Translations under genes and position numbers: made by a program
Shown: positions 1 to 64,000 of the stretch, piece after piece
Layout of the letters: every line of letters starts with the position of its first letter
Position numbering within the stretch: position 1 is the first letter of the stretch
From: a virus
Strand: one strand, 5' to 3'
DNA length: 64,000 bases
Virus record (IMG/VR): IMGVR_UViG_3300046321_000098
Span: 18,012-82,011 of that record
The notes under the pieces: generated by a model
What the model saw: only the letters and a program-made list of their open reading frames with translations
What the model was told of the DNA's origin: nothing
The model's database searches: none

Positions 1-13
1 ATCTATAAATTAT

Positions 14-37
14 AGCCTCCTCGTGAGGCTTTATTTT
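14..37 (+). terminator. Rho-independent terminator before the tape measure gene
   Basis: AGCCTC and GAGGCT form a 6-bp stem around a 5-base loop, followed by TTATTTT. It would end transcription from the gene lying left of the window, or attenuate readthrough into the tape measure gene at 85. Confidence 0.7.
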
Positions 38-84
38 CAAATATCAATCATCTGGTATTTCAAAATAATGACAGGATAAAAGAA

Positions 85-3000
85 ATGTTTGAACTCTCCT
101 CCCTAAAGTTTAACGTAAACACAGAAAAGCTCAAAGAAGCTATCGAGATGGTAGATGAATTAGGCACGTCTGTTAACAAACTTAAAACACCCCTAAAAGG
201 TTTAGAGACAGCGGCAACAACAGCAGGTGATGCTGTTGTTAAAGGAGCAGGTGCAGGGACAACCGCACTGCAGAAACAGACAAAACAAACGGACATGATG
301 GGTCACGCTGTAGAACGCTTTTATAAAGAGAAAGAAAAAGCAGCAAAAGCAGACGAGATTGTTCAGAAACGCAGTCAAAGTATTCTTGAGAAACAGGTAT
401 CCGTCCTCAGTATTATGGGCGACGGTTGGTCAAAAGGTCAAGCAGGTGTTCTTGCCGCAGCTCAGGCTGCTGGTATAGCTAACAATGAGTTTCAGAAACT
501 AAAAGACACACTGGCTTCCCAAAGAAGACTTGTTGGTGGTGATCCATTTGACAAAAGTGCAAGCGGTCTTGTTGGTTTGAAACAAGGTCTAGGAGAGGCT
601 CGTGAAGGCTACCGTCAACTCACAGTTTACGAAAAAGAATACGCAAGATTAAAAGCGGAGGGCAATGGTGTAGAGATGCGACTGGTTGCCCTTAATCGTA
701 AAGAAACTGACAGTCTGTATCGTGACAAGCAACGAATGATTGAGCAATACAAAATGCTCAAAACAGCTCAGTTTGACTCTAGCGACACTGCGATGATTGA
801 GAAGCAAAAGAACGCTTACAAGGACTTAGTATCTAATGTTAAGAACCTCGAAAATACATACAAAGAAGTAGCCACTGCCAAGCGCCCACTGGATAATATT
901 CGCACAGTTGATGCGACGAAACGCCGCGACCAGTTAAACTACATTGCTCGTGGCACTTCCGTACAATTAGGTGATATTGGTGTCTCACTAGCAGGTGGTC
1001 AGAATCCTATCACTGTAGCGATCCAACAATTTGACCAGTTGCGTAGTATTCTTGGTGGTGTTGGCAACGACACCAAGGCTATGCAGGAAGTGATGCAAAA
1101 TGCATTCACCCAAATTGTGCAGGGATTTGCATACGTTGCAACTGCAATGGGGCAGTTTGTTGTTGGTGCTGTTGTCAATACATCAAAGGCACTTCTAACA
1201 TTCGCAAGCGACATCACAGGTACAACCTATGTTTTAGCAACTTTACGCAAAGCCTTGGTTAGTCTTTCAGGTAGTGAAGCATCAGGTGTTGTTAAAACCT
1301 TTGACAGCATAGGTAAAGTTATTGTAGGAATCTCAGCTACACTCGTAGCATCACTCACCGTAGGTTTAATCGGCGTAGCCCTAGCCTACAAAGAAATCAT
1401 CCAGACATCTCAAGACCTCTCAGTAGCTCTTGCAATGTCAGGCGGTGCAATCGCCATCAACAAAGACGAAGCCTTAAAAATGTCAGCAGCACTGGCAAGT
1501 ACATCAGGCACGTCTATGCAAGTCGTAGGTGTTATCACTGAGATTGCTAAAGCAGGTAACTTAGGTAAAGACTCAATAGCTGGTATCACCAAAGCCTCTT
1601 TGGACTTGCAAAAGTACGGTGGTATTGCTGTTAAAGACACAGTGGCTTTGTACGCTAAATTAGCTGATGACCCTGTAAAGGGTTTGACTGAACTCGCCTT
1701 GAAAACAGGTGATGTATCTCAAGCGACTCTTGACCATATTGGAAAACTTGTTGCACAAGGCGACTCCGTTAATGCGGTGACATTAGCCATTGAAGAGATG
1801 AACCGTGTGAATGGTTTAGCTTCACAGCAAATGCTTGCTGATATGAGTCCATTAGAAGTGCTCTGGTCTGAAATGAAAGGTCAATTAACCTCTTTGAAAG
1901 AAGAGTTTTACGCGATAGCAGGTTCATCTGAACTTGTTAACGTCTTTGCAACAGCTTGGAGAACTGTTTCTGTAATGGTGTCCGAAGTTTGGTTTGTAAT
2001 TAAAGGTGTAGGTAAAGAGATAGGCGGTTTAGCTGCACAATTAGGTGCTCTTGCATCTGGAGATTTCAAAGGCGCTTCCAACATCAGAGGCATGATGGTA
2101 GAGGACGCTAAAGCAGCAAGAACGGCACAAGATGCGTTAACTAAATCTATTGTAGAAGGAACAAGTTCAAGGTCTAGTGCAGAAAAGCAGTACATCAACG
2201 TAATGCAAGCTGGTGCTATTGTTCGCCGTGAAATGACTGAAGCTGATAAAGCTCAGAATATCGCAGGAATCAAAGCAGGAGAATCTTTAAAGAAAGAAGC
2301 TGAAAAATACAACAACGTATCTAACCTAGATGGTGCAGGACGTGAAAAAGCTAAACAAGCGGCAATAGATAAAGTGCGTAAGTTAACCGTAGAAAGTATG
2401 AAAGCTCATGGTGCTGATGTTGTAGCCATTGAGAAAAAATTAGCTGAAACTACAGCAAACATTGAGGAGCAGTACAAGCCTAAGAAAGAAAAGTCCAATT
2501 CGTCAGGTATTAACGACTCAATTAAAGCAGAACAAAAGACAATTGAGGATGCCCGTAAAGGTATTCAGCGAAGTGCAAACATGCAAATGGACGCACTTAA
2601 CAGCTTGCACAAACGTGAGTTAGTTAATGATGTTGATTTCTTTAATCAGAAGTTCCTGATTGAAAAAGAAAGCATCGACAACTCCATTGATCTACTCAAG
2701 CAAGAGCAATCTATTGCAAGCAAGAAAAAGAATAGCCTAGCAGAAGTACAAGCCTTCCAAGGCAAGATAAGGGACGAGCAGGATAAGCTCAAGGACAAAG
2801 AATTAGAACGTAACTATGCCTTGCTGGACTTACAAGACAAGCTCGCTAAGGCTAGTATCAAAGCGTCCTTGACTGAAATAACAGCACTGCAAGAAAAGAA
2901 CAAAGCTCAAAAGTTAGACAACGAATTGATCGGTTTAACTATTCAAGAGACTCAAGCCTTGAAAGCAGTAAGAGCAGACAGTGTTATTGCTTTACAAGCA

Positions 3001-5739
3001 GAGCATGTTGCTTATATGGAAAAGTACGGTTTGTCTGAATCAAGTGCAACAGCTTATGAGCTTGAGAAGCAAAAGCTGAACGCACTCAGAGAAGCACGTA
3101 ACCTTGACACTGATGCAATCGCTCGTCACACAGAAGCAGAGCGTAAGAAGTTGAATGAAACTGTCAACGAAGGCTTTAGAAAAGATGGGTTAAATCTTGA
3201 AGATGCTCAAGCTGAGTTGAACTTTAGAGAGTCTTTGATTGGAACCTACGGTGTTCAAAAAGAAGAGGCTAAACAAGCCTACGAACTTGAGAAGCAGATG
3301 CTGCAAGTTAACCGCAAGCAGACCGAGGATTTAATCAGTGTTAGAAAACAGTACAACGCTTTATTAACCAACAACCCAGAGCAGAATAGTAAGACACTTA
3401 GTGATTTAGCTGCTGTTGAAGCAGTTATCAATTCCAACGCTGAAAAACAAATCCAACAGATTCAAAAGGGTGCGAAGATTGCACAGAAGGAACTATTGGA
3501 TGGTAAATTTGACAAGGTAGCAGAGGGTCTAGCGGATGCCTTGGTAACAGGTATGACTAAGGGGGCTAAAGCGGGTCGTAAAAAGTTACGTGACCTGATT
3601 GTTGCAGAACTTGAAAAGACAATTACTCTTTCTATTACAGCAAACATCAAGGGGTTGCTTGGTGGGGGGCAAGGTGGTGGATTGCTGGATAGTTTATTTG
3701 GTAAGGTCACTGACAGTCTTTTCTCAAAAGGTGCGGATTTACTTGGAGGCTTGTTTGGTAGCAGCGGAGCGGCAGGAGCGTTTGGTGCTTCGTCAACTTT
3801 TGGTGTAGCTACTGGTACAATAGGTACTGGTGGCTTGAGCGCGGCTGGTGGTACTGGTGCGGCGGCACTGGCTGAACTGAGCACAGGCATTGCTGGATTA
3901 GGAACAGCGGCAACCACAACCGCTGCCGCTGCAGCATCTGGAGCAGTAGCTACAGGCGGTTTAGGTGCTTCTATTTTAGGAGCAATTCCTGGCGTTGGCT
4001 GGTTAGCACTAGGTATTGGGGCTTTGATAGGAATTTTCGGCTCTGGAAAAGATAAGATTCCTACGGTATTAAACGACCTAGCTTTATTTAATAACTCTCT
4101 TATTGGCTTACCTTTTCTTGAACTTGCGATAGGCAGTGATGAGGCGGCACAAGGCTTGCGTGATGTGATGTATGGTTTAGAGAACTCATCCCCTACCATG
4201 CGTAAACTTGCTGGTGAAACTTTAAGTCTAAGTGTCGAGTTGCTAAGAGCGACTGGAGATATTGCAGGTGCTGCAAATCTAGCTAGAAACATTGGTACAA
4301 GGGGAATGTCTGAAAAAGAAATTGCTGTATATGACTACAACGAGAAACTACGCAGTCAAATCGAAGCAGCAAGAGCAGGTGCAAGTGCAGCCCAAGCAGC
4401 AGCCCAAGCTGAAGAGCAGTTAGCTAAGACTCGTTGGGATTTAGCGGGTAAGTTGAACATCCTCCTAGGGCGTACAACACAGAAGGAGTTTGACCGTGCT
4501 ACACAGTTAGCTGGTACAACAGATGCTGCATCTCTTAGTATGTTGAATTTAATCTTTCAAATGGAAGACCTGCATTTAGCGGTAGATGCCGCCTACGGTG
4601 TGCTTGAAAGAAGTGTAGCTGCTGAACGTAAACTTGGTGAAGTGCGTTTAAAGGCTGCTACAGACCTCCAAACATTGCTTAAAGCATCGAAAACAGCTAA
4701 CACTGTAGAAGTATCTAGGAAAGCAGCCCAAGCGCAGTTAAGTATGTTCTTGGCAGTGGCTAAGGCAAGTGGCTTCTTGCCATCTGCGGAAACGTTAAAA
4801 CCTTTGCTAGATTCAATTGGCAAACCTTCCGAGGACTTGTTTAGTACTTTTGAGGATTATCAAAGAGACTTCCTAAAGACTTCTAGGAATATTGCAGAAA
4901 TGTCTGGACTAGCAGATAAGCAAGTGACAATGGAGCAAAAAACTCTTGACGCTTTAGATGCACAACTAGCGAATGCTAAGGCACAGTTAGACGCGCTGAA
5001 AGGTGTAGATAATTCAGTCAAGGATGTTTCAACAGCTGTTAATGATTTTAGTGCAGTAATGCAAGCTTTATCTGCCGCGCAGAGTTCAGCCGCAACCTTT
5101 AGTTACCCTGCTCCGTCCTCTGGCGGCGGAGGTGGCGGTAGTTCAGGTTCTGGTGGTTCATCCTCTGCAGCATCTACACCTACGTTTGAAGATATTATCG
5201 GTCAAGATAATAAGGACATTGTTGACGCATACAGAGAGTACTACAACCGCAACCCTGATCCCACTGGCTACAAGGGGTTTTTGGATTCAAAACTAACTGG
5301 AGATAAGTTGTCACAAGCGATTTTAGGTGCTTCTGCATCTAATACAGCAAGTGCGGATTATCGTATGGCAGTCTCAAGGAGTTATGACCCGCTAGACCCT
5401 ATTAAGAAGTTTTGGAAAAGCAAAACCTCAACTAATACAGATATAGAGGGTTCATTCGCACAAGGTATTAATAGTGTGCCTTACGACATGACTGCACAGA
5501 TACACAAAGGTGAAAGAATTTTACCTGCTGCAGACAACACCGAACTGTTTGCAAGATTGCAAAGTCCTCAAGACAACGCTGTTGTTATGGCAGCAGCTAT
5601 TGCAAGATTAACAGAGGAAGTAAAGATGCTGAGAAGTGAAACACGTCAGGGTGTTGTTAATACAGGGAAAGCTGCAGAAAGTTTAAGAAATATGACAAAT
5701 GAAAATGGAACAGCTTTTAATGTTGTAATGGAAACATGA
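85..5739 (+). CDS. Tail length tape measure protein
   Basis: At 1884 residues this is the largest gene, and it sits just upstream of tail and lysis genes, as expected for the protein that sets tail length. Residues about 275-330 carry a segment (ARGTSVQLGDIGVSLAGG, then a QFDQLRSILGG stretch) typical of lambda-type prophage tape measures (TMP_2 family). Hydrophobic segments lie near 345-470 and 1290-1320. Long Lys/Glu/Ala coiled-coil stretches lie between about 830 and 1180. Near residue 1677 there is a Gly/Ser linker, followed by a segment resembling DUF4214 (AYREYYNRNPDPTGYKGFL). The C-terminal YDMTAQIHKGERILP motif is common in these proteins. The start has only a modest purine-rich RBS (aggataaaag). 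The stop overlaps the next start (ATGA). Function is by homology and position. Confidence 0.95.
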   Translation: MFELSSLKFNVNTEKLKEAIEMVDELGTSVNKLKTPLKGLETAATTAGDAVVKGAGAGTTALQKQTKQTDMMGHAVERFYKEKEKAAKADEIVQKRSQSILEKQVSVLSIMGDGWSKGQAGVLAAAQAAGIANNEFQKLKDTLASQRRLVGGDPFDKSASGLVGLKQGLGEAREGYRQLTVYEKEYARLKAEGNGVEMRLVALNRKETDSLYRDKQRMIEQYKMLKTAQFDSSDTAMIEKQKNAYKDLVSNVKNLENTYKEVATAKRPLDNIRTVDATKRRDQLNYIARGTSVQLGDIGVSLAGGQNPITVAIQQFDQLRSILGGVGNDTKAMQEVMQNAFTQIVQGFAYVATAMGQFVVGAVVNTSKALLTFASDITGTTYVLATLRKALVSLSGSEASGVVKTFDSIGKVIVGISATLVASLTVGLIGVALAYKEIIQTSQDLSVALAMSGGAIAINKDEALKMSAALASTSGTSMQVVGVITEIAKAGNLGKDSIAGITKASLDLQKYGGIAVKDTVALYAKLADDPVKGLTELALKTGDVSQATLDHIGKLVAQGDSVNAVTLAIEEMNRVNGLASQQMLADMSPLEVLWSEMKGQLTSLKEEFYAIAGSSELVNVFATAWRTVSVMVSEVWFVIKGVGKEIGGLAAQLGALASGDFKGASNIRGMMVEDAKAARTAQDALTKSIVEGTSSRSSAEKQYINVMQAGAIVRREMTEADKAQNIAGIKAGESLKKEAEKYNNVSNLDGAGREKAKQAAIDKVRKLTVESMKAHGADVVAIEKKLAETTANIEEQYKPKKEKSNSSGINDSIKAEQKTIEDARKGIQRSANMQMDALNSLHKRELVNDVDFFNQKFLIEKESIDNSIDLLKQEQSIASKKKNSLAEVQAFQGKIRDEQDKLKDKELERNYALLDLQDKLAKASIKASLTEITALQEKNKAQKLDNELIGLTIQETQALKAVRADSVIALQAEHVAYMEKYGLSESSATAYELEKQKLNALREARNLDTDAIARHTEAERKKLNETVNEGFRKDGLNLEDAQAELNFRESLIGTYGVQKEEAKQAYELEKQMLQVNRKQTEDLISVRKQYNALLTNNPEQNSKTLSDLAAVEAVINSNAEKQIQQIQKGAKIAQKELLDGKFDKVAEGLADALVTGMTKGAKAGRKKLRDLIVAELEKTITLSITANIKGLLGGGQGGGLLDSLFGKVTDSLFSKGADLLGGLFGSSGAAGAFGASSTFGVATGTIGTGGLSAAGGTGAAALAELSTGIAGLGTAATTTAAAAASGAVATGGLGASILGAIPGVGWLALGIGALIGIFGSGKDKIPTVLNDLALFNNSLIGLPFLELAIGSDEAAQGLRDVMYGLENSSPTMRKLAGETLSLSVELLRATGDIAGAANLARNIGTRGMSEKEIAVYDYNEKLRSQIEAARAGASAAQAAAQAEEQLAKTRWDLAGKLNILLGRTTQKEFDRATQLAGTTDAASLSMLNLIFQMEDLHLAVDAAYGVLERSVAAERKLGEVRLKAATDLQTLLKASKTANTVEVSRKAAQAQLSMFLAVAKASGFLPSAETLKPLLDSIGKPSEDLFSTFEDYQRDFLKTSRNIAEMSGLADKQVTMEQKTLDALDAQLANAKAQLDALKGVDNSVKDVSTAVNDFSAVMQALSAAQSSAATFSYPAPSSGGGGGGSSGSGGSSSAASTPTFEDIIGQDNKDIVDAYREYYNRNPDPTGYKGFLDSKLTGDKLSQAILGASASNTASADYRMAVSRSYDPLDPIKKFWKSKTSTNTDIEGSFAQGINSVPYDMTAQIHKGERILPAADNTELFARLQSPQDNAVVMAAAIARLTEEVKMLRSETRQGVVNTGKAAESLRNMTNENGTAFNVVMET

Positions 5740-7154
5740 GTAACAATGTAAAAATTATTAAACCGATAACTGTAACTAATTCAATGATAGTTAGTACAAA
5801 TCTTTTTGATACTCCTTTAAATGGTTGGTACTCTGGAGGTACATATAACACAGGGGATTATGTAAGTATTCCAGAAGATGGGGGCTACTCTTTCTACAAG
5901 TCCCTTCAGAATAGTAATACTAATCATCCACCAAGCACTTCTCCGACTTGGTGGGTTTTCAGTAACTTTAATTATTCGACTTATGTACAAGGTGCAGGGT
6001 ATGCTCTTGGCGCACGAGTATTAGACCCAGTAACTAACTACGTTTACGAGAGTCTAACAGCAAATAATAATGGCGTACTAGACCCAGTTGCTACACCTCC
6101 TTGGTTAAACATTGGGGTAAATGCTTCTATATTGCCAGCTTTTTGGCTTCCTAGCACTACTTACGCACTAGGGGAGAAGATATTGTATATACAAAGCACC
6201 CTTGGTGGAACTTTTGGACAACCTGACACAATTGTTCGTCAAATTGTCTACACTTCTCTTCAAGCGGGAAATATCGGTAACGACCCCTTCACGACACCAG
6301 CTTTTTGGGCTACAGATGTAACTTACCCTGTACCTTGGTTAAGTAGTGTTAATTATGTAAGTCAAAGAGTTGTATACACTCCAGACGGAAACCTTTGGCA
6401 GACTCCGTTTGGATGTAGGGGGATATTGCCAGCTGCTGAATATCCAGTTAACTGGTTTAAAGTTAAACCTAATAACCGTACCGCTATGTTCGATGACTTA
6501 AGCTCATCAGGCACTGAAGCTAATAAGCAAATACTGGTGACAGTGGCAAGCGGTGTAGTTACATCTATCGGTTTAGTTGCTGTTAACGCCGATGTAGCAA
6601 AAATAACGGTAAGAGACGGTTTAGCTGGTGCTATTGTATTTCAGAAAACAATAGGTTTATCTGGGGGCAATGCTTCAAATGGGTGGGATTATTATTTTAG
6701 TGACCCAACAATAAGAAAAAGACAAGCATACATAAGTGGGATACCTCCTTATCTAAATTCCCATGTGACTTTAGAATTGACTGGAACAGGTGCTATTAGT
6801 ATTGGGAATTTCATTCTAGGTGTCACAAAAGAGCTAGGTCTACCAGAGTACGGCGTAACTTCTGAAATCCTAGATTTTAGCAAAAAAACGACAGATGATT
6901 TTGGTAGAACAACCTTTGTCAGACGAGGTTTTAAAAGAACAATGGATTGTAACATGTTCATTGAGAAATCTCAGTTATCTAGGATAGAGAATTTACTAGA
7001 GGATGTTCGCTCTACTCCAATTTTAGTTATTGCATCAGAAGACCCTGCTTACTCTGAGACAGCTATTCGATACTGCTTCTATAAATCATTTAGAACAGAA
7101 ATAAACTACCCTACATTTTCATTTTGTAGTATTCAATTTGAAGGATTAATTTAA
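5736..7154 (+). CDS. Tail structural protein with carbohydrate-binding-like repeats
   Basis: 472 residues, start overlapping the tape measure stop (ATGA), so probably translationally coupled. The first about 240 residues hold several W-x(n)-Y-x-x-G-x-x-V units (WYSGGTYNTGDYV, FWLPSTTYALGEKI, WLSSVNYVSQRVVY). These resemble the CBM5/12 chitin-binding module used in phage tail tips and fibres. The C-terminal part (RTTFVRRGFKRTMDCNMF onward) is not recognised. Position right after the tape measure suggests a distal tail or baseplate component; the exact role is inferred. Confidence 0.7.
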   Translation: MSNNVKIIKPITVTNSMIVSTNLFDTPLNGWYSGGTYNTGDYVSIPEDGGYSFYKSLQNSNTNHPPSTSPTWWVFSNFNYSTYVQGAGYALGARVLDPVTNYVYESLTANNNGVLDPVATPPWLNIGVNASILPAFWLPSTTYALGEKILYIQSTLGGTFGQPDTIVRQIVYTSLQAGNIGNDPFTTPAFWATDVTYPVPWLSSVNYVSQRVVYTPDGNLWQTPFGCRGILPAAEYPVNWFKVKPNNRTAMFDDLSSSGTEANKQILVTVASGVVTSIGLVAVNADVAKITVRDGLAGAIVFQKTIGLSGGNASNGWDYYFSDPTIRKRQAYISGIPPYLNSHVTLELTGTGAISIGNFILGVTKELGLPEYGVTSEILDFSKKTTDDFGRTTFVRRGFKRTMDCNMFIEKSQLSRIENLLEDVRSTPILVIASEDPAYSETAIRYCFYKSFRTEINYPTFSFCSIQFEGLI

Positions 7155-7155
7155 T

Positions 7156-8514
7156 ATGACACTCGCAACTTACACAGGTAATATACCAAATCGCTTAACA
7201 GGAGCTGACACTTTTAGTTCTGACGTGGATTATTATCATGCTTATTTTACACCGTTTATTGCTCAATTTAACGCTGATGTGGCAGCTCTGAATTTAAACT
7301 CCGTTATTGACACAAGTGCTTCAAGTGTCTTAATTGGTACAGGAACAAAGAGTTTCACAGTCAGCCTCAATAAAAGTTTTCAAGCTGGACAGTTTCTAAT
7401 TTTTGCTGACAGTGCCGCGCCTTCGACTAACAGCATGGTTGTACAAGTTACTAGCTATAATACAAGCTCTGGTGCTATTGTAGTTAACTCCCTTTCTGTG
7501 TATGGCTCAGGGACAAAGACTGCATGGGTAATATCTCTTACTGGAGCACCTGCACAATTACCAAGTGGTCAAGCTGGACGAGCTGCGCTAGATATTAAAC
7601 AGCAAGAGAGTGTTGATTATTCTTTTGCTTCAGGTTCGTTAACATTAAAACTAAACCCAACCAATCTCGATTTTAGATCCACTACAACTTCTAGTGGTGT
7701 ACCTGTTAATATTGTCGCAGCCGGTCAATTAACGACAGTAATTAGTTCAGGTTCTACTGCAGGAATGGTATCAGGTGTATCAGGGGATATTTTATTACTC
7801 GCTATTAATAATGCGGGGACTATGGAGTTAGCTTGGAGCAACACAGTAAACCCTTTTATTTTTGACGAGACTAGCTTAATCAACACTGTTGCCGAAGGAG
7901 GAGCAGGCGCTGCAGATTCAGCTTCTACAATATACTCTACAACAGCTAGAACAGGGGTAGCTTATAGGGTTGTAGGTTTATTTAGAAGCACTCAAACAAC
8001 TGCAGGTACTTGGGCGCAGACTCCTACGCTTGTACAAGGCGCAGGGTTTGCAACACTAGGTATATTCAATAAAAGAAGTCTAGTAGATATACCCTTACCA
8101 GCTTTTAGCGCTTACGCTAACACTAACCAATCTGTTGCTACAAGCACTTTCACAAAAGTGCAGCTACAAGTTAAAGAGTACGACACTTCCAACAGTTTTG
8201 ATAATACATCGTTATACAGGTTTACACCACAAGTTGCAGGATATTATCAAGTTAATGGCGGCACTAACTATGTATTACCTGCTGCTAGTATGCTTTGTGT
8301 TCTTTACAAGAATGGTGTTATTTATAAACGTGGAACTCAAAGTGGTTCTGCAGCTTCTGCAGGCTACGGGTCAACAGTTCACTCCTTAATCTACTTAAAT
8401 GGCACATCGGATTATATTGAATTGTACACTTATCAAGCCTCTGGAGGCACAATAGGCACACTTGGAACTATAGATGGAACTTATTTCAACGGTGTTTTGT
8501 TAAAGGCAGGTTAA
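7156..8514 (+). CDS. Tail fibre-like protein with C-terminal C1q/TNF-like domain
   Basis: 452 residues, separated from the preceding stop by one base. It is rich in Ser, Thr, Gly and Ala and has no evident enzymatic motif, as in tail fibres. The last about 140 residues (from IPLPAFSAYANTNQSV) have the pattern of a C1q/TNF jelly roll: an alternating aromatic beta pattern with YRFTPQVAGYYQVNGG and a final YFNGVLLKAG. Such domains trimerise and bind receptors in phage fibres. The next gene starts immediately after its stop (TAAATG). Confidence 0.65.
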   Translation: MTLATYTGNIPNRLTGADTFSSDVDYYHAYFTPFIAQFNADVAALNLNSVIDTSASSVLIGTGTKSFTVSLNKSFQAGQFLIFADSAAPSTNSMVVQVTSYNTSSGAIVVNSLSVYGSGTKTAWVISLTGAPAQLPSGQAGRAALDIKQQESVDYSFASGSLTLKLNPTNLDFRSTTTSSGVPVNIVAAGQLTTVISSGSTAGMVSGVSGDILLLAINNAGTMELAWSNTVNPFIFDETSLINTVAEGGAGAADSASTIYSTTARTGVAYRVVGLFRSTQTTAGTWAQTPTLVQGAGFATLGIFNKRSLVDIPLPAFSAYANTNQSVATSTFTKVQLQVKEYDTSNSFDNTSLYRFTPQVAGYYQVNGGTNYVLPAASMLCVLYKNGVIYKRGTQSGSAASAGYGSTVHSLIYLNGTSDYIELYTYQASGGTIGTLGTIDGTYFNGVLLKAG

Positions 8515-8973
8515 ATGTTAGATACTATTCTATTTCTTTATCCGAGTGCTATACCATTAACTGATTTTATATTGGAAGACTCAGGGAACGGTGTAGAAAT
8601 AAAAAACTGGAATACAGGTAAACTAGGTGATACTCCTGCTCTAGCTACTTTAGCCTCTACAATAGTACCACCCAAGACACAAGCGGAGTTAGACTATCTT
8701 CGCTATGTTAAACGCAGCCAAGCTAAGGATAAAATACTAGACGAGTTTGCTGCAGAAAACATGGGACGCATTAGGGCAGGTACTTGGACTGTTCCTAATC
8801 TAATTGCCTTGACGCAAGATGCTCAGTTGACAACCCTTCTCAGTAATATTAATACACTAAGTTTTGAGTTAGCAATTAGTTCTGTTCAGTCTTTAACAAA
8901 CCCCTTAATCACCCCTGTCATTAAAACATCTTGGATTTCAAAACTCCAAGCTAACTTGTTCTTAACACCATGA
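8515..8973 (+). CDS. Small tail-associated protein, possible fibre assembly factor
   Basis: 152 residues, start abutting the fibre-like gene's stop, end overlapping the next start. It contains IKNWNTGKLGDTPALATL and a QAELDYLRYVKRSQAKDKI helix, a pattern seen in short tail or fibre-assembly proteins (XkdW-like). No catalytic motif is seen. Assignment rests mainly on position. Confidence 0.5.
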   Translation: MLDTILFLYPSAIPLTDFILEDSGNGVEIKNWNTGKLGDTPALATLASTIVPPKTQAELDYLRYVKRSQAKDKILDEFAAENMGRIRAGTWTVPNLIALTQDAQLTTLLSNINTLSFELAISSVQSLTNPLITPVIKTSWISKLQANLFLTP

Positions 8974-9410
8974 AAATCGGATTTAAAAAGGGGCATAAAT
9001 TCTATAGCCCAATTGTAAGAACCTTTACTACTTCACAATGGTCACATGCTGCTGTGTGGATTGGTGATAACCTTTATGAGTCTACGGCTTTAAAAGGTGA
9101 TAAATACAAATCTGGTGTGAGGTGCTACCCAATTTCACAAGAAATTAGTGATGAGTATGAGTGGTTTGATTGTAATGTTCCTGATAAGCTAGCACTTGAA
9201 AGGTTTAATCAAATTAGCGGCTGCTCCTACGACTACTTCAGTTTACTCTCTTTCTTGACTTTAAAAGTACGAGATTCTAAGCGGTATTATTGCTATGAAT
9301 TAGTTTTGTACATGATGACAGGAAATGTAAATGAAAGAGCAACAGGTGAAGTCTTATTAACCCATCTTGCAAGACTTCAGAAAGCACAAAATGGAACAAA
9401 CATTATTTGA
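8970..9410 (+). CDS. Permuted papain-like (NlpC/P60 or YiiX type) enzyme
   Basis: 146 residues. Conserved SQWSHAAVWIGDNLYES near the N-terminus and RYYCYELVLYMM near residues 107-118 give the His-first, Cys-later order of circularly permuted NlpC/P60 (YiiX-like) cysteine peptidases/amidases. In tailed phages such enzymes sit beside the tail tip genes or the lysis module, as here. The substrate is unknown; a peptidoglycan or lipid amide is an inference. Confidence 0.6.
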   Translation: MKIGFKKGHKFYSPIVRTFTTSQWSHAAVWIGDNLYESTALKGDKYKSGVRCYPISQEISDEYEWFDCNVPDKLALERFNQISGCSYDYFSLLSFLTLKVRDSKRYYCYELVLYMMTGNVNERATGEVLLTHLARLQKAQNGTNII

Positions 9411-9582
9411 AAAATACCTTGCGAGAGAGTATACACAGACTACAGGGGTAATCATTCTGGGTTTTGTATCTTTGTGGTTGGGCTTTCTTGAGTCCACAGC
9501 ATTGGTAACACTGGTTGGGCTTGCCCTTGGTGTGTATGGCGCTAGTAAATATGCCGAAAAGAAATTGGAGTTAGAAAAATGA
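9391..9582 (+). CDS. Small one- or two-span membrane protein of the lysis module
   Basis: 63 residues from ATG 9391 (MEQTLFEKYLAREY), overlapping the previous gene's end. A hydrophobic stretch of about 35 residues (VIILGFVSLWLGFLE, then TALVTLVGLALGVYGA) precedes a charged tail. It is immediately followed by another small membrane gene and the holin. Could be an accessory holin or antiholin; not recognised by family. Confidence 0.55.
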   Translation: MEQTLFEKYLAREYTQTTGVIILGFVSLWLGFLESTALVTLVGLALGVYGASKYAEKKLELEK

Positions 9583-9782
9583 AATTAGAAATCAAAGAGG
9601 TGTTTTGGTTAACTGTCGTGATAACAGGTTTACTGTTCTTTACAGGAATAGCTGTTGTGCCATTCACGACGAGTTTAACCACAGACCCCTACACACAGAA
9701 CATTATGTACGCGATTGGGAGGTTACCTGTAGTGTTTACTGCTATTTATTTTTATTTGAGTCTATTAGGGGAAAAGCGATGA
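9579..9782 (+). CDS. Two-span membrane protein of the lysis module
   Basis: 67 residues, start overlapping the previous stop (ATGA). Two membrane segments (WLTVVITGLLFFTGIAVV and YAIGRLPVVFTAIYFYLSLL). Its stop overlaps the holin start. Role in lysis is inferred from location. Confidence 0.55.
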   Translation: MKLEIKEVFWLTVVITGLLFFTGIAVVPFTTSLTTDPYTQNIMYAIGRLPVVFTAIYFYLSLLGEKR

Positions 9783-10042
9783 ATGAAACAGGGTATGAAC
9801 TGTTTGGTTTTAAGGTGTCAATGACTGGAGGTATTACTTGGTTTGCTTCAATGATGCAGGGAATTGATTTAACACAGGTACTTGGTTTTGTGGCTTTAGT
9901 GGTAGGTGTGTTTATCCAAATCGTTTCACACATTAGGAATAAGAAAGCAGATGAACGTGCGAAGCAGCAACACACCCTTGAGATGAAATTGTTAACTAAG
10001 CAACTGGAAGAACTGGAGGAGAAGGATGGACGCGAATCGTAA
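9779..10042 (+). CDS. Holin, HP1-family-like
   Basis: 87 residues from ATG 9779, chosen because it overlaps the preceding stop (ATGA) and removes an unlikely upstream extension that lies inside the previous gene. Two hydrophobic segments (VSMTGGITWFASMM and VLGFVALVVGVFIQIV) are followed by a strongly charged coiled tail (RNKKADERAKQQHTLEMK). This matches the small holins found before endolysins in P2/HP1-like lysis cassettes. It would form the inner-membrane lesion that triggers lysis. Confidence 0.65.
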   Translation: MNETGYELFGFKVSMTGGITWFASMMQGIDLTQVLGFVALVVGVFIQIVSHIRNKKADERAKQQHTLEMKLLTKQLEELEEKDGRES

Positions 10043-10559
10043 GTCGATAGCAGCACTGACCATTACTGCTGCTCTTCTGTTGGGCGTTTCTCAGCACGAA
10101 GGGTTTAGGGATACCGCTTACATTCCAATCAAAGGTGATGTACCGACTATTGGTTTTGGTAGTACCGTTCACCCTGATGGGACTCCTGTAAAACTTGGCG
10201 ACACAATCTCAAGAAAGACAGCGGAGTCTTACCTGAAGGGTGATTTAGATAAGTTCAAGGTGGGGTTAATGAAATGCGTTAAAGCACCGTTGTACGAGAA
10301 TGAGTTCAATGCTTATATGGAGTTAACCTACAACATCGGAGCGAGTGCTTTCTGTAATAGCTCTATTCCTCGTAAGTTAAATACGGGGCAGTACGAAGAA
10401 GCTTGTAAGACAATTTTACAGTTCAATAAGATGAGGGACACCTCTAAACCGATGGTGCGAAATGCTCAGGGTAAGATGGTTTATCAACTGAAAGTCATTA
10501 AAGGTCTTGACAATCGCCGCAAGAGTGAACACCGTGAATGCATAGGAGGGTCTGTATGA
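10026..10559 (+). CDS. Endolysin, GH24 lysozyme family with N-terminal signal/SAR segment
   Basis: 177 residues. An N-terminal hydrophobic stretch (IAALTITAALLLGVSQ) precedes QHEGFRDTAYIPIKGDVPTIGFGS. This is the catalytic Glu-containing motif of GH24 muramidases, with E25 the probable acid, followed by the family's LTYNIGASAFCNSS region. A weakly hydrophobic N-terminus directly before the catalytic Glu is typical of signal-arrest-release endolysins. RBS ggagaagg precedes ATG 10026. Overlaps the holin gene by 17 nt and the Rz gene by 4 nt. Confidence 0.9.
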   Translation: MDANRKSIAALTITAALLLGVSQHEGFRDTAYIPIKGDVPTIGFGSTVHPDGTPVKLGDTISRKTAESYLKGDLDKFKVGLMKCVKAPLYENEFNAYMELTYNIGASAFCNSSIPRKLNTGQYEEACKTILQFNKMRDTSKPMVRNAQGKMVYQLKVIKGLDNRRKSEHRECIGGSV

Positions 10560-11074
10560 TACTAAATCCATTAAACGGTGTCTATGGTAGCTTGATAAAG
10601 TTTGGGCTTGTTGTTACCCTTCTAGCAGGGCTTTACGGGGGTTACAAATATCAACTACATAGTGCGTACAAAGAGGGCGTAACAGTGACCCAAACACAGC
10701 ACGAAGCTGAACGCCTAGCTGCTAATGAGGTCTTGCACTTGAAGAAACTAGCAGCAGATAAAGACCTTCAACGAGAATTAGAAAAACAAAGGATTAAGTA
10801 CAATGAACAACTCGCTACTATTAACGCTAATGCTAACAGTCTCATTAACAGCCTGTCAGACCGCGCCAGTCGTCCAGAACCAAGCAGTTCAAGTGCAGAT
10901 ACCGTTGCAACAGAAAGTTCCAGAGGCGCTTACCCAAGCCAGCTTTTTAGAGAAGATGCAGCAGCTTTTATCAATCTCGCACGAGACGCTGAGGAAGTGA
11001 GATTAGCCCTTTTGCAATGTTACAAAGATTATGACACTGTAAAACAAGCTGTCGAATCCTTTAATCAGAAATAA
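10556..11074 (+). CDS. Rz-like inner-membrane spanin (i-spanin)
   Basis: 172 residues from ATG 10556, which overlaps the endolysin stop (ATGA) and has a strong aggaggg RBS. An N-terminal membrane anchor (FGLVVTLLAGLYGGYKY) precedes a long periplasmic coiled coil, then a C-terminal globular part (LFREDAAAFINLARDAEEV) as in DUF2514 Rz proteins. With Rz1 it would fuse inner and outer membranes in the last step of Gram-negative lysis. It carries the Rz1 gene in another frame. Confidence 0.85.
   Translation: MILNPLNGVYGSLIKFGLVVTLLAGLYGGYKYQLHSAYKEGVTVTQTQHEAERLAANEVLHLKKLAADKDLQRELEKQRIKYNEQLATINANANSLINSLSDRASRPEPSSSSADTVATESSRGAYPSQLFREDAAAFINLARDAEEVRLALLQCYKDYDTVKQAVESFNQK
10803..11000 (+). 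CDS. Rz1-like outer-membrane lipoprotein spanin, embedded in Rz
   Basis: 65 residues lying wholly inside the Rz gene in a different frame, the classic lambda Rz/Rz1 arrangement. Signal peptide plus lipobox: LLLTLMLTVSLTAC, with the lipidated Cys at residue 18. RBS aaggatt lies just upstream. It lacks the heavy proline content of lambda Rz1, but its length and nesting fit. Confidence 0.8.
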   Translation: MNNSLLLTLMLTVSLTACQTAPVVQNQAVQVQIPLQQKVPEALTQASFLEKMQQLLSISHETLRK

Positions 11075-11081
11075 GCCCCAC

Positions 11082-11113
11082 ACCCCATCGGCTCACACCT
11101 TTGGGGTATTTTT
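11082..11113 (+). terminator. Terminator after the lysis cassette
   Basis: ACCCCA pairs with TGGGGT across a 14-base loop and is followed by ATTTTTAC. It closes the late tail/lysis transcript before a new promoter at 11157. Confidence 0.65.
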
Positions 11114-11156
11114 ACGCCTGTAGTTTTTACACAACAAAGTATTTTTGCCATAGTGC

Positions 11157-11185
11157 TTGCAAACCTAAATCTTGTGTGCTATACT
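11157..11185 (+). promoter_or_regulatory. Sigma70 promoter of the accessory/replication operon
   Basis: TTGCAA, a 17-bp spacer, then TATACT with an extended -10 (TGTGCTATACT). The transcript leader contains ATCTAAACAAC and caggagtaaa before the gene at 11215, a leader type repeated elsewhere in the genome. Confidence 0.75.
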
Positions 11186-11214
11186 TCGTTATCTAAACAA
11201 CATACAGGAGTAAA

Positions 11215-11610
11215 ATGATGAATTGGGACGACCGTAGAGATTTTAATGTGCTGTTAGGGCAAACACTTACAAGCGTAGAAATCAACGATTTACGTGACGA
11301 GATTACATTCACAACAGATGAAGGTGTTGTCTATAAGATGCTGCACGATCAAGATTGTTGTGAGTCTGTCGATATTGAAGACATTTGTGGAGACTTAGAG
11401 GACTTAATTGGAACGCCTATTTTGGTTGTAGAAGAATCCTCTAGTAAAGAGTATCAGGCTCATCAGGTTAAATCAGGGGAGGAGTCCTTTACTTGGACTT
11501 TCTATAAACTTGCTACAATTAAAGGGTGGGTTGATATTCGTTGGTTTGGTTCAAGCAATGGGTACTATTCCGAAGGTGTGGACTTATACGAGGTGACAAA
11601 CGATGAGTGA
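11215..11610 (+). CDS. DUF7448-like phage protein
   Basis: 131 residues, first gene after the promoter at 11157, RBS caggagt. [19 protein letters not shown] and [17 protein letters not shown] are hallmark segments of a widespread phage family (DUF7448 as I recall it). No function is known. An ATG one codon downstream (11218) is an equally good start. Overlaps the next small gene by 8 nt. Confidence 0.75.
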
Positions 11611-11740
11611 TTGCGAGAAATTCTATGCAGCAATCGTAGCCAAGTTAGGCGGTACAAGAAATTGGGAGCAATTGTCCCCAATGGAGCAGCATAACTTCGT
11701 GCAGGCTTTGAACATCATTTTACAGGTCTGTAGCCAATGA
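11603..11740 (+). CDS. Hypothetical protein, 45 aa
   Basis: [17 protein letters not shown] start at 11603. It overlaps the previous gene and its stop overlaps the next start (ATGA at 11737). Mixed alpha-helical sequence with [16 protein letters not shown], no family recognised. Support comes from coupling on both sides. Confidence 0.55.
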
Positions 11741-11883
11741 TAGATTTTAAGAACTTAACCCACGAAGAACTAGTCAAAGTAGTGGAGGCATTAGCTGGTG
11801 AGCTTGGTGTTTACTTTGATAAACATACTCTTATCAATGGAGAGTATGTTATAACCCTTCACCGTTACACAGACTCAGATTAA
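11737..11883 (+). CDS. Hypothetical protein, 48 aa
   Basis: Begins [20 protein letters not shown] and overlaps the preceding stop. Small, acidic, helical then beta. No family recognised. Confidence 0.55.
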   Translation: MIDFKNLTHEELVKVVEALAGELGVYFDKHTLINGEYVITLHRYTDSD

Positions 11884-11891
11884 GGCTACAA

Positions 11892-12406
11892 ATGACAAAA
11901 GTAAAAACAGGCTTCACACACGAATCACAAGCAGCTAAGAGTGTTGAGTGGTACACACCTCCAAGTATATTTCAAGGGTTAAGCACACAATTTTCAATGG
12001 ACACATGCGCTCCAGAGGGGGGTCTACCTTGGATTCCAGCCTTGCACTCACTATCTGTCAAGGATAATGGTTTAACTGCGCCTTGGTACGGTTTTGTGTG
12101 GTGTAATCCGCCATACGGAAAAGAGACACCTTTGTGGTTGAAAAAGATGCTGGAGCACAACAACGGTATTGCTTTAGTATTTAGCAGGACTGATTGCAAA
12201 TGGTTTTACGATTATGTGGTAAAAGCAGGTGCTGTGTTATTCCTAAAGGACGAGTAAAGTTCGTAGATGGTAACGGTGACTCTGGAAACAGTGGAGCAGG
12301 TAACGGGAGTATGTTAGTTGCTTACGGCGAAGAGGCTAAGGAAGTTTTAGAAAGGTGCAGCCTTCGGGGTGCTTTATATTATCCAACTAAGGAGAATCAA
12401 ATATGA
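11892..12406 (+). pseudogene. Phage Dam-type N6-adenine methyltransferase, frameshifted
   Basis: Frame 1 (11892-12257) encodes VEWYTPPSIFQGL, then FSMDTCAPEGG and FVWCNPPYG. These are the substrate-entry and NPPY catalytic motifs of the phage Dam family (PF05869 type). It stops at TAA 12255. The rest of the family (GRVKFVDGNGDSGNSGAG, then SMLVAYGEEA) continues in the next frame to 12406. One extra G in the CTAAAGGACG stretch near 12248 would join them into a full protein of about 170 residues. Either a one-base sequencing omission or a genuine inactivation. The product would methylate adenine, often to evade host restriction. Confidence 0.75.
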
Positions 12407-12696
12407 CAAACAAACCTGACCACAACCTCCCACAACAGATTAGTCTTCGCTATGCTATTCCAAACAGGTATCTTGATCGTTCCCTTAGTTTTAGTAAGGC
12501 TGAGGCAGTCAGAAAGTTGGAGTTTCAATTGGCACATTGTCTGACAGGGGATATGTTTTCTGAGCGACAAAGTTTTGACCAAACAACAGTTTTTGAATTG
12601 AATGGTTACTTTGTAACACCTCAAGCACTTGAAAAACTTGTGCAAGATAGGGTACATAAGGTACAATGTGGCTACCCTATTGTGGCTTTTTATTAA
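12403..12696 (+). CDS. Hypothetical protein, 97 aa
   Basis: Starts on the stop of the methylase second frame (ATGA). Contains LSFSKAEAVRKLEFQLAHCL and ELNGYFVTPQALEKLV. Soluble, no recognised domain. RBS aaggag upstream. Confidence 0.65.
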   Translation: MTNKPDHNLPQQISLRYAIPNRYLDRSLSFSKAEAVRKLEFQLAHCLTGDMFSERQSFDQTTVFELNGYFVTPQALEKLVQDRVHKVQCGYPIVAFY

Positions 12697-12706
12697 GGAG
12701 AGAAAA

Positions 12707-12901
12707 ATGAAGAAATATCTTATAGCAGCAGTAATTATGTTTTCATTAATAGGTTGCTTCCATCAAACAATAAACTCAAACGACATCCACCGAGCACAGA
12801 CTTTTTATTTAGAGAAAGGTCTACAGGTTGTGCAAATCAAGGCAGTTTTCGGAGGTACAGAGACTGTGACCTGTTCGGACGACAAGGAGAGTCAAATATG
12901 A
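12707..12901 (+). CDS. Small predicted lipoprotein
   Basis: 64 residues from ATG 12707 with RBS aaggagagaaaa. Signal sequence MKKYLIAAVIMFSLIGC ends in a lipobox (SLIGC). The remainder (QVVQIKAVFGGTETVTC) is short. An outer- or inner-membrane lipoprotein of unknown role; superinfection exclusion is possible but unproven. Stop overlaps the next start. Confidence 0.65.
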   Translation: MKKYLIAAVIMFSLIGCFHQTINSNDIHRAQTFYLEKGLQVVQIKAVFGGTETVTCSDDKESQI

Positions 12902-13269
12902 TAGTCTTAATTAAACACCTCATCCCCTTTGTTGAGAGGAGACTTTGTGCCTTACTTCGTCAAATAGAAGAGGACGTAGTGGAAAATTTAAAACTTGAAA
13001 AAGAGTTTAATGATAAGTTCTTTAATAAGCTACTTAACAATAAGTACCAGTCAAATAAGTATCCCTGGAGTAAATCGCCATCACAGGATTTTAAGGATAC
13101 ACTGACTTTTCTGAGAGGAATGGTTTACCACTCAAATAATAATATTAAGGATACAGTAAACCTTGGTGAGTTTTGTTCAAGGTACAGTTCTATGTACTCA
13201 TCAATTGAAGCTGCTATCCTGACACAACACGCAGGGGATTACTCGATAAAGGAGAAGACGAATGATTAA
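12898..13269 (+). CDS. Hypothetical protein, 123 aa
   Basis: Start at ATG 12898 chosen for the ATGA overlap with the lipoprotein stop and the upstream aaggaga. Begins MIVLIKHLIPFVERRLCALL (amphipathic), then helical and charged. No family recognised. Confidence 0.6.
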   Translation: MIVLIKHLIPFVERRLCALLRQIEEDVVENLKLEKEFNDKFFNKLLNNKYQSNKYPWSKSPSQDFKDTLTFLRGMVYHSNNNIKDTVNLGEFCSRYSSMYSSIEAAILTQHAGDYSIKEKTND

Positions 13270-13528
13270 GATTACCCCCCTCACAAAAGAACGAATCAAG
13301 AAGTTCAACGTATTTGGTGCTGATGTGTCAATTGGTTTTGCTAAGTACGTCCTTGAGAAAGCAACGCTACGAGCTTGTTATACAATAGGTGTAGGATGGC
13401 ACTCGCAACCTATTAACTACCTCTACGACCACGAAGAACTTGATGGTATAATCACGCATAGATTTATTTTGTGGCGTGTAAAGATTGAGGTTAAGACTGC
13501 GATAGAATATACTTATTCGTTTACTTAA
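13262..13528 (+). CDS. Hypothetical protein, 88 aa
   Basis: Overlaps the previous gene by 8 nt, RBS aaaggagaag. Basic N-terminus, beta-rich C-terminus ending FILWRVKIEVKTAIEYTY. No family recognised. Confidence 0.6.
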   Translation: MIKITPLTKERIKKFNVFGADVSIGFAKYVLEKATLRACYTIGVGWHSQPINYLYDHEELDGIITHRFILWRVKIEVKTAIEYTYSFT

Positions 13529-13537
13529 AGGAGAGAT

Positions 13538-13936
13538 ATGGAAGAAGTTCTTTATAAAAAAGTAGGCAAGAAGTACATCCCTGTTCGGCAAACATTCGGC
13601 GCTTATGCTTTACCGACAATGAAGTTAGGGTCTTTTGTTTTGACTTACGCTTATACCGATGGTGGGCAATCTTACACTTATGAAGTCACTCCAGATACTG
13701 CTTCATTTATTGCAGCATCAAAGGTGGCACAAAAAGCAATGGAAGAAGTCATTCAAGAGAAGTGTAGATATGTACCTGAGCGCGTTAAGTTCACAAAGAA
13801 GCAGCAAGCTATTATGGAGGACTTTCAAAATCAGATGTTCAAGGCTGGTGGTAACATGCCTACATGGTGGACAAGTGCTTCAGGATACGAGATAGCTCAA
13901 GCAGGTATTGATGCTGTGCGGAATTATAAACCATAA
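13538..13936 (+). CDS. Hypothetical protein, 132 aa
   Basis: RBS aaaggagag. Features include FGAYALPTMKLGSFVLTYAY and a C-terminal MPTWWTSASGYEIAQAGIDA, conserved-looking but not assignable. Located directly before the primase-helicase. Confidence 0.65.
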   Translation: MEEVLYKKVGKKYIPVRQTFGAYALPTMKLGSFVLTYAYTDGGQSYTYEVTPDTASFIAASKVAQKAMEEVIQEKCRYVPERVKFTKKQQAIMEDFQNQMFKAGGNMPTWWTSASGYEIAQAGIDAVRNYKP

Positions 13937-13943
13937 GGAAATT

Positions 13944-15602
13944 ATGACATACAATACAAAGGGTAAAATGAAAAAAGAAGATAATTATGTAGCAAAAGAA
14001 AAGGTAACAGAAGTTGAGAAATTTCCAATCCTTGAGTGCAAAGAACGGGGGATTCGTCAAGAGACTTTAGACATCTTTGGAGTACGGGCAGGTCTTTCTC
14101 AGGTTGATGGAAAAACTGTAGAGGCTTACTATTTCCCTTCCTTCAATAAGAAGGGGAAAATTGTTGGTTACATGAAACAGGACTTGACTAAATCCAAAGA
14201 TGAAAAAGGTCACTGGTCTGCTGTTGGGTCAGTCTCTCTAAATAACAAATTGTTTGGGCAAGATGTTGCTGAAACCGTAGGACGAAAGCGGAATAATCTG
14301 GTTGTTACTGAGGGACAGTGGGATACTCTTTCTGTTTATCAATCAATGGTTGACAGTGTAAAAGGTACACCCTATAGCGGTATTGAACCTTTTGTTTGCA
14401 GTATTCCCCTTGGTACAGGTAATGCTGTAGAGGCACTGCTACACAACGAGGATTTTGCTAAATCTTTTACAGGATTGACTATCTTTTTTGATGATGATTA
14501 TTGCACACCTGCTGAGGCTAAAAAGGGTATTTTAAAAGGGCATGAGGCGCGTGAAGCTGTAGCCAATGCCTTCGTAGGGTCTAAGCTTTCTTTGTTCACT
14601 GTGTACCCATCTAAGGGATACAAAGATGCTTCTGACTACATGCAGAATGAGGACTCAAAACTTCTAGCTAAGGATGTATCTTTTAACAAGAAATCCTTTA
14701 GTGCCGAAAAGATTGTGAAAGCTTCAGACATATCCGTTGATGAATTGATTGCACCACGTCCAGAAGGTGTGTATGTAGATAGTTTCCCTCTCTTGATGGA
14801 GAAGATACACGGCTTCCGTAAACGAGAGTTGGTACTATTGACAAGTCCCAGTGGTGTCGGTAAATCAACGGTTACATCTTTCTTTGCAAATGCTTTTGTG
14901 GAGAAGGGTGAAAAAGTTGGAATGATTTACCTTGAAGAAACAAAGGTTGAAACACTTCAACGTGTTATTGCAAGTAAACTAAAAGTGAACTACTTGAAGT
15001 TTAAAAACAACCCCTTGAGCCTAGCCACACGAGAACAAATTGAACAAGCAAAACGTGAAGTTGACGAAGGTGATAAACTTGTTATGCTTGACCACTTTGG
15101 GTCTTTACCTATCAGTCAGTTGATGCAAAAAATTAAACACATGCATTTTGTAGAAGGATGTAATTATATTTTACTTGACCATCTTTCTGTGGTAATATCA
15201 GGTTCTGATATTGCAAACGAACGTAAGGAACTGGATATTGTTATGACCGAGCTTGCCGCATTCTGTGCAGCTAATGATGTTTGCATTATTGCAGTATCGC
15301 ACATTAACCGTGATTCGATTTCAGACCAATTGAAACCTAAGAAGGGTGAAGAAGATAAGCCTTTTTGGATTCGGGTGGGAAAAGAAAGTATGAGGGGAAG
15401 TGCCTCTTTAGAGCAACTGAGCTTTATTGTGTTAGCATTAGAGCCTGAGATTATGCCTAACCGTAAACGAGGAAGAGTGCGCTTAGTTGTACTGAAGAAC
15501 CGTCCTTGGGGTTTCTTGGGGCAGTGTGACACATTCTCAGTTGACGATAACACATGGGAAGTTGTTCTTTCAGATTTGGAAGAGGAACAGAAAGGGTTTT
15601 AA
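13944..15602 (+). CDS. DNA primase-helicase, T7 gp4/Twinkle type
   Basis: 552 residues from ATG 13944 (RBS ataagga). A primase TOPRIM core lies at residues about 120-185: VVTEGQWDTLSVYQ with the catalytic Glu, and IFFDDDY with the metal-binding acids. The DnaB-like helicase domain follows: Walker A SPSGVGKST near residues 301-309, then YLEETKVETLQRVI, a Walker B-like YILLDHLS, and AVSHINRDS. The N-terminal zinc-binding domain of T7 gp4 is missing; the protein begins near the RNA polymerase-like part of the primase. It would unwind the fork ahead of the polymerase encoded downstream. The HNH gene starts on its stop codon (TAATG). Confidence 0.92.
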   Translation: MTYNTKGKMKKEDNYVAKEKVTEVEKFPILECKERGIRQETLDIFGVRAGLSQVDGKTVEAYYFPSFNKKGKIVGYMKQDLTKSKDEKGHWSAVGSVSLNNKLFGQDVAETVGRKRNNLVVTEGQWDTLSVYQSMVDSVKGTPYSGIEPFVCSIPLGTGNAVEALLHNEDFAKSFTGLTIFFDDDYCTPAEAKKGILKGHEAREAVANAFVGSKLSLFTVYPSKGYKDASDYMQNEDSKLLAKDVSFNKKSFSAEKIVKASDISVDELIAPRPEGVYVDSFPLLMEKIHGFRKRELVLLTSPSGVGKSTVTSFFANAFVEKGEKVGMIYLEETKVETLQRVIASKLKVNYLKFKNNPLSLATREQIEQAKREVDEGDKLVMLDHFGSLPISQLMQKIKHMHFVEGCNYILLDHLSVVISGSDIANERKELDIVMTELAAFCAANDVCIIAVSHINRDSISDQLKPKKGEEDKPFWIRVGKESMRGSASLEQLSFIVLALEPEIMPNRKRGRVRLVVLKNRPWGFLGQCDTFSVDDNTWEVVLSDLEEEQKGF

Positions 15603-16117
15603 TGGGTAAAGTTTTAACACAAGAGTACTTGAAAGAGATATTAGAGTATAATCCTGAGAGTGGATTGTTTATTTGGAAGGTGCGAAAGTCTCGCCGATCT
15701 GCCATCGGCTCTGGTGCAGGAACTAGAAGTAAGAAGGGGTACTTCAGTATTTCTATTGATTCAAAAGTTTACCGCAGTCATCGTTTAGCTTGGTTATACG
15801 TTTATGGAAAGTTCCCTGAGAACGGGATTGACCATATCAACGGAAATCCATCTGATAATTCGATACATAACTTACGGATTGCAAGTCAGCAGAGCAATAA
15901 TAAGAACGTAACAACAAGGTGCAACAATAGTTCTGGTTATAAGGGTGTGAGTTTTGATAAGAACACAGGTAAATGGAAAGCTCAGGCGCAAGTGAATGGT
16001 AAGAAAAAACATCTAGGGTTGTTTACAACTCCAGAAGAGGCTTCAGTGGTGTATAACGAGTATACAAAGGAGCACTTTAAAGAGTTCTATAGGAATACTA
16101 TAAATAAAGGAAAATAA
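15602..16117 (+). CDS. HNH homing endonuclease with AP2-like DNA-binding C-terminus
   Basis: 171 residues, wedged between helicase and polymerase with single-base overlaps. Helix LTQEYLKEILEYNPESG, then SHRLAWLYVYG and IDHINGNPSDNSIHNLR form the HNH_3 nuclease. SGYKGVSFDKNTGKWKAQ and HLGLFTTPEEA form an AP2/ERF-like DNA-binding module. A free-standing homing endonuclease next to an essential polymerase gene is a common mobile arrangement. Closely related to the HNH gene at 25338. Confidence 0.9.
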   Translation: MGKVLTQEYLKEILEYNPESGLFIWKVRKSRRSAIGSGAGTRSKKGYFSISIDSKVYRSHRLAWLYVYGKFPENGIDHINGNPSDNSIHNLRIASQQSNNKNVTTRCNNSSGYKGVSFDKNTGKWKAQAQVNGKKKHLGLFTTPEEASVVYNEYTKEHFKEFYRNTINKGK

Positions 16118-19100
16118 TGATTTTAAACGGATGGTGCTTTGACTGTGAAGCAGATAATTTATACCTTCAAGCTAAGAAAATTTGGTACATCCGTCTTAAA
16201 TCCTTAGACGGAACCCGTAGCCTAGCACTGCACCCTTTCAGGTCTTCCAAGGATGAAATCTACAATCAATTTATGGAATGGGTGGACTCTTTTGAAGACG
16301 GTGCTCACGTTGTATTCTTTAACGGACTTGGTTATGACTTATGGCTTATTTGGAAACTGCTAGATATTCAACCTCGTGTTGGGAAGCAAGGTAAGGACTG
16401 GATTGAGGACAAGCACGTCCAATTCATCGACGGTTATGTGCTGAGCATGTACCTCAACCCAAACAACCCTAGGCACTCCCTAGGTGCCCTATCAGGTTCT
16501 GAAAGTGATGATGGTAAGATTGATTACCGTAACAGTCTAATCAAGGCTGGTGCGATGACGGGCTTAGAGCCAAAAGGTCACGAGTTCTCGTTCTACCACC
16601 CTCTCACAGAGCCGTACTGTGACCGAGACGTTGATGCTACCATTCGTGTTGTAAAAGACTTATGGAAGCAGGCTCAAGGTATGTACGGTGAATCATGGCT
16701 TCATCCTAGCTTTCGACAGATGCAAAAAGATTACTGGCTGTACAGCGCACAAGCCTACACTGGTGTCAAATTTGATATAAACAAGGCTAAGGAATTAGTC
16801 ATCCATATCGAACAAGAAATGAAGGTACTTAAAGACTACGTAGACCCGTTACTACCATCCAGACCACTGAAGACTGCTGAGTTGAGTTACTACAAGCAAC
16901 CAGCGAAGCCTTTCTCCAAGTCAGGTGAAATATCGTCAAGCATGGAGAAGTTCTTAGTTAAGCACAACGCAACATTAGTTGACCGAATCATTACAGCTTA
17001 TGGCGAGTCCGTGCCTGTTGAGTCCAACGCAGTTTTACCTGTTAAGCTTCCGATGGAAATTGACGACAACGTAGAATTGAAGCAATACTTCCTAGATAAC
17101 GGGTGGATACCTAGTGATGATTACTGGAATCATAAAAAAGGTACTGACGGTAAACCAGAGCGAGATGCGAACAATAAGTTTACTAGAACTACTCCTAAAA
17201 TCAATCACGCTGGAAAAATTTGCCCTAATTTACTAAAGCTTGATGGGGACGTGCCGAAGAAAGTTGTTAAGTTTCTAAGCTACCGAAACCGATTAGGTGT
17301 TGTCACTGGTTGGTTGAACAACTGGAGACTTGAGTTTGATGGTAGACTCAGTGCTGAGATTTCAGGCTATGCTCCAACCTCAAGGGTTAAGCATAAGTTA
17401 GTTGTCAATGTACCAAAGGCTGCAGATGATGTGTTGCTTGGTCACGAGATGAGGGAGTTATTCTGTGTAGATAAGGGTAACTGGTACATTGGAACAGACG
17501 CTTCTGCTCTTGAAAATCGTACCCTTGCTGGGTACACCTACAAGTACGACAACGGGGAGTTTGCAAGAGTTCAATTAGAGGGTGACCCACATTGCTACTC
17601 AGAAGATACTGAGATTTTAACACCTAATGGTTGGTCTACTTTTGGTAATCTAACTAAAGGGGAGAAGGTTGCACAGTGGGATAACGGTGAGATTTCATTT
17701 GTTAAGCCAAGCCGTGTTATCTGGCAAGATTACGAAGGAGAAATGGTAAGTCTATCAGGTATGGCTGTTGATTTCCTTGTCACACCTAATCATAGAGTAC
17801 TTGTAACAAACGTAAAAAGCGGGAAAAGCAAGGTAAAACTAGCACATACACTGCACAATCGAAACTCTAATTGGAGATTGCCCACTCACGGATTAACAAC
17901 CTCTAAGGGTCTAGAACTGTCGAACGATGAAATCAGATTTATTGTTGCTCTACAAGCTGACGGTAGTATGAGTAAAACTGCTTTCAGGTTCGAGTTTGTA
18001 AAAGATAGGAAAATAGTTAGGATGCGGAATATTCTGTGCAACTTAGGTATACCTTATACAGAGTCCACTGGTAAAAGTAATACAACTACTCGCTTTTACG
18101 TGAAGCATGTTGACGCAGGTTTTGTGTTCAAGGGTATAACTATTAATAAAGTATTCTCTAACTTGTTGCTAGGAATGTCTCTAATGCAGTGTGAGACCTT
18201 CATCGAGGAGATTAGGCACTGGGACGGTACTACACTGAGAAGTGGTGACACCGTTTTAGATACGACCTGCGAGGAGAGCTGTGACATGGTTGCAACTATT
18301 GCAGCCCTAGTGGGTAGAAAATCGCGCAGGTCTGTGTTTGACAAACGAGGTGGTTTTGGTGACTGTACAATTCATAGGTGTTATATCTCTAAGGACAGTT
18401 CTTCGATAGGTGCTGCTGTACTTGGAACAAGTATAAAAGCAGTTGAGTATAAGGGTAAGATTGGTTGTGTCAGTGTTCCAAGTACATTCGTGGTTGTGAG
18501 GAGGAATGGTAAAATTCTAATCTCTGGTAATACTTTCAATGCTTTTGCCTTCTTCCCTCACTTGTTGAAGAAGTTTGATACTGATAACCAAGAGAATAAA
18601 GAGAACCCTGAGTTCAAACCTTGGCGAAACAAGGCTAAGACTGGTGCATACCTACTAGCCTTTGGTGGTGGCGCACCTAAGCTTGCCTCAAGCCTCGGAT
18701 TATCTAAATCCGATGGTCAAGCTGCTTTTAATAACTACTGGGAGAAGAATAAAGGTCTTGGGTTACTGAAGAAAGCAGTAGAGGGTTACTACGACACTAC
18801 AGGGAATAAGAAATACATTCCTGCAATTGATGGTAGGATTGTTTCGGTACGAGGTAAAAATGTTTTACTATCCTGCCTTGGGCAAGGATGTGGAGCAATT
18901 GCTATGTCCTATGCAGGTTGCTTAATGGATAATTGGCTAGGAGACTTCTACCTCGACGAATTAGGCAGACCTTACTACGATGTTGATGGATACAAGATAA
19001 GACGTATATCCTTCTTCCACGACGAATATTCTTGGGAAGTTGAAGACGGCGCACAAGACAGGATTAGGGAGTTAAGTGTAAAAGGTATTGTTAAGGCTGG

Positions 19101-19179
19101 CGAAGTCCTAAAATTAGTATTACCATTAGCAGCAGAGGGTAAAATGGCTTTTGAAGGTACTTGGCAAAATGTGCATTAA
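16117..19179 (+). CDS. DNA polymerase I family (T7-like) carrying an intein
   Basis: 1020 residues, or 707 without the intein, close to T7 polymerase (704). 3'-5' exonuclease motifs: FDCEADN (residues 8-14), NGLGYDLW (about 69), YCDRDVDA (about 167). Polymerase motifs: A in DASALENRTLAGYT (about 460), B in RNKAKTGAYLLAFGGG (about 837), C in FFHDEYSWEV (about 968). The Tyr in the KTGAY segment corresponds to the T7 residue that permits dideoxynucleotide use. The intein (codons 493-805) interrupts between GDPH and TFNAFAF, just after motif A. Starts on the HNH gene's stop (TAATG). There is no 5'-3' exonuclease domain; a separate exonuclease is at 22051. Confidence 0.96.
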   Translation: MILNGWCFDCEADNLYLQAKKIWYIRLKSLDGTRSLALHPFRSSKDEIYNQFMEWVDSFEDGAHVVFFNGLGYDLWLIWKLLDIQPRVGKQGKDWIEDKHVQFIDGYVLSMYLNPNNPRHSLGALSGSESDDGKIDYRNSLIKAGAMTGLEPKGHEFSFYHPLTEPYCDRDVDATIRVVKDLWKQAQGMYGESWLHPSFRQMQKDYWLYSAQAYTGVKFDINKAKELVIHIEQEMKVLKDYVDPLLPSRPLKTAELSYYKQPAKPFSKSGEISSSMEKFLVKHNATLVDRIITAYGESVPVESNAVLPVKLPMEIDDNVELKQYFLDNGWIPSDDYWNHKKGTDGKPERDANNKFTRTTPKINHAGKICPNLLKLDGDVPKKVVKFLSYRNRLGVVTGWLNNWRLEFDGRLSAEISGYAPTSRVKHKLVVNVPKAADDVLLGHEMRELFCVDKGNWYIGTDASALENRTLAGYTYKYDNGEFARVQLEGDPHCYSEDTEILTPNGWSTFGNLTKGEKVAQWDNGEISFVKPSRVIWQDYEGEMVSLSGMAVDFLVTPNHRVLVTNVKSGKSKVKLAHTLHNRNSNWRLPTHGLTTSKGLELSNDEIRFIVALQADGSMSKTAFRFEFVKDRKIVRMRNILCNLGIPYTESTGKSNTTTRFYVKHVDAGFVFKGITINKVFSNLLLGMSLMQCETFIEEIRHWDGTTLRSGDTVLDTTCEESCDMVATIAALVGRKSRRSVFDKRGGFGDCTIHRCYISKDSSSIGAAVLGTSIKAVEYKGKIGCVSVPSTFVVVRRNGKILISGNTFNAFAFFPHLLKKFDTDNQENKENPEFKPWRNKAKTGAYLLAFGGGAPKLASSLGLSKSDGQAAFNNYWEKNKGLGLLKKAVEGYYDTTGNKKYIPAIDGRIVSVRGKNVLLSCLGQGCGAIAMSYAGCLMDNWLGDFYLDELGRPYYDVDGYKIRRISFFHDEYSWEVEDGAQDRIRELSVKGIVKAGEVLKLVLPLAAEGKMAFEGTWQNVH
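17593..18531 (+). mobile_element. Intein in the DNA polymerase, with LAGLIDADG-like endonuclease region
   Basis: 313 residues from Cys-1 (CYSEDTEILTPNGW, block A) to Asn (KILISGN). The +1 extein residue is Thr. Block B is FLVTPNHRVLV. The central region has FIVALQADGSM and FIEEIRHWDGTT, resembling two degenerate LAGLIDADG-type helices. Block F is VSVPSTFVVVRRNG. The penultimate residue is Gly rather than the usual His. Removing it restores GDPH-TFNAFAF, a contiguous polymerase sequence. Boundaries are read from motifs. Confidence 0.9.
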
Positions 19180-19225
19180 TCTCCACATGTTGCAAATAAA
19201 CAACCACAAACACATAACTTTGCGC

Positions 19226-19255
19226 TATAATTAAGTTTTTAACAAAAGGAGTAAA
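19226..19255 (+). promoter_or_regulatory. Promoter -10 and leader for the 19.3-20.5 kb genes
   Basis: TATAAT at 19226-19231 is followed by AAGTTTTTAACAAAAGGAGTAAAT. The same leader recurs at 42071 and, in reverse, at 59510. No good -35 is visible. Confidence 0.6.
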
Positions 19256-19256
19256 T

Positions 19257-19439
19257 ATGTTCGGATTTTTAGAAGATGTAGTAAAAACAGTATCAGCGGT
19301 AGTAACTGTACCAGTCGGTATTGTTGCCGATGTCGTTACAATGGGTGGGCAGCTTAATGACAAGGATAAACCCTATACAGCCGAGGCAGTTGAGGATTTT
19401 ATGAAGAATCTTAGCAATATTACTAAACCAAGAGGTTAG
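19257..19439 (+). CDS. Small conserved phage protein, 60 aa
   Basis: RBS aaaggagtaaat. Hydrophobic amphipathic N-terminal half (VVKTVSAVVTVPVGIVADVV) and a polar tail. Similar short proteins are common in phages of Gram-negatives; function unknown, possibly membrane-associated. Confidence 0.65.
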   Translation: MFGFLEDVVKTVSAVVTVPVGIVADVVTMGGQLNDKDKPYTAEAVEDFMKNLSNITKPRG

Positions 19440-19440
19440 G

Positions 19441-19770
19441 ATGCAGCACTACAATTGGAATAAACTAGACGAGATTGCTTGCAAAGCCTTGAACAAGTAC
19501 GGTGTTCATATTGCTTACGGCTTAGATGACACACCAGAGGATGATAAAATTGCAGAATTTGTTTGTAAAGAAGTTCGACGCCTTTACGCAGATAGTGCAA
19601 CTTATCACAATTTCATGTCAGCAATTGTGTGCGGAGGTTTGTTAACCTTCGACACAAAAGAAGAGGCTTGGGCTTTCTACAAAATCTTTGAGCAAGATCT
19701 CACAGATTCATCAAGTATTTATGCTTGTATTTATTCGCCAACAGAAGGTTGTATGACGGAGAATACTTGA
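19441..19770 (+). CDS. Hypothetical protein, 109 aa
   Basis: Starts one base after the previous stop, RBS agagg. Acidic; contains LNKYGVHIAYGLDDTPEDD and FDTKEEAWAFYKIFEQD. No family recognised. Stop overlaps the next start (TGATG). Confidence 0.6.
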   Translation: MQHYNWNKLDEIACKALNKYGVHIAYGLDDTPEDDKIAEFVCKEVRRLYADSATYHNFMSAIVCGGLLTFDTKEEAWAFYKIFEQDLTDSSSIYACIYSPTEGCMTENT

Positions 19771-20048
19771 TGAAACCGATTCTGAATCTCTATGCCAACA
19801 AAAGGCAAGCAGTACAAGCTTTTGAAAAATGCATAGTCGAGGGGCAATACTATAAGGCTTCTTCTCCTTGTATGCGAATAGAGACATTTGATTCACTGGT
19901 GTACTTCATGTATTACACATCTTATGAAAATGCTAGACACAATGAACTTTGCCAAGTGTGGGGTGAAATCAACTTCTTTGTTGAATTACCTGAGAATGTA
20001 AGGCTGCACTATTTATCGAGGATTCGACAGGTAAAGGAGAGTAATTAA
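19770..20048 (+). CDS. Hypothetical protein, 92 aa
   Basis: ATG 19770 overlaps the previous stop. Contains YANKRQAVQAFEKCIVEGQ and SLVYFMYYTSYENARHN. Unrecognised. Confidence 0.6.
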   Translation: MKPILNLYANKRQAVQAFEKCIVEGQYYKASSPCMRIETFDSLVYFMYYTSYENARHNELCQVWGEINFFVELPENVRLHYLSRIRQVKESN

Positions 20049-20464
20049 TGTACGACTACTACACAAAAGACATTGAATCAGTGCATGACTTAGATGACGA
20101 TGGGATTTTTGTTTTTGGTTCTAACTTAGCAGGTAGGCATGGTAAAGGTGCAGCAAAGTTTGCGCGTGATTACTTAATGGCAGACATTGGAACAGGTTAT
20201 GGTTTCACAGGCTTTTGTTTCGCCATACCCACAAAAGGTTATAACCTAGAGGTGTTGTCTCTTGAGGATATTGAGGAGTTTGTTAGACTTTTTAAAATAT
20301 GTGCAAAAGAAGAACCTAACAACACATTTTATGTGACTAAAATTGGTTGTGGTCTTGCAGGTTACAAAGACCACGAGATTGCACTACTGTTTAAAGGGTC
20401 ACCAAGCAATTGTAAGTTTCACATAGACTGGAAGATGTACCTACAAAATCCAGTCTTACGGTAG
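20048..20464 (+). CDS. Macrodomain-like phage protein (A1S_2505-type)
   Basis: 138 residues. GIFVFGSNLAGRHGKGAAKF, FCFAIPTKGYNLEVLSL and FYVTKIGCGLAGYKDHEI are characteristic of a phage/plasmid family related to macrodomains, which bind ADP-ribose. Here it may hydrolyse or sense ADP-ribose derivatives, possibly against NAD- or ADP-ribose-based host responses; that role is inferred. Confidence 0.7.
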   Translation: MYDYYTKDIESVHDLDDDGIFVFGSNLAGRHGKGAAKFARDYLMADIGTGYGFTGFCFAIPTKGYNLEVLSLEDIEEFVRLFKICAKEEPNNTFYVTKIGCGLAGYKDHEIALLFKGSPSNCKFHIDWKMYLQNPVLR

Positions 20465-20533
20465 AGTTCACGATCTTTAAAATCGTCCACGGCATATTGC
20501 CACAATTTAAATAAACGAAAAAGGAGTTAATAA

Positions 20534-21541
20534 ATGAGTGATTTTACATTTGAAGCCTATGGTGTATCACAGAACGAGGGTAAACAAAAGAGCACAGTGG
20601 ACTACGAGGCACTTAATACTTACGTTGTAGAGGCGGTAGGTTGTCAGCAACCAGAGGTGCTGATTGGTACTATCGTCGGTATTGTAGACGTTGGTGTACA
20701 ACGTATGGAAGATGCTGAGATTGTCTTTACTGGCACTGAGGACGAAGAAGCTGATATTATTGCAGACAAGCCTGATACTTACTTCAAGGATGGTTTTGAT
20801 AACGGTAAACCAGTTCGATATAAGTGCTATCCACAACGTGATCAACAATCTGTAGCATTGGTTGTGGACTTCCCATCGGTTATGCTTAACAAGGCACAAT
20901 TCTTTAAGGCTGGTAGCACAGAAGAAAAACCTTTGCGTATGGTGCTTGGCGGTGAGTTCTGGAACAGCAATCTAAAGCAAAAATTGATGCAACGTCCTAC
21001 TGCACTCAAGGTTATGAAGAACACCGATGGAAAATGGAGCTTCAACGATAAGCACCTTTTGTACAAGATGGCAATTGCCTCGAAACTGATTGAGCCAAAG
21101 GGTGTATTCCTTCCTGAGCACATTGGTAAACTGCTTGGTAAGTCATTTCAGTTTGAAGTTCAAATCTTCAATAAAAAAGGTAAGGACAATAAAGATTATT
21201 ACACTGAAAAAGTTGGGTTCAAGGCAGGACTTGGACGTGGTATGACAGCAGAACCTTTACCGACAGAACCATTTGTTGTGCAGTTTAACAAAGAGAACAG
21301 CCCTGAATCCTTAAAAGAACTGCGTTTTCACGTTGTGAATACAATCAAGAATGCTGTGAATTATGAAGGTTCACCAATCAGTAAGCAGTTAGACGCTGCT
21401 CGTAGTTATACGAAGCCTGTTGAATCAGCTAATGATGATGCACCTGACGATGTGCCATCTACACCACCAGTTAAAGCGCCTGTGCGAACACCACGAGTAG
21501 CTAAGGCTGTACCAGAGGAGTCTGAAGATATTCCGTTTTAA
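20534..21541 (+). CDS. Single-stranded DNA-binding protein-like replication protein
   Basis: 335 residues. The disordered C-terminus is Pro/acid-rich and ends PEESEDIPF, the acidic DIPF tail by which SSBs recruit partner proteins. The N-terminal region is beta-rich (VLIGTIVGIVDVGVQ and YKCYPQRDQQSVALVVDFPS), compatible with an OB fold. Located in the T7-like replication block. Longer than T7 gp2.5 (232 aa). SSB role inferred from tail and context. Confidence 0.7.
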   Translation: MSDFTFEAYGVSQNEGKQKSTVDYEALNTYVVEAVGCQQPEVLIGTIVGIVDVGVQRMEDAEIVFTGTEDEEADIIADKPDTYFKDGFDNGKPVRYKCYPQRDQQSVALVVDFPSVMLNKAQFFKAGSTEEKPLRMVLGGEFWNSNLKQKLMQRPTALKVMKNTDGKWSFNDKHLLYKMAIASKLIEPKGVFLPEHIGKLLGKSFQFEVQIFNKKGKDNKDYYTEKVGFKAGLGRGMTAEPLPTEPFVVQFNKENSPESLKELRFHVVNTIKNAVNYEGSPISKQLDAARSYTKPVESANDDAPDDVPSTPPVKAPVRTPRVAKAVPEESEDIPF

Positions 21542-21563
21542 ACGGGTTTAACAGAGGCTAGGG

Positions 21564-21612
21564 CGATTATTTTAAGATTTGGGTATGAACGTACTCAGAT
21601 TGGGAATAATCG
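21564..21612 (+). other. Structured intergenic RNA element
   Basis: CGATTATT (21564-21571) and AATAATCG (21605-21612) form a perfect 8-bp outer stem in the gap between the SSB-like gene and the next RBS. A GAACG/CGTTC alternative pairing is also possible. Could be a leader structure or weak attenuator; no T-run follows. Confidence 0.4.
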
Positions 21613-21646
21613 TTCGTAGAAGGTTTAATTTAATAAGGAGAAACAT

Positions 21647-21865
21647 ATGGAATCTAAAGAAATTATTGCTAAGATGGTATCAGTGTACGCAGAGATTGAA
21701 GCACACACAGAGCGAATGAAAGAACTTAAAGAAGAGGCTAAGGCTATTGGGACTGATCCAAGTATTCTAGCTACAGTAGCTAAGGCTATCTTCGATGGTA
21801 AATCAGGTAAACTTCGTGGAAAGTACGAGGAGACCTTGGATATTCTTGATAAACAGGACGAGTAA
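21647..21865 (+). CDS. Hypothetical coiled-coil protein, 72 aa
   Basis: RBS aaggagaaac. Highly charged helix YAEIEAHTERMKELKEEA then a short C-terminal domain. Resembles small phage helical proteins; not assignable. Confidence 0.65.
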   Translation: MESKEIIAKMVSVYAEIEAHTERMKELKEEAKAIGTDPSILATVAKAIFDGKSGKLRGKYEETLDILDKQDE

Positions 21866-21866
21866 T

Positions 21867-22076
21867 ATGAGCGTAACTATTACTATTTCAGTGGACTTGT
21901 TTGAGCATATTAAGAAAGTCAGTTCGCAGTTTGAAGAATTACCAGAAGATTTCAATCCTTATGACCAGTTTGGCGGCAATATGGATGATTCCTTTTGGGG
22001 TGGAGCTACTTACGGAGAGAATGAACTAGCTGCACAGATTATTGGTTCTTATGAAGCAAACAAAGTTCAAGGATAA
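21867..22076 (+). CDS. Hypothetical protein, 69 aa
   Basis: ATG 21867 directly after the previous stop. Acidic, with ELPEDFNPYDQFGGNMDDSF. Overlaps the exonuclease start by 26 nt. Unrecognised. Confidence 0.55.
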   Translation: MSVTITISVDLFEHIKKVSSQFEELPEDFNPYDQFGGNMDDSFWGGATYGENELAAQIIGSYEANKVQG

Positions 22077-23076
22077 AAAGAAAAGGGTTGTGCTTGTTGA
22101 TTCAGATATTTTAATATACCGTGTAGCAGCAGCCTGTGAAGTAAGGTCAGTTGAAGTCAAGCACAACAAATCAGGGCGAGTAAAGGTGTTCAAGAACAAG
22201 ACAGCATTTAAAGATTTTCTTAAAGAAAAGTCCTTTGAGTACGTTGAAAATGATTACACCTTTATGGATTTACAACAAGTCAATGAAGATATGTCGTGGC
22301 AGTTTATTTTAAACAACCAAGTTAAATCTTTCAAAGAGACATTGTGGGGCGATGAGTTAATCTTTTTAATCTCAGGAGAAGGGAACTTCCGTGATGACTT
22401 GCCGTTACCTAAAAAATACAAGGGTAATCGTGATGACATGATGAAACCTCTACTCCGCCAAGACTGTAAGGAGTATTTGAAGGGTAAGTACAAAGCTGTT
22501 TTGATTAACAACGAGGAAGTTGACGACGCAATCGTTTGGATGGGTTATGAGTATCTTGCAAAAGGTTACGAAGTTATTATTGTAACCTCAGATAAAGATG
22601 CGAACGCTTATTCAGGTTTGAAGTTGTATAACTACACACATGAAAAACCAGGGATTGTTGAGATACCTGAATTTGGGTCTTTGTGGGTGGATGATAAAGG
22701 TGCAGTCAGAGGATTAGGTTTCTTGTGGGGGTGTTTTCAACACGTCAAGGGCGATGTTACCGATGGGTTCAAACCTTGCGAGCTTGCTGGTGTAAAGTAC
22801 GGAGATATTTCAGCGTACAATTTGTTAAAAGACTGTCAAAACGAGCAAGAAGCCTTGGTAAAGGTTTGTCAACAGTACCAGTCTTGGTATCCGAAGCAAA
22901 TCGAATACAAGGATTGTTTTGGTGTGAAACACCTTGCAGGTTGGAAATTCTTAGCAGGTTTGTATTTCAAATGCTCACGTATGAAGACTACAAAAGATGA
23001 CAAGGTAGTGTTTTATGACTTTGCGAAAAGTTATGGGCTGGACTTACTAGATTGGGCAGATGAACTTGAAGATTGA
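22051..23076 (+). CDS. 5'-3' exonuclease, T7 gp6/FEN-like
   Basis: 341 residues from ATG 22051. Acidic metal-binding motifs of the PIN/FEN fold: VVLVDSDILIYRVA, then LINNEEVDDAIVW and VIIVTSDKDANAYSG. RDDLPLPKKYKGNRDD matches phage flap/5' exonucleases. It would remove RNA primers and degrade host DNA, supplying the activity missing from the polymerase. Lies in the T7-like order polymerase, SSB, exonuclease, endonuclease. Confidence 0.85.
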   Translation: MKQTKFKDKKKRVVLVDSDILIYRVAAACEVRSVEVKHNKSGRVKVFKNKTAFKDFLKEKSFEYVENDYTFMDLQQVNEDMSWQFILNNQVKSFKETLWGDELIFLISGEGNFRDDLPLPKKYKGNRDDMMKPLLRQDCKEYLKGKYKAVLINNEEVDDAIVWMGYEYLAKGYEVIIVTSDKDANAYSGLKLYNYTHEKPGIVEIPEFGSLWVDDKGAVRGLGFLWGCFQHVKGDVTDGFKPCELAGVKYGDISAYNLLKDCQNEQEALVKVCQQYQSWYPKQIEYKDCFGVKHLAGWKFLAGLYFKCSRMKTTKDDKVVFYDFAKSYGLDLLDWADELED

Positions 23077-23569
23077 AACAAAAGACCTCTACGGTGCTAA
23101 GGATGTAAAAGAAGTTCGAGAGCTATTAGTTCAAGAGCAGGAGCAGCTTGATAAGTTAACCCTTTCTTTAATGCATCCCTCTCAGTATGTACTTGACCAC
23201 AACCACCAGAACTTATTCGTCCGTGGAGTTTTAAATCGTGCAACTAATTCAATGCTAGGTAAGATTGAAAACGCTTTCAACAGGTACATCAAACACTGGT
23301 ACACAGGAAGCTTGTCAAACTTCCTCAGACAGTGTGCAAGTTATTTAGAGCACCCACCAGATGAAAGGTTTAGACATCCGCAGTGGCAAAAGCAACTAAA
23401 AGTGCAGTTCAACAAACTATCCGAAGGGCAGAAACGAACAGTGCTGGAGACGTTTGAGAAACCAGACGGTAAGAATGGTAAAGAGCGTAAGGCGATATTC
23501 GCTAAACTAATCCTCGATAGAAATCTAGGCTATGAAAAAATCAGTAATATTTTAAAAGGAGTAAATTAA
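23060..23569 (+). CDS. Endonuclease VII-like recombination endonuclease
   Basis: 169 residues, overlapping the exonuclease end by 17 nt. YVLDHNHQNLFVRGVLNRATNSMLG matches the His-Asn core of phage T4 endonuclease VII (DHDH, then RGLLC-N motifs), followed by FLRQCASYLEH. The zinc-binding Cys pairs of T4 endo VII are not evident. Probable Holliday-junction or branch resolvase for processing replicated DNA before packaging. Confidence 0.75.
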   Translation: MNLKIETKDLYGAKDVKEVRELLVQEQEQLDKLTLSLMHPSQYVLDHNHQNLFVRGVLNRATNSMLGKIENAFNRYIKHWYTGSLSNFLRQCASYLEHPPDERFRHPQWQKQLKVQFNKLSEGQKRTVLETFEKPDGKNGKERKAIFAKLILDRNLGYEKISNILKGVN

Positions 23570-23570
23570 T

Positions 23571-23861
23571 ATGGAAAACCAAGCAAGGACTTGTATAGAT
23601 GTTGTATGTTCAGCGGTGTCGTTCAATAGGGAAGGGTTCATAATTTCAGATGTTAAGCAAATCGAACGAGACAACACTGTCCATCTTTTGTTTAAGGACA
23701 TTAAAAATACCAAGACGGTTCAGTGGATGCAAGATTTTCTTAACGCTTTTAAAACAACAGGTGTAGCAATTGAGTTAACACAGAGTGCAAAAAACTTGGT
23801 GCGGCATATTGGGTTAGCAGAGTGCTTAAACGGATTAAATGAACAAAAAGGAGTTAACTAA
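23571..23861 (+). CDS. Hypothetical protein, 96 aa
   Basis: RBS aaaggagtaaatta. Contains TVHLLFKDIKNTKTVQWMQDF. Unrecognised, within the replication operon. Confidence 0.6.
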   Translation: MENQARTCIDVVCSAVSFNREGFIISDVKQIERDNTVHLLFKDIKNTKTVQWMQDFLNAFKTTGVAIELTQSAKNLVRHIGLAECLNGLNEQKGVN

Positions 23862-24350
23862 ATGCAAGACAACAACACCCCAACTTGGGGCTTCACTTAC
23901 CGAGACATAGACGGCGCAATTAGCACTAAGTCTTTTGAAGCTATTTCATGGACAAGAGCACTACAAGAGTTTGTGTACTTTCTGAAGGGTGCAGGATTTA
24001 GCTTAGATGACGACTCTATCCAAATTAAGCACGAACACTACGATGAATCTCTTTGGTTTGGATACATCTGTCCCAATGTTGACGAAGAAGAAACTGAAGA
24101 TTGGAGACACCCTGATGACACAGACCTCTCAATGCACTTCTGCCCTCCGTTTGAAGGTGACCCAACTGATTGTGCTTTTAAACACGATCCCACTTTAAAA
24201 GACCTCAAGGAGTCTGTTGACGCTTTAGTTTTAGAGATTAGTGCTTTGAATTACTACAAAGAGAAAGAGTTGCAAGAGCAAGAAGCATGGGCAAAGACTA
24301 TGGACTCTTTCATTGATTCATTACGTTATACACAAGGAGAGAAAGTTTGA
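23862..24350 (+). CDS. Hypothetical acidic protein, 162 aa
   Basis: RBS aaaggagttaact, no gap from the previous stop. Trp- and Asp-rich centre (WFGYICPNVDEEETEDWRHP) and a helical C-terminus. Unrecognised. Stop overlaps the TTG start of the exonuclease. Confidence 0.6.
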   Translation: MQDNNTPTWGFTYRDIDGAISTKSFEAISWTRALQEFVYFLKGAGFSLDDDSIQIKHEHYDESLWFGYICPNVDEEETEDWRHPDDTDLSMHFCPPFEGDPTDCAFKHDPTLKDLKESVDALVLEISALNYYKEKELQEQEAWAKTMDSFIDSLRYTQGEKV

Positions 24351-25273
24351 GTTATACAACAGAACAACAAAAAGCAATTACATTTTTAAAGCAATCAGGG
24401 TTATCTAGCCGTGCAATTGCAAATGAGTTAGACATCTCTAAATCTGGAGTTAATTATTTCCTAGCACGAGAAACGGAAGTAGTTGTTAAAAGCAAAGAAC
24501 CTAGGATTCTTATCTTAGACTTAGAAACAGCAGCAGCAGTTGCTATGACTTTTGGCAGGTTTAAAATTAACCTCGGGCAAGACAACATTGTGTCAGAAGG
24601 TGGTTGGATTATGTGCGCGAGCTGGCAATGGCTAGGTGAAGACGTGGTTCATAGCATTGCACTCACACCCACTGAAGTCGCTGCATGTGATGATTCCCGT
24701 ATCATTGCAACCTTTTGGGAGCTTTACGAGCAAGCCGATGCTATTGTGGCGCACAATGCGCTTCAGTTTGACCATAAAGTTTTACAAGCTCGTACAGCAT
24801 TCAATGGCTTCCCTCCTTTACCGACTGTCAAGGTGCTAGACACACTGGTGCTTGCAAAGAAGCATTTACGCTTACCAAGTAACAAACTGGACTCAATAGG
24901 AGAATATTTTGGTCTTGGACGTAAAATCGACAACGGTGGAATCTCCCTCTGGAAGCGAGTTCAAAGCGGCGAGAAGGCAGCAATGAAGGAGATGGTGGAA
25001 TACTGCGAACAGGACACACGATTGCTTACAGAGGTTTATTTACGCTTACGTGCGATAGGTCACGCTGGTTCGGACTTCAATGCAGGGTTGTATCACGATG
25101 ATGATAAGAAACGGTGCCGACGCTGTGGTTCTGAGCATGTGCATGAAACAGGGCGAACCAGTAATACATCTTTAAGTGTGTTTACTGAGTACCGTTGTAA
25201 TGATTGTGGTGCGACACAGAGGGACAGAGTTTCAATAACAACAAAAGCTAAACGTGCTGTGTTATTAATGTAA
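24347..25273 (+). CDS. DEDD 3'-5' exonuclease with N-terminal HTH and C-terminal zinc ribbon
   Basis: 308 residues, TTG start at 24347 with RBS caaggagag and a 4-nt overlap. Residues 10-36 are a helix-turn-helix (SGLSSRAIANELDISKSGVN). The nuclease motifs follow: ILDLETAAAV (about 57), IVAHNALQFDHKVL (about 135) and YCEQDTRLLTEVY (about 219), the YCxxD Exo III form of a DnaQ/RNase H-like fold. The C-terminus has CRRCGSEHV and CNDCGATQ, a zinc ribbon. The combination suggests a nuclease recruited to specific DNA sites. Role in repair or host DNA breakdown is inferred. Confidence 0.85.
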   Translation: MSYTTEQQKAITFLKQSGLSSRAIANELDISKSGVNYFLARETEVVVKSKEPRILILDLETAAAVAMTFGRFKINLGQDNIVSEGGWIMCASWQWLGEDVVHSIALTPTEVAACDDSRIIATFWELYEQADAIVAHNALQFDHKVLQARTAFNGFPPLPTVKVLDTLVLAKKHLRLPSNKLDSIGEYFGLGRKIDNGGISLWKRVQSGEKAAMKEMVEYCEQDTRLLTEVYLRLRAIGHAGSDFNAGLYHDDDKKRCRRCGSEHVHETGRTSNTSLSVFTEYRCNDCGATQRDRVSITTKAKRAVLLM

Positions 25274-25286
25274 ATTATGATGTAGT

Positions 25287-25330
25287 AACTCCTGTAAATT
25301 ATGATTTTCACAGGAGTTTTAATTTTAGGA
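25287..25330 (+). terminator. Terminator after the replication operon
   Basis: AACTCCTGT (25287-25295) pairs perfectly with ACAGGAGTT (25310-25318), followed by TTTAATTTT. It shares GGAGTTTTAATTTTA with the hairpin at 25885, so the HNH gene in between is flanked by a direct repeat. Confidence 0.8.
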
Positions 25331-25337
25331 GTTAAAT

Positions 25338-25853
25338 GTGCTTACACAGAATTACTTAAAAGAGGTCTTGGAGTACAACGCAGGACAAGGGCAGTTTTAC
25401 TGGATAAAGAAAACCTCTTCAAAAAGTAGAATAAAAGTCGGAGTTATTGCGGGTAATTTAAACATAGATGGTTATAGACGAATTAAGATTTGTGGTAAGA
25501 AGTACCAAGAACATCTTCTTGTATGGTTCTATAACTACGGATATTTCCCTATTAAGGTACTTGACCATATTGACGGTAATCCATCTAATAACAGACTGGA
25601 AAATCTAAGAGAGTGTTCCCAAAGTGAGAATAATAGGAATAAAGGAATAGCTGTTAACAACACAACAGGTTTCAGAGGAGTAACTTACTGCAAGAAGAAG
25701 AAAAAGTTCAAGTCTACGGCTTGCTTAAATGGTAAAAAGATTCATCTTGGTTATTTCTCCACTGGTGAGGAAGCCTCTCTCGTTTGTGAAGCCGCAACAA
25801 AGGATCTACACGGAGAATTTTACAGAGATACAACAAAAGATGTAAAAATCTGA
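25338..25853 (+). CDS. HNH homing endonuclease with AP2-like C-terminus
   Basis: 171 residues, GTG start with RBS aggagttaaat. LTQNYLKEVLEYNAGQGQFYW, then LDHIDGNPSNNRLENLRE (HNH core) and TGFRGVTYCKKKKKF with HLGYFSTGEEAS (AP2-like). Paralogue of the gene at 15602. It is an isolated cassette between two hairpin terminators, consistent with independent mobility. Confidence 0.88.
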   Translation: MLTQNYLKEVLEYNAGQGQFYWIKKTSSKSRIKVGVIAGNLNIDGYRRIKICGKKYQEHLLVWFYNYGYFPIKVLDHIDGNPSNNRLENLRECSQSENNRNKGIAVNNTTGFRGVTYCKKKKKFKSTACLNGKKIHLGYFSTGEEASLVCEAATKDLHGEFYRDTTKDVKI

Positions 25854-25900
25854 TATAATACACTCCATCGAGCGAAAGCTCTTTGGAGTTTTAATTTTAT
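25854..25900 (+). promoter_or_regulatory. -10 element followed at once by a nested hairpin
   Basis: TATAAT at 25854-25859 overlaps the end of the HNH gene. ACTCCA (25862-25867) pairs with TGGAGT (25884-25889), enclosing GAGC-GAAA-GCTC with a GNRA tetraloop, then TTTTAATTTTA. The hairpin reads as a terminator of the HNH cassette. If the -10 is real, the transcript would start within or just before it. Confidence 0.55.
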
Positions 25901-25917
25901 TAAAAAGGAGAAACAAC

Positions 25918-26283
25918 ATGATAGAACGTAAAACAGTTAGACAAAAACTAATATCTTTTGACACAGACGAACTTCGTTGCTTTTTTGACGAAGTTGAAGT
26001 CAAGGAAGCATTACAAAAGTTCACAGCAAGTATTGAGCGACAACTAAACACCCTTGCAGCTAAAAACGCAGACAAGTGCATATTCTATCTTGAAACTTCA
26101 TGTGATGATTACGGCAAGGATGTTATAGACGGAATTTATTTGAGTGCAGAGCGCCCTGAAACAGATGAAGAAGTACAACTACGTATTAACAAAGAGAATA
26201 TTCAAGCGGAGTGGAACTTAGTCTACGAGCAACAAGAGTACCGACGATTGAAACAGAAGTTTGAGGGAACAAGTAATGACTGA
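25918..26283 (+). CDS. Hypothetical protein, 121 aa
   Basis: RBS aaaaaggagaaac. Charged, helical; contains CIFYLETSCDDYGKDVIDGI and QQEYRRLKQKF. Unrecognised. First gene of the nucleotide-metabolism block. Confidence 0.65.
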   Translation: MIERKTVRQKLISFDTDELRCFFDEVEVKEALQKFTASIERQLNTLAAKNADKCIFYLETSCDDYGKDVIDGIYLSAERPETDEEVQLRINKENIQAEWNLVYEQQEYRRLKQKFEGTSND

Positions 26284-26458
26284 AATCCAAATCAAGTCCT
26301 GTAAAGACTCGCTTCTCTGGTACAATAGCCAAGTTGGACAAACCTTCACCTCTTACCGTGAATACGATGACTCGTACTTAGTGCGCTGTCCAGATGGTTT
26401 GTCAAACATTATATACAAAGTAGATTGTGAAATTATTAAAGGAGAAATGAATGAATAA
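26276..26458 (+). CDS. Hypothetical protein, 60 aa
   Basis: ATG 26276 preferred over an upstream TTG (26261) because it gives the usual 8-nt overlap. Contains YREYDDSYLVRCPDGLSNII. Unrecognised. Confidence 0.55.
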   Translation: MTEIQIKSCKDSLLWYNSQVGQTFTSYREYDDSYLVRCPDGLSNIIYKVDCEIIKGEMNE

Positions 26459-26969
26459 AATGCAAGAGTTATACGAGCTAACTAAACGGTTTAATGACAT
26501 CTCAGGAGCAACAAAAGAGGTGAGCGAGAAATCACTGATTGAGCAGTACACTTACATTCGAGAAGAGTTCAAGGAGATGGCAGATACTTTTGGTGATGAT
26601 GTTTACTACGACAGTTCTCAGTTGAGCCTTGAAACACGGATGGTTGAACCACTGTTGGATGATTGCTTGGACGTGCTCATAACTGTCTTTGGAATGCTGC
26701 AAAAGCTCGAAACACTTGGAGTAGATGTAAACGGTGCAGCTATCGCTACAGCAGAAAACAACCTATCTAAGTACCCTGCAGCACCAGCGGTGGCACACGA
26801 GACTGTTGAGCGTAGAGCTCGTGAAGGTATGGAAGTTCTAACTAAGTTTAATGAAGAATATGGTGTCTATACACTTCGCAATGCTGTTACAATGAAGGTT
26901 GTCAAACCTTATAATTTTGTCAGTAATGATTTGAGGGTTTTTGTTCCTAAAGATTTGGAGATTAAATAA
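26451..26969 (+). CDS. MazG-like all-alpha NTP pyrophosphohydrolase
   Basis: 172 residues. EEFKEMADTFGDD supplies the ExxE metal-binding helix and LLDDCLDVLITVFGML the second acidic helix of the MazG/dUTPase-like all-alpha fold, followed by AENNLSKYP, a frequent sequel in phage members. It would hydrolyse (d)NTPs to monophosphates, feeding ThyX and NrdAB or cleaning the pool. Substrate not determinable. Confidence 0.75.
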   Translation: MNKMQELYELTKRFNDISGATKEVSEKSLIEQYTYIREEFKEMADTFGDDVYYDSSQLSLETRMVEPLLDDCLDVLITVFGMLQKLETLGVDVNGAAIATAENNLSKYPAAPAVAHETVERRAREGMEVLTKFNEEYGVYTLRNAVTMKVVKPYNFVSNDLRVFVPKDLEIK

Positions 26970-27466
26970 TGGAAAATACAGATAAAATTGTGAATGGTGT
27001 GACTTATGAAAGAGTACCCATCACTGTACTACATGGACAAATATCTTGTGTTGGTTGTGCTCACAAAACTAACCCTGACAGAGGCTTATGCGGTAGTTTA
27101 ACAACAGCAGATTGTGCAAAAGAATACGTATGGCAAGTTAAGGATGTTACTAAATCTTCGGTTCAAGGTGTCAAAACAGACACAGGTAAGCCCCGCTACA
27201 CCCTTATCCCCCCGTTTGCCTTAGAACAAGTAGCTATCTGTTTAACAGAGGGTTTAAAGACACATCCTGCAAAAGATAATTGGAAACTTGTTGAGAAAGG
27301 TAAGGAGCGATTCTTGGACTCGTTGTATCGACATTGGAACCAGTATCAAATGGGTGAAATTTTTGACAGGGATAACCCGAATGTTCGGAACTTGGCTGCA
27401 ATAATTGTGAATGCGTTATTTGTGCTTGAATTTGAAACTAATCCAGAATTGAAAGGAAATAAATAA
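26969..27466 (+). CDS. dATP/dGTP pyrophosphohydrolase-domain protein
   Basis: 165 residues. KPRYTLIPPFALEQVA, then TEGLKTHPAKDNWK, LDSLYRHWNQYQMGE and VRNLAAIIVNALFVLEFE match the phage domain called dATP/dGTP diphosphohydrolase N-terminal (DUF5664 region). A Cys-rich prefix (CVGCAHKTN, then CGSLTTADC) resembles a zinc-binding patch. Adjacent to the MazG-like gene and ThyX, so a role in nucleotide pool control is likely. No PurZ-like gene is seen in the window. Confidence 0.75.
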   Translation: MENTDKIVNGVTYERVPITVLHGQISCVGCAHKTNPDRGLCGSLTTADCAKEYVWQVKDVTKSSVQGVKTDTGKPRYTLIPPFALEQVAICLTEGLKTHPAKDNWKLVEKGKERFLDSLYRHWNQYQMGEIFDRDNPNVRNLAAIIVNALFVLEFETNPELKGNK

Positions 27467-28129
27467 TTGGAATTTATTAAAGCAAAAATAATTGGTTATA
27501 CCCAACCATCAGAGGAGTTCAAAGACTCCTTCTCAAACCTAAAAGAATTGGTTGCATACTGTAGCCGTGTATCTAACCCAAGTAATCAGTTCAATAATGA
27601 CACTGCAGATAAGTTAATTAATTACTTGGTTAAGAATAAACACTGGTCACCATTAGAAATGTGTAGTTTGACTTTAGAACTGGAATGCCCACGAGACATT
27701 GCACGACAGCTTTTACGTCACCGTTCATTTAGTTTTCAGGAGTTTAGTCAAAGATATGCAGACCCTACTAAAGATATGCACTTCATTCTCCGTGAAGCAC
27801 GTCTACAGGACTCTAAGAACCGTCAGAACAGTATTGAATCCAGTGATAGAGAACTTCAAAACCTTTGGGAAGAAAAGCAGCAAGAGGTTATTCATGCGGC
27901 TAAGGAAGCCTACGAGTGGGCTGTGATCAACGGTATTGCAAAAGAACAAGCTCGTGTAGTTCTTCCAGAGGGCAACACTATGTCCCGATTATATGTACAA
28001 GGTACTTTAAGATCTTGGATTCATTATATTGAAGTGCGTAAAGATATTAGCACACAGAAAGAACACAGAGAACTTGCACTAAAGATAGCTGAAGTAATAT
28101 CTAGAGTATTTAGTTTAAGTAATCTGTAA
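27467..28129 (+). CDS. thyX: Flavin-dependent thymidylate synthase ThyX
   Basis: 220 residues, TTG start with RBS gaaaggaaataaa. The ThyX signature RHRSFSFQEFSQRY lies at residues about 84-97 (RHRxxSxQxxSxR). PLEMCSLTLELECPRDIARQ and EQARVVLPEGNTMSRLYVQG agree with the family. Makes dTMP from dUMP using FAD and methylene-THF. Length is normal. The end overlaps a palindromic operator at 28125. Confidence 0.95.
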   Translation: MEFIKAKIIGYTQPSEEFKDSFSNLKELVAYCSRVSNPSNQFNNDTADKLINYLVKNKHWSPLEMCSLTLELECPRDIARQLLRHRSFSFQEFSQRYADPTKDMHFILREARLQDSKNRQNSIESSDRELQNLWEEKQQEVIHAAKEAYEWAVINGIAKEQARVVLPEGNTMSRLYVQGTLRSWIHYIEVRKDISTQKEHRELALKIAEVISRVFSLSNL

Positions 28130-28154
28130 CAATTGTTACAAAACGTGGTATAAT
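28125..28154 (+). promoter_or_regulatory. Palindromic operator and -10 before the nrdBA operon
   Basis: TGTAACAATTGTTACA (28125-28140) is a perfect 16-bp palindrome made of the GTAAC/GTTAC pentamers that recur in this genome. TATAAT follows at 28149-28154, then caggagaatt before ATG 28181. Here the operator overlaps the -35 position, suggesting direct control of ribonucleotide reductase expression. Confidence 0.7.
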
Positions 28155-28180
28155 AGTAAGTCCAAATTAACAGGAGAATT

Positions 28181-28540
28181 ATGAAAACAAAACAGGAAAA
28201 GATTACTACATCTAGCATTATCGCTTTGTGCTATGTGTCAGCAATGGATATTGCAGAAATTAAACCAGATTACACATATAAATGGGGGGACGAAAATCCT
28301 GAATTATTCAATGATATTTTGTATCAGTTCGGGATGGACACAACCAGTTTCATTGAGCGTCAGGAAAGTGTGACACACCGTTCACGCCTGAATCGGCTAG
28401 TAACAGCAGACCGTTGGGTTGGTAACGAACGAATTGACGACGATTGGATAAAGTCTAGTTATGCTAGCCGTGAAGCGAGAGATAAGGCGAGTGGAAGTAA
28501 ATTATTGAATGATATTTATCGTATGAAGGGTTTAAGTTAA
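28181..28540 (+). CDS. Hypothetical protein, 119 aa
   Basis: First gene after the palindromic operator, RBS caggaga. Contains ALCYVSAMDIAEIKPDYTY and SFIERQESVTHRSRLNRLV. Unrecognised, cotranscribed with nrdB (stop/start overlap). Confidence 0.6.
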   Translation: MKTKQEKITTSSIIALCYVSAMDIAEIKPDYTYKWGDENPELFNDILYQFGMDTTSFIERQESVTHRSRLNRLVTADRWVGNERIDDDWIKSSYASREARDKASGSKLLNDIYRMKGLS

Positions 28541-29529
28541 TGAGTGAACAACTTGCACAACATTTAATTCCGATTGATGAATTTCAAGAGCCTATTGATT
28601 TTGCAAAGACACAGCTTAAAATCATGTGGTTTCCAGACGAGATTAAAGTAGAAAAAGATATTCAAGATGTGTTGGTTAACTTCTCTGAAGCTGAAAAAGA
28701 AGCGGTCATTACAACTTTAAAACTTTTTAGTCTTTACGAGACCCATGCTGGTGATGAGTACTGGGGGGGACGTTTTAAGAAAATGTTCACTGGTGCGGAG
28801 TTTCACAGGTTAGCCAGTGTCAACTCAATGGTAGAACTTGCAGTACATGCTCCGTTCTACAAGAAGATTAATGAACTACTTCATATTGACAACCCAGAAT
28901 TTTATTTATCCTATGTAAATAACCCAGTATTAAATGCACGGATAAAACACATCGGTGAAATTATAGACCATCCGAATGACCTAGTATCACTTGGTGCTTT
29001 CTCCATGATAGAAGGGGCTGTGCTTTATAGTAGTTTTGCTTTTTTAAAGCACTTTCAATCTGAAGGTAAAAATAAACTTATGAGCACAGTTCGAGGTATT
29101 AATTTCAGTGTTCGAGATGAGAATTTACATTCGATGTCAGGTGCTTGGTGTTTTAAGCATAAAGTAAAGATTAACAAGGTATCTGAGATTGAGTTAAAAA
29201 AAGTAGAGGTAATTTTACGCGAGACAGCACATAAGTTACTTGAACACGAGAAAGAGATTATCGCGCTCACATTTAGTAAAGGAAAAATTGAAGGTATCAC
29301 AGCGCATCAGTTAGAGAACTTCACAATGTCACGTCTAAATGAGTGCCTGAAGAACTTAGGTTTTGCTAAGGAATTTGATGTGAAATATGACCCAATAAGT
29401 TCTTGGTTTTATAAGGGTATTAACAGCTACCAAATGAATGATTTCTTTTCTGGACAAGGAAGAGAGTACAGTCGAGAGTGGGATGAGCATGGTTTTGTAT
29501 GGAAATTAGAAAAGGAAACAACAAAATGA
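28540..29529 (+). CDS. nrdB: Class I ribonucleotide reductase small subunit NrdB
   Basis: 329 residues. Family landmarks: MWFPDEIKVEKDIQD, LYETHAGDEYWGG, FHRLASVNSMVELAVHAPFY, LVSLGAFSMIEGAVLYSSFA and RGINFSVRDENLHSMSG. These carry the carboxylate and histidine ligands of the R2 metal site. Supplies the radical for NrdA, encoded directly downstream. I cannot assign every ligand or the radical Tyr without an alignment. Confidence 0.92.
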   Translation: MSEQLAQHLIPIDEFQEPIDFAKTQLKIMWFPDEIKVEKDIQDVLVNFSEAEKEAVITTLKLFSLYETHAGDEYWGGRFKKMFTGAEFHRLASVNSMVELAVHAPFYKKINELLHIDNPEFYLSYVNNPVLNARIKHIGEIIDHPNDLVSLGAFSMIEGAVLYSSFAFLKHFQSEGKNKLMSTVRGINFSVRDENLHSMSGAWCFKHKVKINKVSEIELKKVEVILRETAHKLLEHEKEIIALTFSKGKIEGITAHQLENFTMSRLNECLKNLGFAKEFDVKYDPISSWFYKGINSYQMNDFFSGQGREYSREWDEHGFVWKLEKETTK

Positions 29530-31229
29530 CAGATAACTTATATCGCCGTTTAAGCGAAGAACGAAAGACACTCCAAGGACAGGATTTAATTCCAGAATGG
29601 TATACAACTGCAGGTTGGCAGCTATTTAAAGAGAAGTACCTCTACGAAACTGACCGAGCGGTACGAGGACAATTTGAACGAATTGCAACCACTGCTGCAA
29701 AACACTTAAAAGGGACTAAGTTTGAATCTCAAGCTGAATCCAAGTTCTTCGAGTTATTTTGGAAGGGTTGGTTGTCACCATCCACGCCTGTGCTTGCTAA
29801 CATGGGTACAACTAGAGGTTTACCAGTGTCGTGTTCTGGTACGTTCGTAGATGACAGCATTGACGGTTTCTACAGCAACCGCCGTGAAGTAGCTATCCTA
29901 ACCAAGCACGGTTTTGGTACAGCAAGCTACTTAGGTGCAATTCGACCTCGTGGTGCTGTAATTAGTAAAGGCGGTAAAGCATCTGGTGTACTACCTGTAT
30001 TAAAAGGTCACATCCAAGACATGAGAGATGTAGCACAAGGTACGGCGCGGCGTGGTGCTTGGGCAGGTTATATTGAAATTGACCATGACGCATTTGACGA
30101 GATTGCAGATTTTGTAGAGGCAGAACCAGATGATGCGAACATTGGTTGGATCATTAAAGATTCTTTTGTAGCTAAATTAGATGCAGGTGATAACGAGTCC
30201 ACACGAAGATTTCAGAAAGCTTTGAAGTTGAAAATGCTGACAGGTAAAGGTTATTTTATGTTCATGGACAAGATTAATCGCAAGCGTCCTGAAAGTTATT
30301 TGAAAAATAACCTTGAGGTTGTCACGAGTCAACTTTGCAGCGAGATCACACTTTTTTGTGATAAAGAGCATACATTTACTTGTGTCTTATCCTCAATGAA
30401 CGTATCAAAATATGACGAGTGGAAAGACACGGATGCTGTACAGTGGGCAACTATTTTCTTAGACTGTGTTGCTTCTGAGTTTATCGAACAAGCGAAGGAC
30501 ATTTCAGGCTTAGAGAAAGCAGTCTTGTACACTGTAAAAGGAAGAAGTTTAGGGTTAGGGCAATGTGGTTTTCACACTTACCTTCAGGAGAAGATGATTC
30601 CTTTTGAAGCCTTTGAAGCCCACATGATTAATTTAGATGTTGCAGCACACATTGATAAGGAATCCTTGGTTGCGTCGAAATTACTAGCAACTGAGCTTGG
30701 TGAACCAGAGTGGTGTAAAGGGTTAGGTATCAGGAATACTCACCGTATCGCTGTTGCTCCGACAAAATCCACAGCTTTAATTATGGGGGGTGTATCTGAG
30801 GGAATCAGTCCAGACCCTGCAATGAGTTTTACACAGCTTACTGCAGCGGGTGAAGTTGATAGATTGAACCCTGTACTCCTTAACTTAATGAAAAGTAAAG
30901 GTATTTATAGTGTTCACAAGGTTAAAGAAATCACAGACAAACAAGGAAGTGTACAACATGTGGATTGGTTGACTCAAGAAGAGAAGGATGTATTTAAAAC
31001 AGCTTTTGAAATCAACATGAAATCAGTGCTGCGTTTAGCTGCAACAAGGGGTCGTTATGTTGATCAGTGGCAGTCTCTAAACCTGTTTTTCTCAGCAGAA
31101 GCTGCGCCTGAGTGGATAGCTGAAGTGCATCAAGAGGCGTTTACTAATCAAGATATTCTTGGGTTGTACTATATTTATACTCAAGCAGGCGTTCAATCGG
31201 CTGACGGTGAATGTATTGCTTGTCAATAA
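29526..31229 (+). CDS. nrdA: Class I ribonucleotide reductase large subunit NrdA
   Basis: 567 residues from ATG 29526 (overlapping nrdB). STPVLANMGTTRGLPVSCSG carries the first active-site Cys, QLCSEITLF the catalytic Cys, CVLSSMNVS the redox partner, and the C-terminal GECIACQ the shuttle pair. Much shorter than E. coli NrdA (761), with no ATP-cone at the N-terminus, so overall dATP inhibition is probably absent. The position usually Asn in the NLCxE motif is Gln here. Reduces ribonucleotides to deoxyribonucleotides. Confidence 0.93.
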   Translation: MTDNLYRRLSEERKTLQGQDLIPEWYTTAGWQLFKEKYLYETDRAVRGQFERIATTAAKHLKGTKFESQAESKFFELFWKGWLSPSTPVLANMGTTRGLPVSCSGTFVDDSIDGFYSNRREVAILTKHGFGTASYLGAIRPRGAVISKGGKASGVLPVLKGHIQDMRDVAQGTARRGAWAGYIEIDHDAFDEIADFVEAEPDDANIGWIIKDSFVAKLDAGDNESTRRFQKALKLKMLTGKGYFMFMDKINRKRPESYLKNNLEVVTSQLCSEITLFCDKEHTFTCVLSSMNVSKYDEWKDTDAVQWATIFLDCVASEFIEQAKDISGLEKAVLYTVKGRSLGLGQCGFHTYLQEKMIPFEAFEAHMINLDVAAHIDKESLVASKLLATELGEPEWCKGLGIRNTHRIAVAPTKSTALIMGGVSEGISPDPAMSFTQLTAAGEVDRLNPVLLNLMKSKGIYSVHKVKEITDKQGSVQHVDWLTQEEKDVFKTAFEINMKSVLRLAATRGRYVDQWQSLNLFFSAEAAPEWIAEVHQEAFTNQDILGLYYIYTQAGVQSADGECIACQ

Positions 31230-31248
31230 CAAACAAAGGAGAAACAAA

Positions 31249-31503
31249 ATGAAAGACAAAATCGTAACCATCTTCCGCACGAAACAGTGCAAGAACGGTA
31301 AAGCGCTAACAGAAGCAGTACGATTACTGCCTGTTGATCAAGAGTCAGTCCAAGTGGTGTACGTCAACGAGGAACCAGCTATAGCAACGTTTTTCAGAAT
31401 TATCGAATCACCTACCGTCCTGATGTTCGAAGATGGCGAGGAAACTGTCCGACACGAAGGTGCAGTACCTCCTGAAATCATTCTTGCTTTCCTAAACAGC
31501 TAA
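31249..31503 (+). CDS. Thioredoxin-fold protein lacking the CxxC pair
   Basis: 84 residues from ATG 31249 (RBS aaaggagaaac), directly after nrdA. FRTKQCKNGKALTEA occupies the active-site position with only one Cys. VVYVNEEPAIATFF, SPTVLMFEDGEE (cis-Pro) and a C-terminal helix follow the thioredoxin/glutaredoxin pattern. Context suggests an NrdA reductant; monothiol chemistry would be unusual. Confidence 0.65.
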   Translation: MKDKIVTIFRTKQCKNGKALTEAVRLLPVDQESVQVVYVNEEPAIATFFRIIESPTVLMFEDGEETVRHEGAVPPEIILAFLNS

Positions 31504-31510
31504 CCAAACG

Positions 31511-31542
31511 AAAACCTCCTTGTTTAACCACTCGGGGGTTTT
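31511..31542 (+). terminator. Probable terminator after the nrd operon
   Basis: AAAACC at 31511 pairs with GGTTTT at 31537 across a long loop; a C-rich rather than T-rich stretch follows, so it may be weak. Confidence 0.45.
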
Positions 31543-31550
31543 CTCTCGCC

Positions 31551-31615
31551 TTTACAAACTGTTACAAAAATATTTCTTATAAATCTGTTGACACAGTAAT
31601 CAACTCTGCTACAAT
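31551..31615 (+). promoter_or_regulatory. Phased TTTAC/GTTAC pair with promoter
   Basis: TTTAC (31551) and GTTAC (31561) are 10 bp apart. TTGACA (31588-31593), 16 bp, TACAAT (31610-31615) follow, then a leader with aacaaaggagtaaacc before ATG 31647. Confidence 0.75.
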
Positions 31616-31646
31616 CCAAACATCATCAACAACAAAGGAGTAAACC

Positions 31647-32009
31647 ATGCTATACATCACACCATCACAACGAGCACAAATCAAGCAACGAGCAGTTCAA
31701 ATTCGCCAGACTGTAGGTCAAGGAAAGCAAGACAACGCCGCTGCGAAACTAAAAGTAAAGAAAGAATTAACACAAGGGGAAACACAGCAACTGTTGCACA
31801 TTCTCCACGGAGAATTAGAGTGTACAACGTCTAATAAAGAACGTGAAAACGAAACGGCAAGTGAAATGTGGATAGGTGCAAACAAAGACGACGAGGAAGG
31901 TCAAAACTACTTCGAGGAGTTTTCGTTCTACAATTCTCTTGCTAAGAAAAGTAAACAAAAAGAGAAAACCCTTGTCAACCTTATCACCAAGCTCAAAGGA
32001 ATGCGCTAG
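31647..32009 (+). CDS. Hypothetical charged protein, 120 aa
   Basis: First gene of the 31.6 kb operon. Lys/Gln/Glu-rich helices (SQRAQIKQRAVQIRQTVG and KKSKQKEKTLVNLITKLK). Unrecognised. Stop overlaps the next GTG start. Confidence 0.65.
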   Translation: MLYITPSQRAQIKQRAVQIRQTVGQGKQDNAAAKLKVKKELTQGETQQLLHILHGELECTTSNKERENETASEMWIGANKDDEEGQNYFEEFSFYNSLAKKSKQKEKTLVNLITKLKGMR

Positions 32010-32194
32010 TGAAAGCAGTAGATTTAACTAACCTACACAATTGGCAACGAGTCAAGACATTGACCAATGCTTTACACATGGAAAAAGATTATGACTGTGA
32101 ACTGTCACCTTACGCTAAAGTCCTCCTTGCGAACTTGACTAAATTAACAATAGAAGCACTAGAATACGCGAAAGGGAATGAATATGATAACTAA
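32009..32194 (+). CDS. Hypothetical protein, 61 aa
   Basis: GTG start overlapping the previous stop (TAGTGA). Contains LTNLHNWQRVKTLTNALHM. Unrecognised. Confidence 0.5.
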   Translation: MKAVDLTNLHNWQRVKTLTNALHMEKDYDCELSPYAKVLLANLTKLTIEALEYAKGNEYDN

Positions 32195-32483
32195 GGATTA
32201 TGTAGAAGCACACCCTGAACTGTGGCAAGATATTCTAGTACCTCATGTTGTTCACGGCTGGATGTGGGATTTTGCTAAGACAGCGGAGCATCTAGGTTAT
32301 AAATTCTTCCTGTGGAACGATGTTGTGTACCTTTCGACAACAGGACGCATGGCAACACTGGGAGAGGTACAACCCCTAACGTTTACAACACCTAGTTACC
32401 ACCGTATCAAGATTGTTACATCAACGAAAGCGGGTATAGGTATGGTGTTAAAAGACACATTTCTAAAGAATTGCCACAATTAA
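32178..32483 (+). CDS. Hypothetical protein, 101 aa
   Basis: ATG 32178 or the second ATG at 32184, which has better spacing from aaaggga. Contains HPELWQDILVPHVVHGWMWDF and VVYLSTTGRMATLGE. Unrecognised. Confidence 0.6.
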   Translation: MNMITKDYVEAHPELWQDILVPHVVHGWMWDFAKTAEHLGYKFFLWNDVVYLSTTGRMATLGEVQPLTFTTPSYHRIKIVTSTKAGIGMVLKDTFLKNCHN

Positions 32484-32484
32484 A

Positions 32485-32913
32485 ATGAAGCAAAAGTACA
32501 AAACCGCGTACTTAGACATGGCTGAGCGATTCGGTCAGACATCAGAAGCTACACGCCTTAAAGTTGGTGCTCTGATTATCAGGGACGATACCATCATCGC
32601 TCAGGGTGTAAATGGAACTCCAAGGGGTTGGTTGACAAATTTGTGCGAGGACGCAGACAGTAGTACCAACAGTGTAGTACGACACGCTGAAGTAAACGCT
32701 TTAAACAAGCTCAGACGCTCTAACAGCTCATCAAATGGTGCTACTATGTTCTGCAGTCACGCTTGCTGCTTACCGTGTGCTATAGAGCTTGTGGATGCTG
32801 GTATCAAGGAATTCTATTTCAAGCACGAATACAGGGACATGAGTGGATTGGATTATTTAGAGTCTAAAGGTGTCAAAGTTGAATGGCTAGACCAAGAGTG
32901 TAAATCTTTGTAA
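32485..32913 (+). CDS. dCMP/deoxycytidylate deaminase
   Basis: 142 residues. Zinc deaminase motifs: VVRHAEVNALNKL (HAE, ligand His and catalytic Glu) and HACCLPCAIELVDAGI (CxxC ligands). TRLKVGALIIRDDTIIAQG and NGTPRG match dCMP deaminases. Provides dUMP for ThyX, closing the dTMP route in this block. Confidence 0.88.
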   Translation: MKQKYKTAYLDMAERFGQTSEATRLKVGALIIRDDTIIAQGVNGTPRGWLTNLCEDADSSTNSVVRHAEVNALNKLRRSNSSSNGATMFCSHACCLPCAIELVDAGIKEFYFKHEYRDMSGLDYLESKGVKVEWLDQECKSL

Positions 32914-32940
32914 AATCGGCACAACCTTTGGATTTCTGTG

Positions 32941-32974
32941 TATAATCTACGTATCTAAACAAAAGGGAACGAAC
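32941..32974 (+). promoter_or_regulatory. -10 element and leader before the SprT gene
   Basis: TATAAT at 32941, preceded by TTCTGTG, then ATCTAAACAAAAGGGAAC. No clear -35. The leader belongs to the recurrent ATCTAAACAAAAGGAG type. Confidence 0.5.
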
Positions 32975-33496
32975 TTGTTAGTATCTATCACGGATCAAAG
33001 ACTTATTCAAGAAACTATTCAATCTTGTCTTAATAAGATTCTGGGTGAAACTATAGCGAATTACTTCAAGATTGTTGTAGAATTTAAAAATAAACTAGGA
33101 ACTGTGGCTGGACTAGCTTACCGAGCAGAGCAAAGGATTGTACTAAACGAAGCGTTGTTCCTGAACAACAAAGAGCACTTTTTCAGTGATATAATTCCAC
33201 ATGAAGTTGCTCACATCTTGCAGTACGTTCTTTACCCAGATGAGCGACTACATCACGGTAAAAAGTGGAGATTAATTATGCAACAATTTGGATTACAACC
33301 TAATGCCTATCACGACTTAGATGTGTCAAAAGTGGATAATAAGGTACATCGCTACACCTGTAACTGTGAAGGTGGTTACAAGTATCATCAAATACTTGAT
33401 AATGAACATAGAAAGTTACAAAGTGGTCAAGCAAGAAAGTGTGGAACTTGCGAGACTAGGATTATTCATTTTCCACGAGGAGATTCAGTATGGTAG
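32975..33496 (+). CDS. SprT-like zinc metalloprotease
   Basis: 173 residues, TTG start. HEVAHILQYV (HExxH) at about residue 76 and a third ligand in LHHGKKWRLIMQQFG. The C-terminal zinc ribbon has YTCNCEGGYKYHQ and RKCGTCETRI. SprT/Spartan proteases cleave DNA-protein crosslinks; phage copies are common and their targets unknown. Confidence 0.88.
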   Translation: MLVSITDQRLIQETIQSCLNKILGETIANYFKIVVEFKNKLGTVAGLAYRAEQRIVLNEALFLNNKEHFFSDIIPHEVAHILQYVLYPDERLHHGKKWRLIMQQFGLQPNAYHDLDVSKVDNKVHRYTCNCEGGYKYHQILDNEHRKLQSGQARKCGTCETRIIHFPRGDSVW

Positions 33497-33876
33497 GTGA
33501 TAAATTAGAAATTAAAGAATTTGACGGTGAAAGACTTCAAGCTGTTGGATCAGACGGCTCGTGTATTGGTTGTGAATATGAAGAAGGCTGGAATTGCGTC
33601 GATATTTTGAAGACTCACCCATGCTCCTCTACAAAACGCTATGACGGGAAGGAAGTTATATGGTTGAAAATTCAACACGGTAAAGACCCTAGACTAACTT
33701 CAGTTAAAGAAGTAAAAGACAAGGTTAAGGCTCTACAACAAACAATCCAAGAGCTTATAAGCACTTTTGAAGGTGAGACAGCTACAAGGGTAAGTGCTGT
33801 TGATTTCACGGCTTGTCAAGAGACAAGTGGTGCTCATTGTACCTACGACGTAGCAATTACAGTTACCTTGAATTAA
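33490..33876 (+). CDS. Hypothetical Cys-rich protein, 128 aa
   Basis: Overlaps the SprT gene by 7 nt, RBS cgaggag. N-terminal SDGSCIGCEYEEGWNC and HPCSSTKRYD resemble the Cys patch at the start of the gene at 26969. Coiled coil VKDKVKALQQTIQELIST follows. A small metal-binding protein; function unknown. Confidence 0.6.
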   Translation: MVGDKLEIKEFDGERLQAVGSDGSCIGCEYEEGWNCVDILKTHPCSSTKRYDGKEVIWLKIQHGKDPRLTSVKEVKDKVKALQQTIQELISTFEGETATRVSAVDFTACQETSGAHCTYDVAITVTLN

Positions 33877-33885
33877 AGGAAATAC

Positions 33886-34050
33886 ATGATTAAGTACTTT
33901 AGCAAAAACACACAAGGCAAGGATTACTTTACTGGGGACACACCCTTACAGAAACCTACTAAACTTGGGAATGTGTATTACATTGATATAGGGGCATGTT
34001 TTGGTAAGGATTTGACGCTTCTGAGCACAGAAGAATTAATAAGGATTTGA
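33886..34050 (+). CDS. Hypothetical protein, 54 aa
   Basis: MIKYFSKNTQGKDYFTG onward, RBS aaaggaaata. Ends just before a phased operator at 34053. Unrecognised but well placed in the operon. Confidence 0.5.
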   Translation: MIKYFSKNTQGKDYFTGDTPLQKPTKLGNVYYIDIGACFGKDLTLLSTEELIRI

Positions 34051-34052
34051 AC

Positions 34053-34105
34053 TTTACAAAGAGTTACAAAATTCAGTGAAAACAGGTAGAGATTTAATAT
34101 AGAAT
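34053..34105 (+). promoter_or_regulatory. Phased TTTAC/GTTAC pair with -10
   Basis: TTTAC (34053) and GTTAC (34063) are 10 bp apart. TAGAAT at 34100-34105 lies 37 bp from the second pentamer, the same distance as at 53678 in reverse. The -35 is poor, as expected if an activator substitutes. Confidence 0.65.
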
Positions 34106-34132
34106 ACATCTATTGAAACAAAGGAGTAAATG

Positions 34133-35251
34133 ATGAAAACAGTACCAAAGATTACACGCGAAATATGGAACACTGCAAGCTGCACAATAGGATGTGCTGG
34201 AGGTGCATGGGAAATCTGCAACAAAGCCATTGAAATAGCCCTAGCAGAGCAGCAAGAGCAAAATCTAAAGAATGAGATTGAAGGGATGAGTACACCGGCT
34301 CTGAAAGCATACCTAAATTTATTGACTGAAAAACAAGAGCAATACATCACAGCAGCACAGGCGCGACGGCTAGGTTTTGGAAAAGTTTTAGTGAGACAAA
34401 AAGGTGAAAAATACTGGCAAGGTGTTACAGATGGTTTTTATTACTCGCCACAATTTGAATACCGCGCCATCAAGCAAGCACAGCCCGAGCCAGTTCAACC
34501 AGCCGTCGATGTAGACAAGGTACATCCGGAATGGGAGTTTGGGTCAGCACCGTTCAAGGATTGGTGCGGAAAATGGTTCGGCTCAGATTCCGATGAAACG
34601 TATCTGGCTAAAGCTGTCTTGTCTCTACCCATCAAAGCACAACCTGAGCCAACCGACAAACATACCGACGTTCGCGCTGAGTATGCCAAGCAAGTCAGAG
34701 ACGATACTAGACATTTTTATTTGTGGAAACATAAAGCACCCTTACTGCCGCTCATTAATTGCTACGGCGCTCCTGAATTTCACCCTGAATACGAATACCG
34801 CTGCACAGACATAAGCTGCTACGTTTCAAAAGACGGTGAGTCTGCTATCAGGATGTTGCGGACTGAGGCGCAGGAGTTGCAAGCCAAGACTAGAGATGAG
34901 TGCGACTGGTTTACTCCGTTCAGCAGTCAACTTGACGTCGATGATGACTTTTTTAGCTTTGGCAGTAAAGGCACTTACACCTACCGCACCAAAGCCACCA
35001 TCAAACTAGACGGGCGCAGGGTCACACCTGAGCAGGCAGCGGCTGAGTGGGATGCTAAGAAAGAGACGCATGTAATGTGGTTTAAGTTTGCCAACATTGA
35101 TTGGACAGACGTTATCGTATACCCCGAGGATTATGTTGAATACTTCGCTAATACTGCTAACTGCGAATACGAACTCCGCCCCAAGCAACCAACATGGACA
35201 GGTAGCCGTGAAGATGTGATTGCTTTGCTTAAAGAAGTGGGGGTGCTATGA
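34133..35251 (+). CDS. Modular hypothetical phage protein, 372 aa
   Basis: Start ATG 34133 (34130 also possible; RBS aaaggag). Contains QARRLGFGKVLVRQKGEKYW, FEYRAIKQAQPEPVQP, a second EYEYRCTDISCYV unit, and RRVTPEQAAAEWDAKKETH. Pro-rich linkers join repeated W/Y-rich modules. Function unknown. By eye the DNA from here to about 37.4 kb is more GC-rich than its neighbours, suggesting recent acquisition. Confidence 0.65.
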   Translation: MKTVPKITREIWNTASCTIGCAGGAWEICNKAIEIALAEQQEQNLKNEIEGMSTPALKAYLNLLTEKQEQYITAAQARRLGFGKVLVRQKGEKYWQGVTDGFYYSPQFEYRAIKQAQPEPVQPAVDVDKVHPEWEFGSAPFKDWCGKWFGSDSDETYLAKAVLSLPIKAQPEPTDKHTDVRAEYAKQVRDDTRHFYLWKHKAPLLPLINCYGAPEFHPEYEYRCTDISCYVSKDGESAIRMLRTEAQELQAKTRDECDWFTPFSSQLDVDDDFFSFGSKGTYTYRTKATIKLDGRRVTPEQAAAEWDAKKETHVMWFKFANIDWTDVIVYPEDYVEYFANTANCEYELRPKQPTWTGSREDVIALLKEVGVL

Positions 35252-35460
35252 ACGAACAACGCGCTTTTACTGTAGTGACAGTGATTCGGGGCTGTAAAAC
35301 ACCATGCCCGCATTACGATGGCGACGATATGTGTGATAGAGAATTTATTCGACCTGAGAACTTTAGACGCGCTATGAAGTTGTTCGTAGAAAACCAGCAC
35401 ACCCTTACCCCCACCTGCCCGATGTGGAATGAAGCTAAACCTATTGGAGAATTGAAATGA
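35248..35460 (+). CDS. Hypothetical Cys-rich protein, 70 aa
   Basis: ATGA overlap with the previous gene. Cys at CKTPCPHYDGDDMCD and TPTCPMWNEA suggest metal binding. Unrecognised. Confidence 0.6.
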   Translation: MNEQRAFTVVTVIRGCKTPCPHYDGDDMCDREFIRPENFRRAMKLFVENQHTLTPTCPMWNEAKPIGELK

Positions 35461-35603
35461 AATCTCAAGTAAAAATATGTAAAGTTTGGCACTTAGTAAT
35501 GCCCAATGGAGCAATGCGATTGTTCTCTGGCGTTAAAAAATACAAGCACATGAACTTGAAAAAGATTTGCATCATGAAGATGAACTTAGAGGCGAGAAAA
35601 TGA
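35457..35603 (+). CDS. Hypothetical basic protein, 48 aa
   Basis: MKSQVKICKVWHLVMPNGAM onward; overlaps both neighbours (ATGA each side). Lys-rich. Coding status supported mainly by the overlaps. Confidence 0.4.
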   Translation: MKSQVKICKVWHLVMPNGAMRLFSGVKKYKHMNLKKICIMKMNLEARK

Positions 35604-35866
35604 CTCCATCACCAGAACAAATAGCAGAGTTAAATTGGGACGCAGCTAATACGTTAGTAGCGCAAGCCACCGAGATAGCCGAGCTAAAAGCAAAGCTAGC
35701 AGAGCTTATGCCGCTTGCGAAGTTTGGGGCGATGGTTATGTGTGATTTTTCGGCTTTGACCGTCACAAAAATAAACAATCATGCACTATCGCAAGACCTT
35801 ATCGGCAACGGCAGCGAAGTTAAACCAAGCATCGAAGCCACTATTGCCAAAATATTGAAGGACTAA
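35600..35866 (+). CDS. Hypothetical protein, 88 aa
   Basis: ATG 35600 with RBS ggcgag and ATGA overlap. N-terminal helical, coiled-coil-like (ATEIAELKAKLAELM). Unrecognised; typical phage accessory gene. Confidence 0.55.
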   Translation: MTPSPEQIAELNWDAANTLVAQATEIAELKAKLAELMPLAKFGAMVMCDFSALTVTKINNHALSQDLIGNGSEVKPSIEATIAKILKD

Positions 35867-35867
35867 C

Positions 35868-36371
35868 ATGCAGTACATAATCACAGCCCAAAGAATTGCA
35901 GAAATTATTGCTTATGCAAAAATCTACGATGGTGAAAAAATATCAACTTTGCTTCAATCCCTCCCAGTCTTAGAGGGTGAGCCAGTGGGGATAGTGGTTT
36001 ACAAGCCAAAAATGCTCAGGGTTGGCGCGTTAAATCAAGTAGGCTTGGCGTTGCCAGACCGTACAAAGCTCTATACCCACTCCGCACCATTCACACCCAA
36101 ATCCATTGTAGAAAAGTGCGCCCAAATCTGTGAGAGCAGGTTTAGATCACTTATGTCCGACAACAATATTACCGCAGGAAATGAGGCTAAGAAGTGTGCA
36201 AGTGCCGTACGTCATCACGGGTTAACTTATCCCATCACACCTATTACAGCGGATATGGTTACGGATGAGATGGTTGCAGCTTACGGCGCGAATTTTAATA
36301 GCTGGGACACGCCAACGTATTCGGAACAAATAGAGGCCGCTGTCAACGCATACATAGGATCAAAGAAATGA
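35868..36371 (+). CDS. Hypothetical protein, 167 aa
   Basis: Contains GEPVGIVVYKPKMLRVG, FTPKSIVEKCAQICESRF and ITADMVTDEMVAAYGANF, segments common in accessory proteins of gammaproteobacterial phages. No function known. Confidence 0.6.
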   Translation: MQYIITAQRIAEIIAYAKIYDGEKISTLLQSLPVLEGEPVGIVVYKPKMLRVGALNQVGLALPDRTKLYTHSAPFTPKSIVEKCAQICESRFRSLMSDNNITAGNEAKKCASAVRHHGLTYPITPITADMVTDEMVAAYGANFNSWDTPTYSEQIEAAVNAYIGSKK

Positions 36372-36595
36372 AAATAAAAACACTTTACACCGCAATAAAT
36401 CATGTGGTCGCATCAATCGGCATGAACGGTGCAATTGACAGCAGAAGCGAGTTAATAGAGGAGCTAAAAGACGCACTGTTTGCCATTGACGGTGGCGTTT
36501 ACAAGCCCGAATTATTCGATGAAACACAATCAAAATTCACCCAGCTACAAGCCGAAGTGGAAGCGCTACAGGAGATATTAAATTATGCCAAGTAA
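36368..36595 (+). CDS. Hypothetical protein, 75 aa
   Basis: ATGA overlap with the previous gene. Acidic, with a C-terminal helix FTQLQAEVEALQEILNY. Overlaps the HNH fusion gene by 11 nt. Confidence 0.55.
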   Translation: MKIKTLYTAINHVVASIGMNGAIDSRSELIEELKDALFAIDGGVYKPELFDETQSKFTQLQAEVEALQEILNYAK

Positions 36596-37478
36596 AAAGG
36601 AGTTAGCTCTCACAAGAGAGCAAGTGTTAGGTATTCTTGAACTGAGGTTTCCTGAGTACGAGTTTTACTGGAAAGTAGCTATAGCTCGCAACGTCAAAGC
36701 TGGAAGCAAAGCTGGGCGATTGAACAAAGATGGATACACTGTAATCACTATAGATGGGAGCAAATTCAAGGCTCACCGTTTAGTCTGGTTTGTTACTTAC
36801 GGGGAATTTCCTGATAATCAAATTGACCACCTTGACGGTAACCCCTCTAACAACAGGATTGAGAACCTTAGAGATGTTTCTAACAAAACTAACGGGCAGA
36901 ACCGCAAGAAGCGCAAACGACTTGATGAGGGTTTACCTACAGGAATCAAAGTCGGTAAGCGAAACAAGATTGGCGAAATTATTGGTTATTACGCCTCTTG
37001 GTATGACATTAACGGCAAAAGGCAGGATATATATTTTGGGATTAAAAAGTGGTTAACTTTGGGGGCAGCGTTAGCTGCTTCTATAGCTAGACGCGAACTT
37101 GAAATGACTAATCTGCTTGACCTAGGCGCAGCATATACTGATAGACACGGGTGTGAAACTGCTAAGAACCACTGTAAGGATGCTGAGTGGCAACCTATTG
37201 AGACAGCGCCGAAGGACTACGTTACCGAGTTTGACGGATGGAATGGGGAGCGAGTTACAAATATCAGTTGGGAACATCCCGCTTATTCACCCAAAGGACA
37301 CTTTGCATGGTGCGTCAGTGAATATGTCGCCCATCACGGACACGACAATGTAGAAGTAAAAGGGTTAACCCACTGGATGCCTTTACCCAAGCCACCCGCT
37401 GCAATAGCTAAAGACACTCAGCTAACCGCACTTAGTGAAATGGTAAAACTTAGTCAGGAAATGGGGTTGTATAATTGA
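36585..37478 (+). CDS. HNH endonuclease fused to a DUF551 domain
   Basis: 297 residues. Residues 1-190: ALTREQVLGILELRFPEYEF, AHRLVWFVTYGEFPDNQ and IDHLDGNPSNNRIENLRD (HNH_3), then a DNA-contact region (YASWYDINGKRQDIYFG) and RRELEMTNLLDLGAAYTDRHG. Residues about 204-275: EWQPIETAPKDYVTEFDGW through LTHWMPLPKPP, a DUF551 domain. The nuclease half is a close relative of the reverse-strand gene at 58584, which ends at TERHGKQDGQL without DUF551. So an HNH gene appears to have fused in frame to a resident DUF551 gene. Confidence 0.88.
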   Translation: MPSKKELALTREQVLGILELRFPEYEFYWKVAIARNVKAGSKAGRLNKDGYTVITIDGSKFKAHRLVWFVTYGEFPDNQIDHLDGNPSNNRIENLRDVSNKTNGQNRKKRKRLDEGLPTGIKVGKRNKIGEIIGYYASWYDINGKRQDIYFGIKKWLTLGAALAASIARRELEMTNLLDLGAAYTDRHGCETAKNHCKDAEWQPIETAPKDYVTEFDGWNGERVTNISWEHPAYSPKGHFAWCVSEYVAHHGHDNVEVKGLTHWMPLPKPPAAIAKDTQLTALSEMVKLSQEMGLYN

Positions 37479-37482
37479 GCCT

Positions 37483-37605
37483 ATGTTACACTTGTTTAAA
37501 ACAGTTCAACGGATAGAAAATTCAAAGGTTCCCTACTCAAAATGGGGAAATAACACATATATCGACGATAATCATAGTAAATTTAATATTAAAGTGGAGG
37601 TCTGA
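37483..37605 (+). CDS. Hypothetical protein, 40 aa
   Basis: MLHLFKTVQRIENSKVPYSK onward. Its TGA overlaps the next ATG. Short, with a poor RBS; may be a leader peptide. Confidence 0.35.
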   Translation: MLHLFKTVQRIENSKVPYSKWGNNTYIDDNHSKFNIKVEV

Positions 37606-37832
37606 TGCATAGCGAAATTAAAATTGAAGAATGGAAGTGCAGTGACGAGGTTGTTAGACTTTACGAAGTTGAACGTAACTCTGTTGTCTCTGTTGTCGGA
37701 GACAACAATTGGGTACTACTCTTTGATCACATTGATGGAGCATACAGTTACTGCTTGGATTTACTATCAGGTGACGTAGTTCACCTTGCTGCTTATACGG
37801 ACGTTAATTTATGGAACAAGAAAAATGCTTGA
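37605..37832 (+). CDS. Hypothetical protein, 75 aa
   Basis: RBS gtggaggtctg. Beta-rich: VSVVGDNNWVLLFDHIDG and YCLDLLSGDVVHLAAYTD. Unrecognised. Confidence 0.6.
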   Translation: MHSEIKIEEWKCSDEVVRLYEVERNSVVSVVGDNNWVLLFDHIDGAYSYCLDLLSGDVVHLAAYTDVNLWNKKNA

Positions 37833-38004
37833 GTCCTTTCATTTAACCCCCCTTGAACTTGCAGAGGTCAACGAGCTTTGTGACTTTTATAGTGTGAACA
37901 ACCTTTACGATTTAATTCATACTCAGCAAACACAGATTGAGAGACTTCAAGAAAAACTCAACGAGTATCAGGTTCGTTATTCATCTAAAGTTAGGTACGC
38001 CTAG
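37825..38004 (+). CDS. Hypothetical coiled-coil protein, 59 aa
   Basis: ATG 37825 overlapping the previous stop by 8 nt. Helix HTQQTQIERLQEKLNEYQ. Unrecognised. Confidence 0.55.
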   Translation: MLESFHLTPLELAEVNELCDFYSVNNLYDLIHTQQTQIERLQEKLNEYQVRYSSKVRYA

Positions 38005-38005
38005 G

Positions 38006-38416
38006 ATGAGCATAGAAAAGACTAAGCTTCGTCTCAAAGACTTGGTACGCTTGACGGCAGATGAGTGCGATTATCACATTTACGAAGTTGAAGATGTACT
38101 TTCTACGTTTATAAGCGTATTACGCCACGAGTTGTACAAAGGGAACAGTGTGCTTATTGAAAAATTATGCAAGTTGCAAATTTACAAGCCTAAACCAAGG
38201 CGGCTTTACAACTTCAAGACAAAACGCTTGAAACTGTCACCGTCTCACCCAAAGCTTAAAGTCACACCAACTATAGGCTTACTTGACTATATACGTGAAC
38301 AAGAGGGTACTGGACTTGAAGTTAAAAAAGACACAGCTAACAAACGTCTTCAACACCATCAACACACCGAACAAGGAAAATATTATGAGCAAAACAAACC
38401 GCAACCAGTTCAGTAA
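38006..38416 (+). CDS. HU/IHF-like DNA-binding protein (divergent)
   Basis: 136 residues from ATG 38006. VEDVLSTFISVLRHELYKGNSVLIEKL followed by a basic LQIYKPKPRRLYNFKTKRLK arm and HPKLKVTPTIGLL follows the HU/IHF fold order (helices, beta arm, final F/L-x-P-S helix). A His/Gln-rich tail is appended. Probable nucleoid-type architectural protein; family assignment tentative. Confidence 0.5.
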   Translation: MSIEKTKLRLKDLVRLTADECDYHIYEVEDVLSTFISVLRHELYKGNSVLIEKLCKLQIYKPKPRRLYNFKTKRLKLSPSHPKLKVTPTIGLLDYIREQEGTGLEVKKDTANKRLQHHQHTEQGKYYEQNKPQPVQ

Positions 38417-38552
38417 GAAGAGTTCCCAGAACCAGTATGATACTCAAGAATGGGACGAGGAAAACTTGAATTATCTTGAAGACATTTCATCTGAATTTGG
38501 AAATCTTCCTCAGCTTCAGAGGTGGTCAATGAGTAGTGATGGAGAAGAGTAA
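38385..38552 (+). CDS. Hypothetical acidic protein, 55 aa
   Basis: MSKTNRNQFSKKSSQNQYD onward, RBS acaagga. N-terminus basic, C-terminus acidic. The stop overlaps a phased operator. Confidence 0.5.
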   Translation: MSKTNRNQFSKKSSQNQYDTQEWDEENLNYLEDISSEFGNLPQLQRWSMSSDGEE

Positions 38553-38596
38553 CAATTTGTAACAGTGCTTGCTTGGTTAAATATTTGATGTAGAAT
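38549..38596 (+). promoter_or_regulatory. Phased GTAAC pair in 10-bp register with a promoter
   Basis: GTAAC at 38549, GTAAC at 38559 and TTGCTT at 38569 are exactly 10 bp apart. A 16-bp spacer and TAGAAT (38591-38596) follow, 13 bp before the tRNA-like gene. The same register is found at 45101 and, in reverse, at 59574. Confidence 0.75.
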
Positions 38597-38608
38597 TGGT
38601 TCATAGAC

Positions 38609-38731
38609 GCAACAGTGGTGGAATTGGTAGACACAGGTGACTAGGGGGATTTATCTTAGAGTAAGGCGCTCAGAGCTTACCTACCCGAAATCGCAGAGCA
38701 GGTGAAGGTTCAAATCCTTCCTGTTGCACCA
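38609..38731 (+). tRNA. tRNA-Leu-like gene with an over-long centre
   Basis: GCAACAG pairs with CTGTTGC to form the acceptor, with encoded ACCA. The D-arm GTGGAATTGGTAGACAC is that of bacterial tRNA-Leu, and the T-arm is GAAGG-TTCAAAT-CCTTC. Total length is 123 nt against about 87 for tRNA-Leu. The middle has about 36 extra bases. The anticodon is ambiguous: GGTGA/TTACC could close a long loop, or GTAAG/CTTAC a shorter one containing CTCAGAG (CAG). Could be a variant, intron-bearing or degenerate tRNA. Confidence 0.65.
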
Positions 38732-38757
38732 AGTTAATTAAACAAAAGGAATAAACA

Positions 38758-39024
38758 ATGTTAACAATTCACAAATATGATTTATATAGACACGTAGGAC
38801 GTGTTGCAATGCCTGTTGGTGCTACGGTTCTCTGTATTCAATATTAAGACAACAAACCTTCTCTGTGGGCTAAAGTAGACACGGATAAACCTCTAAGTCC
38901 CCGCCAGTTTGTCCGATACGGTACAGGTTGGGAAATTGAAAATGATGATTACTACGCCGATGTCTATATTTCTACAGTGCAAGACAAAGATGGACTTGTG
39001 TGGCACTGGTTTGAGGTTGTTTAA
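38758..39024 (+). pseudogene. Small phage protein gene interrupted by in-frame TAA
   Basis: MLTIHKYDLYRHVGRVAMPV leads to TAA at 38845-38847 (codon 30). The same frame then continues with DNKPSLWAKVDTDKPL and YISTVQDKDGLVWHWFEVV to 39024. The whole matches a common phage family (DUF7352-like, as I recall it) of about 88 residues. RBS aaaggaataaac. A base substitution, a read error or readthrough would each explain it. Confidence 0.65.
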
Positions 39025-39025
39025 C

Positions 39026-39382
39026 ATGTTTAAACACTCCCTAAAAAGCAAGACTGCACCAGCATCTTACAACGAGTCCAAAGACTGTTCAGTACGTGCT
39101 GTAGCTAATGCAAGCGGTAAGTCCTACGAAGATGTGCGTATCATTATGAAGGCTCTAGGGCGCAAGGATGGGCAGTTCATGGACATGAGAATGTGTGCTG
39201 CTGGCTGCATGAAAGCTGGTGGTCAGTTGTTCATTACTGAGTCCTTGAATGATTACAGGTTGAAGCAAGGACGGTATGTTGTATTTGTACCACAGCACTG
39301 CTATGCATTAGTTGATGGGGAAATTCATGATACAATCAAACCTAATTCAAGTGATAAACTGCTTGGTGTTTTTAAGTTTTAA
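39026..39382 (+). CDS. Papain-like cysteine peptidase-fold protein
   Basis: 118 residues from ATG 39026, two bases after the previous stop. SKDCSVRAVANASGKSYEDV holds the candidate catalytic Cys, and QHCYALVDGEIHDT the His with a following acid. GRYVVFVPQHCYAL is the C39/BtrH-like pattern. Phage proteins of this kind are known, substrates unknown. Confidence 0.6.
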   Translation: MFKHSLKSKTAPASYNESKDCSVRAVANASGKSYEDVRIIMKALGRKDGQFMDMRMCAAGCMKAGGQLFITESLNDYRLKQGRYVVFVPQHCYALVDGEIHDTIKPNSSDKLLGVFKF

Positions 39383-39398
39383 ATAAGGAGTTAGATTA

Positions 39399-39743
39399 AT
39401 GTCTAAAGTTAAATTAAAGTGGCATGTCCAATCTGCACCCACAGGGCGTTACCGTAGTTTTGAATCTAGGGGATTTCCTAGTGCAGACTATGCTAATCTT
39501 CCAAAAGCACTAGCTGCTGTTAGTTTGTCATGTAAAGACGAGTATATCCCCTCAGATGTCAAAATTGGTAAACACTCTGAAATTACAATTCATATCGCCT
39601 TTTGGCATGAAGACAAGAAAGGTTTTGATTGGAAGCAGTTGAAATCTAAAGCTAAAACTTTAAAAGAGGCGAAAGAGATTGCAGAAGATTTTATTAACAC
39701 ATATCCACAGGTTCAACCTAAAGAACATCATTGGAATTATTAA
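39399..39743 (+). CDS. Hypothetical protein, 114 aa
   Basis: RBS ataaggagttag. WHVQSAPTGRYRSFESRGFP and KAKTLKEAKEIAEDFI resemble a phage family of unknown function in which single-copy members share the N-terminal W-x-V-x-x-A-P-T-G-R-Y pattern. Confidence 0.65.
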   Translation: MSKVKLKWHVQSAPTGRYRSFESRGFPSADYANLPKALAAVSLSCKDEYIPSDVKIGKHSEITIHIAFWHEDKKGFDWKQLKSKAKTLKEAKEIAEDFINTYPQVQPKEHHWNY

Positions 39744-39755
39744 AGGAGAATAATT

Positions 39756-39866
39756 ATGGTTACAATTAGTACAGTAGAAATCTTTGCTGCACTTGGTGCT
39801 GTAGCATTAGGCGGTATAATGGGTGGATTGTGTGGGACAATGGTGTTTAAATTATTTAATAAGTAA
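39756..39866 (+). CDS. Tiny membrane protein, 36 aa
   Basis: MVTISTVEIFAALGAVALGG then GIMGGLCGTMVFKLF: one Gly-rich membrane span. RBS aaaggagaataatt is excellent. Confidence 0.55.
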   Translation: MVTISTVEIFAALGAVALGGIMGGLCGTMVFKLFNK

Positions 39867-39877
39867 GGGGAAACTAA

Positions 39878-40105
39878 ATGACTGAATCACAAAAGGCTTT
39901 TAAAAGATGGTTTGATGCTAACTATGCAGTGTACTATGGTCAACAAGCACCAATAGCTGTCAAGGCGGCATGGCTGGCAGCCGAAGCCTACTGGCATGGG
40001 CAAGAGCAAAAGGAACTAGAGTCCAAGGAAATAGTTAGCGCACAGTTAAGAGAAAAACAAGAGCGACTACTAGATGCTGTAGTTGATGAAGCACGTTATC
40101 AATAA
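39878..40105 (+). CDS. Hypothetical protein, 75 aa
   Basis: RBS aagggga. Start FKRWFDANYAVYYGQQAP and AVKAAWLAAEAYWHGQ: a phage accessory motif seen in many Gram-negative phages. Function unknown. Confidence 0.6.
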   Translation: MTESQKAFKRWFDANYAVYYGQQAPIAVKAAWLAAEAYWHGQEQKELESKEIVSAQLREKQERLLDAVVDEARYQ

Positions 40106-40117
40106 GGAGTTAAGTAA

Positions 40118-40318
40118 ATGAACAAAGAATACAAACCAGTGAACATCAGCTACCGTGAGCATTTCAAACTTCATGGTTATTTGTCCCTGACAATGATTGA
40201 AGAGCTTCTTGACAAGGTTGACGAGCTTGAGGGGCGGGTTTCCACGGCAGAGCATGATGCTGAAGAATCTCACAACGAAATGGTTTACTGGAGGGAGCAA
40301 TGCGAAAATATGGATTAA
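40118..40318 (+). CDS. Hypothetical protein, 66 aa
   Basis: RBS aaggagttaagt. Helical with a heptad pattern (IEELLDKVDELEGRVSTAEH). Overlaps the hydrolase gene by 19 nt. Confidence 0.55.
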   Translation: MNKEYKPVNISYREHFKLHGYLSLTMIEELLDKVDELEGRVSTAEHDAEESHNEMVYWREQCENMD

Positions 40319-40794
40319 CCCTTGCTGTGTTGTTAGTTCCTTTCGTTGCAATAGCACAACCCTCTGAGCTTGACTGTCTCACAACTAATGTCTTCTTTGA
40401 AGCGAGAGGTGAATCTAAGCGCGGTATGCAAGCAGTGGCTGATGTTACACTGAACAGGGTGAAGCACTCAGCTTTCAAGGCTCAAGATACAGTGTGTAAG
40501 GTAGTGTTTGCACCGTATCAATTTAGCTGGGTGAGTCAGCAACCTAAGAAGCGCATCCAGAAGCTTTTAAACAGGGATTTAAGCGATTTAAAGGACAAGG
40601 ACTTAGCTGCATATCAAAAAGCACAAGAAGTTGCTGTAAAGGTTTTAAATGAAGGGTACAAACCTTTGCTACCCTCTTGGGTGATTTCATTTCATTCTGT
40701 TGGTATTACACCACAATGGGTAAATAGTATGAGAAAATACAGTACAATAGGTGGGCATGTGTTTTACGGTTTTAAACGAAAGGGAATGAAATGA
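40300..40794 (+). CDS. SleB-like cell wall hydrolase, secreted
   Basis: 164 residues. Signal peptide MRKYGLTLAVLLVPFVAIAQ with cleavage probably at Ala-Gln. LDCLTTNVFFEARGESKRGM has the catalytic Glu of the Hydrolase_2/SleB family, followed by AVADVTLNRVKHSAF and VVFAPYQFSW. A second peptidoglycan hydrolase, far from the lysis cassette; could act in host wall remodelling or superinfection control. RBS gggagc. Confidence 0.85.
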   Translation: MRKYGLTLAVLLVPFVAIAQPSELDCLTTNVFFEARGESKRGMQAVADVTLNRVKHSAFKAQDTVCKVVFAPYQFSWVSQQPKKRIQKLLNRDLSDLKDKDLAAYQKAQEVAVKVLNEGYKPLLPSWVISFHSVGITPQWVNSMRKYSTIGGHVFYGFKRKGMK

Positions 40795-40985
40795 ATCTAC
40801 AAGAGTTTAAGGAAGAATACAGCGGAGCGCCAATTAATGTGGTTGAACTTGCTTGTTCAATAATAGACCACTTAGATTTAGATGGAGATATAACTCACGA
40901 CCTTTATCACAGTGCCTCAAGTTTTATAAGTGCATATAACACCTTCACCCGTACTTTGTTTGATGCTAATATTGAGTTAGGTTAA
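40791..40985 (+). CDS. Hypothetical protein, 64 aa
   Basis: ATGA overlap with the hydrolase. Acidic; contains VVELACSIIDHLDLDGDI. Unrecognised. Confidence 0.55.
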   Translation: MNLQEFKEEYSGAPINVVELACSIIDHLDLDGDITHDLYHSASSFISAYNTFTRTLFDANIELG

Positions 40986-40987
40986 CT

Positions 40988-41233
40988 ATGAAACTAACAA
41001 AACAACTCTTACTGTCCTGCATCCTAGGTCTAACACTAGGTGCTACATCAGGGCTTGCCAAAGCAGAACCAAACACCAAGGACTTTAACCCAGAACCGTT
41101 TAAGGTAGTCTGTGTCAAAAACTCCCTGTATCTGGTCTGGGAACATCGTGATCTGGTTGTGCAAATCAAGGGTATATTCTGCAGCAATACAGAAGACCTT
41201 GTTAAGTTACCAAAAGTTACAAATATTTTGTAG
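40988..41233 (+). CDS. Small secreted protein, 81 aa
   Basis: Signal peptide KQLLLSCILGLTLGATSGLA, cleavage near AKA-EP. The mature part has two Cys (VVCVKN and IFCSN). Its 3' end contains a phased GTTAC pair. Unknown role in the periplasm. Confidence 0.6.
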   Translation: MKLTKQLLLSCILGLTLGATSGLAKAEPNTKDFNPEPFKVVCVKNSLYLVWEHRDLVVQIKGIFCSNTEDLVKLPKVTNIL

Positions 41234-41267
41234 AGATTTCATAAATAACTCAAAATCCATGTACACT
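41206..41267 (+). promoter_or_regulatory. Phased GTTAC pair and -10 before 41.3 kb genes
   Basis: GTTAC at 41206 and 41216 are 10 bp apart inside the end of the preceding gene. TACACT at 41262-41267 is the candidate -10, 46 bp from the second pentamer. Leader catctaaacaaaaggagg precedes ATG 41296. Confidence 0.55.
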
Positions 41268-41295
41268 CCAAGCATCTAAACAAAAGGAGGAGTCA

Positions 41296-41589
41296 ATGTC
41301 AAACAAGATTAAAATCCAAATTCTTGAGTATGTCCTTGAGAACTTATGGGATGGAGTAGGTGATTACCGCTCAATGTATATTTGTAATCTAATTGAAAAT
41401 GCAGATATTGATACAAGGGTACAAGACAAGTTCCGAGATATTATAGCTGAAAGATTGGACTATGCATTTTGCCTGAAAGTTTGGCTGCATTCAAACGGTG
41501 TTCCATTGATGGACTTAACACCTAAAAATGTTCAAGCACATCGCAGGGCTTGGGTTAAGTTATTGATTAAAGAATTTGGAGGGAAATGA
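41296..41589 (+). CDS. Hypothetical protein, 97 aa, paralogue of the next gene
   Basis: VLENLWDGVGDYRSMYICNLIENA and HRRAWVKLLIKEFGG align by eye with KLVWDGGCTYTDAHENGF, KMYICHSIEKV and YRKDWLTALEQEF of the downstream gene. A tandem duplication. RBS aaaggagg. Function unknown. Confidence 0.6.
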   Translation: MSNKIKIQILEYVLENLWDGVGDYRSMYICNLIENADIDTRVQDKFRDIIAERLDYAFCLKVWLHSNGVPLMDLTPKNVQAHRRAWVKLLIKEFGGK

Positions 41590-41590
41590 A

Positions 41591-42022
41591 ATGTCAAAGT
41601 TATCAAAAGTATTTAGAGATGCTAATAAGTTAGTGTGGGATGGTGGTTGTACTTATACTGATGCACATGAGAATGGTTTTAAAATGTACATTTGTCACAG
41701 CATTGAAAAAGTAATCCAAGGGGCTTTGCAAACTAAGGCTAAAACTATTATTCTTTCTCGGTTAGGTGTTAATAACAATGGGGAGTGCCACACTGTCGTT
41801 AGTTATCTACGTGAGGTGCTAGGAATTTCTTATGAGGACACAACAGATGGTTTTAGAGTACAAAAATACCGTAAAGATTGGTTAACTGCACTAGAGCAAG
41901 AGTTCAAAGAAATTGAAAATAAGTTCCCGAAAGGAGTGCATCATATTGATGGTAATAAAAATAATTGGGATATGAGTAACCTCGTGAAGCTAAGAAAACC
42001 CAATAATTTTAGCGGATTTTAG
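41591..42022 (+). CDS. Paralogue of 41296 with an HNH-like C-terminal tail
   Basis: 143 residues from ATG 41591. The body matches the upstream gene. The last about 25 residues (HHIDGNKNNWDMSNLVKLRK) match the IDHINGNPSDN-type HNH core followed by NL. Looks like a gene to which the 3' part of a homing endonuclease was joined. Confidence 0.6.
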   Translation: MSKLSKVFRDANKLVWDGGCTYTDAHENGFKMYICHSIEKVIQGALQTKAKTIILSRLGVNNNGECHTVVSYLREVLGISYEDTTDGFRVQKYRKDWLTALEQEFKEIENKFPKGVHHIDGNKNNWDMSNLVKLRKPNNFSGF

Positions 42023-42042
42023 GAGTTATCAGGATTTTATGG

Positions 42043-42095
42043 TAGAATTGTAAGACTCAATCAGGAGTTAAGTTTTTAACAAAAAGGAGTGAATT
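42043..42095 (+). promoter_or_regulatory. -10 element and AAGTTTTTAACAAAAAGGAG leader
   Basis: TAGAAT at 42043 and, further on, a leader identical in type to those at 19232 and (reverse) 59520. No consensus -35 and no phased pair seen. Confidence 0.5.
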
Positions 42096-42278
42096 ATGGG
42101 TAAAATTATCGCAGGGCTTTTATTATACATTACAATTATTATTGGAGGAATCTATGGGTGGATTATGAACATTGTTCAATTAGTTCAGAATGATATTGTC
42201 TGGACTTCTGGTATGTCAATTGGACGTATCATTGGTATTTTTGTTGCACCTCTTGGTGCTGTGTTGGGTTATTTCTAA
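42096..42278 (+). CDS. Two-span membrane protein, 60 aa
   Basis: Segments IIAGLLLYITIIIGGIYGWI and IGRIIGIFVAPLGAVLGYF. RBS aaaaaggagtg. Unknown role. Confidence 0.6.
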   Translation: MGKIIAGLLLYITIIIGGIYGWIMNIVQLVQNDIVWTSGMSIGRIIGIFVAPLGAVLGYF

Positions 42279-42288
42279 AGGAGACTAT

Positions 42289-42801
42289 ATGAAAAAAGTA
42301 TTTAAAGGTCTAGCTGTAGTTTTGTTTGCAATGGCTATTACAGCTTGTGGTGATAAACCAACAGTGGAGAGTGTCATGCGTGACGGCGGAGCAGTGCATA
42401 AGGAAAACTCATTTTCGTTTGTAACAGTAGAGGAGCAGCGTAACCAAGGTCGTGCTAATGCCTCTGCAAGCGCAGCGGAATATCAACGTCAAAACCCTCG
42501 TCTACAAGGATGGGACACTATCATCAAAGCGGATACAATGCACAGTAGCACCTGCCCTCAAGGTGATGGTTGGGCAGAGGTTGTATTTATGCGAACTGAA
42601 CGAGAAGAGGGTAAGACAAAGAATCTCCAGATTGAAAAGGCAACAACAATGTGCAGTACAGTCTCAACAGCACAAGGGTGTGTGATGGTTAGTCCAGTAG
42701 ATAATTGGTCAAAACATCCAGCTAAAGGCAAGGATGGCGCTTGCCAGAGTACACTTGAAGTCCCATTTCCGCTGCCAAAAGTAGCAGGAGCTAAGTCTTG
42801 A
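42289..42801 (+). CDS. Predicted lipoprotein, 170 aa
   Basis: ATG 42289 with RBS aaaggagac. Signal and lipobox AVVLFAMAITACG. The mature part has four Cys (TCPQGD, TMCS, QGCVM, GACQS). Unknown envelope function. Confidence 0.65.
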   Translation: MKKVFKGLAVVLFAMAITACGDKPTVESVMRDGGAVHKENSFSFVTVEEQRNQGRANASASAAEYQRQNPRLQGWDTIIKADTMHSSTCPQGDGWAEVVFMRTEREEGKTKNLQIEKATTMCSTVSTAQGCVMVSPVDNWSKHPAKGKDGACQSTLEVPFPLPKVAGAKS

Positions 42802-42944
42802 ACACAATTGGATTATTTGCTGGACGTGGTGATGTCATCCTTTCAATGATGATTGCATTTTCAGGTGGAGCATGGGTTGGCTACAAGTTGAATGATTTTG
42901 TAGCTTGGGTGAAGTTTAAATGCAACAAAAAGGAGAAAGTATGA
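42798..42944 (+). CDS. Small membrane protein, 48 aa
   Basis: TTG start with RBS aggagctaag, overlapping the lipoprotein stop. One membrane span (DVILSMMIAFSGGAWVGY) and a basic tail. Stop overlaps the next start. Confidence 0.5.
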   Translation: MNTIGLFAGRGDVILSMMIAFSGGAWVGYKLNDFVAWVKFKCNKKEKV

Positions 42945-43150
42945 TTTTGAATAATTCAGGCGTAAGCCAATTGGTACTAGGGCTAATGGCTAAGGTGATT
43001 TCACCTTTTGCAAGTAAAGAACCAAAGACGTATAACAACCGTAATATGTTAACTAGCTCAGATGAAGTGATTACAGCGCATAATAGCTCTGTTGAGACTC
43101 GTCAAGTAAAGCGAAGTACAGAACGCTTAAACAAGAAATTGGGTAAGTAA
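42941..43150 (+). CDS. Hypothetical protein, 69 aa
   Basis: ATG 42941 with RBS aaaaaggagaaag (an upstream ATG at 42920 lacks one). Polar, with SVETRQVKRSTERLNKKL. Unrecognised. Confidence 0.55.
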   Translation: MILNNSGVSQLVLGLMAKVISPFASKEPKTYNNRNMLTSSDEVITAHNSSVETRQVKRSTERLNKKLGK

Positions 43151-43308
43151 TCTTTCTGAGGTGTTTTCGTAAGAGGGCATCTTGGAAAGAAAATTTGAAA
43201 ATCTTGTAGCTATTTTGTAAAGATTTCAGAAATTTTACAGGATTTTTGGTGACATTCTGAAAATTATGTGGATAATTTATAGGTATTTTGAATAATTTAG
43301 GAGATTTT
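43151..43308 (+). other. AT-rich intergenic region with a perfect DnaA box
   Basis: TGTGGATAA at 43267-43275 is the exact complement of the E. coli consensus TTATCCACA, in a very AT-rich 158-bp gap. No clear promoter hexamers. May be a DnaA-binding or replication element. Confidence 0.4.
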
Positions 43309-43515
43309 ATGGAAAACACTGGAGACTTAGTTTATCGCCTAAGAGAACGTGCTAGAATACGTAGGCAGATACCGACAAAGAGGAGTGTATTACTTGGTGA
43401 AACTGATAGACTTGCTGACCTACTTGAAGAAGCTGCTTATGAGATCGAGAGAATACGTTTCATTGAGAAACAGGTAACTCTTATGGAACATTTAGAATTT
43501 GAAAGGAGTAATTAA
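43309..43515 (+). CDS. Hypothetical protein, 68 aa
   Basis: ATG 43309, RBS aggagatttt. YRLRERARIRRQIPTKRSVL then ETDRLADLLEEAAYEIERI, a phage pattern seen in many small accessory genes. Function unknown. Confidence 0.6.
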   Translation: MENTGDLVYRLRERARIRRQIPTKRSVLLGETDRLADLLEEAAYEIERIRFIEKQVTLMEHLEFERSN

Positions 43516-43832
43516 TGGATATCTATAGTATTGGTGAAGAGAAATGCATTGACGGCGTTTGGGGGCGTGAAGTGAATGGGAGGTTTTACGATTGGGTATC
43601 TCAAAATGACGGAGAGGGTTTATACCGTAAATTAGATATTGATAGTTTGTTTTATCAGCCCTATGCTGCTTATGATGCTAAGGTTAGCCTTAACGGAGAG
43701 ACTGTGTACGTGCAAAGTAAAGAGTATTTAAAAGCATACACACCTAAACATATCAAAGACCTTGAGAACCTAAAGCGTGGCGATATTGTTTGGGTTATAA
43801 CCGGTGGTGCTTGGTCAGTAATGACATTCTGA
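43515..43832 (+). CDS. Hypothetical protein, 105 aa
   Basis: RBS gaaaggagt, overlap with the previous stop. Contains VWGREVNGRFYDWVSQNDGE and LKRGDIVWVITGGAW. Unrecognised. Confidence 0.6.
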   Translation: MDIYSIGEEKCIDGVWGREVNGRFYDWVSQNDGEGLYRKLDIDSLFYQPYAAYDAKVSLNGETVYVQSKEYLKAYTPKHIKDLENLKRGDIVWVITGGAWSVMTF

Positions 43833-43962
43833 GGATACGGATATAGTAAAGGTACTTTCTAATGCGTAGATAAGTTCAGTTTTTCAGGTCTTGTTCACCT
43901 AAATAATGTATTGGAAGTGAAGGAAGTGCATATTAAACGTCCCTTTAACATCTAACCTCTAA

Positions 43963-44037
43963 ACGCCTATAGCTCAATGGACAGAGCCTCAACCTTCTAA
44001 GTTGATTATCCAAGTTCGATTCTTGGTAGGTGTACCA
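43963..44037 (+). tRNA. tRNA-Arg(UCU)
   Basis: Acceptor ACGCCTA/TAGGTGT, D-stem GCTC/GAGC, anticodon stem TCAAC/GTTGA with loop CTTCTAA (anticodon TCT), T-arm CCAAG-TTCGATT-CTTGG, ACCA encoded. Reads AGA, a frequent codon in this AT-rich genome. Confidence 0.93.
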
Positions 44038-44102
44038 GAATTAATAACCCAAGGAATGCTTACAAAGCTCTCCAAGAGATTTTATAAACCCCCAGTAAGG
44101 CT

Positions 44103-44124
44103 AACCCCTTCTGGGGTTAATTTT
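44103..44124 (+). terminator. Terminator after tRNA-Arg
   Basis: AACCCC-TTCT-GGGGTT, a perfect 6-bp stem with tetraloop, followed by AATTTT. Confidence 0.8.
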
Positions 44125-44170
44125 CGTCTGTAAGCCTTAGCTACGCAGTAGTGGGTGTTAAGTAGGATTC

Positions 44171-44315
44171 GATTTAAAAAGTCGTATCGGAGTAAATGGT
44201 TTTGATTTGAAAAGCCGTGGGTGGTGCAATGGTTCAAAGCGAAAAAGCCGCTACGGGTCTTATGGATAGAGTTTGTTTTCTTTCAAAGATATTCAATTTG
44301 GAAAGCCGTGGAGGG
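44171..44315 (+). repeat. Four degenerate direct repeats in a gene-poor stretch
   Basis: Units related to GATTTGAAAAGCCGTGG occur at about 44171, 44204, 44236 and 44293 (variants: GATTTAAAAAGTCGTATCGG, CAAAGCGAAAAAGCCGCTACGG, CAATTTGGAAAGCCGTGG). No convincing gene lies from 44125 to 44450. Function unknown; may be a protein-binding array or a small RNA. Confidence 0.45.
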
Positions 44316-44451
44316 GTTTAAGGCTACAGCAGTGGGTACTGCAGCAAAGGTTACAATTTGTAGCAGTTGTAAGGTTTGTAACAAATTGTTTCAAAGTGTA
44401 AGTAAGGTTACTTTAAGGCTATGTTGTGACTGGTTAGTAAGTTATAGGTGT

Positions 44452-44473
44452 AAAAAAGCCCGCTAATGCGGGC
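44452..44473 (-). terminator. Terminator of the small reverse operon
   Basis: GCCCGC-TAAT-GCGGGC. Read in reverse it is followed by TTTTTT, an excellent terminator for the genes at 44528-44835. Confidence 0.85.
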
Positions 44474-44527
44474 TAATTAGGCAGCTTAAAAACTCTAAGG
44501 TTTAACTAATTAAATACATTTTAAGCC

Positions 44528-44683
44528 TTAATTAATCAAAGTAGCTGAAATCGAGTGTATCCATTTGTTACCCTCTAAGAATAAAAGAGAACCGTTGGAA
44601 CTGACACGGAGGATTTTACCCGTTTTTAATTCGCCATATGAAATATATTGCACAGTATCCCCTATTTGAAATAATGCCCTCAT
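44528..44683 (-). CDS. Hypothetical KOW-like small protein, 51 aa
   Basis: MRALFQIGDTVQYISYGELK then TGKILRVSSNGSLLFLEGNK: a beta-rich protein of KOW/SH3-like character. Its ATG overlaps the stop of the upstream gene (ATGA). Lies between forward units, with its own promoter and terminator. Function unknown. Confidence 0.65.
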   Translation of the reverse strand: MRALFQIGDTVQYISYGELKTGKILRVSSNGSLLFLEGNKWIHSISATLIN

Positions 44684-44835
44684 TTTTCAGTTAATCCTAG
44701 ACATCTGGCTAATTGGGTTAATGTAGTATTAATCGTTTCACAATTTTTGAACTGTATTTGTACACTATCAGAGTGGACATTTGTTGTATTGACTGTTTCA
44801 GCATCTGCAAAATATTGAGTATTAGTTTGCCCCAT
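44680..44835 (-). CDS. Hypothetical protein, 51 aa
   Basis: MGQTNTQYFADAETVNTTNV then FKNCETINTTLTQLARCLGL. Strong RBS aggggggatc. First gene of a two-gene reverse operon whose promoter lies beside the operator array. Could be regulatory given its place; no HTH is visible. Confidence 0.6.
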   Translation of the reverse strand: MGQTNTQYFADAETVNTTNVHSDSVQIQFKNCETINTTLTQLARCLGLTEK

Positions 44836-44903
44836 AATGATCCCCCCTATGCCTGTAATGTGCTAATCAACTACTGACTAGCTTTCAATATTACATAAGT
44901 AAG

Positions 44904-44932
44904 ATTATACACATAAAGCAAGTAATGCAATA
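44904..44932 (-). promoter_or_regulatory. Reverse promoter for the 44.5-44.8 kb operon
   Basis: On the reverse strand TATAAT (44909-44904) follows TATTGC at 17 bp. A phased pair GTAAC (44950) / GTAAT (44960), forward-strand reading, lies just upstream. Confidence 0.55.
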
Positions 44933-44939
44933 AAATAAT

Positions 44940-45560
44940 TATTTGAATTGTAACAATCTGTAATGATTGTAGCATAAAACCAACACGTCAAAACGGCTTA
45001 CAATGTGTTATTTTAGAGATTTAATACTAGGGTAGCCAAACTTAGAATAATCGCTCTAAGGACTTATAAATTGAATAGCTGTAACAAAGTACTTTAATTT
45101 GTAACTATTTGTAATATTACTTGACACCTTAGAATTTATGTGCTAGTCGGTTACTTATTGTTACAACTTATTTATTGACAAACTGCAGATAATGTACTAA
45201 TAAAATATATTACAAACAGTTACACCTGAAACCATTGACAACCCTTTGATTTTATGCTAGCAAGTCTATTACATTTAGTAACAATATTAATTTGACAGTA
45301 TTAAAATTTTGTGCTGCAGCTCTGATATATGTTCTAATTGCCTAGCATAAAATACAATTTTAGGTGTAACAAGGTGTAATAATTCGTTGTTTATTAGAGA
45401 CAAAACGCACAGAATCGCTCAGATAAATTTTTTGATACTAGGACAGCTTGAACGTCAAATAATCTGTTTAAATCGCCCTATTCCATAATCTGTAACATTA
45501 GACAGCTAATTTGTAACAATTCAATGTATTACCTTGATTAATGAAATATTAACGTATTTA
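44940..45560. promoter_or_regulatory. Operator-promoter array in the 0.78-kb divergent control region
   Basis: No gene is visible between 44836 and 45614. Pentamers GTAAC/GTTAC or one-base variants occur at 44950/44960, 45081, 45101/45111, 45150/45160, 45209/45219, 45268/45278, 45366/45376, 45492 and 45513. All slashed pairs are 10 bp apart. Four are followed by TTGACA at 45121, 45175, 45235 and 45292, then TGTGCTAG-like -10 regions (best -10: TAATAA at 45198). The unit recurs every 54-60 bp. Interpreted as a tandem promoter/operator bank controlled by one regulator; an iteron-like origin is the alternative. Confidence 0.8.
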
Positions 45561-45614
45561 AGAACATAATTTGGTTGTGCCTGATTTTAAGCACTAACTT
45601 ATAAAGGTTTAAAA

Positions 45615-45791
45615 ATGTTTACTTATATTGCATTGTATCGTGGCAAACAAATTGAGCACACGGCAGCAACGTCTTACGCTGCACAATTAGTCGCGGTTAA
45701 ACAATTTAAAGCGAAAAAATCTTATGAAGTAGATGTTTATTTAGTAGCAAAGCCAAACAGTGAAACTGTAACGCAAGTTATTACTAATTAA
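45615..45791 (+). CDS. Small conserved phage protein, 58 aa
   Basis: MFTYIALYRGKQIEHTAATS then YAAQLVAVKQFKAKKSYEVD. First forward gene after the operator array, RBS taaaggttt. Resembles short phage proteins of unknown function that begin TYIALYKGKKIEV. Ends at 45791. Confidence 0.65.
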   Translation: MFTYIALYRGKQIEHTAATSYAAQLVAVKQFKAKKSYEVDVYLVAKPNSETVTQVITN

Positions 45792-45793
45792 TT

Positions 45794-45841
45794 GTAAAAC
45801 ATTGTAACGGTCAACAAAAATAGCCAATTTACAGATACAAT
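45794..45841 (+). promoter_or_regulatory. Phased GTAAA/GTAAC pair with -10
   Basis: GTAAA (45794) and GTAAC (45804) 10 bp apart, TACAAT at 45836. The -35 position (45813) is non-consensus. Leader ctaaacatcaacaaaacggg. Confidence 0.6.
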
Positions 45842-45869
45842 CTAAACATCAACAAAACGGGAAACTAAT

Positions 45870-46037
45870 ATGCACAATCGTTCAGAGTTTACAGCAAGTC
45901 AACAATTGCAAGCTACAATCAAGCATCATAATTTCAAGGTGTCAAAAAATGAAACTAAGCCGTCAATTGTAGCATGGTTCATTTTGATTTTTGGCGCGGT
46001 TGGGTATTTATTGTCACTTGCTTATTTTGCTAACTAA
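45870..46037 (+). CDS. Small membrane protein, 55 aa
   Basis: MHNRSEFTASQQLQATIKHH then a membrane span (IVAWFILIFGAVGYLLSLAY). RBS cgggaaac. Stop overlaps the next ATG. Confidence 0.6.
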   Translation: MHNRSEFTASQQLQATIKHHNFKVSKNETKPSIVAWFILIFGAVGYLLSLAYFAN

Positions 46038-46261
46038 TGCTTGAATTTATGCTCTATTACATAATCTTTAAAGACCAATTAAACAATATACGCTATATGA
46101 CATCGTCTAATACACACACGGATTTCAACGGAATACAGTACAGAGCTATTGAATTAACAGAGGCAAAAGCTCTAAATTTTATTAAACATAAAAAGAAACT
46201 AGGTTATAAGCAAAAATTTGAGATGTTAGAGGTTAAAAATTTACAAACTATTACAGCTTAA
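46037..46261 (+). CDS. Hypothetical protein, 74 aa
   Basis: Starts on the preceding stop (TAATG). MLYYIIFKDQLNNIRYMTSS and AKALNFIKHKKKLGYKQKF. Unrecognised. Confidence 0.55.
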   Translation: MLEFMLYYIIFKDQLNNIRYMTSSNTHTDFNGIQYRAIELTEAKALNFIKHKKKLGYKQKFEMLEVKNLQTITA

Positions 46262-46309
46262 ACTGTAAAATTCAAGTTATAATTAAAGTTCACTAACTAA
46301 AGGTTTACC

Positions 46310-46603
46310 GTGAAAAATACGATAATGGTAGAGGGTAGAGGGCGTTTAGTCTGTAGAATTTATGATATAGGTGATACTGCAGTTGATAGGTATACAATAG
46401 CATTTAAGGGTTATCGTTCAAATGATGGGCGCAGTATGATTTACCCTTATTTAGCCTCTAGTGAGTACCCTTTTCACCCTCAAGGATTCGGGCAACACGG
46501 TGAGTTGGTTAATATAGAGTGCAAAGGTAAACACTTAGGAAAGCGTATAGAATTTGAGGCATTACCTGATGCTGTGAAAAAGTTTATTTTGCAAAGTATT
46601 TAA
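46310..46603 (+). CDS. Conserved phage protein, 97 aa
   Basis: GTG start. DRYTIAFKGYRSNDGRSMIY, YPFHPQGFGQHG and HLGKRIEFEALPDAVKKFI are a recurrent phage family of unknown function. A small -10-like TATAAT lies at 46277. Confidence 0.65.
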   Translation: MKNTIMVEGRGRLVCRIYDIGDTAVDRYTIAFKGYRSNDGRSMIYPYLASSEYPFHPQGFGQHGELVNIECKGKHLGKRIEFEALPDAVKKFILQSI

Positions 46604-46612
46604 AGGTATACA

Positions 46613-46828
46613 ATGGAAACAATAGCGCTATCAGTTTATCAGTCTACAATCGCACCTGCTCCAAAATGGGAATATTACTCTACAGAGGAAATTAAACAAC
46701 ATAAAGAAAATGGATTTATATACGCAGTAATTGAAACGTCGTATGATCAATTTATGAAGGCGCATTGTGTAGTATTGGAAAAGTACAACGAAGCTATCGA
46801 CGAGCATTTGAGTGAAGATTCAATTTAA
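46613..46828 (+). CDS. Hypothetical protein, 71 aa
   Basis: RBS aaaggtat. Aromatic-rich start, acidic C-terminus. Unrecognised. Confidence 0.5.
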   Translation: METIALSVYQSTIAPAPKWEYYSTEEIKQHKENGFIYAVIETSYDQFMKAHCVVLEKYNEAIDEHLSEDSI

Positions 46829-46843
46829 CATTAGGGTGATACT

Positions 46844-47221
46844 ATGACTAAGAAAATAAAGTTTCCACGGTTTAACAGTTACGCATTAGAAGGTGACTCT
46901 ATAACATGGGAAAGCGAAGGTTTTACATTAACAGCAACGCTTAAATATGATGGCGATACAAAACCAACTGATTATGAATGCTATAGCCCTATAAAAATCA
47001 AACAATGGAAAAATGACGAATGGTTTTACGTGGGTGTGATTGTGTCAGTTAGTAAAAATGGGATAATACTAGATGACCATGCAGCTAGCCTATGGGGTGT
47101 TGATTGTAATTACAATAAAACATCTAATAAGTATTTGTCTACTGTAGCCAAAGACATGGAGCGCGAGGCTATAGAATGCGGTAAAATTGAATTAAAGCGA
47201 ATGATTGAGAAATTACAGTAA
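46844..47221 (+). CDS. Hypothetical protein, 125 aa
   Basis: FTLTATLKYDGDTKPTDYEC then SPIKIKQWKNDEWFYVGVIV and MEREAIECGKIELKRM. A phage family of unknown function by appearance. Confidence 0.55.
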   Translation: MTKKIKFPRFNSYALEGDSITWESEGFTLTATLKYDGDTKPTDYECYSPIKIKQWKNDEWFYVGVIVSVSKNGIILDDHAASLWGVDCNYNKTSNKYLSTVAKDMEREAIECGKIELKRMIEKLQ

Positions 47222-47240
47222 ACACAATAAAGGGTATATT

Positions 47241-47636
47241 ATGCGAATTATTGAAACTAAGGTTTATTTGTACAACGAGTTGTCAGACGCTGCAAAGCAA
47301 AAGGCGCGTGACTGGTACACAAACGGGCTTGAGTTTATACCGGATGGCGTGATTGGTGACGCAAAGCAAATGGCGGTTATTTTAGGCGTAACGGATTGTA
47401 AGGTATTCTATAGTGGTTTCTGGTCACAAGGTGATGGCGCTTGTATCAACGGTGACTACAGCTATAGTAGAGGCGCGTTAAAGCGTATCAAAGAGTATGC
47501 ACCACTTGATGCGGTATTGCATGGTGTAGCAAAGCGGTTGCAAGATGCACAGCGCAAAGCGTTCTATAAATTAGAGTGCAAAATTAAACACTCGGGCAAT
47601 GAATATGAATTTACAGAAGAGGGTAACCGCTTATGA
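47241..47636 (+). CDS. Conserved phage protein (YLYNELSDAAKQKARDWY family), 131 aa
   Basis: ATG 47241 (RBS aaagggta). VYLYNELSDAAKQKARDWY, then GFWSQGDGACINGDYSYSRG and an EYAPLDAVLHGVAKRL helix define a family common in phages. It is sometimes labelled antitoxin-like, without functional proof. Confidence 0.7.
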   Translation: MRIIETKVYLYNELSDAAKQKARDWYTNGLEFIPDGVIGDAKQMAVILGVTDCKVFYSGFWSQGDGACINGDYSYSRGALKRIKEYAPLDAVLHGVAKRLQDAQRKAFYKLECKIKHSGNEYEFTEEGNRL

Positions 47637-47749
47637 TTTTATTTCAGATAGCGGGGATTTGTGCCTTGATTGTCTACGGCTTATTTGTGCTTTTATTTGT
47701 GTTTGTTACGGGTTATTGGTTTGTTTGTTCTATTAATAAAAGGGGATAA
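47633..47749 (+). CDS. Tiny membrane protein, 38 aa
   Basis: ILFQIAGICALIVYGLFVLL then FVFVTGYWFVCSINKRG; almost entirely hydrophobic. ATGA overlap with the preceding gene. Confidence 0.5.
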   Translation: MILFQIAGICALIVYGLFVLLFVFVTGYWFVCSINKRG

Positions 47750-47750
47750 G

Positions 47751-48014
47751 ATGAGAGTCCTAGTAGATGATTTTTACAACAAAGTTGCAACTGAATTAAA
47801 ACGGGTTTACTTTCCAAGTGACTTACACGGAATAAATGCTAAATACTTGGGTATGCGGTACAGTGTAGAATTATTTTCCAATGGTTGCATTAAATACGAT
47901 GCTCTACTAAATAAACTATCTAAGCAATGCAATACAGATAAGACAACTATTCACGGTACAGTGTCAAAATATATCAACGCAGATTTTACCTTCACAATTA
48001 AAGGGACAAAATGA
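47751..48014 (+). CDS. Hypothetical protein, 87 aa
   Basis: ATG 47751, RBS aaagggga. Contains VLVDDFYNKVATELKRVYFP and CIKYDALLNKLSKQCN. Unrecognised. Confidence 0.55.
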   Translation: MRVLVDDFYNKVATELKRVYFPSDLHGINAKYLGMRYSVELFSNGCIKYDALLNKLSKQCNTDKTTIHGTVSKYINADFTFTIKGTK

Positions 48015-48172
48015 AAATCGAAACTACGGAATTTTACAAAATGGCACGGAATACAGCACCTAAGCGCGAGCATGTATCAAAGCGTCAAGCTTGGGAAAAT
48101 AAAGCGTATAGTGGTAAGGTTCAAAGGGATAAAGTGAAGGTTAGAGATACTTACAAACTGTTTCAATTGTGA
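48011..48172 (+). CDS. Hypothetical basic protein, 53 aa
   Basis: ATGA overlap. MKIETTEFYKMARNTAPKRE, Lys/Arg-rich throughout; may bind nucleic acid. Unrecognised. Confidence 0.5.
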   Translation: MKIETTEFYKMARNTAPKREHVSKRQAWENKAYSGKVQRDKVKVRDTYKLFQL

Positions 48173-48245
48173 TTGGTTTATTAATGAAAAGGGTTGTATA
48201 ATTCATTCAGGCATTAATTTTGATGCTGTAACTAGGAAAACAAAA

Positions 48246-48620
48246 ATGAAATATTTATTATTGACTTTAGTATGCACTTTAGCCCTTACAGCTTGCGGGG
48301 ATTGTGTGGATAATGCGCCTGAAGCCTTGACTCTCGAAGGGGTTACGCCCGTAGAATTACCCGTATTGTCACCCGTGCCGCCTACGGTAATAGGTTCTAC
48401 TGTAGTTCCCGCTACTGTAACTCCTGAACCTGAACCCGTTCAAGTGTGCCCAGAATCTAACACATGTTCACCAAGTCCAGCACCTCTACCACCTAATCGT
48501 GTCCCCTCTGTAGTCACCCCTAGCCCTGAACCCGTGTGCATTAGAGATAGTAGCCCTTTAGTTGATATGGGCAATTACTTAATTGACAATTGCGGCAATA
48601 AGTACGGAAAAACTAACTAG
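48246..48620 (+). CDS. Proline-rich lipoprotein, 124 aa
   Basis: Lipobox LVCTLALTACG. The mature protein is Pro/Val/Thr-rich (VELPVLSPVPPTVIGS, PEPEPVQVCPE) with six Cys, suggesting an extended periplasm-spanning segment. A possible second outer-membrane spanin partner, but it lies far from the lysis genes. A TATAAT lies at 48197. Confidence 0.6.
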   Translation: MKYLLLTLVCTLALTACGDCVDNAPEALTLEGVTPVELPVLSPVPPTVIGSTVVPATVTPEPEPVQVCPESNTCSPSPAPLPPNRVPSVVTPSPEPVCIRDSSPLVDMGNYLIDNCGNKYGKTN

Positions 48621-48691
48621 ATAGCTTTTATAGCGTTTTATTTGATAGAATGCTATAGAGGTTAATTTTGACCTATTAGGGACTATTTATT

Positions 48692-49060
48692 ATGGAATAC
48701 TTGAATCATTCGGACTATTTGAAGCTATCCAAGGCAAAGCAAAAAGAACATGATAGATTGTACTCTGAAGCATGTTTAAAGGATATTAAATCTGGCACTA
48801 CCATTTATACAATGGTTAAGCATGTTTCAAGCTCTGGAATGAGTCGAGACATTGCACTTTATTATGTCAGCGAGGAGCGTATTTGTGATATTAGTTATCA
48901 TGTGGCACATGTGTTAGGTAATCAAAGGGCTAAAAACGGCGGGGTGAAGATTTCAGGTTGCGGAATGGATATGGGTTTTTCATTGGTGTATGATTTAAGC
49001 TGTACTCTGTTTCAAGGACAGGATAGAGCGGGTTATATTCTCAAGCACGAATGGTTATAA
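48692..49060 (+). CDS. Conserved phage protein, 122 aa
   Basis: VSSSGMSRDIALYYVSEE and GCGMDMGFSLVYDLS are the hallmark of a family found in many phages. Function unknown. Confidence 0.7.
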   Translation: MEYLNHSDYLKLSKAKQKEHDRLYSEACLKDIKSGTTIYTMVKHVSSSGMSRDIALYYVSEERICDISYHVAHVLGNQRAKNGGVKISGCGMDMGFSLVYDLSCTLFQGQDRAGYILKHEWL

Positions 49061-49067
49061 TTAACTA

Positions 49068-49096
49068 TTGCAATTTGTTGCAAGTAGGGGTATAAT
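49068..49096 (+). promoter_or_regulatory. TTGC-N6-TTGC repeat before a -10
   Basis: TTGCAATTTGTTGC is a direct repeat of TTGC with 10-bp period, the geometry of lambda CII sites. TATAAT is at 49091, essentially at the gene start (49097), so any transcript would be almost leaderless. May be a divergent member of the GTAAC series. Confidence 0.4.
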
Positions 49097-49465
49097 ATGA
49101 TTAAAGAAAATATTGAAATAGATTGGCTGGATAAAATCAATGGGTTAACTGTAGCTAATGCAATTGATTACCTGAGAACATTGAATCAGTCTCATAGCTT
49201 AACAGCTTACCCAGATGGCGATGACTTACACGGTGTTGATCAATACAGTGGTTTGTACTACGAACGTGAAGAGACAGACGAAGAACTTAAAGCGGGCAGA
49301 ATACAAAAGATTGAGGCTAAAATAAGGGATTGTGAGTATAATATTAGATACAGGCAAAAAGAAATTGCTGCGGGGTATAATATCGCACATCATACAATAA
49401 GCCTTGACAAGTCTATCAGTAACCTTGAAACCTTAAAAGGTGAATTACTGAAATTAGGTGTATAA
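49097..49465 (+). CDS. Hypothetical protein, 122 aa
   Basis: WLDKINGLTVANAIDYLRTL, YPDGDDLHGVDQYSGLYYER, then a charged coil (RIQKIEAKIRDCEYNIRY). Known as a phage hypothetical type; function unknown. Confidence 0.6.
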   Translation: MIKENIEIDWLDKINGLTVANAIDYLRTLNQSHSLTAYPDGDDLHGVDQYSGLYYEREETDEELKAGRIQKIEAKIRDCEYNIRYRQKEIAAGYNIAHHTISLDKSISNLETLKGELLKLGV

Positions 49466-49466
49466 T

Positions 49467-49681
49467 ATGAACATTAAAAAAATTGATTTACCAGCATATT
49501 GGGCTATCGCACTGGTTAACAACACTTCAAGCATTGTGGTGAACGTGAAGACTTAGAGGCGCGTGACTGGCTAGAAGCTAACCCTAATGCGGTTATGCAT
49601 TGTTGCAGTGATGAATCATATATAGGGCGTTATAATGGCGTTATGTGTGATATGCTAACCTATAGCTATACAGAGGGGTAA
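49467..49681 (+). pseudogene. Small phage protein gene, frameshifted
   Basis: Frame 1: MNIKKIDLPAYWAIALVNN, soon stopping at TAG. Another frame carries HCGEREDLEARDWLEANPN and SDESYIGRYNGVMCDMLTYS to TAA 49681. One missing base near 49522 (ACAAC-ACTTC; a G between would give NNDFKHCG) explains it; the span is 215 nt, one short of a multiple of three. Confidence 0.65.
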
Positions 49682-49685
49682 TGAT

Positions 49686-49899
49686 ATGACTAAGCTAGAA
49701 CGCTTGAATAAGGGAGTAAGTGCTGTATTCAAGCATGATAACGGATCAAGGTGTATTGTGCAACATATATATATATGGTACTGTATGCACTTACTCGGTG
49801 ACAATATATGCTAAGGGTAAGCGACTACCTTACTACGGTACACAAAGAAGCCATGCAAGTGATGCAATCAAGTATGTTAACGGGTTGGGGTTTGAGTGA
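49686..49899 (+). pseudogene. Small phage protein gene, shifted at an (AT)6 run
   Basis: MTKLERLNKGVSAVFKHDNG and RCIVQHIY lead into (AT)6 at 49765-49776. The rest of the family (SVTIYAKGKRLPYYGTQ, SHASDAIKYVNGLGFE) follows in another frame to TGA 49899. One extra AT unit would restore the frame. Decay, read error or repeat slippage. Confidence 0.6.
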
Positions 49900-50024
49900 T
49901 GTAATAAGGGGTGCAGTATAATGCATATAGTATGCTAGGTAGGTGCAGAATGCTACACATTAGAGCGACCTCTCTAATTACCCCTCTCAAAAACAAACTC
50001 CCTTATGCTATCATTATTAATAAC

Positions 50025-50045
50025 TTATCCACATAGTTATCCACA
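50025..50045 (+). promoter_or_regulatory. Two tandem perfect DnaA boxes
   Basis: TTATCCACA at 50025-50033 and again at 50037-50045, separated by TAG, next to an AT-rich stretch (TCATTATTAATAAC). Exact match to the E. coli R1/R4 consensus. Candidate phage replication origin using host DnaA. Confidence 0.65.
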
Positions 50046-50643
50046 GTCATAAAGCATAGCATCAATCATAAATTATCGTTGCATATCATAGGGTTACAGC
50101 CCTTAGATATTTTAAAATCGTTATGAATTAGAGGACAGGGGGCGGAGGTTCTCATCAAGCACCACTTCCATACATCATCCCCAATTAATGAAACAATCAT
50201 AGTATTGAATCAATTCAGCATTCTTACTACAGCCTAAACAATCTTATTACAGCCCTACCTATATAATAACCCATCTCAAAGGACAGCTAGGAAGGCTTTA
50301 ACAGCCCTACAGCGTGTTTAAAAGACCTAGGCATATCAGTGCCTAATAAAGCATTATAAAGCGTCCCAGAGGGTTTTAATCCTTACAAGGTAAACAAAGC
50401 TCCTCGTCTCTACCGAGACTCGTCGCCACACTCGCTCACCGCCTATCGTCGGTTCGCTCATGCCCAAGGTTTAGTTGTCCTTGTCCCAGATATATTCCCC
50501 AGATGGAATAAAACCCCAAGGTCTTAAACAAGCCTTGTAAAATTTTAAAAAAGGTAGAATCTGTAAAACACGTCTGGTGTTGAGTGAACATCATGTATTG
50601 ATACAACCTCAAGGCTTGTCAGTAGATAAAGGATGGTAGAGGT

Positions 50644-50880
50644 TCATGCTTCGCATGAGATTAGACACAACCTGTCCTACGGACATCTTTTACACATTAC
50701 TATATAGATATTTTTATAACAAAAAGATTCTTTATAACACATATTAAAATAGTGTTTTCTATACAAAAGATAGTAAAATATATTTTCTTTAGGTGTGTTA
50801 CAACTTCGTGCATAGCACGAGGCATTGATAAATCTTCGATGTTTCACATCGAGTCTTGACTCAACCCAGCTCTACGAGCT
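50644..50880. repeat. Cluster of five short tri-loop hairpins
   Basis: TCATGC-TTC-GCATGA (50644), TGTCC-TAC-GGACA (50673), TCGTGC-ATA-GCACGA (50806), TCGATGT-TTC-ACATCGA (50836), AGCTC-TAC-GAGCT (50868). All stems are perfect and all loops are 3 bases, but sequences differ. Not followed by T-runs. Confidence 0.65.
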
Positions 50881-51264
50881 ATTTTGCACCAACTCAAGGT
50901 TGAATACAAGGAGATTAAATTTGTAGTTTCTTTCATTCTTTTGGTTGGGAGAAGGAGAAATTTGTAGTTAGGAGAGAGAATACCTTAACAAACATTAAGG
51001 ATTAGTTTTCTCTACTTAGGTGCGAACGGATCGTGTCTACGCCACATCTTTATTACACTTGTTAGTAAGTACTAACATTTAGTTACACCTTAGATGGTGC
51101 GGTGAGCATCCATCTATTGATACATCCTTGAGTCTTTTCTAGGTCTTACCAGTGAGGTTTATCTGTATTCTTTTCTCTTTAGGGAAGAGTGCTCTAAGTC
51201 CTTGATTTAAAACACTATTTCACCTAAACATTTTGCACGGTTGCAAAATCTTTTGAGATTAACC

Positions 51265-52473
51265 CTACCCTAACCACTCCACAAATAGTTCCTTCATCCT
51301 CTTGCTCAAGAACGTAACATTCATAGGTTTACCATCTCTAATACAACCACGGAATAGCCACTGTATAGCCTGATTCAGTGCAAAGGCTTCTTCGTCAACA
51401 TCATAACCATAGCTATTCAAATAAGATTTAACTGTCACATTGTTAAAAATATTAAACGCATGAATAGCATAAGTCTTGTGAGCAAGCTCATTTGTAGCCC
51501 TCATATTACACGCAATCATGTTGTCGAAAGGAACATTCCTAGTCTTGATTTTAGAGAAGCTGCCCAATGGGATTGTAAAGAATATTTCTGATTTTGGAAC
51601 CTTCTGTGAAGTGTGTAAGGAGTTAATCAACTTTCTCACATCATCAGGGTTTACCCCATTAGACCTTACATTATTAGATTCCCACCAAGACGATGACAAG
51701 TTAAACCTTGTTTGCTTCTCTAGGAACTTCTTCACAGAAGGTGGTTCAACAAATTCTATCAACCCTTTTACTTTCTGTTTGTTTTCAGAATTAGATACCC
51801 TAAGCGGAATAACCAACGGCTTATGACTTATTTTGTGCAACTCAAGAAATGCTTGCATTATCGAGCCACTGAAGTTATACGTCAATAGAATAAACCTGTC
51901 AGCATTGAGCACTAAATCTGGAGACAGGTAAGTGACCAGCATGTTATTCGAGTTCTTTTCACCGTACAGACAACCTCTATCACATAGTCGTTTAATATCC
52001 CCATAGCGAGCTTCATCAGACATCTCTGTTTTCAAGAACGACATCCTCCCTAGGTTTTCAACATCCTTACTCAACATCTTTTCAGAGTAGAGGAAGTCAA
52101 TGTCCTGTTTACTGATCTTAAAAGCGTCTATAAGGTTAAGTTCTTCATCACAAATAATTTGATACTCTTGCAACTTTATTAAATCAATGTGTTCTTGCTT
52201 GAAGTGCAAGGTCAGAGCGTGGGTACAGGCGATGTTATACCCTTCCCTCAAGAACTCAAGAATCTGAGGTGCGAGTCTACCATCATCATCCTTAGCTGTA
52301 TAGAACACCATATCAACTCTATCTGATTCAAGTGCAACTCGCACATCTATTTCTTGCTTCATGGGGCTAAGGTACAGGTAGGGTTTACCTTGATTCTTTG
52401 CCATGTAGTCAAAGATACCGTGAGTCTTACCACTGCCGCATAAGGCATCTACTATTTCTATTTGTTTAGTCAT
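51265..52473 (-). CDS. Phage SF2-like ATPase/helicase
   Basis: 402 residues. Walker A ALCGSGKTHG at residues 11-20. YLYLSPMKQEIDVR, then ACTHALTLHF and IICDEELNLID (Walker B with Glu). The C-terminal QAIQWLFRGCIRDGKPMNV contains an Arg-rich motif VI-like helix. So a P-loop ATPase of the superfamily 2 type with two RecA-like halves. Last gene of a reverse operon, overlapping the methylase. Role in replication, repair or restriction evasion is not determinable. Confidence 0.75.
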   Translation of the reverse strand: MTKQIEIVDALCGSGKTHGIFDYMAKNQGKPYLYLSPMKQEIDVRVALESDRVDMVFYTAKDDDGRLAPQILEFLREGYNIACTHALTLHFKQEHIDLIKLQEYQIICDEELNLIDAFKISKQDIDFLYSEKMLSKDVENLGRMSFLKTEMSDEARYGDIKRLCDRGCLYGEKNSNNMLVTYLSPDLVLNADRFILLTYNFSGSIMQAFLELHKISHKPLVIPLRVSNSENKQKVKGLIEFVEPPSVKKFLEKQTRFNLSSSWWESNNVRSNGVNPDDVRKLINSLHTSQKVPKSEIFFTIPLGSFSKIKTRNVPFDNMIACNMRATNELAHKTYAIHAFNIFNNVTVKSYLNSYGYDVDEEAFALNQAIQWLFRGCIRDGKPMNVTFLSKRMKELFVEWLG

Positions 52474-53201
52474 CCCTTCTCCATAATTCGTTCTTCAATC
52501 CTATTCTTAGCAACCTCAAAGTATTTATCATCCTTTTCAATACCGATAAAGTTTCTGTTTGTGTTGACACAGGCTATACCTGTTGTCCCTGAACCCATAC
52601 AATTATCTAGCACTGTGTCACCTTCATTTGTATAAGTCCTGATAAGATACTCCAGTAGTGCAACAGGTTTTTGCGTAGGATGTAAAGACTCTGTTTGTTT
52701 GTCGGACTGGAATTTCAAAACACTTCTAGGATACCTCTCAGTGCTACCACCTCCAGAGATGATAGAGGTCTTACCGTATATTTCCCCATCTCCATTACGT
52801 TTTGTATAGGTGTTAACTGGAGTTTGTCCTGTTAATTTTTGAGGGTTATAAGTTGGCAGCTTTCTATAAAACACTAGAATGTTTTCATGTGCCTTCATTG
52901 GTATTTTCTTAGCATTCAGGTGACCCGTTGCCGTGGTCTTTTCCCACACCCATTCATAGCGGAGTAATGGAAGATTGCTTGAACCAAGTACCTTGTCAAA
53001 GGGTGTTTGAGCATGAAGGACAATAGCAGCGTTTTCTTTTGCGACTCTAAGGTACTGCTCCCAAAGCGACTCAAGGGGAAGAGGGGTATCCCATTTACAA
53101 TTGGTAGTACCATACAGTAAGTCACACAGAACCAAATCCACACTCCCATCGGGAATACTCTTCATAAGTTCCAAACAATCACCGTGTTTTAAATCAATCA
53201 T
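52470..53201 (-). CDS. DNA methyltransferase, beta-class amino-MTase
   Basis: 243 residues. Motif IV is CDLLYGTTNCKWD (residues 26-38). The motif I/FxGxGT region near the C-terminus is VLDNCMGSGTTGIAC, then FIGIEKDDKYFEVAKNRI. TESLHPTQKPVALLEYLIR is typical. Motif IV order before motif I defines the beta class (N4-cytosine or N6-adenine). DLLY departs from the usual DPPY or DLPY. Probably modifies phage DNA against restriction. Confidence 0.9.
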   Translation of the reverse strand: MIDLKHGDCLELMKSIPDGSVDLVLCDLLYGTTNCKWDTPLPLESLWEQYLRVAKENAAIVLHAQTPFDKVLGSSNLPLLRYEWVWEKTTATGHLNAKKIPMKAHENILVFYRKLPTYNPQKLTGQTPVNTYTKRNGDGEIYGKTSIISGGGSTERYPRSVLKFQSDKQTESLHPTQKPVALLEYLIRTYTNEGDTVLDNCMGSGTTGIACVNTNRNFIGIEKDDKYFEVAKNRIEERIMEKG

Positions 53202-53451
53202 GTTTTTCCTCCATAACTAAATCAATTCCTGTTCTAACGCACTCACAATCCACAGGTACAAAGACCTTGATTGTAAATCCATCCCCTCCACCTCGAATAC
53301 TAGCATTATCAAGTATCCAATCAAGTCTATCTCTGTCTCTTTGAAGTTCTTCTAATAGGTCAGCAGCTTCTGAGAATGTGCTAGAAGCCTCATCAGCGTG
53401 TCCTGCGTGAGCTTGTCGCAGTTCTTTTATCAGTTCAGGTGCATCAGTCAT
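53194..53451 (-). CDS. Hypothetical protein, 85 aa
   Basis: Start at 53451 (MTDAPELIKELRQAHAGH) with RBS ggggaga, in preference to an upstream start. SEAADLLEELQRDRDRLDWI then GDGFTIKVFVPVDCE: a common small phage helical protein type. Overlaps the methylase start. Confidence 0.6.
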   Translation of the reverse strand: MTDAPELIKELRQAHAGHADEASSTFSEAADLLEELQRDRDRLDWILDNASIRGGGDGFTIKVFVPVDCECVRTGIDLVMEEKHD

Positions 53452-53455
53452 TCTG

Positions 53456-53605
53456 TTATCTCCCCATCCACATAATATCAATTGCTACCTCACGGACGAC
53501 ATCACCAGTAACCTTATCCTCAAACTTGCGAAGTAAAGATAGCTCAAGCTCTAAATCCTTGATATACTGGGTTGTGCCTATTGGTAAGACTTCAAAATCT
53601 TGCAT
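53456..53605 (-). CDS. Hypothetical protein, 49 aa
   Basis: MQDFEVLPIGTTQYIKDLEL then a helix (KVTGDVVREVAIDIMWMG). RBS aaaaaggagttag. First gene of the 53.6 to 51.3 kb reverse operon. Confidence 0.55.
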   Translation of the reverse strand: MQDFEVLPIGTTQYIKDLELELSLLRKFEDKVTGDVVREVAIDIMWMGR

Positions 53606-53635
53606 ATCTAACTCCTTTTTGTTTAACATTCCTGA

Positions 53636-53688
53636 ATTATAATCTAAATTCTATTAATTACATTTGTTTTTATGTAGTAATTTGTAAA
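53636..53688 (-). promoter_or_regulatory. Reverse promoter with phased pentamers
   Basis: Reverse TATAAT (53641-53636). Upstream, in reverse, TTTAC (53688) and ACTAC (53678) are 10 bp apart, the second 37 bp from the -10 as at 34063/34100. Leader atgttaaacaaaaaggagt. Confidence 0.6.
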
Positions 53689-53733
53689 ATAAACGTAAAA
53701 ATACCCCAAAGGCTTTCACCAGTGGGGTGGGGT

Positions 53734-54474
53734 TTATTTCTTCGTAACTTTCTTAGCTTTTGTTGACTTAACCGCTAACTTTTCAACTTTAGCAATATCA
53801 GCTTGGATTTTCTTTTGTTGAACTTCTTGGTACTTTGCTCTAGCTTCAAGGCGTTGAATAATCTCATCCGAGTCAAAGTAGAAGTCCCTCCCAATTTTAA
53901 GCTCTTTAATCTCTTGTTCACTAAGGAAACCCTCATACAGTTCACTTGTCAGCTTATCTAGCATTTTCTCAGAGTAACGAGCCATTGAGAATATCTCACC
54001 CTCTTTACCTCCAAACTCAAAGCTGCACGAATGCAACATCATGCTACTGTTCTTAGTAACAACTACTTGTGGAGCTTGTAAGAATATCATCGCTGCGGCT
54101 GATGCAAGCAACCCTGCACCAATGACTACTACATTACCTTCACAATCTTGAATAGCTTGGATAATTCGTTGAGCAGCATCTAGTCTGCCTCCTGAACTGT
54201 CAACATAAATAGCCATCTCATCGTCTTTACTCATGTGCCCCATGCAGTGAAACAAGTCCCTGTAGTAAGCTGGTGCTTGAATATTTGAATCAAGGTGGTA
54301 TTCGTAGTCATTACAGCAGATTCGGCGGTGGTAAATACCTGACCGTGAAACCCTCATATTATCCTCAAAGTCGTCTAACTCATCACCGCCTTCTTCGTCT
54401 GCTCTAGTCTTGCGTTTACCGCCTAGGTTGAAAGTAGGCTTGGTTGGATTCTTGCTGTGGTTTTTATATTGCAT
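53734..54474 (-). CDS. ClpP-like serine protease
   Basis: 246 residues. AIYVDSSGGRLDAAQRIIQ (oxyanion region), GAGLLASAAAMIFLQAP with catalytic Ser125, and SSMMLHSCSFEFGGKEGE with His148 match the ClpP/S14 fold; an acid follows in GRDFYFDSDEII. About 60 extra N-terminal residues and a Lys-rich C-terminal tail distinguish it from ClpP. Phage S14 enzymes are usually prohead proteases in the capsid cluster. Here it sits beside phoH on the reverse strand, so a different role is likely. Confidence 0.82.
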   Translation of the reverse strand: MQYKNHSKNPTKPTFNLGGKRKTRADEEGGDELDDFEDNMRVSRSGIYHRRICCNDYEYHLDSNIQAPAYYRDLFHCMGHMSKDDEMAIYVDSSGGRLDAAQRIIQAIQDCEGNVVVIGAGLLASAAAMIFLQAPQVVVTKNSSMMLHSCSFEFGGKEGEIFSMARYSEKMLDKLTSELYEGFLSEQEIKELKIGRDFYFDSDEIIQRLEARAKYQEVQQKKIQADIAKVEKLAVKSTKAKKVTKK

Positions 54475-54490
54475 TTATTTGTTTCCCCTT

Positions 54491-55240
54491 CTAGTTACTG
54501 TACGCCTTGATTACAACCTTAACAAATTCACTACGCTGTACGTCTTCTACATCAAACTGATGATAAGCACAGTTAGGATATTTCGCTACCATATCACCAT
54601 CGTAGTCCTTAAAGAACCGAGGTATCAAATCCCTGAGAGCATTACGTCCCTTGGAGTTCGCATACATCTGTGAATTGTCACCACAGACTACAACCTTAGA
54701 GTCCAATCCTACACGCTCAAGAAGGAGTTTAAGAATCAGTGGAGACATTTGTTGTGCTTCATCAATAAGAAGCAAGGTATTGTCCAAGGTAGCTCCAAGC
54801 ATGAAGTTAGGAATCTTAAAGTGAATCCTATGATTCAAATCAGTCTCAACCTTACCTTTAGTCAATAACTGCTCTAGAAGATTCTTTGTACTCTCAAAAT
54901 GAGGCTCAAGCTTAGAGTTCAGATCAGAAGGTAAAAACCCTACATCATCCAGTCCAGCTTGCACAGGTGTACGTACAATCATAATCTGCTTTGTACTATC
55001 TGCAATGTACTCTTTTACAAAACTATACAGGACACTAAGGGACTTTCCTGTTCCAGCGGGAGCTTCACACACTACCAAGTCATTCTCAATAATCTTATTT
55101 CTAAGGGTATTCTGTGATTCTGTTAGTGTAAAATTATGAATCCCGTAAGCTTCTTGCCACTGTTGTTTAGGTATTGACTTGACTCCGCGAGTAAAAGACT
55201 CTTCTTTGTCTTTACGTGCAAACTTTGATTTTTGTTTCAT
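54491..55240 (-). CDS. phoH: PhoH-like ATPase
   Basis: 249 residues. Walker A CEAPAGTGKSLSV (residues about 58-70), QIMIVRTPVQAG, NTLLLIDEAQQMSPLILK (Walker B) and VVVCGDNSQMY are diagnostic of PhoH. Function in phages is unclear; RNA metabolism or stress has been suggested. RBS gaaaggga. Directly downstream of the structured RNA region and upstream of the ClpP-like gene. Confidence 0.92.
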   Translation of the reverse strand: MKQKSKFARKDKEESFTRGVKSIPKQQWQEAYGIHNFTLTESQNTLRNKIIENDLVVCEAPAGTGKSLSVLYSFVKEYIADSTKQIMIVRTPVQAGLDDVGFLPSDLNSKLEPHFESTKNLLEQLLTKGKVETDLNHRIHFKIPNFMLGATLDNTLLLIDEAQQMSPLILKLLLERVGLDSKVVVCGDNSQMYANSKGRNALRDLIPRFFKDYDGDMVAKYPNCAYHQFDVEDVQRSEFVKVVIKAYSN

Positions 55241-55254
55241 ATTCCCTTTCAGAT

Positions 55255-55711
55255 TTAAAAATAAAAAAGCCCATAGAATACTACAGGCTCAATGCAACCA
55301 AGGGAAGGTTGCTAACTGGATTAGCAGCAAGAACTACTAATCTGCTTTCTAATAAAGAAGCAAGGTGCTGCCCTCAGACTTAACAGCATGTTAGACTAAG
55401 CCACTCAGGAAGGAATCTTTCACTTCCCTTCCATATTTGCTCCAACTTTGCTCACGATGGAGCTGGTCTACCGCACCCCGCAGCCACATTCAAAACACCG
55501 ACTGTTAATCTGCCGATACTAGGGCGGAAAAAGAAAGACCCCGAGAGCACAGTTCAATTTGCTATCGAGGCCTAGGCAGTCTGTTAGAAACTACGACACC
55601 ATTTTTTTAAAATGGTTGAAAGCAACACCAACCGCGCTAACGATTGGTGCAACTGGAGGTTAAAGTGGGTCTACCGAACCAGATCGACGCACTCTACCTT
55701 TAATTAGGGTT
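55255..55711 (-). ncRNA. Highly structured non-coding RNA region, about 450 nt
   Basis: No ORF. Reverse-strand hairpins (forward coordinates): CACCAA/TTGGTG 55626-55649, ACCATTTT/AAAATGGT 55598-55616, GCTCCA/TGGAGC 55439-55463, GGAAGGAA/TTCCCTTCC 55408-55432, TGCTG/CAGCA 55366-55388, GATTAG/CTAATC 55319-55342, GCAACC/GGTTGC 55294-55312. It ends with AGCC/GGCT (55268-55289) and a reverse T6 tract. A reverse promoter TTGAGA-N17-TATATA (forward 55742 down to 55719) would start it near 55711. GGTCTACCG occurs twice (55449 and 55663). RNA identity unknown; not a tRNA or rRNA. Confidence 0.6.
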
Positions 55712-55759
55712 TGTCAAGTATATAATTCCCTAACTTTGGGTTCTCAAATCCCCTGTTAT

Positions 55760-56035
55760 TTACTTCTGCCTCTTTCGTCCGTCTACTTTTTCCACTTTTA
55801 CAGGTGTTTCGACAGCTTCTGTAACCGAAGTAGGTACAGCCTCTGCTGCTGAATCAGCTTGAGCAGGAAACATTGTAAGCAAGTGCAGACTACCCAGTAC
55901 CTGCGGAGAACCGAGGTTAGTATTCAAATCCAATTTATAACCATCATGCACAGCTTGTACAACTAATGGGAGCATTTCTATAAGGGACATTGTGGCGATA
56001 CTTAACGTACCATCCTGATTGACTGTTATTGCCAT
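55760..56035 (-). CDS. Hypothetical protein, 91 aa
   Basis: MAITVNQDGTLSIATMSLIE then MLPLVVQAVHDGYKLDLNTN. Ala/Val/Glu-rich basic-ended C-terminus. Strong promoter upstream at 56069. Unrecognised. Confidence 0.6.
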   Translation of the reverse strand: MAITVNQDGTLSIATMSLIEMLPLVVQAVHDGYKLDLNTNLGSPQVLGSLHLLTMFPAQADSAAEAVPTSVTEAVETPVKVEKVDGRKRQK

Positions 56036-56068
56036 TTAAGACCTTTCTTATTTGTTTACGAAAACTCT

Positions 56069-56096
56069 ATTATAGCATAATATTTTGGATTGTCAA
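56069..56096 (-). promoter_or_regulatory. Strong reverse sigma70 promoter
   Basis: Reverse reading: TTGACA (56096-56091), 16 bp, TATAAT (56074-56069), the best consensus match in this part. No phased pentamers, so probably constitutive. Confidence 0.8.
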
Positions 56097-56315
56097 GTCT
56101 AAAGTGCCCCTAGGAAATTATAAAAACGAAGGGGTAAATCCACATTTAGAACACCATAGACTAAAGCTAAAAGAAAATGCCCAAGCCAGTTGCTAGCCCT
56201 GAACAAGATGGGTAACAATTATTTATGTCATTTTTCAGTTTAATATTAAAACGAAAAAAACCAAATCATGTTAAAAATATAATAGGGACTAGGAAAAATA
56301 GATGCTGGTAAATAT

Positions 56316-56645
56316 TCATACTTCCACCTCGTAGATACGAGGCGCAGCGTCTAGCCATTGTTTGAAAAACGAATAGGCTTCTACATCTAACTGAAGTACT
56401 TTTCCCTCTGAGTCCCAAACGCGCAGTTTGTTGTTAGCAGTAACCCATGTGCGGGTGTGTACTTTCTTTGTCTCAGGTTTGATCTTAAAAGAATCAGGGT
56501 GAGCTATAACAGTAGTCATTAACGCTTTCAGAGTACCGTCCATGCCAGAATAGCAACCACTAAAGTGGTGCACTGTCGGTTGTAAGGTTTTACCATCGAG
56601 GTAAGCCTTAATCAACTCCACGATTTTATCATTTTTGTTTTGCAT
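56316..56645 (-). CDS. Hypothetical protein, 109 aa
   Basis: ATG overlaps the upstream stop (TAATG). LIKAYLDGKTLQPTVHHFSG and TRTWVTANNKLRVWDSEGK. Unrecognised. Confidence 0.6.
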   Translation of the reverse strand: MQNKNDKIVELIKAYLDGKTLQPTVHHFSGCYSGMDGTLKALMTTVIAHPDSFKIKPETKKVHTRTWVTANNKLRVWDSEGKVLQLDVEAYSFFKQWLDAAPRIYEVEV

Positions 56646-56809
56646 TATTTAGCTCCTTTACGTTTAACTTGCACAGCGTACAACCACTTGCTGCCAAGCT
56701 GCTGAACTGATTTAACCCACTCAGATTGGTTTCTTTGATTCAACTCCTCTGATGCGTAAGGGCTGTTAAAGATTACCTTAGCGCGTTCTTTTAGTTTTTG
56801 CTCTGTCAT
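56645..56809 (-). CDS. Hypothetical protein, 54 aa
   Basis: MTEQKLKERAKVIFNSPYAS then ELNQRNQSEWVKSVQQLGSK. RBS aaaaaggagtaac after an ATCTAAACAAAAAGGAG leader. Unrecognised. Confidence 0.55.
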   Translation of the reverse strand: MTEQKLKERAKVIFNSPYASEELNQRNQSEWVKSVQQLGSKWLYAVQVKRKGAK

Positions 56810-56839
56810 ATTGTTACTCCTTTTTGTTTAGATGCTTGT

Positions 56840-56886
56840 ATTATACCAGAAAAAGCAGCTATTACTGCGTTGTTACAAAGATTTAC
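56840..56886 (-). promoter_or_regulatory. Reverse promoter with phased GTAAA/GTAAC
   Basis: Reverse TATAAT (56845-56840). In reverse, GTAAA (56886) and GTAAC (56876) are 10 bp apart, with GTAAT 11 bp further on. The -35 is poor. Confidence 0.6.
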
Positions 56887-57058
56887 TTGTCCCTTTGACT
56901 CTAAAATTCTCACAATGCTCAACTTTAATATAATCCATCAAATCAGGAATACTGAGCCGATTTGACACCAGCGCCCAAGAACCATCTGAAAGTCTAACTT
57001 CAAGGTCTTGACCACTGCAGACAGCTTTGAGTAGTTTCCTAAGTTCTAAGTCCTTCAT
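56873..57058 (-). CDS. Hypothetical protein, 61 aa
   Basis: LRKLLKAVCSGQDLEVRLSD then GSWALVSNRLSIPDLMDYI. Follows the 57060 gene by one base. Its 3' end overlaps the phased operator. Confidence 0.5.
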   Translation of the reverse strand: MKDLELRKLLKAVCSGQDLEVRLSDGSWALVSNRLSIPDLMDYIKVEHCENFRVKGTSKSL

Positions 57059-57059
57059 A

Positions 57060-57512
57060 TTAAACTCTATAAAGTAGTTTACCTAGGAACAACTTAGCCT
57101 TATTCCACCAAGCTAACTCTAAAGACTCATCAGGTTGTGATTGAGGTATTGTCACAAGGTCATCCTTATCGAACCTGATTTCAATATCCATTGGGGCATA
57201 ACTCTCGTAAACTTCGGGAAACCCGCCGCGCTCGGCAATAGTAACGGCTACGTGTTGATCACCTGCTGAAGTAGTATTTTCAAGTTCAACTGATTCCTCG
57301 TAAATCTCGTACCAAAACTCAGAACCATCAGATTCCTCTGGTGTGGTATCCCATGTAAAATTATCAGCAATAACATTGTAAATAGTTGTGTCAATGTGTC
57401 TTGAATAGCGTGTACTCCGTTCCGCAATAAGTGCAGCCAAAAGGTCGGGGCAATTCAAAGTAAGCAAGTGCTCGTAGATTGCTTGTTTTTGTTTAATAGT
57501 TAATTTTTTCAT
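57060..57512 (-). CDS. Hypothetical protein, 150 aa
   Basis: Start 57512 (MKKLTIKQKQAIYEHL) with RBS aaaggagaaat, preferred over an upstream ATG at 57551. Acidic; LEWWNKAKLF-like C-terminus (LELAWWNKAKLFLGKLLY). Unrecognised. Confidence 0.6.
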   Translation of the reverse strand: MKKLTIKQKQAIYEHLLTLNCPDLLAALIAERSTRYSRHIDTTIYNVIADNFTWDTTPEESDGSEFWYEIYEESVELENTTSAGDQHVAVTIAERGGFPEVYESYAPMDIEIRFDKDDLVTIPQSQPDESLELAWWNKAKLFLGKLLYRV

Positions 57513-57542
57513 GTTTATTTCTCCTTTGTCGTTGATGATGGT

Positions 57543-57589
57543 ATTGTACACTAGATTTCTATACTGTGCTGGACTTTACAAATTATTAC
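57543..57589 (-). promoter_or_regulatory. Reverse promoter with phased GTAAT/GTAAA
   Basis: Reverse TACAAT (57548-57543); GTAAT (57589) and GTAAA (57579) 10 bp apart upstream. -35 non-consensus. Confidence 0.55.
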
Positions 57590-57767
57590 GTACTGCTTCA
57601 ACCAGTGTTTCAACACCTGCCTTACAAATACGACATGAAACGATATGGTGCTCTAACAGGTGTTTATTTATTAACAGATAATCCTTAGCATACTTAATCT
57701 CTAACTCAATCTCATTAATTGCATCTTTTAACCCCATCAAGTAGTATTTCTTTTGTTCTGGTGTCAT
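57576..57767 (-). CDS. Hypothetical protein, 63 aa
   Basis: MTPEQKKYYLMGLKDAINEI then a CRICKAG motif. Helical. Overlaps the next upstream gene's stop. Confidence 0.5.
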   Translation of the reverse strand: MTPEQKKYYLMGLKDAINEIELEIKYAKDYLLINKHLLEHHIVSCRICKAGVETLVEAVRNNL

Positions 57768-57944
57768 ACTTCCTCCGCTAAATCATTAATTTTACGCAGT
57801 CGGCTATTTGCAAGTTCGAGGTCTCCTCTTAGTGCTTGTATTTCATAAACCGCATAGTTAGCCCAATTAACAAGAGTTCTCAAATCCTCATCGTCATAAT
57901 TGTTGGGGTTTAGTTCCCTATAGGTGGTCAGCAAATCATTCATG
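57764..57944 (-). CDS. Hypothetical protein, about 60 aa
   Basis: Start near 57944 (MNDLLTTYRELNPNNYDDED), overlapping the upstream gene's end by a few bases. Helical, acidic. Unrecognised. Confidence 0.5.
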
Positions 57945-58142
57945 TTTCTCACCTTCGTTTGAAAAAAGAGCGATACATCCTGTGAAAACGAACAAAATAA
58001 ATTGGGCAGTTGCTTGACTATTAGAAGAAGAGTTAATAAAAGAAACACCTGTAAGTCCAAACAACACAAGGTCAAGAGACATTACCCAGAACACACCTGC
58101 ACAAATCAAGTACCAAAGTTTGTATTTTTTAAAGATGGTCAT
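57936..58142 (-). CDS. Two-span membrane protein, 68 aa
   Basis: LWYLICAGVFWVMSLDLVLF and ATAQFILFVFTGCIALF, basic N-terminus. Unknown. Confidence 0.55.
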   Translation of the reverse strand: MTIFKKYKLWYLICAGVFWVMSLDLVLFGLTGVSFINSSSNSQATAQFILFVFTGCIALFSNEGEKHE

Positions 58143-58360
58143 TTCAAAAGACTCTCCACTAATTCTTCTTTTGTTGCAAACATCTCAGCTTCACGTAACC
58201 AAACAGTCCCTAAGTGGTAAGTAGCTCCAACATCACACTCATCGAACACAAAAGACCGTGCATTTGAAATCTGGTCTTTATACACCCTTGCTTGTACTTT
58301 GCCTGATGCTATTTTATCTAAGTGCATAAACCACACTTCTTGTTCTAGTTTGTATTTCAT
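58139..58360 (-). CDS. Hypothetical protein, 73 aa
   Basis: MKYKLEQEVWFMHLDKIASG then LGTVWLREAEMFATKEELVE; a phage family pattern (V-x-F-M-x-x-x-K). Overlaps neighbours by 4 nt on both sides. Confidence 0.55.
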   Translation of the reverse strand: MKYKLEQEVWFMHLDKIASGKVQARVYKDQISNARSFVFDECDVGATYHLGTVWLREAEMFATKEELVESLLK

Positions 58361-58587
58361 AATCTCTCCCTTTCCTCATAAATCCGTTGTTCAATCTCTT
58401 GCCACTGCCTAGAGGATAAGTGCCGTAGAAGCTCCAGTGTACCGTTACCTAGTTTAACTTCCTCTAGTTGGACAACGGCTTGCTCAGGTGGCTCTATATC
58501 TGTCGCTGGTACAGAGGGTTCATAGTAGTAAGAACACTCTAATTCGAGATCTAGGAAGCCCCCTAGGGGTATTGTTATCATATTCAT
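58357..58587 (-). CDS. Hypothetical protein, 76 aa
   Basis: MITIPLGGFLDLELECSYYY then a helical C-terminus (LSSRQWQEIEQRIYEE). ATGA overlaps on both sides place it in the operon with the HNH gene. Unrecognised. Confidence 0.55.
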   Translation of the reverse strand: MNMITIPLGGFLDLELECSYYYEPSVPATDIEPPEQAVVQLEEVKLGNGTLELLRHLSSRQWQEIEQRIYEERERL

Positions 58588-59177
58588 AACTGTCCATCCT
58601 GTTTTCCATGACGTTCTGTGTAGGCTGCACCTAATAGCTTTAAATTAGCCATTTCAAGCTCACGCCTAGCAACAGCAGCAGCTAATGCTGCTTCTAGTGT
58701 AAGCCACTCACGGATACCAAAGTAGGCATAACAACGATTACCGTTTATATCACACCAGTAAGCCTCATAACCCCTGATTGCATCATACTTATTACGCATA
58801 GCTTTCACACCAGTAGGTAGGTCAGTATCACGTCTGTTTTGCTTTGACATGTTCTGGTGATTAACTTTGTTAGTCACATCTCTAAGGTTTTCAATCTTGT
58901 TATTAGAAGGATTACCGTCAATGTGGTCTATGTGGTTATCAGGGAACTTACCGTAGGTTACGAACCAGACTAGACGGTGTGATCTGAAGTTGCCCCCGTT
59001 TATCCTGATTTCGATGTAACCATCTTTGGTTAGATAACCAGCCTTACTTCCAGCTCTGACTCTAGATCGAAGAGAAGGTCGCACTCTCCAATAAAACACA
59101 CTCTCTGGTAACCTCAACTCCAGTAATGCTTCCACCTGCTCTAATGTAAGAGCCAATTCTTTTTTACTTGCAACCAC
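58584..59177 (-). CDS. HNH homing endonuclease
   Basis: 197 residues, GTG start. ALTLEQVEALLELRLPESVF, SHRLVWFVTYGKFPDNH and IDHIDGNPSNNKIENLRD (HNH_3), then YEAYWCDINGNRCYAYFG and RRELEMANLKLLGAAYTERHG. Paralogue of the nuclease half of 36585. Inserted within a reverse operon with a 4-nt overlap downstream. Confidence 0.88.
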   Translation of the reverse strand: MVASKKELALTLEQVEALLELRLPESVFYWRVRPSLRSRVRAGSKAGYLTKDGYIEIRINGGNFRSHRLVWFVTYGKFPDNHIDHIDGNPSNNKIENLRDVTNKVNHQNMSKQNRRDTDLPTGVKAMRNKYDAIRGYEAYWCDINGNRCYAYFGIREWLTLEAALAAAVARRELEMANLKLLGAAYTERHGKQDGQL

Positions 59178-59188
59178 TTCTGTTTCCT

Positions 59189-59500
59189 TTAGTGCAAACT
59201 ATCTTCTACGCGGAAATATAATTCCTCGCCACTATCGAGACTGAATAATCTAAACTCCGTCAAATCCAAAGCAGCAATAATCCGTATAGCAATTTCAAAC
59301 GTACTGTATCTGCCCAACTCTCTTGGTTCACAAGCCGCCCCACTTGGTACAATAACAACAACTTGTTCATTAGACGGTGTAAAGCTGTCCATACTGCCAA
59401 CAGTGAACAATCGTGCAACTTTTTGTTCGCTGGTAAAACGTGATTGGTTAGCTGGCATGTGTGCTTCGTTTAGTGCAGGTTCAGGGTGTAATTGATTCAT
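59189..59500 (-). CDS. Hypothetical protein, 103 aa
   Basis: NEQVVVIVPSGAACEPRELG then FEIAIRIIAALDLTEFRLFS. First gene behind the phased promoter at 59527. Unrecognised. Confidence 0.6.
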   Translation of the reverse strand: MNQLHPEPALNEAHMPANQSRFTSEQKVARLFTVGSMDSFTPSNEQVVVIVPSGAACEPRELGRYSTFEIAIRIIAALDLTEFRLFSLDSGEELYFRVEDSLH

Positions 59501-59526
59501 AAGATACTCCTTTTGTTAAAAACTTA

Positions 59527-59574
59527 ATTATAGCACTCACCTATTAAAAAGCAAGTGCTGTTACACAATGTTAC
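59527..59574 (-). promoter_or_regulatory. Reverse promoter, phased GTAAC pair in register
   Basis: Reverse reading: GTAAC (59574), GTAAC (59564) and TTGCTT (59554) exactly 10 bp apart, a 16-bp spacer, TATAAT (59532-59527), then AAGTTTTTAACAAAAGGAG. This is the same architecture as 38549-38596. Confidence 0.8.
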
Positions 59575-59889
59575 TTAGGGCGTTAATGCCAACTCATCCA
59601 CCAAGGGTGCATCTGTTTCAGTTTCCTCATCATCGTTCAAAGGCTGAATAGGGCTTAACCAAGAATCAGGTATGTAACCCTCGGTAGCTTTACCATACAT
59701 TGTCTTTATATTACCAGAAACAAGCCAGAAATCATCTGTGTCTATGGCTGCCCAAGCTTCACCGTGGATAATTATCTTATCCCCACGGTTATAGTGCCCT
59801 ACATGCTTAACACAAGTTACAATCTTACCAATGTTCTCTTTTCTTATGGCTTTCCTAATAAAAGCTAAGTCGCCTAGTTTGCATTTCAT
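59575..59889 (-). CDS. Hypothetical protein, 104 aa
   Basis: MKCKLGDLAFIRKAIRKENI then GKIVTCVKHVGHYNRGDKII and YIPDSWLSPIQPL: a phage family of unknown function. RBS aaagggggt. The stop lies just before the phased operator. Confidence 0.65.
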   Translation of the reverse strand: MKCKLGDLAFIRKAIRKENIGKIVTCVKHVGHYNRGDKIIIHGEAWAAIDTDDFWLVSGNIKTMYGKATEGYIPDSWLSPIQPLNDDEETETDAPLVDELALTP

Positions 59890-59925
59890 TTATTACCCCC
59901 TTTTTTTTTCTGCATATAAAACCGA

Positions 59926-59954
59926 AGTTTAGCACAGATTCGAAGTAAAAACAA
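59926..59954 (-). promoter_or_regulatory. Reverse promoter for the 59.9 kb gene
   Basis: Reverse TTGTTT (59954-59949), 17 bp, TAAACT (59931-59926) with an extended TGTGC preceding it. Confidence 0.5.
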
Positions 59955-59985
59955 GTAATATTTAAGATATTTAGTGGTATTTCAC

Positions 59986-60014
59986 TTGCTTTTTAGGTAA
60001 TTTTGTGTTACAAT
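59986..60014 (+). promoter_or_regulatory. Forward promoter of the structured-RNA/tRNA arm
   Basis: TTGCTT (59986-59991), 17 bp, TACAAT (60009-60014). GTAAT at 59997 and GTTAC at 60007 (10 bp apart) lie inside the promoter, so the regulator may repress here. Confidence 0.65.
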
Positions 60015-60020
60015 TATTCT

Positions 60021-60433
60021 AATACAGAGAATATTAACTGATTCTAAGTTTTAACTTTTGAGCAACATCGCTCTACTGTAAAAAGACTCTTCGGTGAGTG
60101 GCTCTGACTAAGCTATGCATGGTTCGTCAACGAGGAATGTCTCGCTGTGTTGACGTAGACAGGGGGGATGGGCGGCTTAGAACGAGCCTCGTAATGCAGT
60201 AGCCTTAATTGGACGATTTCAAAGAACTTAAATGTTTTCTACTTCAATCATATAAGTAGAGGGGGGTTGAGCTGACAGACCATGAGCTACTTAACAACTA
60301 GCATCTGTAACTGCAAGATAGCCTAAATGATATTTATCTTTATTTCTTTATAGTTGCTCTTTATTGGGCACAGGGGATGGGGGGAGTATCGTTCAAAGAT
60401 ATAACTACGTCTGTACGATTTAAAAGGTAATTT
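60021..60433 (+). ncRNA. Structured non-coding leader RNA, about 410 nt
   Basis: No ORF. Hairpins: GAGC/GCTC (60060-60073), ACTC-TTCGGT-GAGT (60086-60099), CGTCAAC/GTTGACG (60125-60155) enclosing CGAG/CTCG, CTACTT/AAGTAG (60239-60259). Three G-rich tracts occur (AGGGGGGATGGGCGG near 60161, GAGGGGGG near 60259, GGGGATGGGGGG near 60373). Starts near a promoter at 59986 and runs into the gene at 60434. Confidence 0.5.
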
Positions 60434-60628
60434 ATGAAAGTTTGTAGCTGTGGTGGTGTAATCACGCCACGAATGGTCAAAGAGGGTACTGTATGGCACT
60501 GCCCTTCGTGCGGGAGATATGAAGTGCTAAGTTATAAGGACGCTCTTAGTACCTTAGATGTAGTTTTCAATACAGGTAAGAACGAAAAAACCCTAAAAGA
60601 GTCTTTAATGGGCTTATCTATATGTTAG
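60434..60628 (+). CDS. Zinc-ribbon protein, 64 aa
   Basis: KVCSCGGVITPRMVKEGTVW then HCPSCGRYEVLSY: two CxC/CxxC pairs forming a zinc ribbon. Overlaps the next gene. Nucleic-acid binding is plausible. Confidence 0.6.
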   Translation: MKVCSCGGVITPRMVKEGTVWHCPSCGRYEVLSYKDALSTLDVVFNTGKNEKTLKESLMGLSIC

Positions 60629-60741
60629 CCAGTATCCGTCAAATCAATGCAGCCCAAGTAATCATCTTGGGTGCAGTACTAATAATGCTTTCTGCAGTCC
60701 TTATGACCGTCCTTTTAACTCAGTACGCACCTCAGACATAG
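60622..60741 (+). CDS. Tiny membrane protein, 39 aa
   Basis: MLASIRQINAAQVIILGAVL then a membrane span (IMLSAVLMTVLL). Overlaps both neighbours. Confidence 0.5.
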   Translation: MLASIRQINAAQVIILGAVLIMLSAVLMTVLLTQYAPQT

Positions 60742-61307
60742 TGCATGGCTTAGTAGCTATTAAAGCTCCTGTAAACTTGTTTAAACACTCTAATAGACAC
60801 AAGAAAAACCCCTACAGCATGGAAATACAAAGATTAAATGAACTTCTAGTCTACGAGCCATTGACAGGTGAGATATTTACTAGGCTTCCGTTTCGTAAAA
60901 TGTGCCCTGATTCGGAGAACTTTATTGTTGTTTGGGATAAAGTACAACAGAAAAGAACAAAGTTCAAGGTTGATCGCCTTGCATGGCAGCTAGGTAATAA
61001 CAAAAGGCTGAGGAAAAATCAACGAGTTCTGCATAAGAATCTAAACACTGACGACAACAGACTTGTAAACCTAAGCACAGTATCGCTTAGTATTTTCAGT
61101 AAGATAAATGAAGCAGCACGGAATCTCAAAGGAGAACTTAGGGTTCTTCCACATGAAAAAGACCAATATGATTTTTGTGTGCATTATTTTGAGAATAAAC
61201 TTAAAAGAGCAGAAAGATTTAGTGATATTGTGTTTGCTCAAAAGAGGCTACTTGTGCTACAATTGAAGTTCGCTAAGGTTTTGACAAAATATTGTCTATT
61301 TGAATAA
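60741..61307 (+). CDS. Degenerate HNH-like protein
   Basis: 188 residues from GTG 60741; ATG 60819 (MEIQRLNELLVYEPLTGEIF) is an alternative that matches the HNH family start. VDRLAWQLGNNKRLRKN then VLHKNLNTDDNRLVNL aligns with HRLAWLYVYG then DHINGNPSDNSIHNL. Catalytic residues appear changed (VLHKN for IDHIN). May be an inactive homing endonuclease relative. Confidence 0.6.
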   Translation: MHGLVAIKAPVNLFKHSNRHKKNPYSMEIQRLNELLVYEPLTGEIFTRLPFRKMCPDSENFIVVWDKVQQKRTKFKVDRLAWQLGNNKRLRKNQRVLHKNLNTDDNRLVNLSTVSLSIFSKINEAARNLKGELRVLPHEKDQYDFCVHYFENKLKRAERFSDIVFAQKRLLVLQLKFAKVLTKYCLFE

Positions 61308-61318
61308 AGGAGTGTTAA

Positions 61319-61510
61319 ATGAAAATTAAGAATTTAATTGAGTTGTTGAGTAAGTTAAACCCAGAGGCTGAAATCAAGATAGGAGGATGGAAAGAGCAGA
61401 ATAACATCTCTCGTTACACCTGGGACAGTGAAAGCCTACAGGAGAAACACATTCACTTCTGTCGAGATAAAGATGAGAAGTTAACTGTTCACTTGGAGTT
61501 TGATATATGA
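61319..61510 (+). CDS. Small phage protein, 63 aa
   Basis: MKIKNLIELLSKLNPEAEIK resembles the start of the next gene (TVHELIEYLSGCKPDAVVF), a widespread short phage family. RBS aaaggagtg. Unknown function. Confidence 0.6.
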   Translation: MKIKNLIELLSKLNPEAEIKIGGWKEQNNISRYTWDSESLQEKHIHFCRDKDEKLTVHLEFDI

Positions 61511-61695
61511 CAGTTCACGAACTTATAGAGTACCTTTCAGGATGCAAACCTGATGCTGTTGTTTTTATACCCGTTATAAAAAATTACAACGAAATAGAGC
61601 TAAAACCACTAGGGTATGTAGACATTGATACATTCAATGGAAAAACCTATTGTTACCCTTACGAGGCAGATAGATTAGAAATTAACTTAACCTAA
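61507..61695 (+). CDS. Small phage protein, 62 aa, relative of the preceding gene
   Basis: ATGA overlap. N-terminal motif shared with the previous gene; ends with YCYPYEADRLEINLT. Unknown function. Confidence 0.6.
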   Translation: MTVHELIEYLSGCKPDAVVFIPVIKNYNEIELKPLGYVDIDTFNGKTYCYPYEADRLEINLT

Positions 61696-61706
61696 TTGTA
61701 TTTCCC

Positions 61707-61735
61707 TTGACTTTATTGTAACTTTATGATACAAT
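61707..61735 (+). promoter_or_regulatory. Forward promoter
   Basis: TTGACT (61707-61712), 17 bp, TACAAT (61730-61735). A single GTAAC (61719) lies in the spacer. Confidence 0.65.
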
Positions 61736-61934
61736 AGATTATCAAGCAAATTTAAACAAGGCGAGTTAAGTAAATGCGGTAAGGACTAATTCCACCGTCT
61801 CTGACTTTAAGTGCAACTTTATATCCTCTGCTTGATAATAATCCGCTTGCAATTTTTACTCTCCTTTTAATTGAACAAGCTGCAGGATTCGGTAACCTGC
61901 CTAAACTATGCTCCCCTTATAATAATAAAAACAA
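61736..61934 (+). other. Structured leader with long-range pairing
   Basis: TTATCAAGCA (61739-61748) pairs with TGCTTGATAA (61829-61838), enclosing about 80 bases. A 200-base leader before the Cys-rich gene at 61935, with no ORF. Confidence 0.45.
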
Positions 61935-62117
61935 ATGGCTAAATGTGAATTTTGCAATACGAACTTCTCCTCTGCTCTACCAGTCTGCACAAGTGCCTGT
62001 AGATTTTGTAGTTTTCCAGAGGCGATACCAGATCAAGCGTTAAAAGAAGAATTTGGAAGCCTCTTTAATCCAACAGGTGTTACTCAGGTTCCAAAATACG
62101 AAGATTTTGAAGAATAG
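61935..62117 (+). CDS. Small zinc-finger protein, 60 aa
   Basis: MAKCEFCNTNFSSALPVCTS and ACRFCSFPEA: three Cys pairs. No strong RBS (aataaaaacaa), so expression is uncertain. Unknown function. Confidence 0.5.
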   Translation: MAKCEFCNTNFSSALPVCTSACRFCSFPEAIPDQALKEEFGSLFNPTGVTQVPKYEDFEE

Positions 62118-62119
62118 TG

Positions 62120-62147
62120 TTGACAATTAGCACGATTGTGCTATAAT
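62120..62147 (+). promoter_or_regulatory. Strong promoter of the tRNA cluster
   Basis: TTGACA (62120-62125), 16 bp, TATAAT (62142-62147) with extended GTGC. The transcript starts with hairpins (GAAGGTAAAC/GTTTACTCGTCTTC at about 62166-62192, TTGTG-TAC-CACAA at 62197) before tRNA-Met. Confidence 0.8.
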
Positions 62148-62247
62148 TAAGTTTCTCAGCAAAAAGAAGGTAAACAGTTTACTCGTCTTCTAGGATTGTG
62201 TACCACAAGCTGATGACGCTTCGGAAAGACGAAGACTAATTAAATAT

Positions 62248-62322
62248 AGCGGGATAGCTGTTGGTTGCACAGCAAGGCTCATAATCTTGTGTACGGACGT
62301 TCGATTCGTCCTCCCGCTTCCA
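62248..62322 (+). tRNA. tRNA-Met(CAU)
   Basis: Acceptor AGCGGGA/TCCCGCT, D-stem GCTG/CAGC, anticodon stem CAAGG/TCTTG with loop CTCATAA, T-arm GGACG-TTCGATT-CGTCC, TCCA encoded. A1-U72 excludes the initiator. Could be a CAU tRNA-Ile2 if lysidine-modified; the discriminator is U rather than the usual A. Confidence 0.88.
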
Positions 62323-62506
62323 AACAACCTAAGATACTGAGACTGTTAGGGGTTTCCTGATAGACGCGCACTCAGTTGTAAGTTGTAACCTGTCTTGCCA
62401 GAAGCCATTACGCTTTGGAAGGTTTGACCGAGCTACGTAGAGGTAGCACTAAATAACATGGCTCCCGTCGGTCAGATACATTTAACTGCTTGGGGTTCTT
62501 TTACAT
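62323..62506 (+). other. Structured spacer between tRNA genes
   Basis: TGACCGA (62425-62431) pairs with TCGGTCA (62468-62474), enclosing GCTAC/GTAGC (62432-62447). No ORF and no further tRNA found. Possibly a processed small RNA. Confidence 0.5.
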
Positions 62507-62582
62507 TACTTGGTAGCTCAATTGGCAGAGCACTAGCCTCCAAAGTTAGTGGTTCTAGGTTCAATTCCTAGTCGAGTAGCCA
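62507..62582 (+). tRNA. tRNA-Trp(CCA)
   Basis: Acceptor TACTTGG/TCGAGTA with discriminator G, D-stem GCTC/GAGC, anticodon stem CTAGC/GTTAG with loop CTCCAAA, T-arm CTAGG-TTCAATT-CCTAG, CCA encoded. Confidence 0.92.
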
Positions 62583-62598
62583 TCACAAAGGAAACAGG

Positions 62599-63102
62599 AT
62601 GATTATCGAAACTATTATAGGCTGTGTTATTGTCGCAGCAGGTTACTACTTCTACAAAGAGCATAAAAAAGACTCTAAGCAAGAAACACCACTTGCTGCA
62701 CCTATCCCCTTAGCTGGACGATATACAGGCTTATTGACCCCTCCTACAGCTCCTGATGGGTCAATGCTGGCTTGGGCAGCACCTAACGATGAACATGCTC
62801 CTGCTTATACCGCAAAGATTTTAGCGGAGCGCCCTGATTGGCATCTTGCGGGGTATTGCCAAGCTGGTACATGGGACTTTACTGTGCATCCTGATAATAA
62901 GATTACAGGTGCTGCATTACTGTTCAGTGAATACAGTGAACCGATTATGGGGACACCCTCTGTAGACGGTAACGGTAATGTTACTATGGCACTTGCAAGC
63001 CACTGGATTAGCCTTTCGTTTAAGGATGGGAAGGTTACTGGGAAGCTTTGGGAGGGTCACGATGAGCTGAAACGTTCTATTGTGGCTGGTAATAAGGTTT
63101 AA
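62599..63102 (+). CDS. Membrane-anchored hypothetical protein, 167 aa
   Basis: N-terminal membrane anchor IIETIIGCVIVAAGYYFY, then KEHKKDSKQETP and a beta-rich domain (GKVTGKLWEGHDELKRS). RBS aaaggaaac. Lies between tRNA-Trp and tRNA-Thr. Unknown function. Confidence 0.6.
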   Translation: MIIETIIGCVIVAAGYYFYKEHKKDSKQETPLAAPIPLAGRYTGLLTPPTAPDGSMLAWAAPNDEHAPAYTAKILAERPDWHLAGYCQAGTWDFTVHPDNKITGAALLFSEYSEPIMGTPSVDGNGNVTMALASHWISLSFKDGKVTGKLWEGHDELKRSIVAGNKV

Positions 63103-63111
63103 GAAGAATTA

Positions 63112-63187
63112 GCTCTTGTAACTCAATTGGTAGAGTGCCAACCTTGTAAGTTGGAAGTAATGGGTTCGAAACCTGTCGGGAGCACCA
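63112..63187 (+). tRNA. tRNA-Thr(UGU)
   Basis: Acceptor GCTCTTG/CGGGAGC (two G-U pairs), D-stem ACTC/GAGT, anticodon stem CCAAC/GTTGG with loop CTTGTAA, T-arm ATGGG-TTCGAAA-CCTGT, ACCA encoded. Confidence 0.9.
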
Positions 63188-63294
63188 AGACCCACCTTAG
63201 GGCATGTTGTGAAGTCGGTAAGCTTAAAACGCTTGGTGTCACACACAGGAAGTAAGCGCCTGTCTAAATAAAGACTTACCTTAATTTTAACAGA

Positions 63295-63316
63295 GTCGCC
63301 TAGGGCGGCTTTTGGC
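63295..63316 (+). terminator. Terminator before the terminase genes
   Basis: GTCGCC-TAG-GGCGGC followed by TTTTGG. Separates the tRNA transcript from terS. Confidence 0.75.
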
Positions 63317-63333
63317 GTTTCAAGGATTTAATT

Positions 63334-63705
63334 ATGGCATTTCAAAAAAAAACAGCAGAGGGTGAGTATGACCCAAAGATTAACCTCAACGGCAGACCCA
63401 AAGGTGACGGGAAAAAGTTGACGAATAGGGAAGTGCGCGAGAGGGAGTTTTTGTCGCTCTTGCGCAAGTTAAAGCCCTTAGTTGCTCAGTCGATTTCAAC
63501 GGCTTGTAAGATTATGGGGAATGAAGAAGCCTCACATATGAATCGCTTAAAAGCTGCTACGATTATTTTGAGTGAGTACAAATCGGCTTTAGAGAACACT
63601 TATAATGAGAATTATGATGAGGCTGAAGCAGAAGAGGTGCAGCCAACAGGCAAGGGTGCAGTGTTCAGTTTAAAGATGATTTCCAATAATGACGAAATCA
63701 AATAA
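63334..63705 (+). CDS. terS: Terminase small subunit-like protein
   Basis: 123 residues. INLNGRPKGDGKKLTNREVR then REREFLSLLRKLKPLVAQSI, and KIMGNEEASHMNRLKAATIIL, the helical TerS type. Directly upstream of the large subunit, with aaaggattt between. It would recognise the packaging site and recruit TerL. Confidence 0.75.
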   Translation: MAFQKKTAEGEYDPKINLNGRPKGDGKKLTNREVREREFLSLLRKLKPLVAQSISTACKIMGNEEASHMNRLKAATIILSEYKSALENTYNENYDEAEAEEVQPTGKGAVFSLKMISNNDEIK

Positions 63706-63727
63706 GAATAATAAATAAAGGATTTAA

Positions 63728-64000
63728 ATGTCAGGTGAACTTGTATTTGCTCCTGCATCAAGGGCACAGGAACAGTACCTCCAGAGTGATGCGGATATAA
63801 CTTTTACGGGGGCGCTGCAGGGGCAGGTAAGTCCTTTTGCCTTCTTGGTTCATTCCTAAAGTTCTGTCACCACCCTCGAACAAGGGGTGTGATATTCCGT
63901 AAGACAACAAAACAACTTAGTAACAGTGGCGGTCTTTTTGATGCAGCTATCCAACTATATAAAAAAGTTGACCCAAATTTAAAGATTAGAAACCGTGACT
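63728..64000 (+). CDS. terL: Terminase large subunit, 5' part, apparently frameshifted, runs off the window
   Basis: ATG 63728, RBS aaaggattt. Frame 1 gives MSGELVFAPASRAQEQYLQS then TFTG, and stops at TAA 63857. The expected Walker A continuation GAAGAGKSFCLLGSFLKF and RGVIFRKTTKQLSNSGGLFD is in another frame from the G-run at 63808-63812 to the window end. A sixth G would give TFTGGAAGAGKS. So either the run was under-called or the gene is broken. TerL is the ATPase motor and nuclease that packages DNA. Confidence 0.85.

Follow-up and report, generated by a model that had tools for sequence, protein, structure and literature searches.

An uncultured phage distantly related to the Ounavirinae and PAK_P1-type phages carries, in one non-coding region, an array of four tandem promoter-like units whose paired operator recurs at single promoters elsewhere in its genome. 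The array is real, and it belongs to a promoter regulon that spans the phage genome. On the evidence presented below, it probably consists of four rightward sigma-70 promoters, arranged as a bank, that would need an activator binding to head-to-tail 10-bp repeats. The 64,000-nt stretch analysed here (hereafter the window, to which the coordinates refer) corresponds to positions 18,012–82,011 of the 82,011-bp record IMGVR_UViG_3300046321_000098. The genome encodes a DNA polymerase, a primase-helicase, a ribonucleotide reductase, an exonuclease, and PhoH-like and ClpP-like proteins, with named homologues in Ounavirinae phage M1, Acinetobacter phage BS46, and Pseudomonas phages such as PaoP5. Based on this gene set and on these homologues, we take the phage to be placed, distantly, near the Felix O1/PAK_P1-type myoviruses. 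Assignment of a host through the ribonucleotide reductase was abandoned, the single match, to an Anaerolineae MAG, being uninformative.

The array lies in a 779-bp regulatory hub (Table 1) between two leftward ORFs (44528–44835) and a rightward run of small, unannotated genes (from 45615), which we infer to be early or middle genes. A structured RNA downstream of the array was considered and rejected: folding was no better than that of shuffled sequences (z = +1.29), and an Rfam search of the sequence returned tRNAs and no other structured RNA.

The sequence-only reading had described four tandem units with perfect TTGACA hexamers, mostly poor -10s, and steps of 54–60 bp, and all of its hexamers and spacers are as described. 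The exact TTGACA hexamers succeed one another at steps of 54, 60, and 57 bp; each is followed by a 17-bp spacer and a non-consensus hexamer at the -10 position, preceded in units 1 to 4 by TGTGC, TGTAC, TATGC, and TGTGC, respectively. A generic promoter scan did not list the units, because their -10s fail. Upstream of each TTGACA stands a GTAAC/GTTAC pair. The phased pentamer pair that had been attributed to every unit is present in units 1–3, where the two pentamers have the same orientation and a step of exactly 10 bp, but unit 4 is an exception, its TTAC at 45269 and GTAAC at 45278 being inverted with a 9-bp step. The arrangement exceeds chance: four TTGACA hexamers within 175 bp of one strand were produced by none of 200 whole-genome shuffles and none of 2000 shuffles of the 779-bp stretch, which also contains 5 pairs with a 10-bp step against 0.21 expected (0 of 2000 local shuffles).

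Table 1. Features of the regulatory hub and single promoters sharing the paired operator (window coordinates).
Feature	Position	Strand	Details
Non-coding regulatory hub, 779 bp	44836..45614	.	No ORF of at least 40 aa crossing; blocks conserved in two relatives
Pair GTAAC/GTAA upstream of array	44950..44963	.	40 bp upstream of leftward TATAAT (44904-44909, minus)
Array unit 1	45100..45149	+	Pair TGTAAC/TGTAA 45100-45114; TTGACA 45121-45126; 17-bp spacer; -10 position TAGTCG 45144-45149
Array unit 2	45151..45203	+	Pair TTAC/TTAC 45151-45164; TTGACA 45175-45180; -10 position TAATAA 45198-45203
Array unit 3	45210..45263	+	Pair TTAC/TTAC 45210-45223; TTGACA 45235-45240; -10 position TAGCAA 45258-45263
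Array unit 4	45269..45320	+	Irregular inverted pair TTAC/GTAAC 45269-45282; TTGACA 45292-45297; -10 position TGCAGC 45315-45320
Downstream of array: pair GTAAC/GTAA and block of strong conservation ending TTAGAGACAAAACGC	45366..45420	+	Conserved in relatives
ATTAATG-N4-ATTAACG, 11-bp direct repeat	45537..45570	+	10 bp before -10-like CATAAT; conserved in both relatives
Single promoter, -10 TATAAT at 27 bp	32900..32946	+	Before SprT-like gene (32975); orthologous promoter G001 78346
Single promoter, -10 TAGAAT at 28 bp	38549..38596	+	Pair-to-minus-10 pattern
Single promoter, -10 TACAAT at 28 bp	45794..45841	+	Before small membrane-like protein gene 45870
Single promoter, -10 TATAAT at 27 bp	56840..56886	-	Before gene ending at 56645
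Single promoter, -10 TACAAT at 27 bp	57543..57589	-	Pair-to-minus-10 pattern
Single promoter, -10 TATAAT at 28 bp	59527..59574	-	Before gene 59189-59500; counterparts G001 58771, G008 15649

Conservation of the array is established in two uncultured relatives whose homologous region carries four units (L017/G008) and two units (G001), giving, together with the four of this phage, ten units for comparison. The -35 is TTGACA in eight of the ten, and TAGACA and TTGACT in the remaining two. The -10 positions read TAGGAA, TAATCT, TAGTCA, and TGCAGT in G008, and TAGGAA and TAGCTA in G001; the hexamer opens with TAG in about six or seven of the ten units and elsewhere with TAA or TGC; eight units lack the T at -7, and nine have a -10 score below 0 bits. 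The L017 counterpart of unit 4, whose -10 position is the TGCAGT, carries a regular pair. Since non-consensus -10s recur in the units of the relatives, the poor -10 is a kept feature; perfect TTGACA/TATAAT promoters are present elsewhere in these same phages. The forward-oriented array units of all three phages also share a 6-bp gap between the pair and the -35 (one of these -35s being TAGACA). No comparable array, and few 10-bp pairs, were seen in the regions of phages M1 and BS46 that were read, and none was found in L057, which looks unrelated apart from the query gene. A DNA-level search of 43.5–48.5 kb against the phage collection gave no match except a tRNA. G001 also has TGTAAC repeats densely packed with 10-bp phasing in a second run, about 0.8 kb from the array (L041, minus strand, about 12811–12720); the matching place in the present genome holds traces only.

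The presence of the paired operator throughout the genome, beyond the array, is a new finding. Same-orientation GTAA pairs with a 10-bp step number 23 in the 82-kb genome, against 4.2 expected from shuffles, and when the three phages are pooled this step accounts for 52 pairs, any other step from 5 to 31 accounting for 9–25. Thirty-nine pooled pairs, many of them orthologues and thus not independent, were picked by their flanking bases only and scanned downstream on the same strand for a -10 scoring 4.5 bits or more. The -10 lies at 28 bp in 8 pairs, at 27 bp in 3, and at 38 bp in 3, as against a mean of 0.5 per position. Neither the peak at 28 bp (0 of 500 flank shuffles) nor the 11 pairs of 39 with a -10 at 27–28 bp (0 of 500 shuffles) was matched by chance. 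For this genome alone and without the flank filter, 6 of the 23 pairs have a -10 at 27–28 bp (1 of 1000 shuffles). Matches to GTAA-N6-GTAA-N26-28-TANAAT number 6, 5, and 2 in the three phages; two of the five in G001 (67908 and 72675) seem incidental when the sequence is read. The 14 other records compared have none. In the forward array units, the distance from the pair to the -10 position is 29 bp, as against 27–28 bp at single promoters. Reverse-oriented pairs, including those of units 2 and 3, show variable distances (23–24, 32–34, and 40–44 bp) that are not significant in the same test, and therefore we make no claim of phasing there. The idea that all operator distances are strictly quantised in 10-bp steps was rejected, as it holds statistically for forward-oriented pairs only.

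The paired site of the array recurs at no fewer than six single promoters in other parts of this genome, and their fixed operator-to-minus-10 distance is established. One of them precedes the small membrane-like protein gene at 45870, which is conserved in both relatives. These promoters have good -10s (5.7–7.0 bits) and weak -35s, mostly of the TTGC type, which start 5–6 bp past the pair. The array has the opposite weakness: the -10 is poor, and TTGACA stands where most single promoters have their weak -35 (6 bp past the pair in the forward units). Since the array and the single promoters should both be weak alone, an activator is the best reading.

According to the proposed mechanism, the activator would bind two GTAAC-like half-sites head-to-tail, 10 bp apart and on one helix face, just upstream of the -35 (about -54 to -41 at single promoters), from where it could contact the adjacent RNA polymerase. 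The array units would be nearly silent until it is present, because their -10s are poor despite a perfect -35, and the single promoters would belong to the same regulon through the opposite defect (a mostly TTGC-type -35 with a good -10). Through its tandem layout, the array may drive the small genes from 45.6 kb onward cooperatively, in the manner of a switch, and the activator, whether phage- or host-encoded, would time phage gene expression. We infer the occupancy of the sites by a factor, and its activating effect, from sequence; activation is the likely outcome. What emerges is an exact promoter rule (GTAA-N6-GTAA, 27–28 bp, -10) and two complementary kinds of promoter weakness that a single activator could govern jointly, in a regulon defined phage-wide.

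Several other explanations were weighed against an activator-dependent bank. The units could be ordinary strong early promoters read by unmodified host polymerase and multiplied for strength, with pairs that are incidental or UP-like. The perfect TTGACA, the correct 17-bp spacer, and the TGN found in most units agree with this, but the T at -7 is missing in most units of phages that use TATAAT elsewhere, and the pairs are specific GTAAC repeats at a fixed place in many promoters rather than generic A/T tracts; this explanation appears quite unlikely. A reading of the pairs as repressor operators, and of the array as a cooperative repressor platform shutting off transcription, is also improbable. 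The half-sites are indeed near-palindromic, and a pair-like site at 28126–28139 precedes a TATAAT by 9 bp, so that a protein bound to it would obstruct polymerase. However, in the single promoters the pair lies upstream of the -35 at a fixed distance, a location that leaves the way free for polymerase and that activators typically occupy, and repression leaves the sequence weakness of both promoter types unexplained.

An iteron-like origin had been offered in the sequence-only reading beside activator-dependent promoters. The latter part has gained from the same pair being found at a fixed distance before single promoters in three phages, and from the conserved poor -10s; the former has gained no positive support. 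The array does occupy an A/T-rich non-coding stretch with repeated 10-bp-phased motifs, and long phased runs occur in G001, both at the array and a short way from it, which leaves room for an additional replication role. Nevertheless, most pairs stand singly before separate genes, the lone DnaA-like box (44905) is not conserved in the relatives, and the GC skew does not turn at 45 kb, the latter being weak evidence because skew follows gene direction here. An iteron-type origin to which the transcription motifs are secondary is thus very improbable. The least probable explanation, and an extremely unlikely one, holds that the units serve a phage-modified polymerase preferring the -10 TRTGCTAGNNA. 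It draws on the frequent TAG at the start of the -10 and on the repeated TRTGCTAG context; however, this context is combined with a proper -35 in the array only and forms no genome-wide class, and no phage sigma factor was recognised among the proteins scanned.

The putative activator-dependent promoters can be compared with several known systems. Lambda CII acts at direct repeats TTGC-N6-TTGC, which have a 10-bp period and flank the -35, and activates weak promoters. The phage operator resembles this arrangement as a direct repeat of 10-bp period at weak promoters, but its repeats lie upstream of the -35 and its half-site is GTAAC. Middle promoters of T4, which depend on a MotA box and AsiA, combine a good sigma-70 -10 and a weak or missing -35 with an added recognition box (PMC2988021). 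The single promoters described here similarly form a phage-wide class with a good -10, a weak -35, and an extra box. However, the MotA box is one site, centred at -30, that takes the place of the -35, whereas the present operator is paired and lies upstream of a -35 that is retained, and the excellent -10 is found at the single promoters and not in the array, which has the reverse weakness. The operator also resembles boxes of the OmpR family: that of CpxR is GTAAA-N5-GTAAA (PMC12802237, PMC9600279) and that of RstA is TACATNTNGTTACA (PMC13276309), both with two head-to-tail half-sites near the GTAAC-N5-GTAA of the phage. The geometry agrees with this family, the 10-bp step being enriched over all other steps between 5 and 31 and the half-site being GTAAC, GTAAT, or GTAAA. 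The differences are that the fifth base of the phage half-site is mostly C and not A as in CpxR, that the putative phage sites keep a fixed distance to the -10, and that the phage records lack an OmpR-type domain. A Bacillus SigX-like -35 reading of TGTAAC, mentioned in PMC12153292, was set aside because the sites are 10-bp pairs upstream of a sigma-70 -35 and -10.

As to the factor itself, no OmpR-type DNA-binding domain (PF00486) was found in records G000, G001, G008, and G006, so that it may come from the host or be a phage protein that escaped recognition. Family scans of further phage proteins returned HU-like and SprT-like proteins and no plausible specific activator. The HU/IHF-like DNA-binding protein (PF00216) is encoded at 37937–38416 and, in G001, is conserved beside an operator site.

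Beyond this clade, an IMG/VR scan with the full-length pattern gave matches in L061/G017 and L062/G018, which share almost no genes with this phage, and a looser pattern added L070/G019, with several clustered pairs. Against a half-turn control, the looser pattern was found in 8 contigs versus 4, with near-duplicates in both sets, a difference that is not significant; generality outside the clade is therefore only suggestive, a lead. No convincing shared activator gene was found among the unrelated pattern-bearing phages. A convergence of several unrelated phages on promoters tuned to a single OmpR-family regulator of the host (for example, an envelope-stress regulator), in which infection stress would be the trigger and the four-unit bank the main switch, seems rather unlikely. 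Should the activator prove to be a host regulator, the phage would be reading a host stress pathway to set the timing of its genes. In L070 and L061 the paired site occurs in clusters, and a -10 follows some of the sites at exactly 28 bp.

Other elements of the hub and its surroundings are also worth recording. The 40-bp distance between the pair upstream of the array and its leftward TATAAT is the same in G001, as read by eye. The block GTGTAACAAGRTGYAAYAWTTYGTTGTWTWTTAGAGACAAAACGC (45366–45420; about 1088–1133 in L017) is the most conserved non-coding stretch across the three phages, and an IMG/VR pattern scan for it gave matches in the two relatives only. At 45342–45353, CTAGCATAAAAT is the exact 12-bp inverse of the -10 region of unit 3 (45249–45260) and yields a leftward TATGCTAG element, which has no equivalent at the matching place in the relatives. 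Outside the hub, at 28126–28148, GTAACAATTGTTAC is an inverted version of the site that overlaps the -35 position; a protein bound there would repress rather than activate. Finally, the ATTAATG-N4-ATTAACG repeat may be a second, different activator-type site before the first rightward genes.

Follow-up and report, generated by a model that had tools for sequence, protein, structure and literature searches.

The 519-nt gap between a small 91-aa gene and phoH contains, on the minus strand, a predicted structured RNA (55694-55267) built as a chain of 13 local hairpins, which lacks an ORF and is closed by a terminator-like stem directly ahead of phoH. The window, that is the whole 64,000-nt stretch of DNA analysed here, is part of a virus record of 82,011 bases. 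The prediction of a terminator-ended structured RNA on the minus strand before phoH is well supported by the folding statistics, and the reading that we tentatively prefer is that of a phage noncoding RNA (ncRNA) which also gates read-through into phoH and clpP.

The strength of folding was assessed against shuffled sequences, as the preliminary description of this region had proposed. A 501-nt segment of the minus strand gave a predicted energy of -167.5 kcal/mol as compared to -139.7 ± 6.5 kcal/mol for the shuffles (z -4.3), and it lay below all 100 of them. For 55694-55256 the z values of the minus and plus strands were -4.8 and -1.9, and with the pairing span restricted to at most 60 nt they were -5.2 and -2.8, respectively. 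The window was also scanned in segments of 440 nt (636 overlapping segments, both strands, 16 shuffles each). The minus-strand segment starting at 55256 ranked first of the 636 by its energy excess over shuffles, with an excess of 39.7 kcal/mol against a scan mean of 1.5 (sd 7.3) and 29.4 for the next segment; its z value was -7.7, the next best being -5.4 among the top 15 by excess. The fold of the minus strand contains 22 G-U pairs and that of the plus strand only 9, hence we take the minus strand to be the RNA strand. The longest minus-strand ORF within the structured RNA is 32 aa. These results bear out the preliminary description, which had placed an ORF-free structured RNA of about 450 nt on this strand upstream of phoH.

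In a finer scan with 200-nt segments, 521 of 1278 were scored across the window, followed by all 476 over 40-64 kb. In the latter range the best piece of the RNA came second of 476, with a strong hairpin at 43.1 kb ranking above it. This hairpin (43150-43190, plus strand) has 18 bp and a 4-nt loop and directly follows a 76-aa ORF; the 200-nt piece containing it had a z of -7.8, the lowest of the 476, and 191 nt refolded around it gave -4.9. Between convergent genes at 50640-51120 on the plus strand there is another noncoding stretch that is structured (z -5.0); it has many short hairpins carrying TTCG- or TACG-type loops and no Rfam match.

Eleven of the 13 successive hairpins have at least 6 bp. 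Eight hairpins combine at least 6 bp with -6 kcal/mol or better; among 100 shuffles the average was 4.0 and the highest count 8. Read along the minus strand, hairpin 1 (55694-55663; 11 bp with bulges) contains the first copy of GGTAGACC, and is followed by hairpin 2 (55654-55621; 14 bp, -17.6 kcal/mol), hairpin 3 (55616-55598; 8 bp), hairpin 4 (55594-55576; 7 bp) and hairpin 5 (55573-55536; 13 bp, -16.8 kcal/mol). A weakly structured middle stretch (55535-55464) carries the second GGTAGACC at 55465-55473. Beyond it lie a 9-bp hairpin with a GGAAGG/CCTTCC stem (55435-55405), two hairpins of 7 bp each (55388-55366 and 55362-55343), one of 10 bp (55342-55319; -11.2 kcal/mol) and one of 6 bp (55312-55294). 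The chain ends in the terminator-like hairpin with its T-rich tail (55290-55257), whose 10-bp stem at 55290-55267 has a predicted energy of -12.2 kcal/mol.

This stem is directly followed by TTTTATTTTT and ends at 55267, 26 nt before the phoH ATG at 55240. In a fold of the entire leader together with the phoH start, nine of its ten pairs have a predicted probability of 0.94-1.0. A scan for terminator-like sites found one, against 1.7 expected by chance per 2 kb; since this count is not above chance, the case for a terminator rests on the position and quality of the stem. A promoter cannot fit between 55267 and 55240, and therefore phoH would have to be transcribed through the hairpin array and past the terminator.

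Two candidates correspond to the promoter that had been proposed at the other end, and both are weak. One, TTGACA-15-TAGAGT at 55717-55689 on the minus strand, matches the consensus at 10 of 12 positions with a 15-nt spacer, and the other, TTGAGA-19-TATACT at 55747, is likewise near the 5' end of the RNA. The sole full-consensus promoter found, TTGACA-16-TATAAT with a TG (56096-56069, minus strand), lies ahead of the 91-aa gene and points in the same direction as the structured RNA.

The motif said to be repeated about 210 bp apart fared less well. GGTCTACCG does occur in exactly two copies in the window, both in the structured stretch and 203 nt apart, but the pair forms a 12-of-13 direct repeat and 5 of 30 shuffles contained a direct repeat as good, so that we gave this 13-nt repeat no weight. 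Scanning viral contigs for two copies of GGTAGACC about 200 nt apart returned 37 stretches, many with spacings that were multiples of three, and none of the 37 aligned with the RNA of the window. As paired copies elsewhere lay in unrelated DNA, the GGTAGACC pair is no signature of this RNA.

The gene context was then compared with that of related phages, which were collected through PhoH similarity. The structured RNA is preceded by the 91-aa gene (56035-55760, minus strand), the counterpart of the relatives' small gene near phoH according to hhalign (probability 92.5, E 4.9e-7 against seven relatives' proteins); a search for a close relative of this protein found none. Directly 3' of the terminator lies phoH (55240-54491, minus strand; 249 aa, phrog_170, E 1.2e-55), followed by a ClpP-like protease gene (54474-53734, minus strand; phrog_1827, E 4.1e-48) and a DNA methyltransferase gene. 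In ten relatives (loci L001, L040-L046, L048 and L050, with the ORFs chosen by the analyst) the gap 5' of phoH measures 15, 21, 25, 35, 65, 65, 71, 71, 72 and 138 nt, the gene directly before phoH being another small gene in some of them. Compared with these 15-138 nt, the gap of 519 nt means that the phage of the window carries about 400 nt extra.

By our reading of the folds, five of the ten relatives (L001, L040, L043, L046 and L048) have a clear hairpin in the gap between the small gene and phoH. This, together with the position of the RNA immediately 5' of the phoH ribosome-binding site, would agree with a purely cis-acting leader of phoH-clpP, in which an overgrown intercistronic hairpin serves attenuation, processing or mRNA stability. 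Such a leader could act by hiding the phoH start, an idea that was rejected, since 388 of 500 shuffled leaders bound the start at least as well as the real one, and 203 of 208 control start regions bound the leader better than that of phoH did. No competing antiterminator helix was seen in the predicted ensemble of the leader with the phoH start. In the absence of both excess start-site pairing and an antiterminator helix, a switch-like attenuator is not supported; moreover, the twelve further hairpins far exceed what attenuation needs. We consider a role purely in cis to be distinctly unlikely.

The preferred reading, a terminator-ended ncRNA that also gates read-through, would involve the following steps. 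Minus-strand transcription would start at the promoter of the small-gene operon (56096) or at the weak promoter near 55717 and would give an RNA of about 430 nt, which the intrinsic terminator would end 26 nt before phoH. The terminated product may be stable, resist nucleases and accumulate, with a smaller share of the polymerases reading through into phoH-clpP, so that every phoH transcript would have crossed the hairpin array and the terminator. One element could in this way yield a structured RNA and at the same time determine how much PhoH and protease is made.

It is also conceivable, though we regard it as rather unlikely, that the RNA comes from an ncRNA gene which has a promoter and a terminator of its own, acts purely in trans and stands before phoH only incidentally, phoH being left to leaky read-through. 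The promoter-like TTGACA at 55717 and the terminator at 55290-55257 do frame the hairpins, and one group of RNAs in related phages (family A, described below) has promoters of its own, with a terminator-like hairpin and T tract in one member. Against this, the candidate at 55717 has a 15-nt spacer and a poor -10 box, and the region has its strong promoter ahead of the 91-aa gene.

We searched for homologues of the RNA at the levels of sequence and structure. No Rfam family reached the gathering threshold for the structured RNA, so the covariance search suggested in the preliminary description did not name it; at E values up to 10, the 751 nt of 55100-55850 gave five sub-threshold matches, none of them to GOLLD or ROOL. 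A nucleotide search of phage and plasmid records returned no homologue, in collections that may omit the very near records of this genome. Neither blastn nor nhmmer matched the RNA in 21 PhoH-related loci, and blastn against 13 related records gave only two matches, both of chance size (E 0.7-0.8). When 23 sources and 15 records were searched with a covariance model of the first 159 nt, the window itself was the sole match. Bacterial genomes scanned for PhoH yielded a single distant locus. Among the titles and abstract openings of open-licence PubMed Central papers, no description of this RNA was found. Since no homologue was found, the structure rests on one sequence, without compensatory changes. 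The RNA appears to be a real, unclassified singleton which fits no known RNA family.

This isolation, and the presence of about 400 nt extra where relatives have a short gap, would also fit a DNA-level or neutral feature, that is, a hairpin-rich insert or relic which folds without any role as RNA. The same phage does have another hairpin-rich noncoding stretch, that at 50.6-51.1 kb (z -5.0). However, the two strands fold unequally well (z -4.8 as compared to -1.9) and the minus-strand fold has more G-U pairs, both of which point to RNA; flanking repeats or inverted repeats were not found in the stretch searched. We therefore hold this explanation to be improbable.

The closest named phage by PhoH (54% identity) is Curvibacter phage P26059A, which was isolated on a freshwater bacterium of the Comamonadaceae according to its report (PMC5964084); the main text of that paper contains neither "noncoding" nor "non-coding" nor "intergenic". 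This phage (locus L040) and some of the other relatives carry structured RNAs near phoH that fall into two families, neither of which is named by Rfam.

Family A lies upstream of the block of small gene and phoH in L040 (4506 to about 3760, minus strand) and L048 (4377 to about 3640, minus strand), which are 73% identical; L047 is near-identical to L040. A model trained on the 5' 162 nt of L040 and L048 (R3) finds a further RNA in L041 (3571-4145, plus strand; E 3e-14) and, with a weaker match, a candidate in L043 (about 240-800, plus strand; E 0.014), which is probably a member. The folds of these two had z values of -3.7 and -4.7, respectively. Promoters of family A match the consensus at 11-12 of 12 positions, and the L041 RNA has a terminator-like hairpin with a T tract. 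In the alignment, 14 of 39 pairs have changed on both sides and none of 500 shuffles reaches any of the measures, although the pair counts come from a four-sequence alignment fitted to the model and so lean that way; sliding the pairing partners destroys the covariation signal.

Family B consists of conserved, leader-like RNAs of 250 nt in L042 (3818-3553), L044 (3440-3190) and L126 (5602-5352), all on the minus strand. They begin at TTCGGTA, 4-5 nt after the -10 box, and folding gave z values of -6.3 for L042 and -2.4 for L044. Their alignment holds three sequences, and the covariance model of this family (R2) has 251 positions. The L042 RNA continues into a reading frame whose match to HNH_3 is weak (E 7e-4, under the Pfam cut-off). 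Separately, L044 contains a partial group I intron (1-178, minus strand; RF00028, 60 bits) at the edge of the fetched piece.

The RNA of the window was assigned to neither family. Model R3 had no match in the window at E values up to 10 (up to 1 in one run), and R2 had none in the window or in its own record. Pairwise alignment did not reveal a diverged member either, since of 200 shuffles 27 were as good for L042, 109 for L044, 105 for L040, 116 for L048 and 87 for L041. The lowest value in these comparisons, 6 of 200, was obtained with the reverse complement of L041, and after several tests we count it as chance.

Like the RNA of the window, that of family A is long, structured and noncoding and lies 5' of the small gene-phoH block, but it has its own strong promoter and another sequence and fold. 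Family B shares with it the TTCGGTA start soon after a TTGACA box, but is distinguished by a closing helix, TTCGG/CGAGG by our reading, and by running into the putative HNH endonuclease gene in L042. The order TTGACA and then TTCGGTA, 28-37 nt later (33 nt in the window; the pattern tested set the distance at 35-45 nt after the TTGACA box), is found on the minus strand at 55717-55672 in the window, at 3847 in L042, at 3470 in L044 and at 3737 in L041, where it is antisense to the family A RNA. The 120 fetched loci (about 1 Mb with duplicates) contain one further, unrelated occurrence, and 0.4 would be expected in 17 related loci (174 kb, the window excluded). The arrangement is thus common to phages whose downstream RNAs do not align, and because it was tested after the pattern had been seen, we regard it as weak evidence.

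Long ncRNAs seem to be at home near phoH, since P26059A, L048 and L041 have a different structured RNA there, led by a promoter. A bolder proposal is that the RNA of the window represents a new class of phage structured ncRNA without kinship to any described family, abundant in infection and trans-acting, in a hot spot beside phoH where phages swap large ncRNAs, those of related phages being different and likewise undescribed; we think this unlikely at present. Should such neighbourhoods indeed swap these RNAs, the functions of long phage RNAs could be sought in the phoH block of freshwater betaproteobacterial phages. An unclassified structured RNA is added from a little-sampled phage group, along with two more unclassified families near the same genes, one of them showing strong covariation. 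Since homologues exist for families A and B and, for A, covariation as well, these are better placed for follow-up, and the isolate P26059A, which carries family A, offers a culturable test system.

Among known systems, GOLLD and ROOL are large structured RNAs of phages and prophages which are striking and functionally unexplained, and ROOL forms a homo-octameric nanocage of RNA only. Both are described as phage RNAs of unknown function that are often near tRNA islands, with GOLLD members often exceeding 800 nt (PMC12286853). The RNA of the window is like them in being phage-encoded, hundreds of nt long and dense in stems, and the preliminary description had been reminded of both. A large, phage-borne RNA with many stems could belong to GOLLD or ROOL, or be a divergent relative of theirs, and form an RNA-only multimer. 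This likeness is not supported on closer comparison: at about 430 nt the RNA is shorter than GOLLD, it has mostly local hairpins in place of a long-range ornate fold, and it has no covariance-model match in Rfam. Proximity to tRNA islands is frequent and not strict for GOLLD, and the tRNA gene nearest to our RNA, at 62248, is 6.5 kb away. Such membership is in our view extremely improbable. The window has four phage tRNA genes in all, namely Arg(tct) at 43963, Met(cat) at 62248, Trp(cca) at 62507 and Thr(tgt) at 63112.

The other comparison is with two features of phage operons, terminator-gated leaders and intercistronic hairpin regions, in which a terminator stands just before the start codon and read-through decides the expression of the next gene. 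The RNA of the window differs from these in its twelve extra hairpins, and neither an antiterminator nor start-site sequestration was found for it; what it shares with them is a terminator immediately upstream of a gene, with the stem ending at 55267 and the phoH ATG at 55240.
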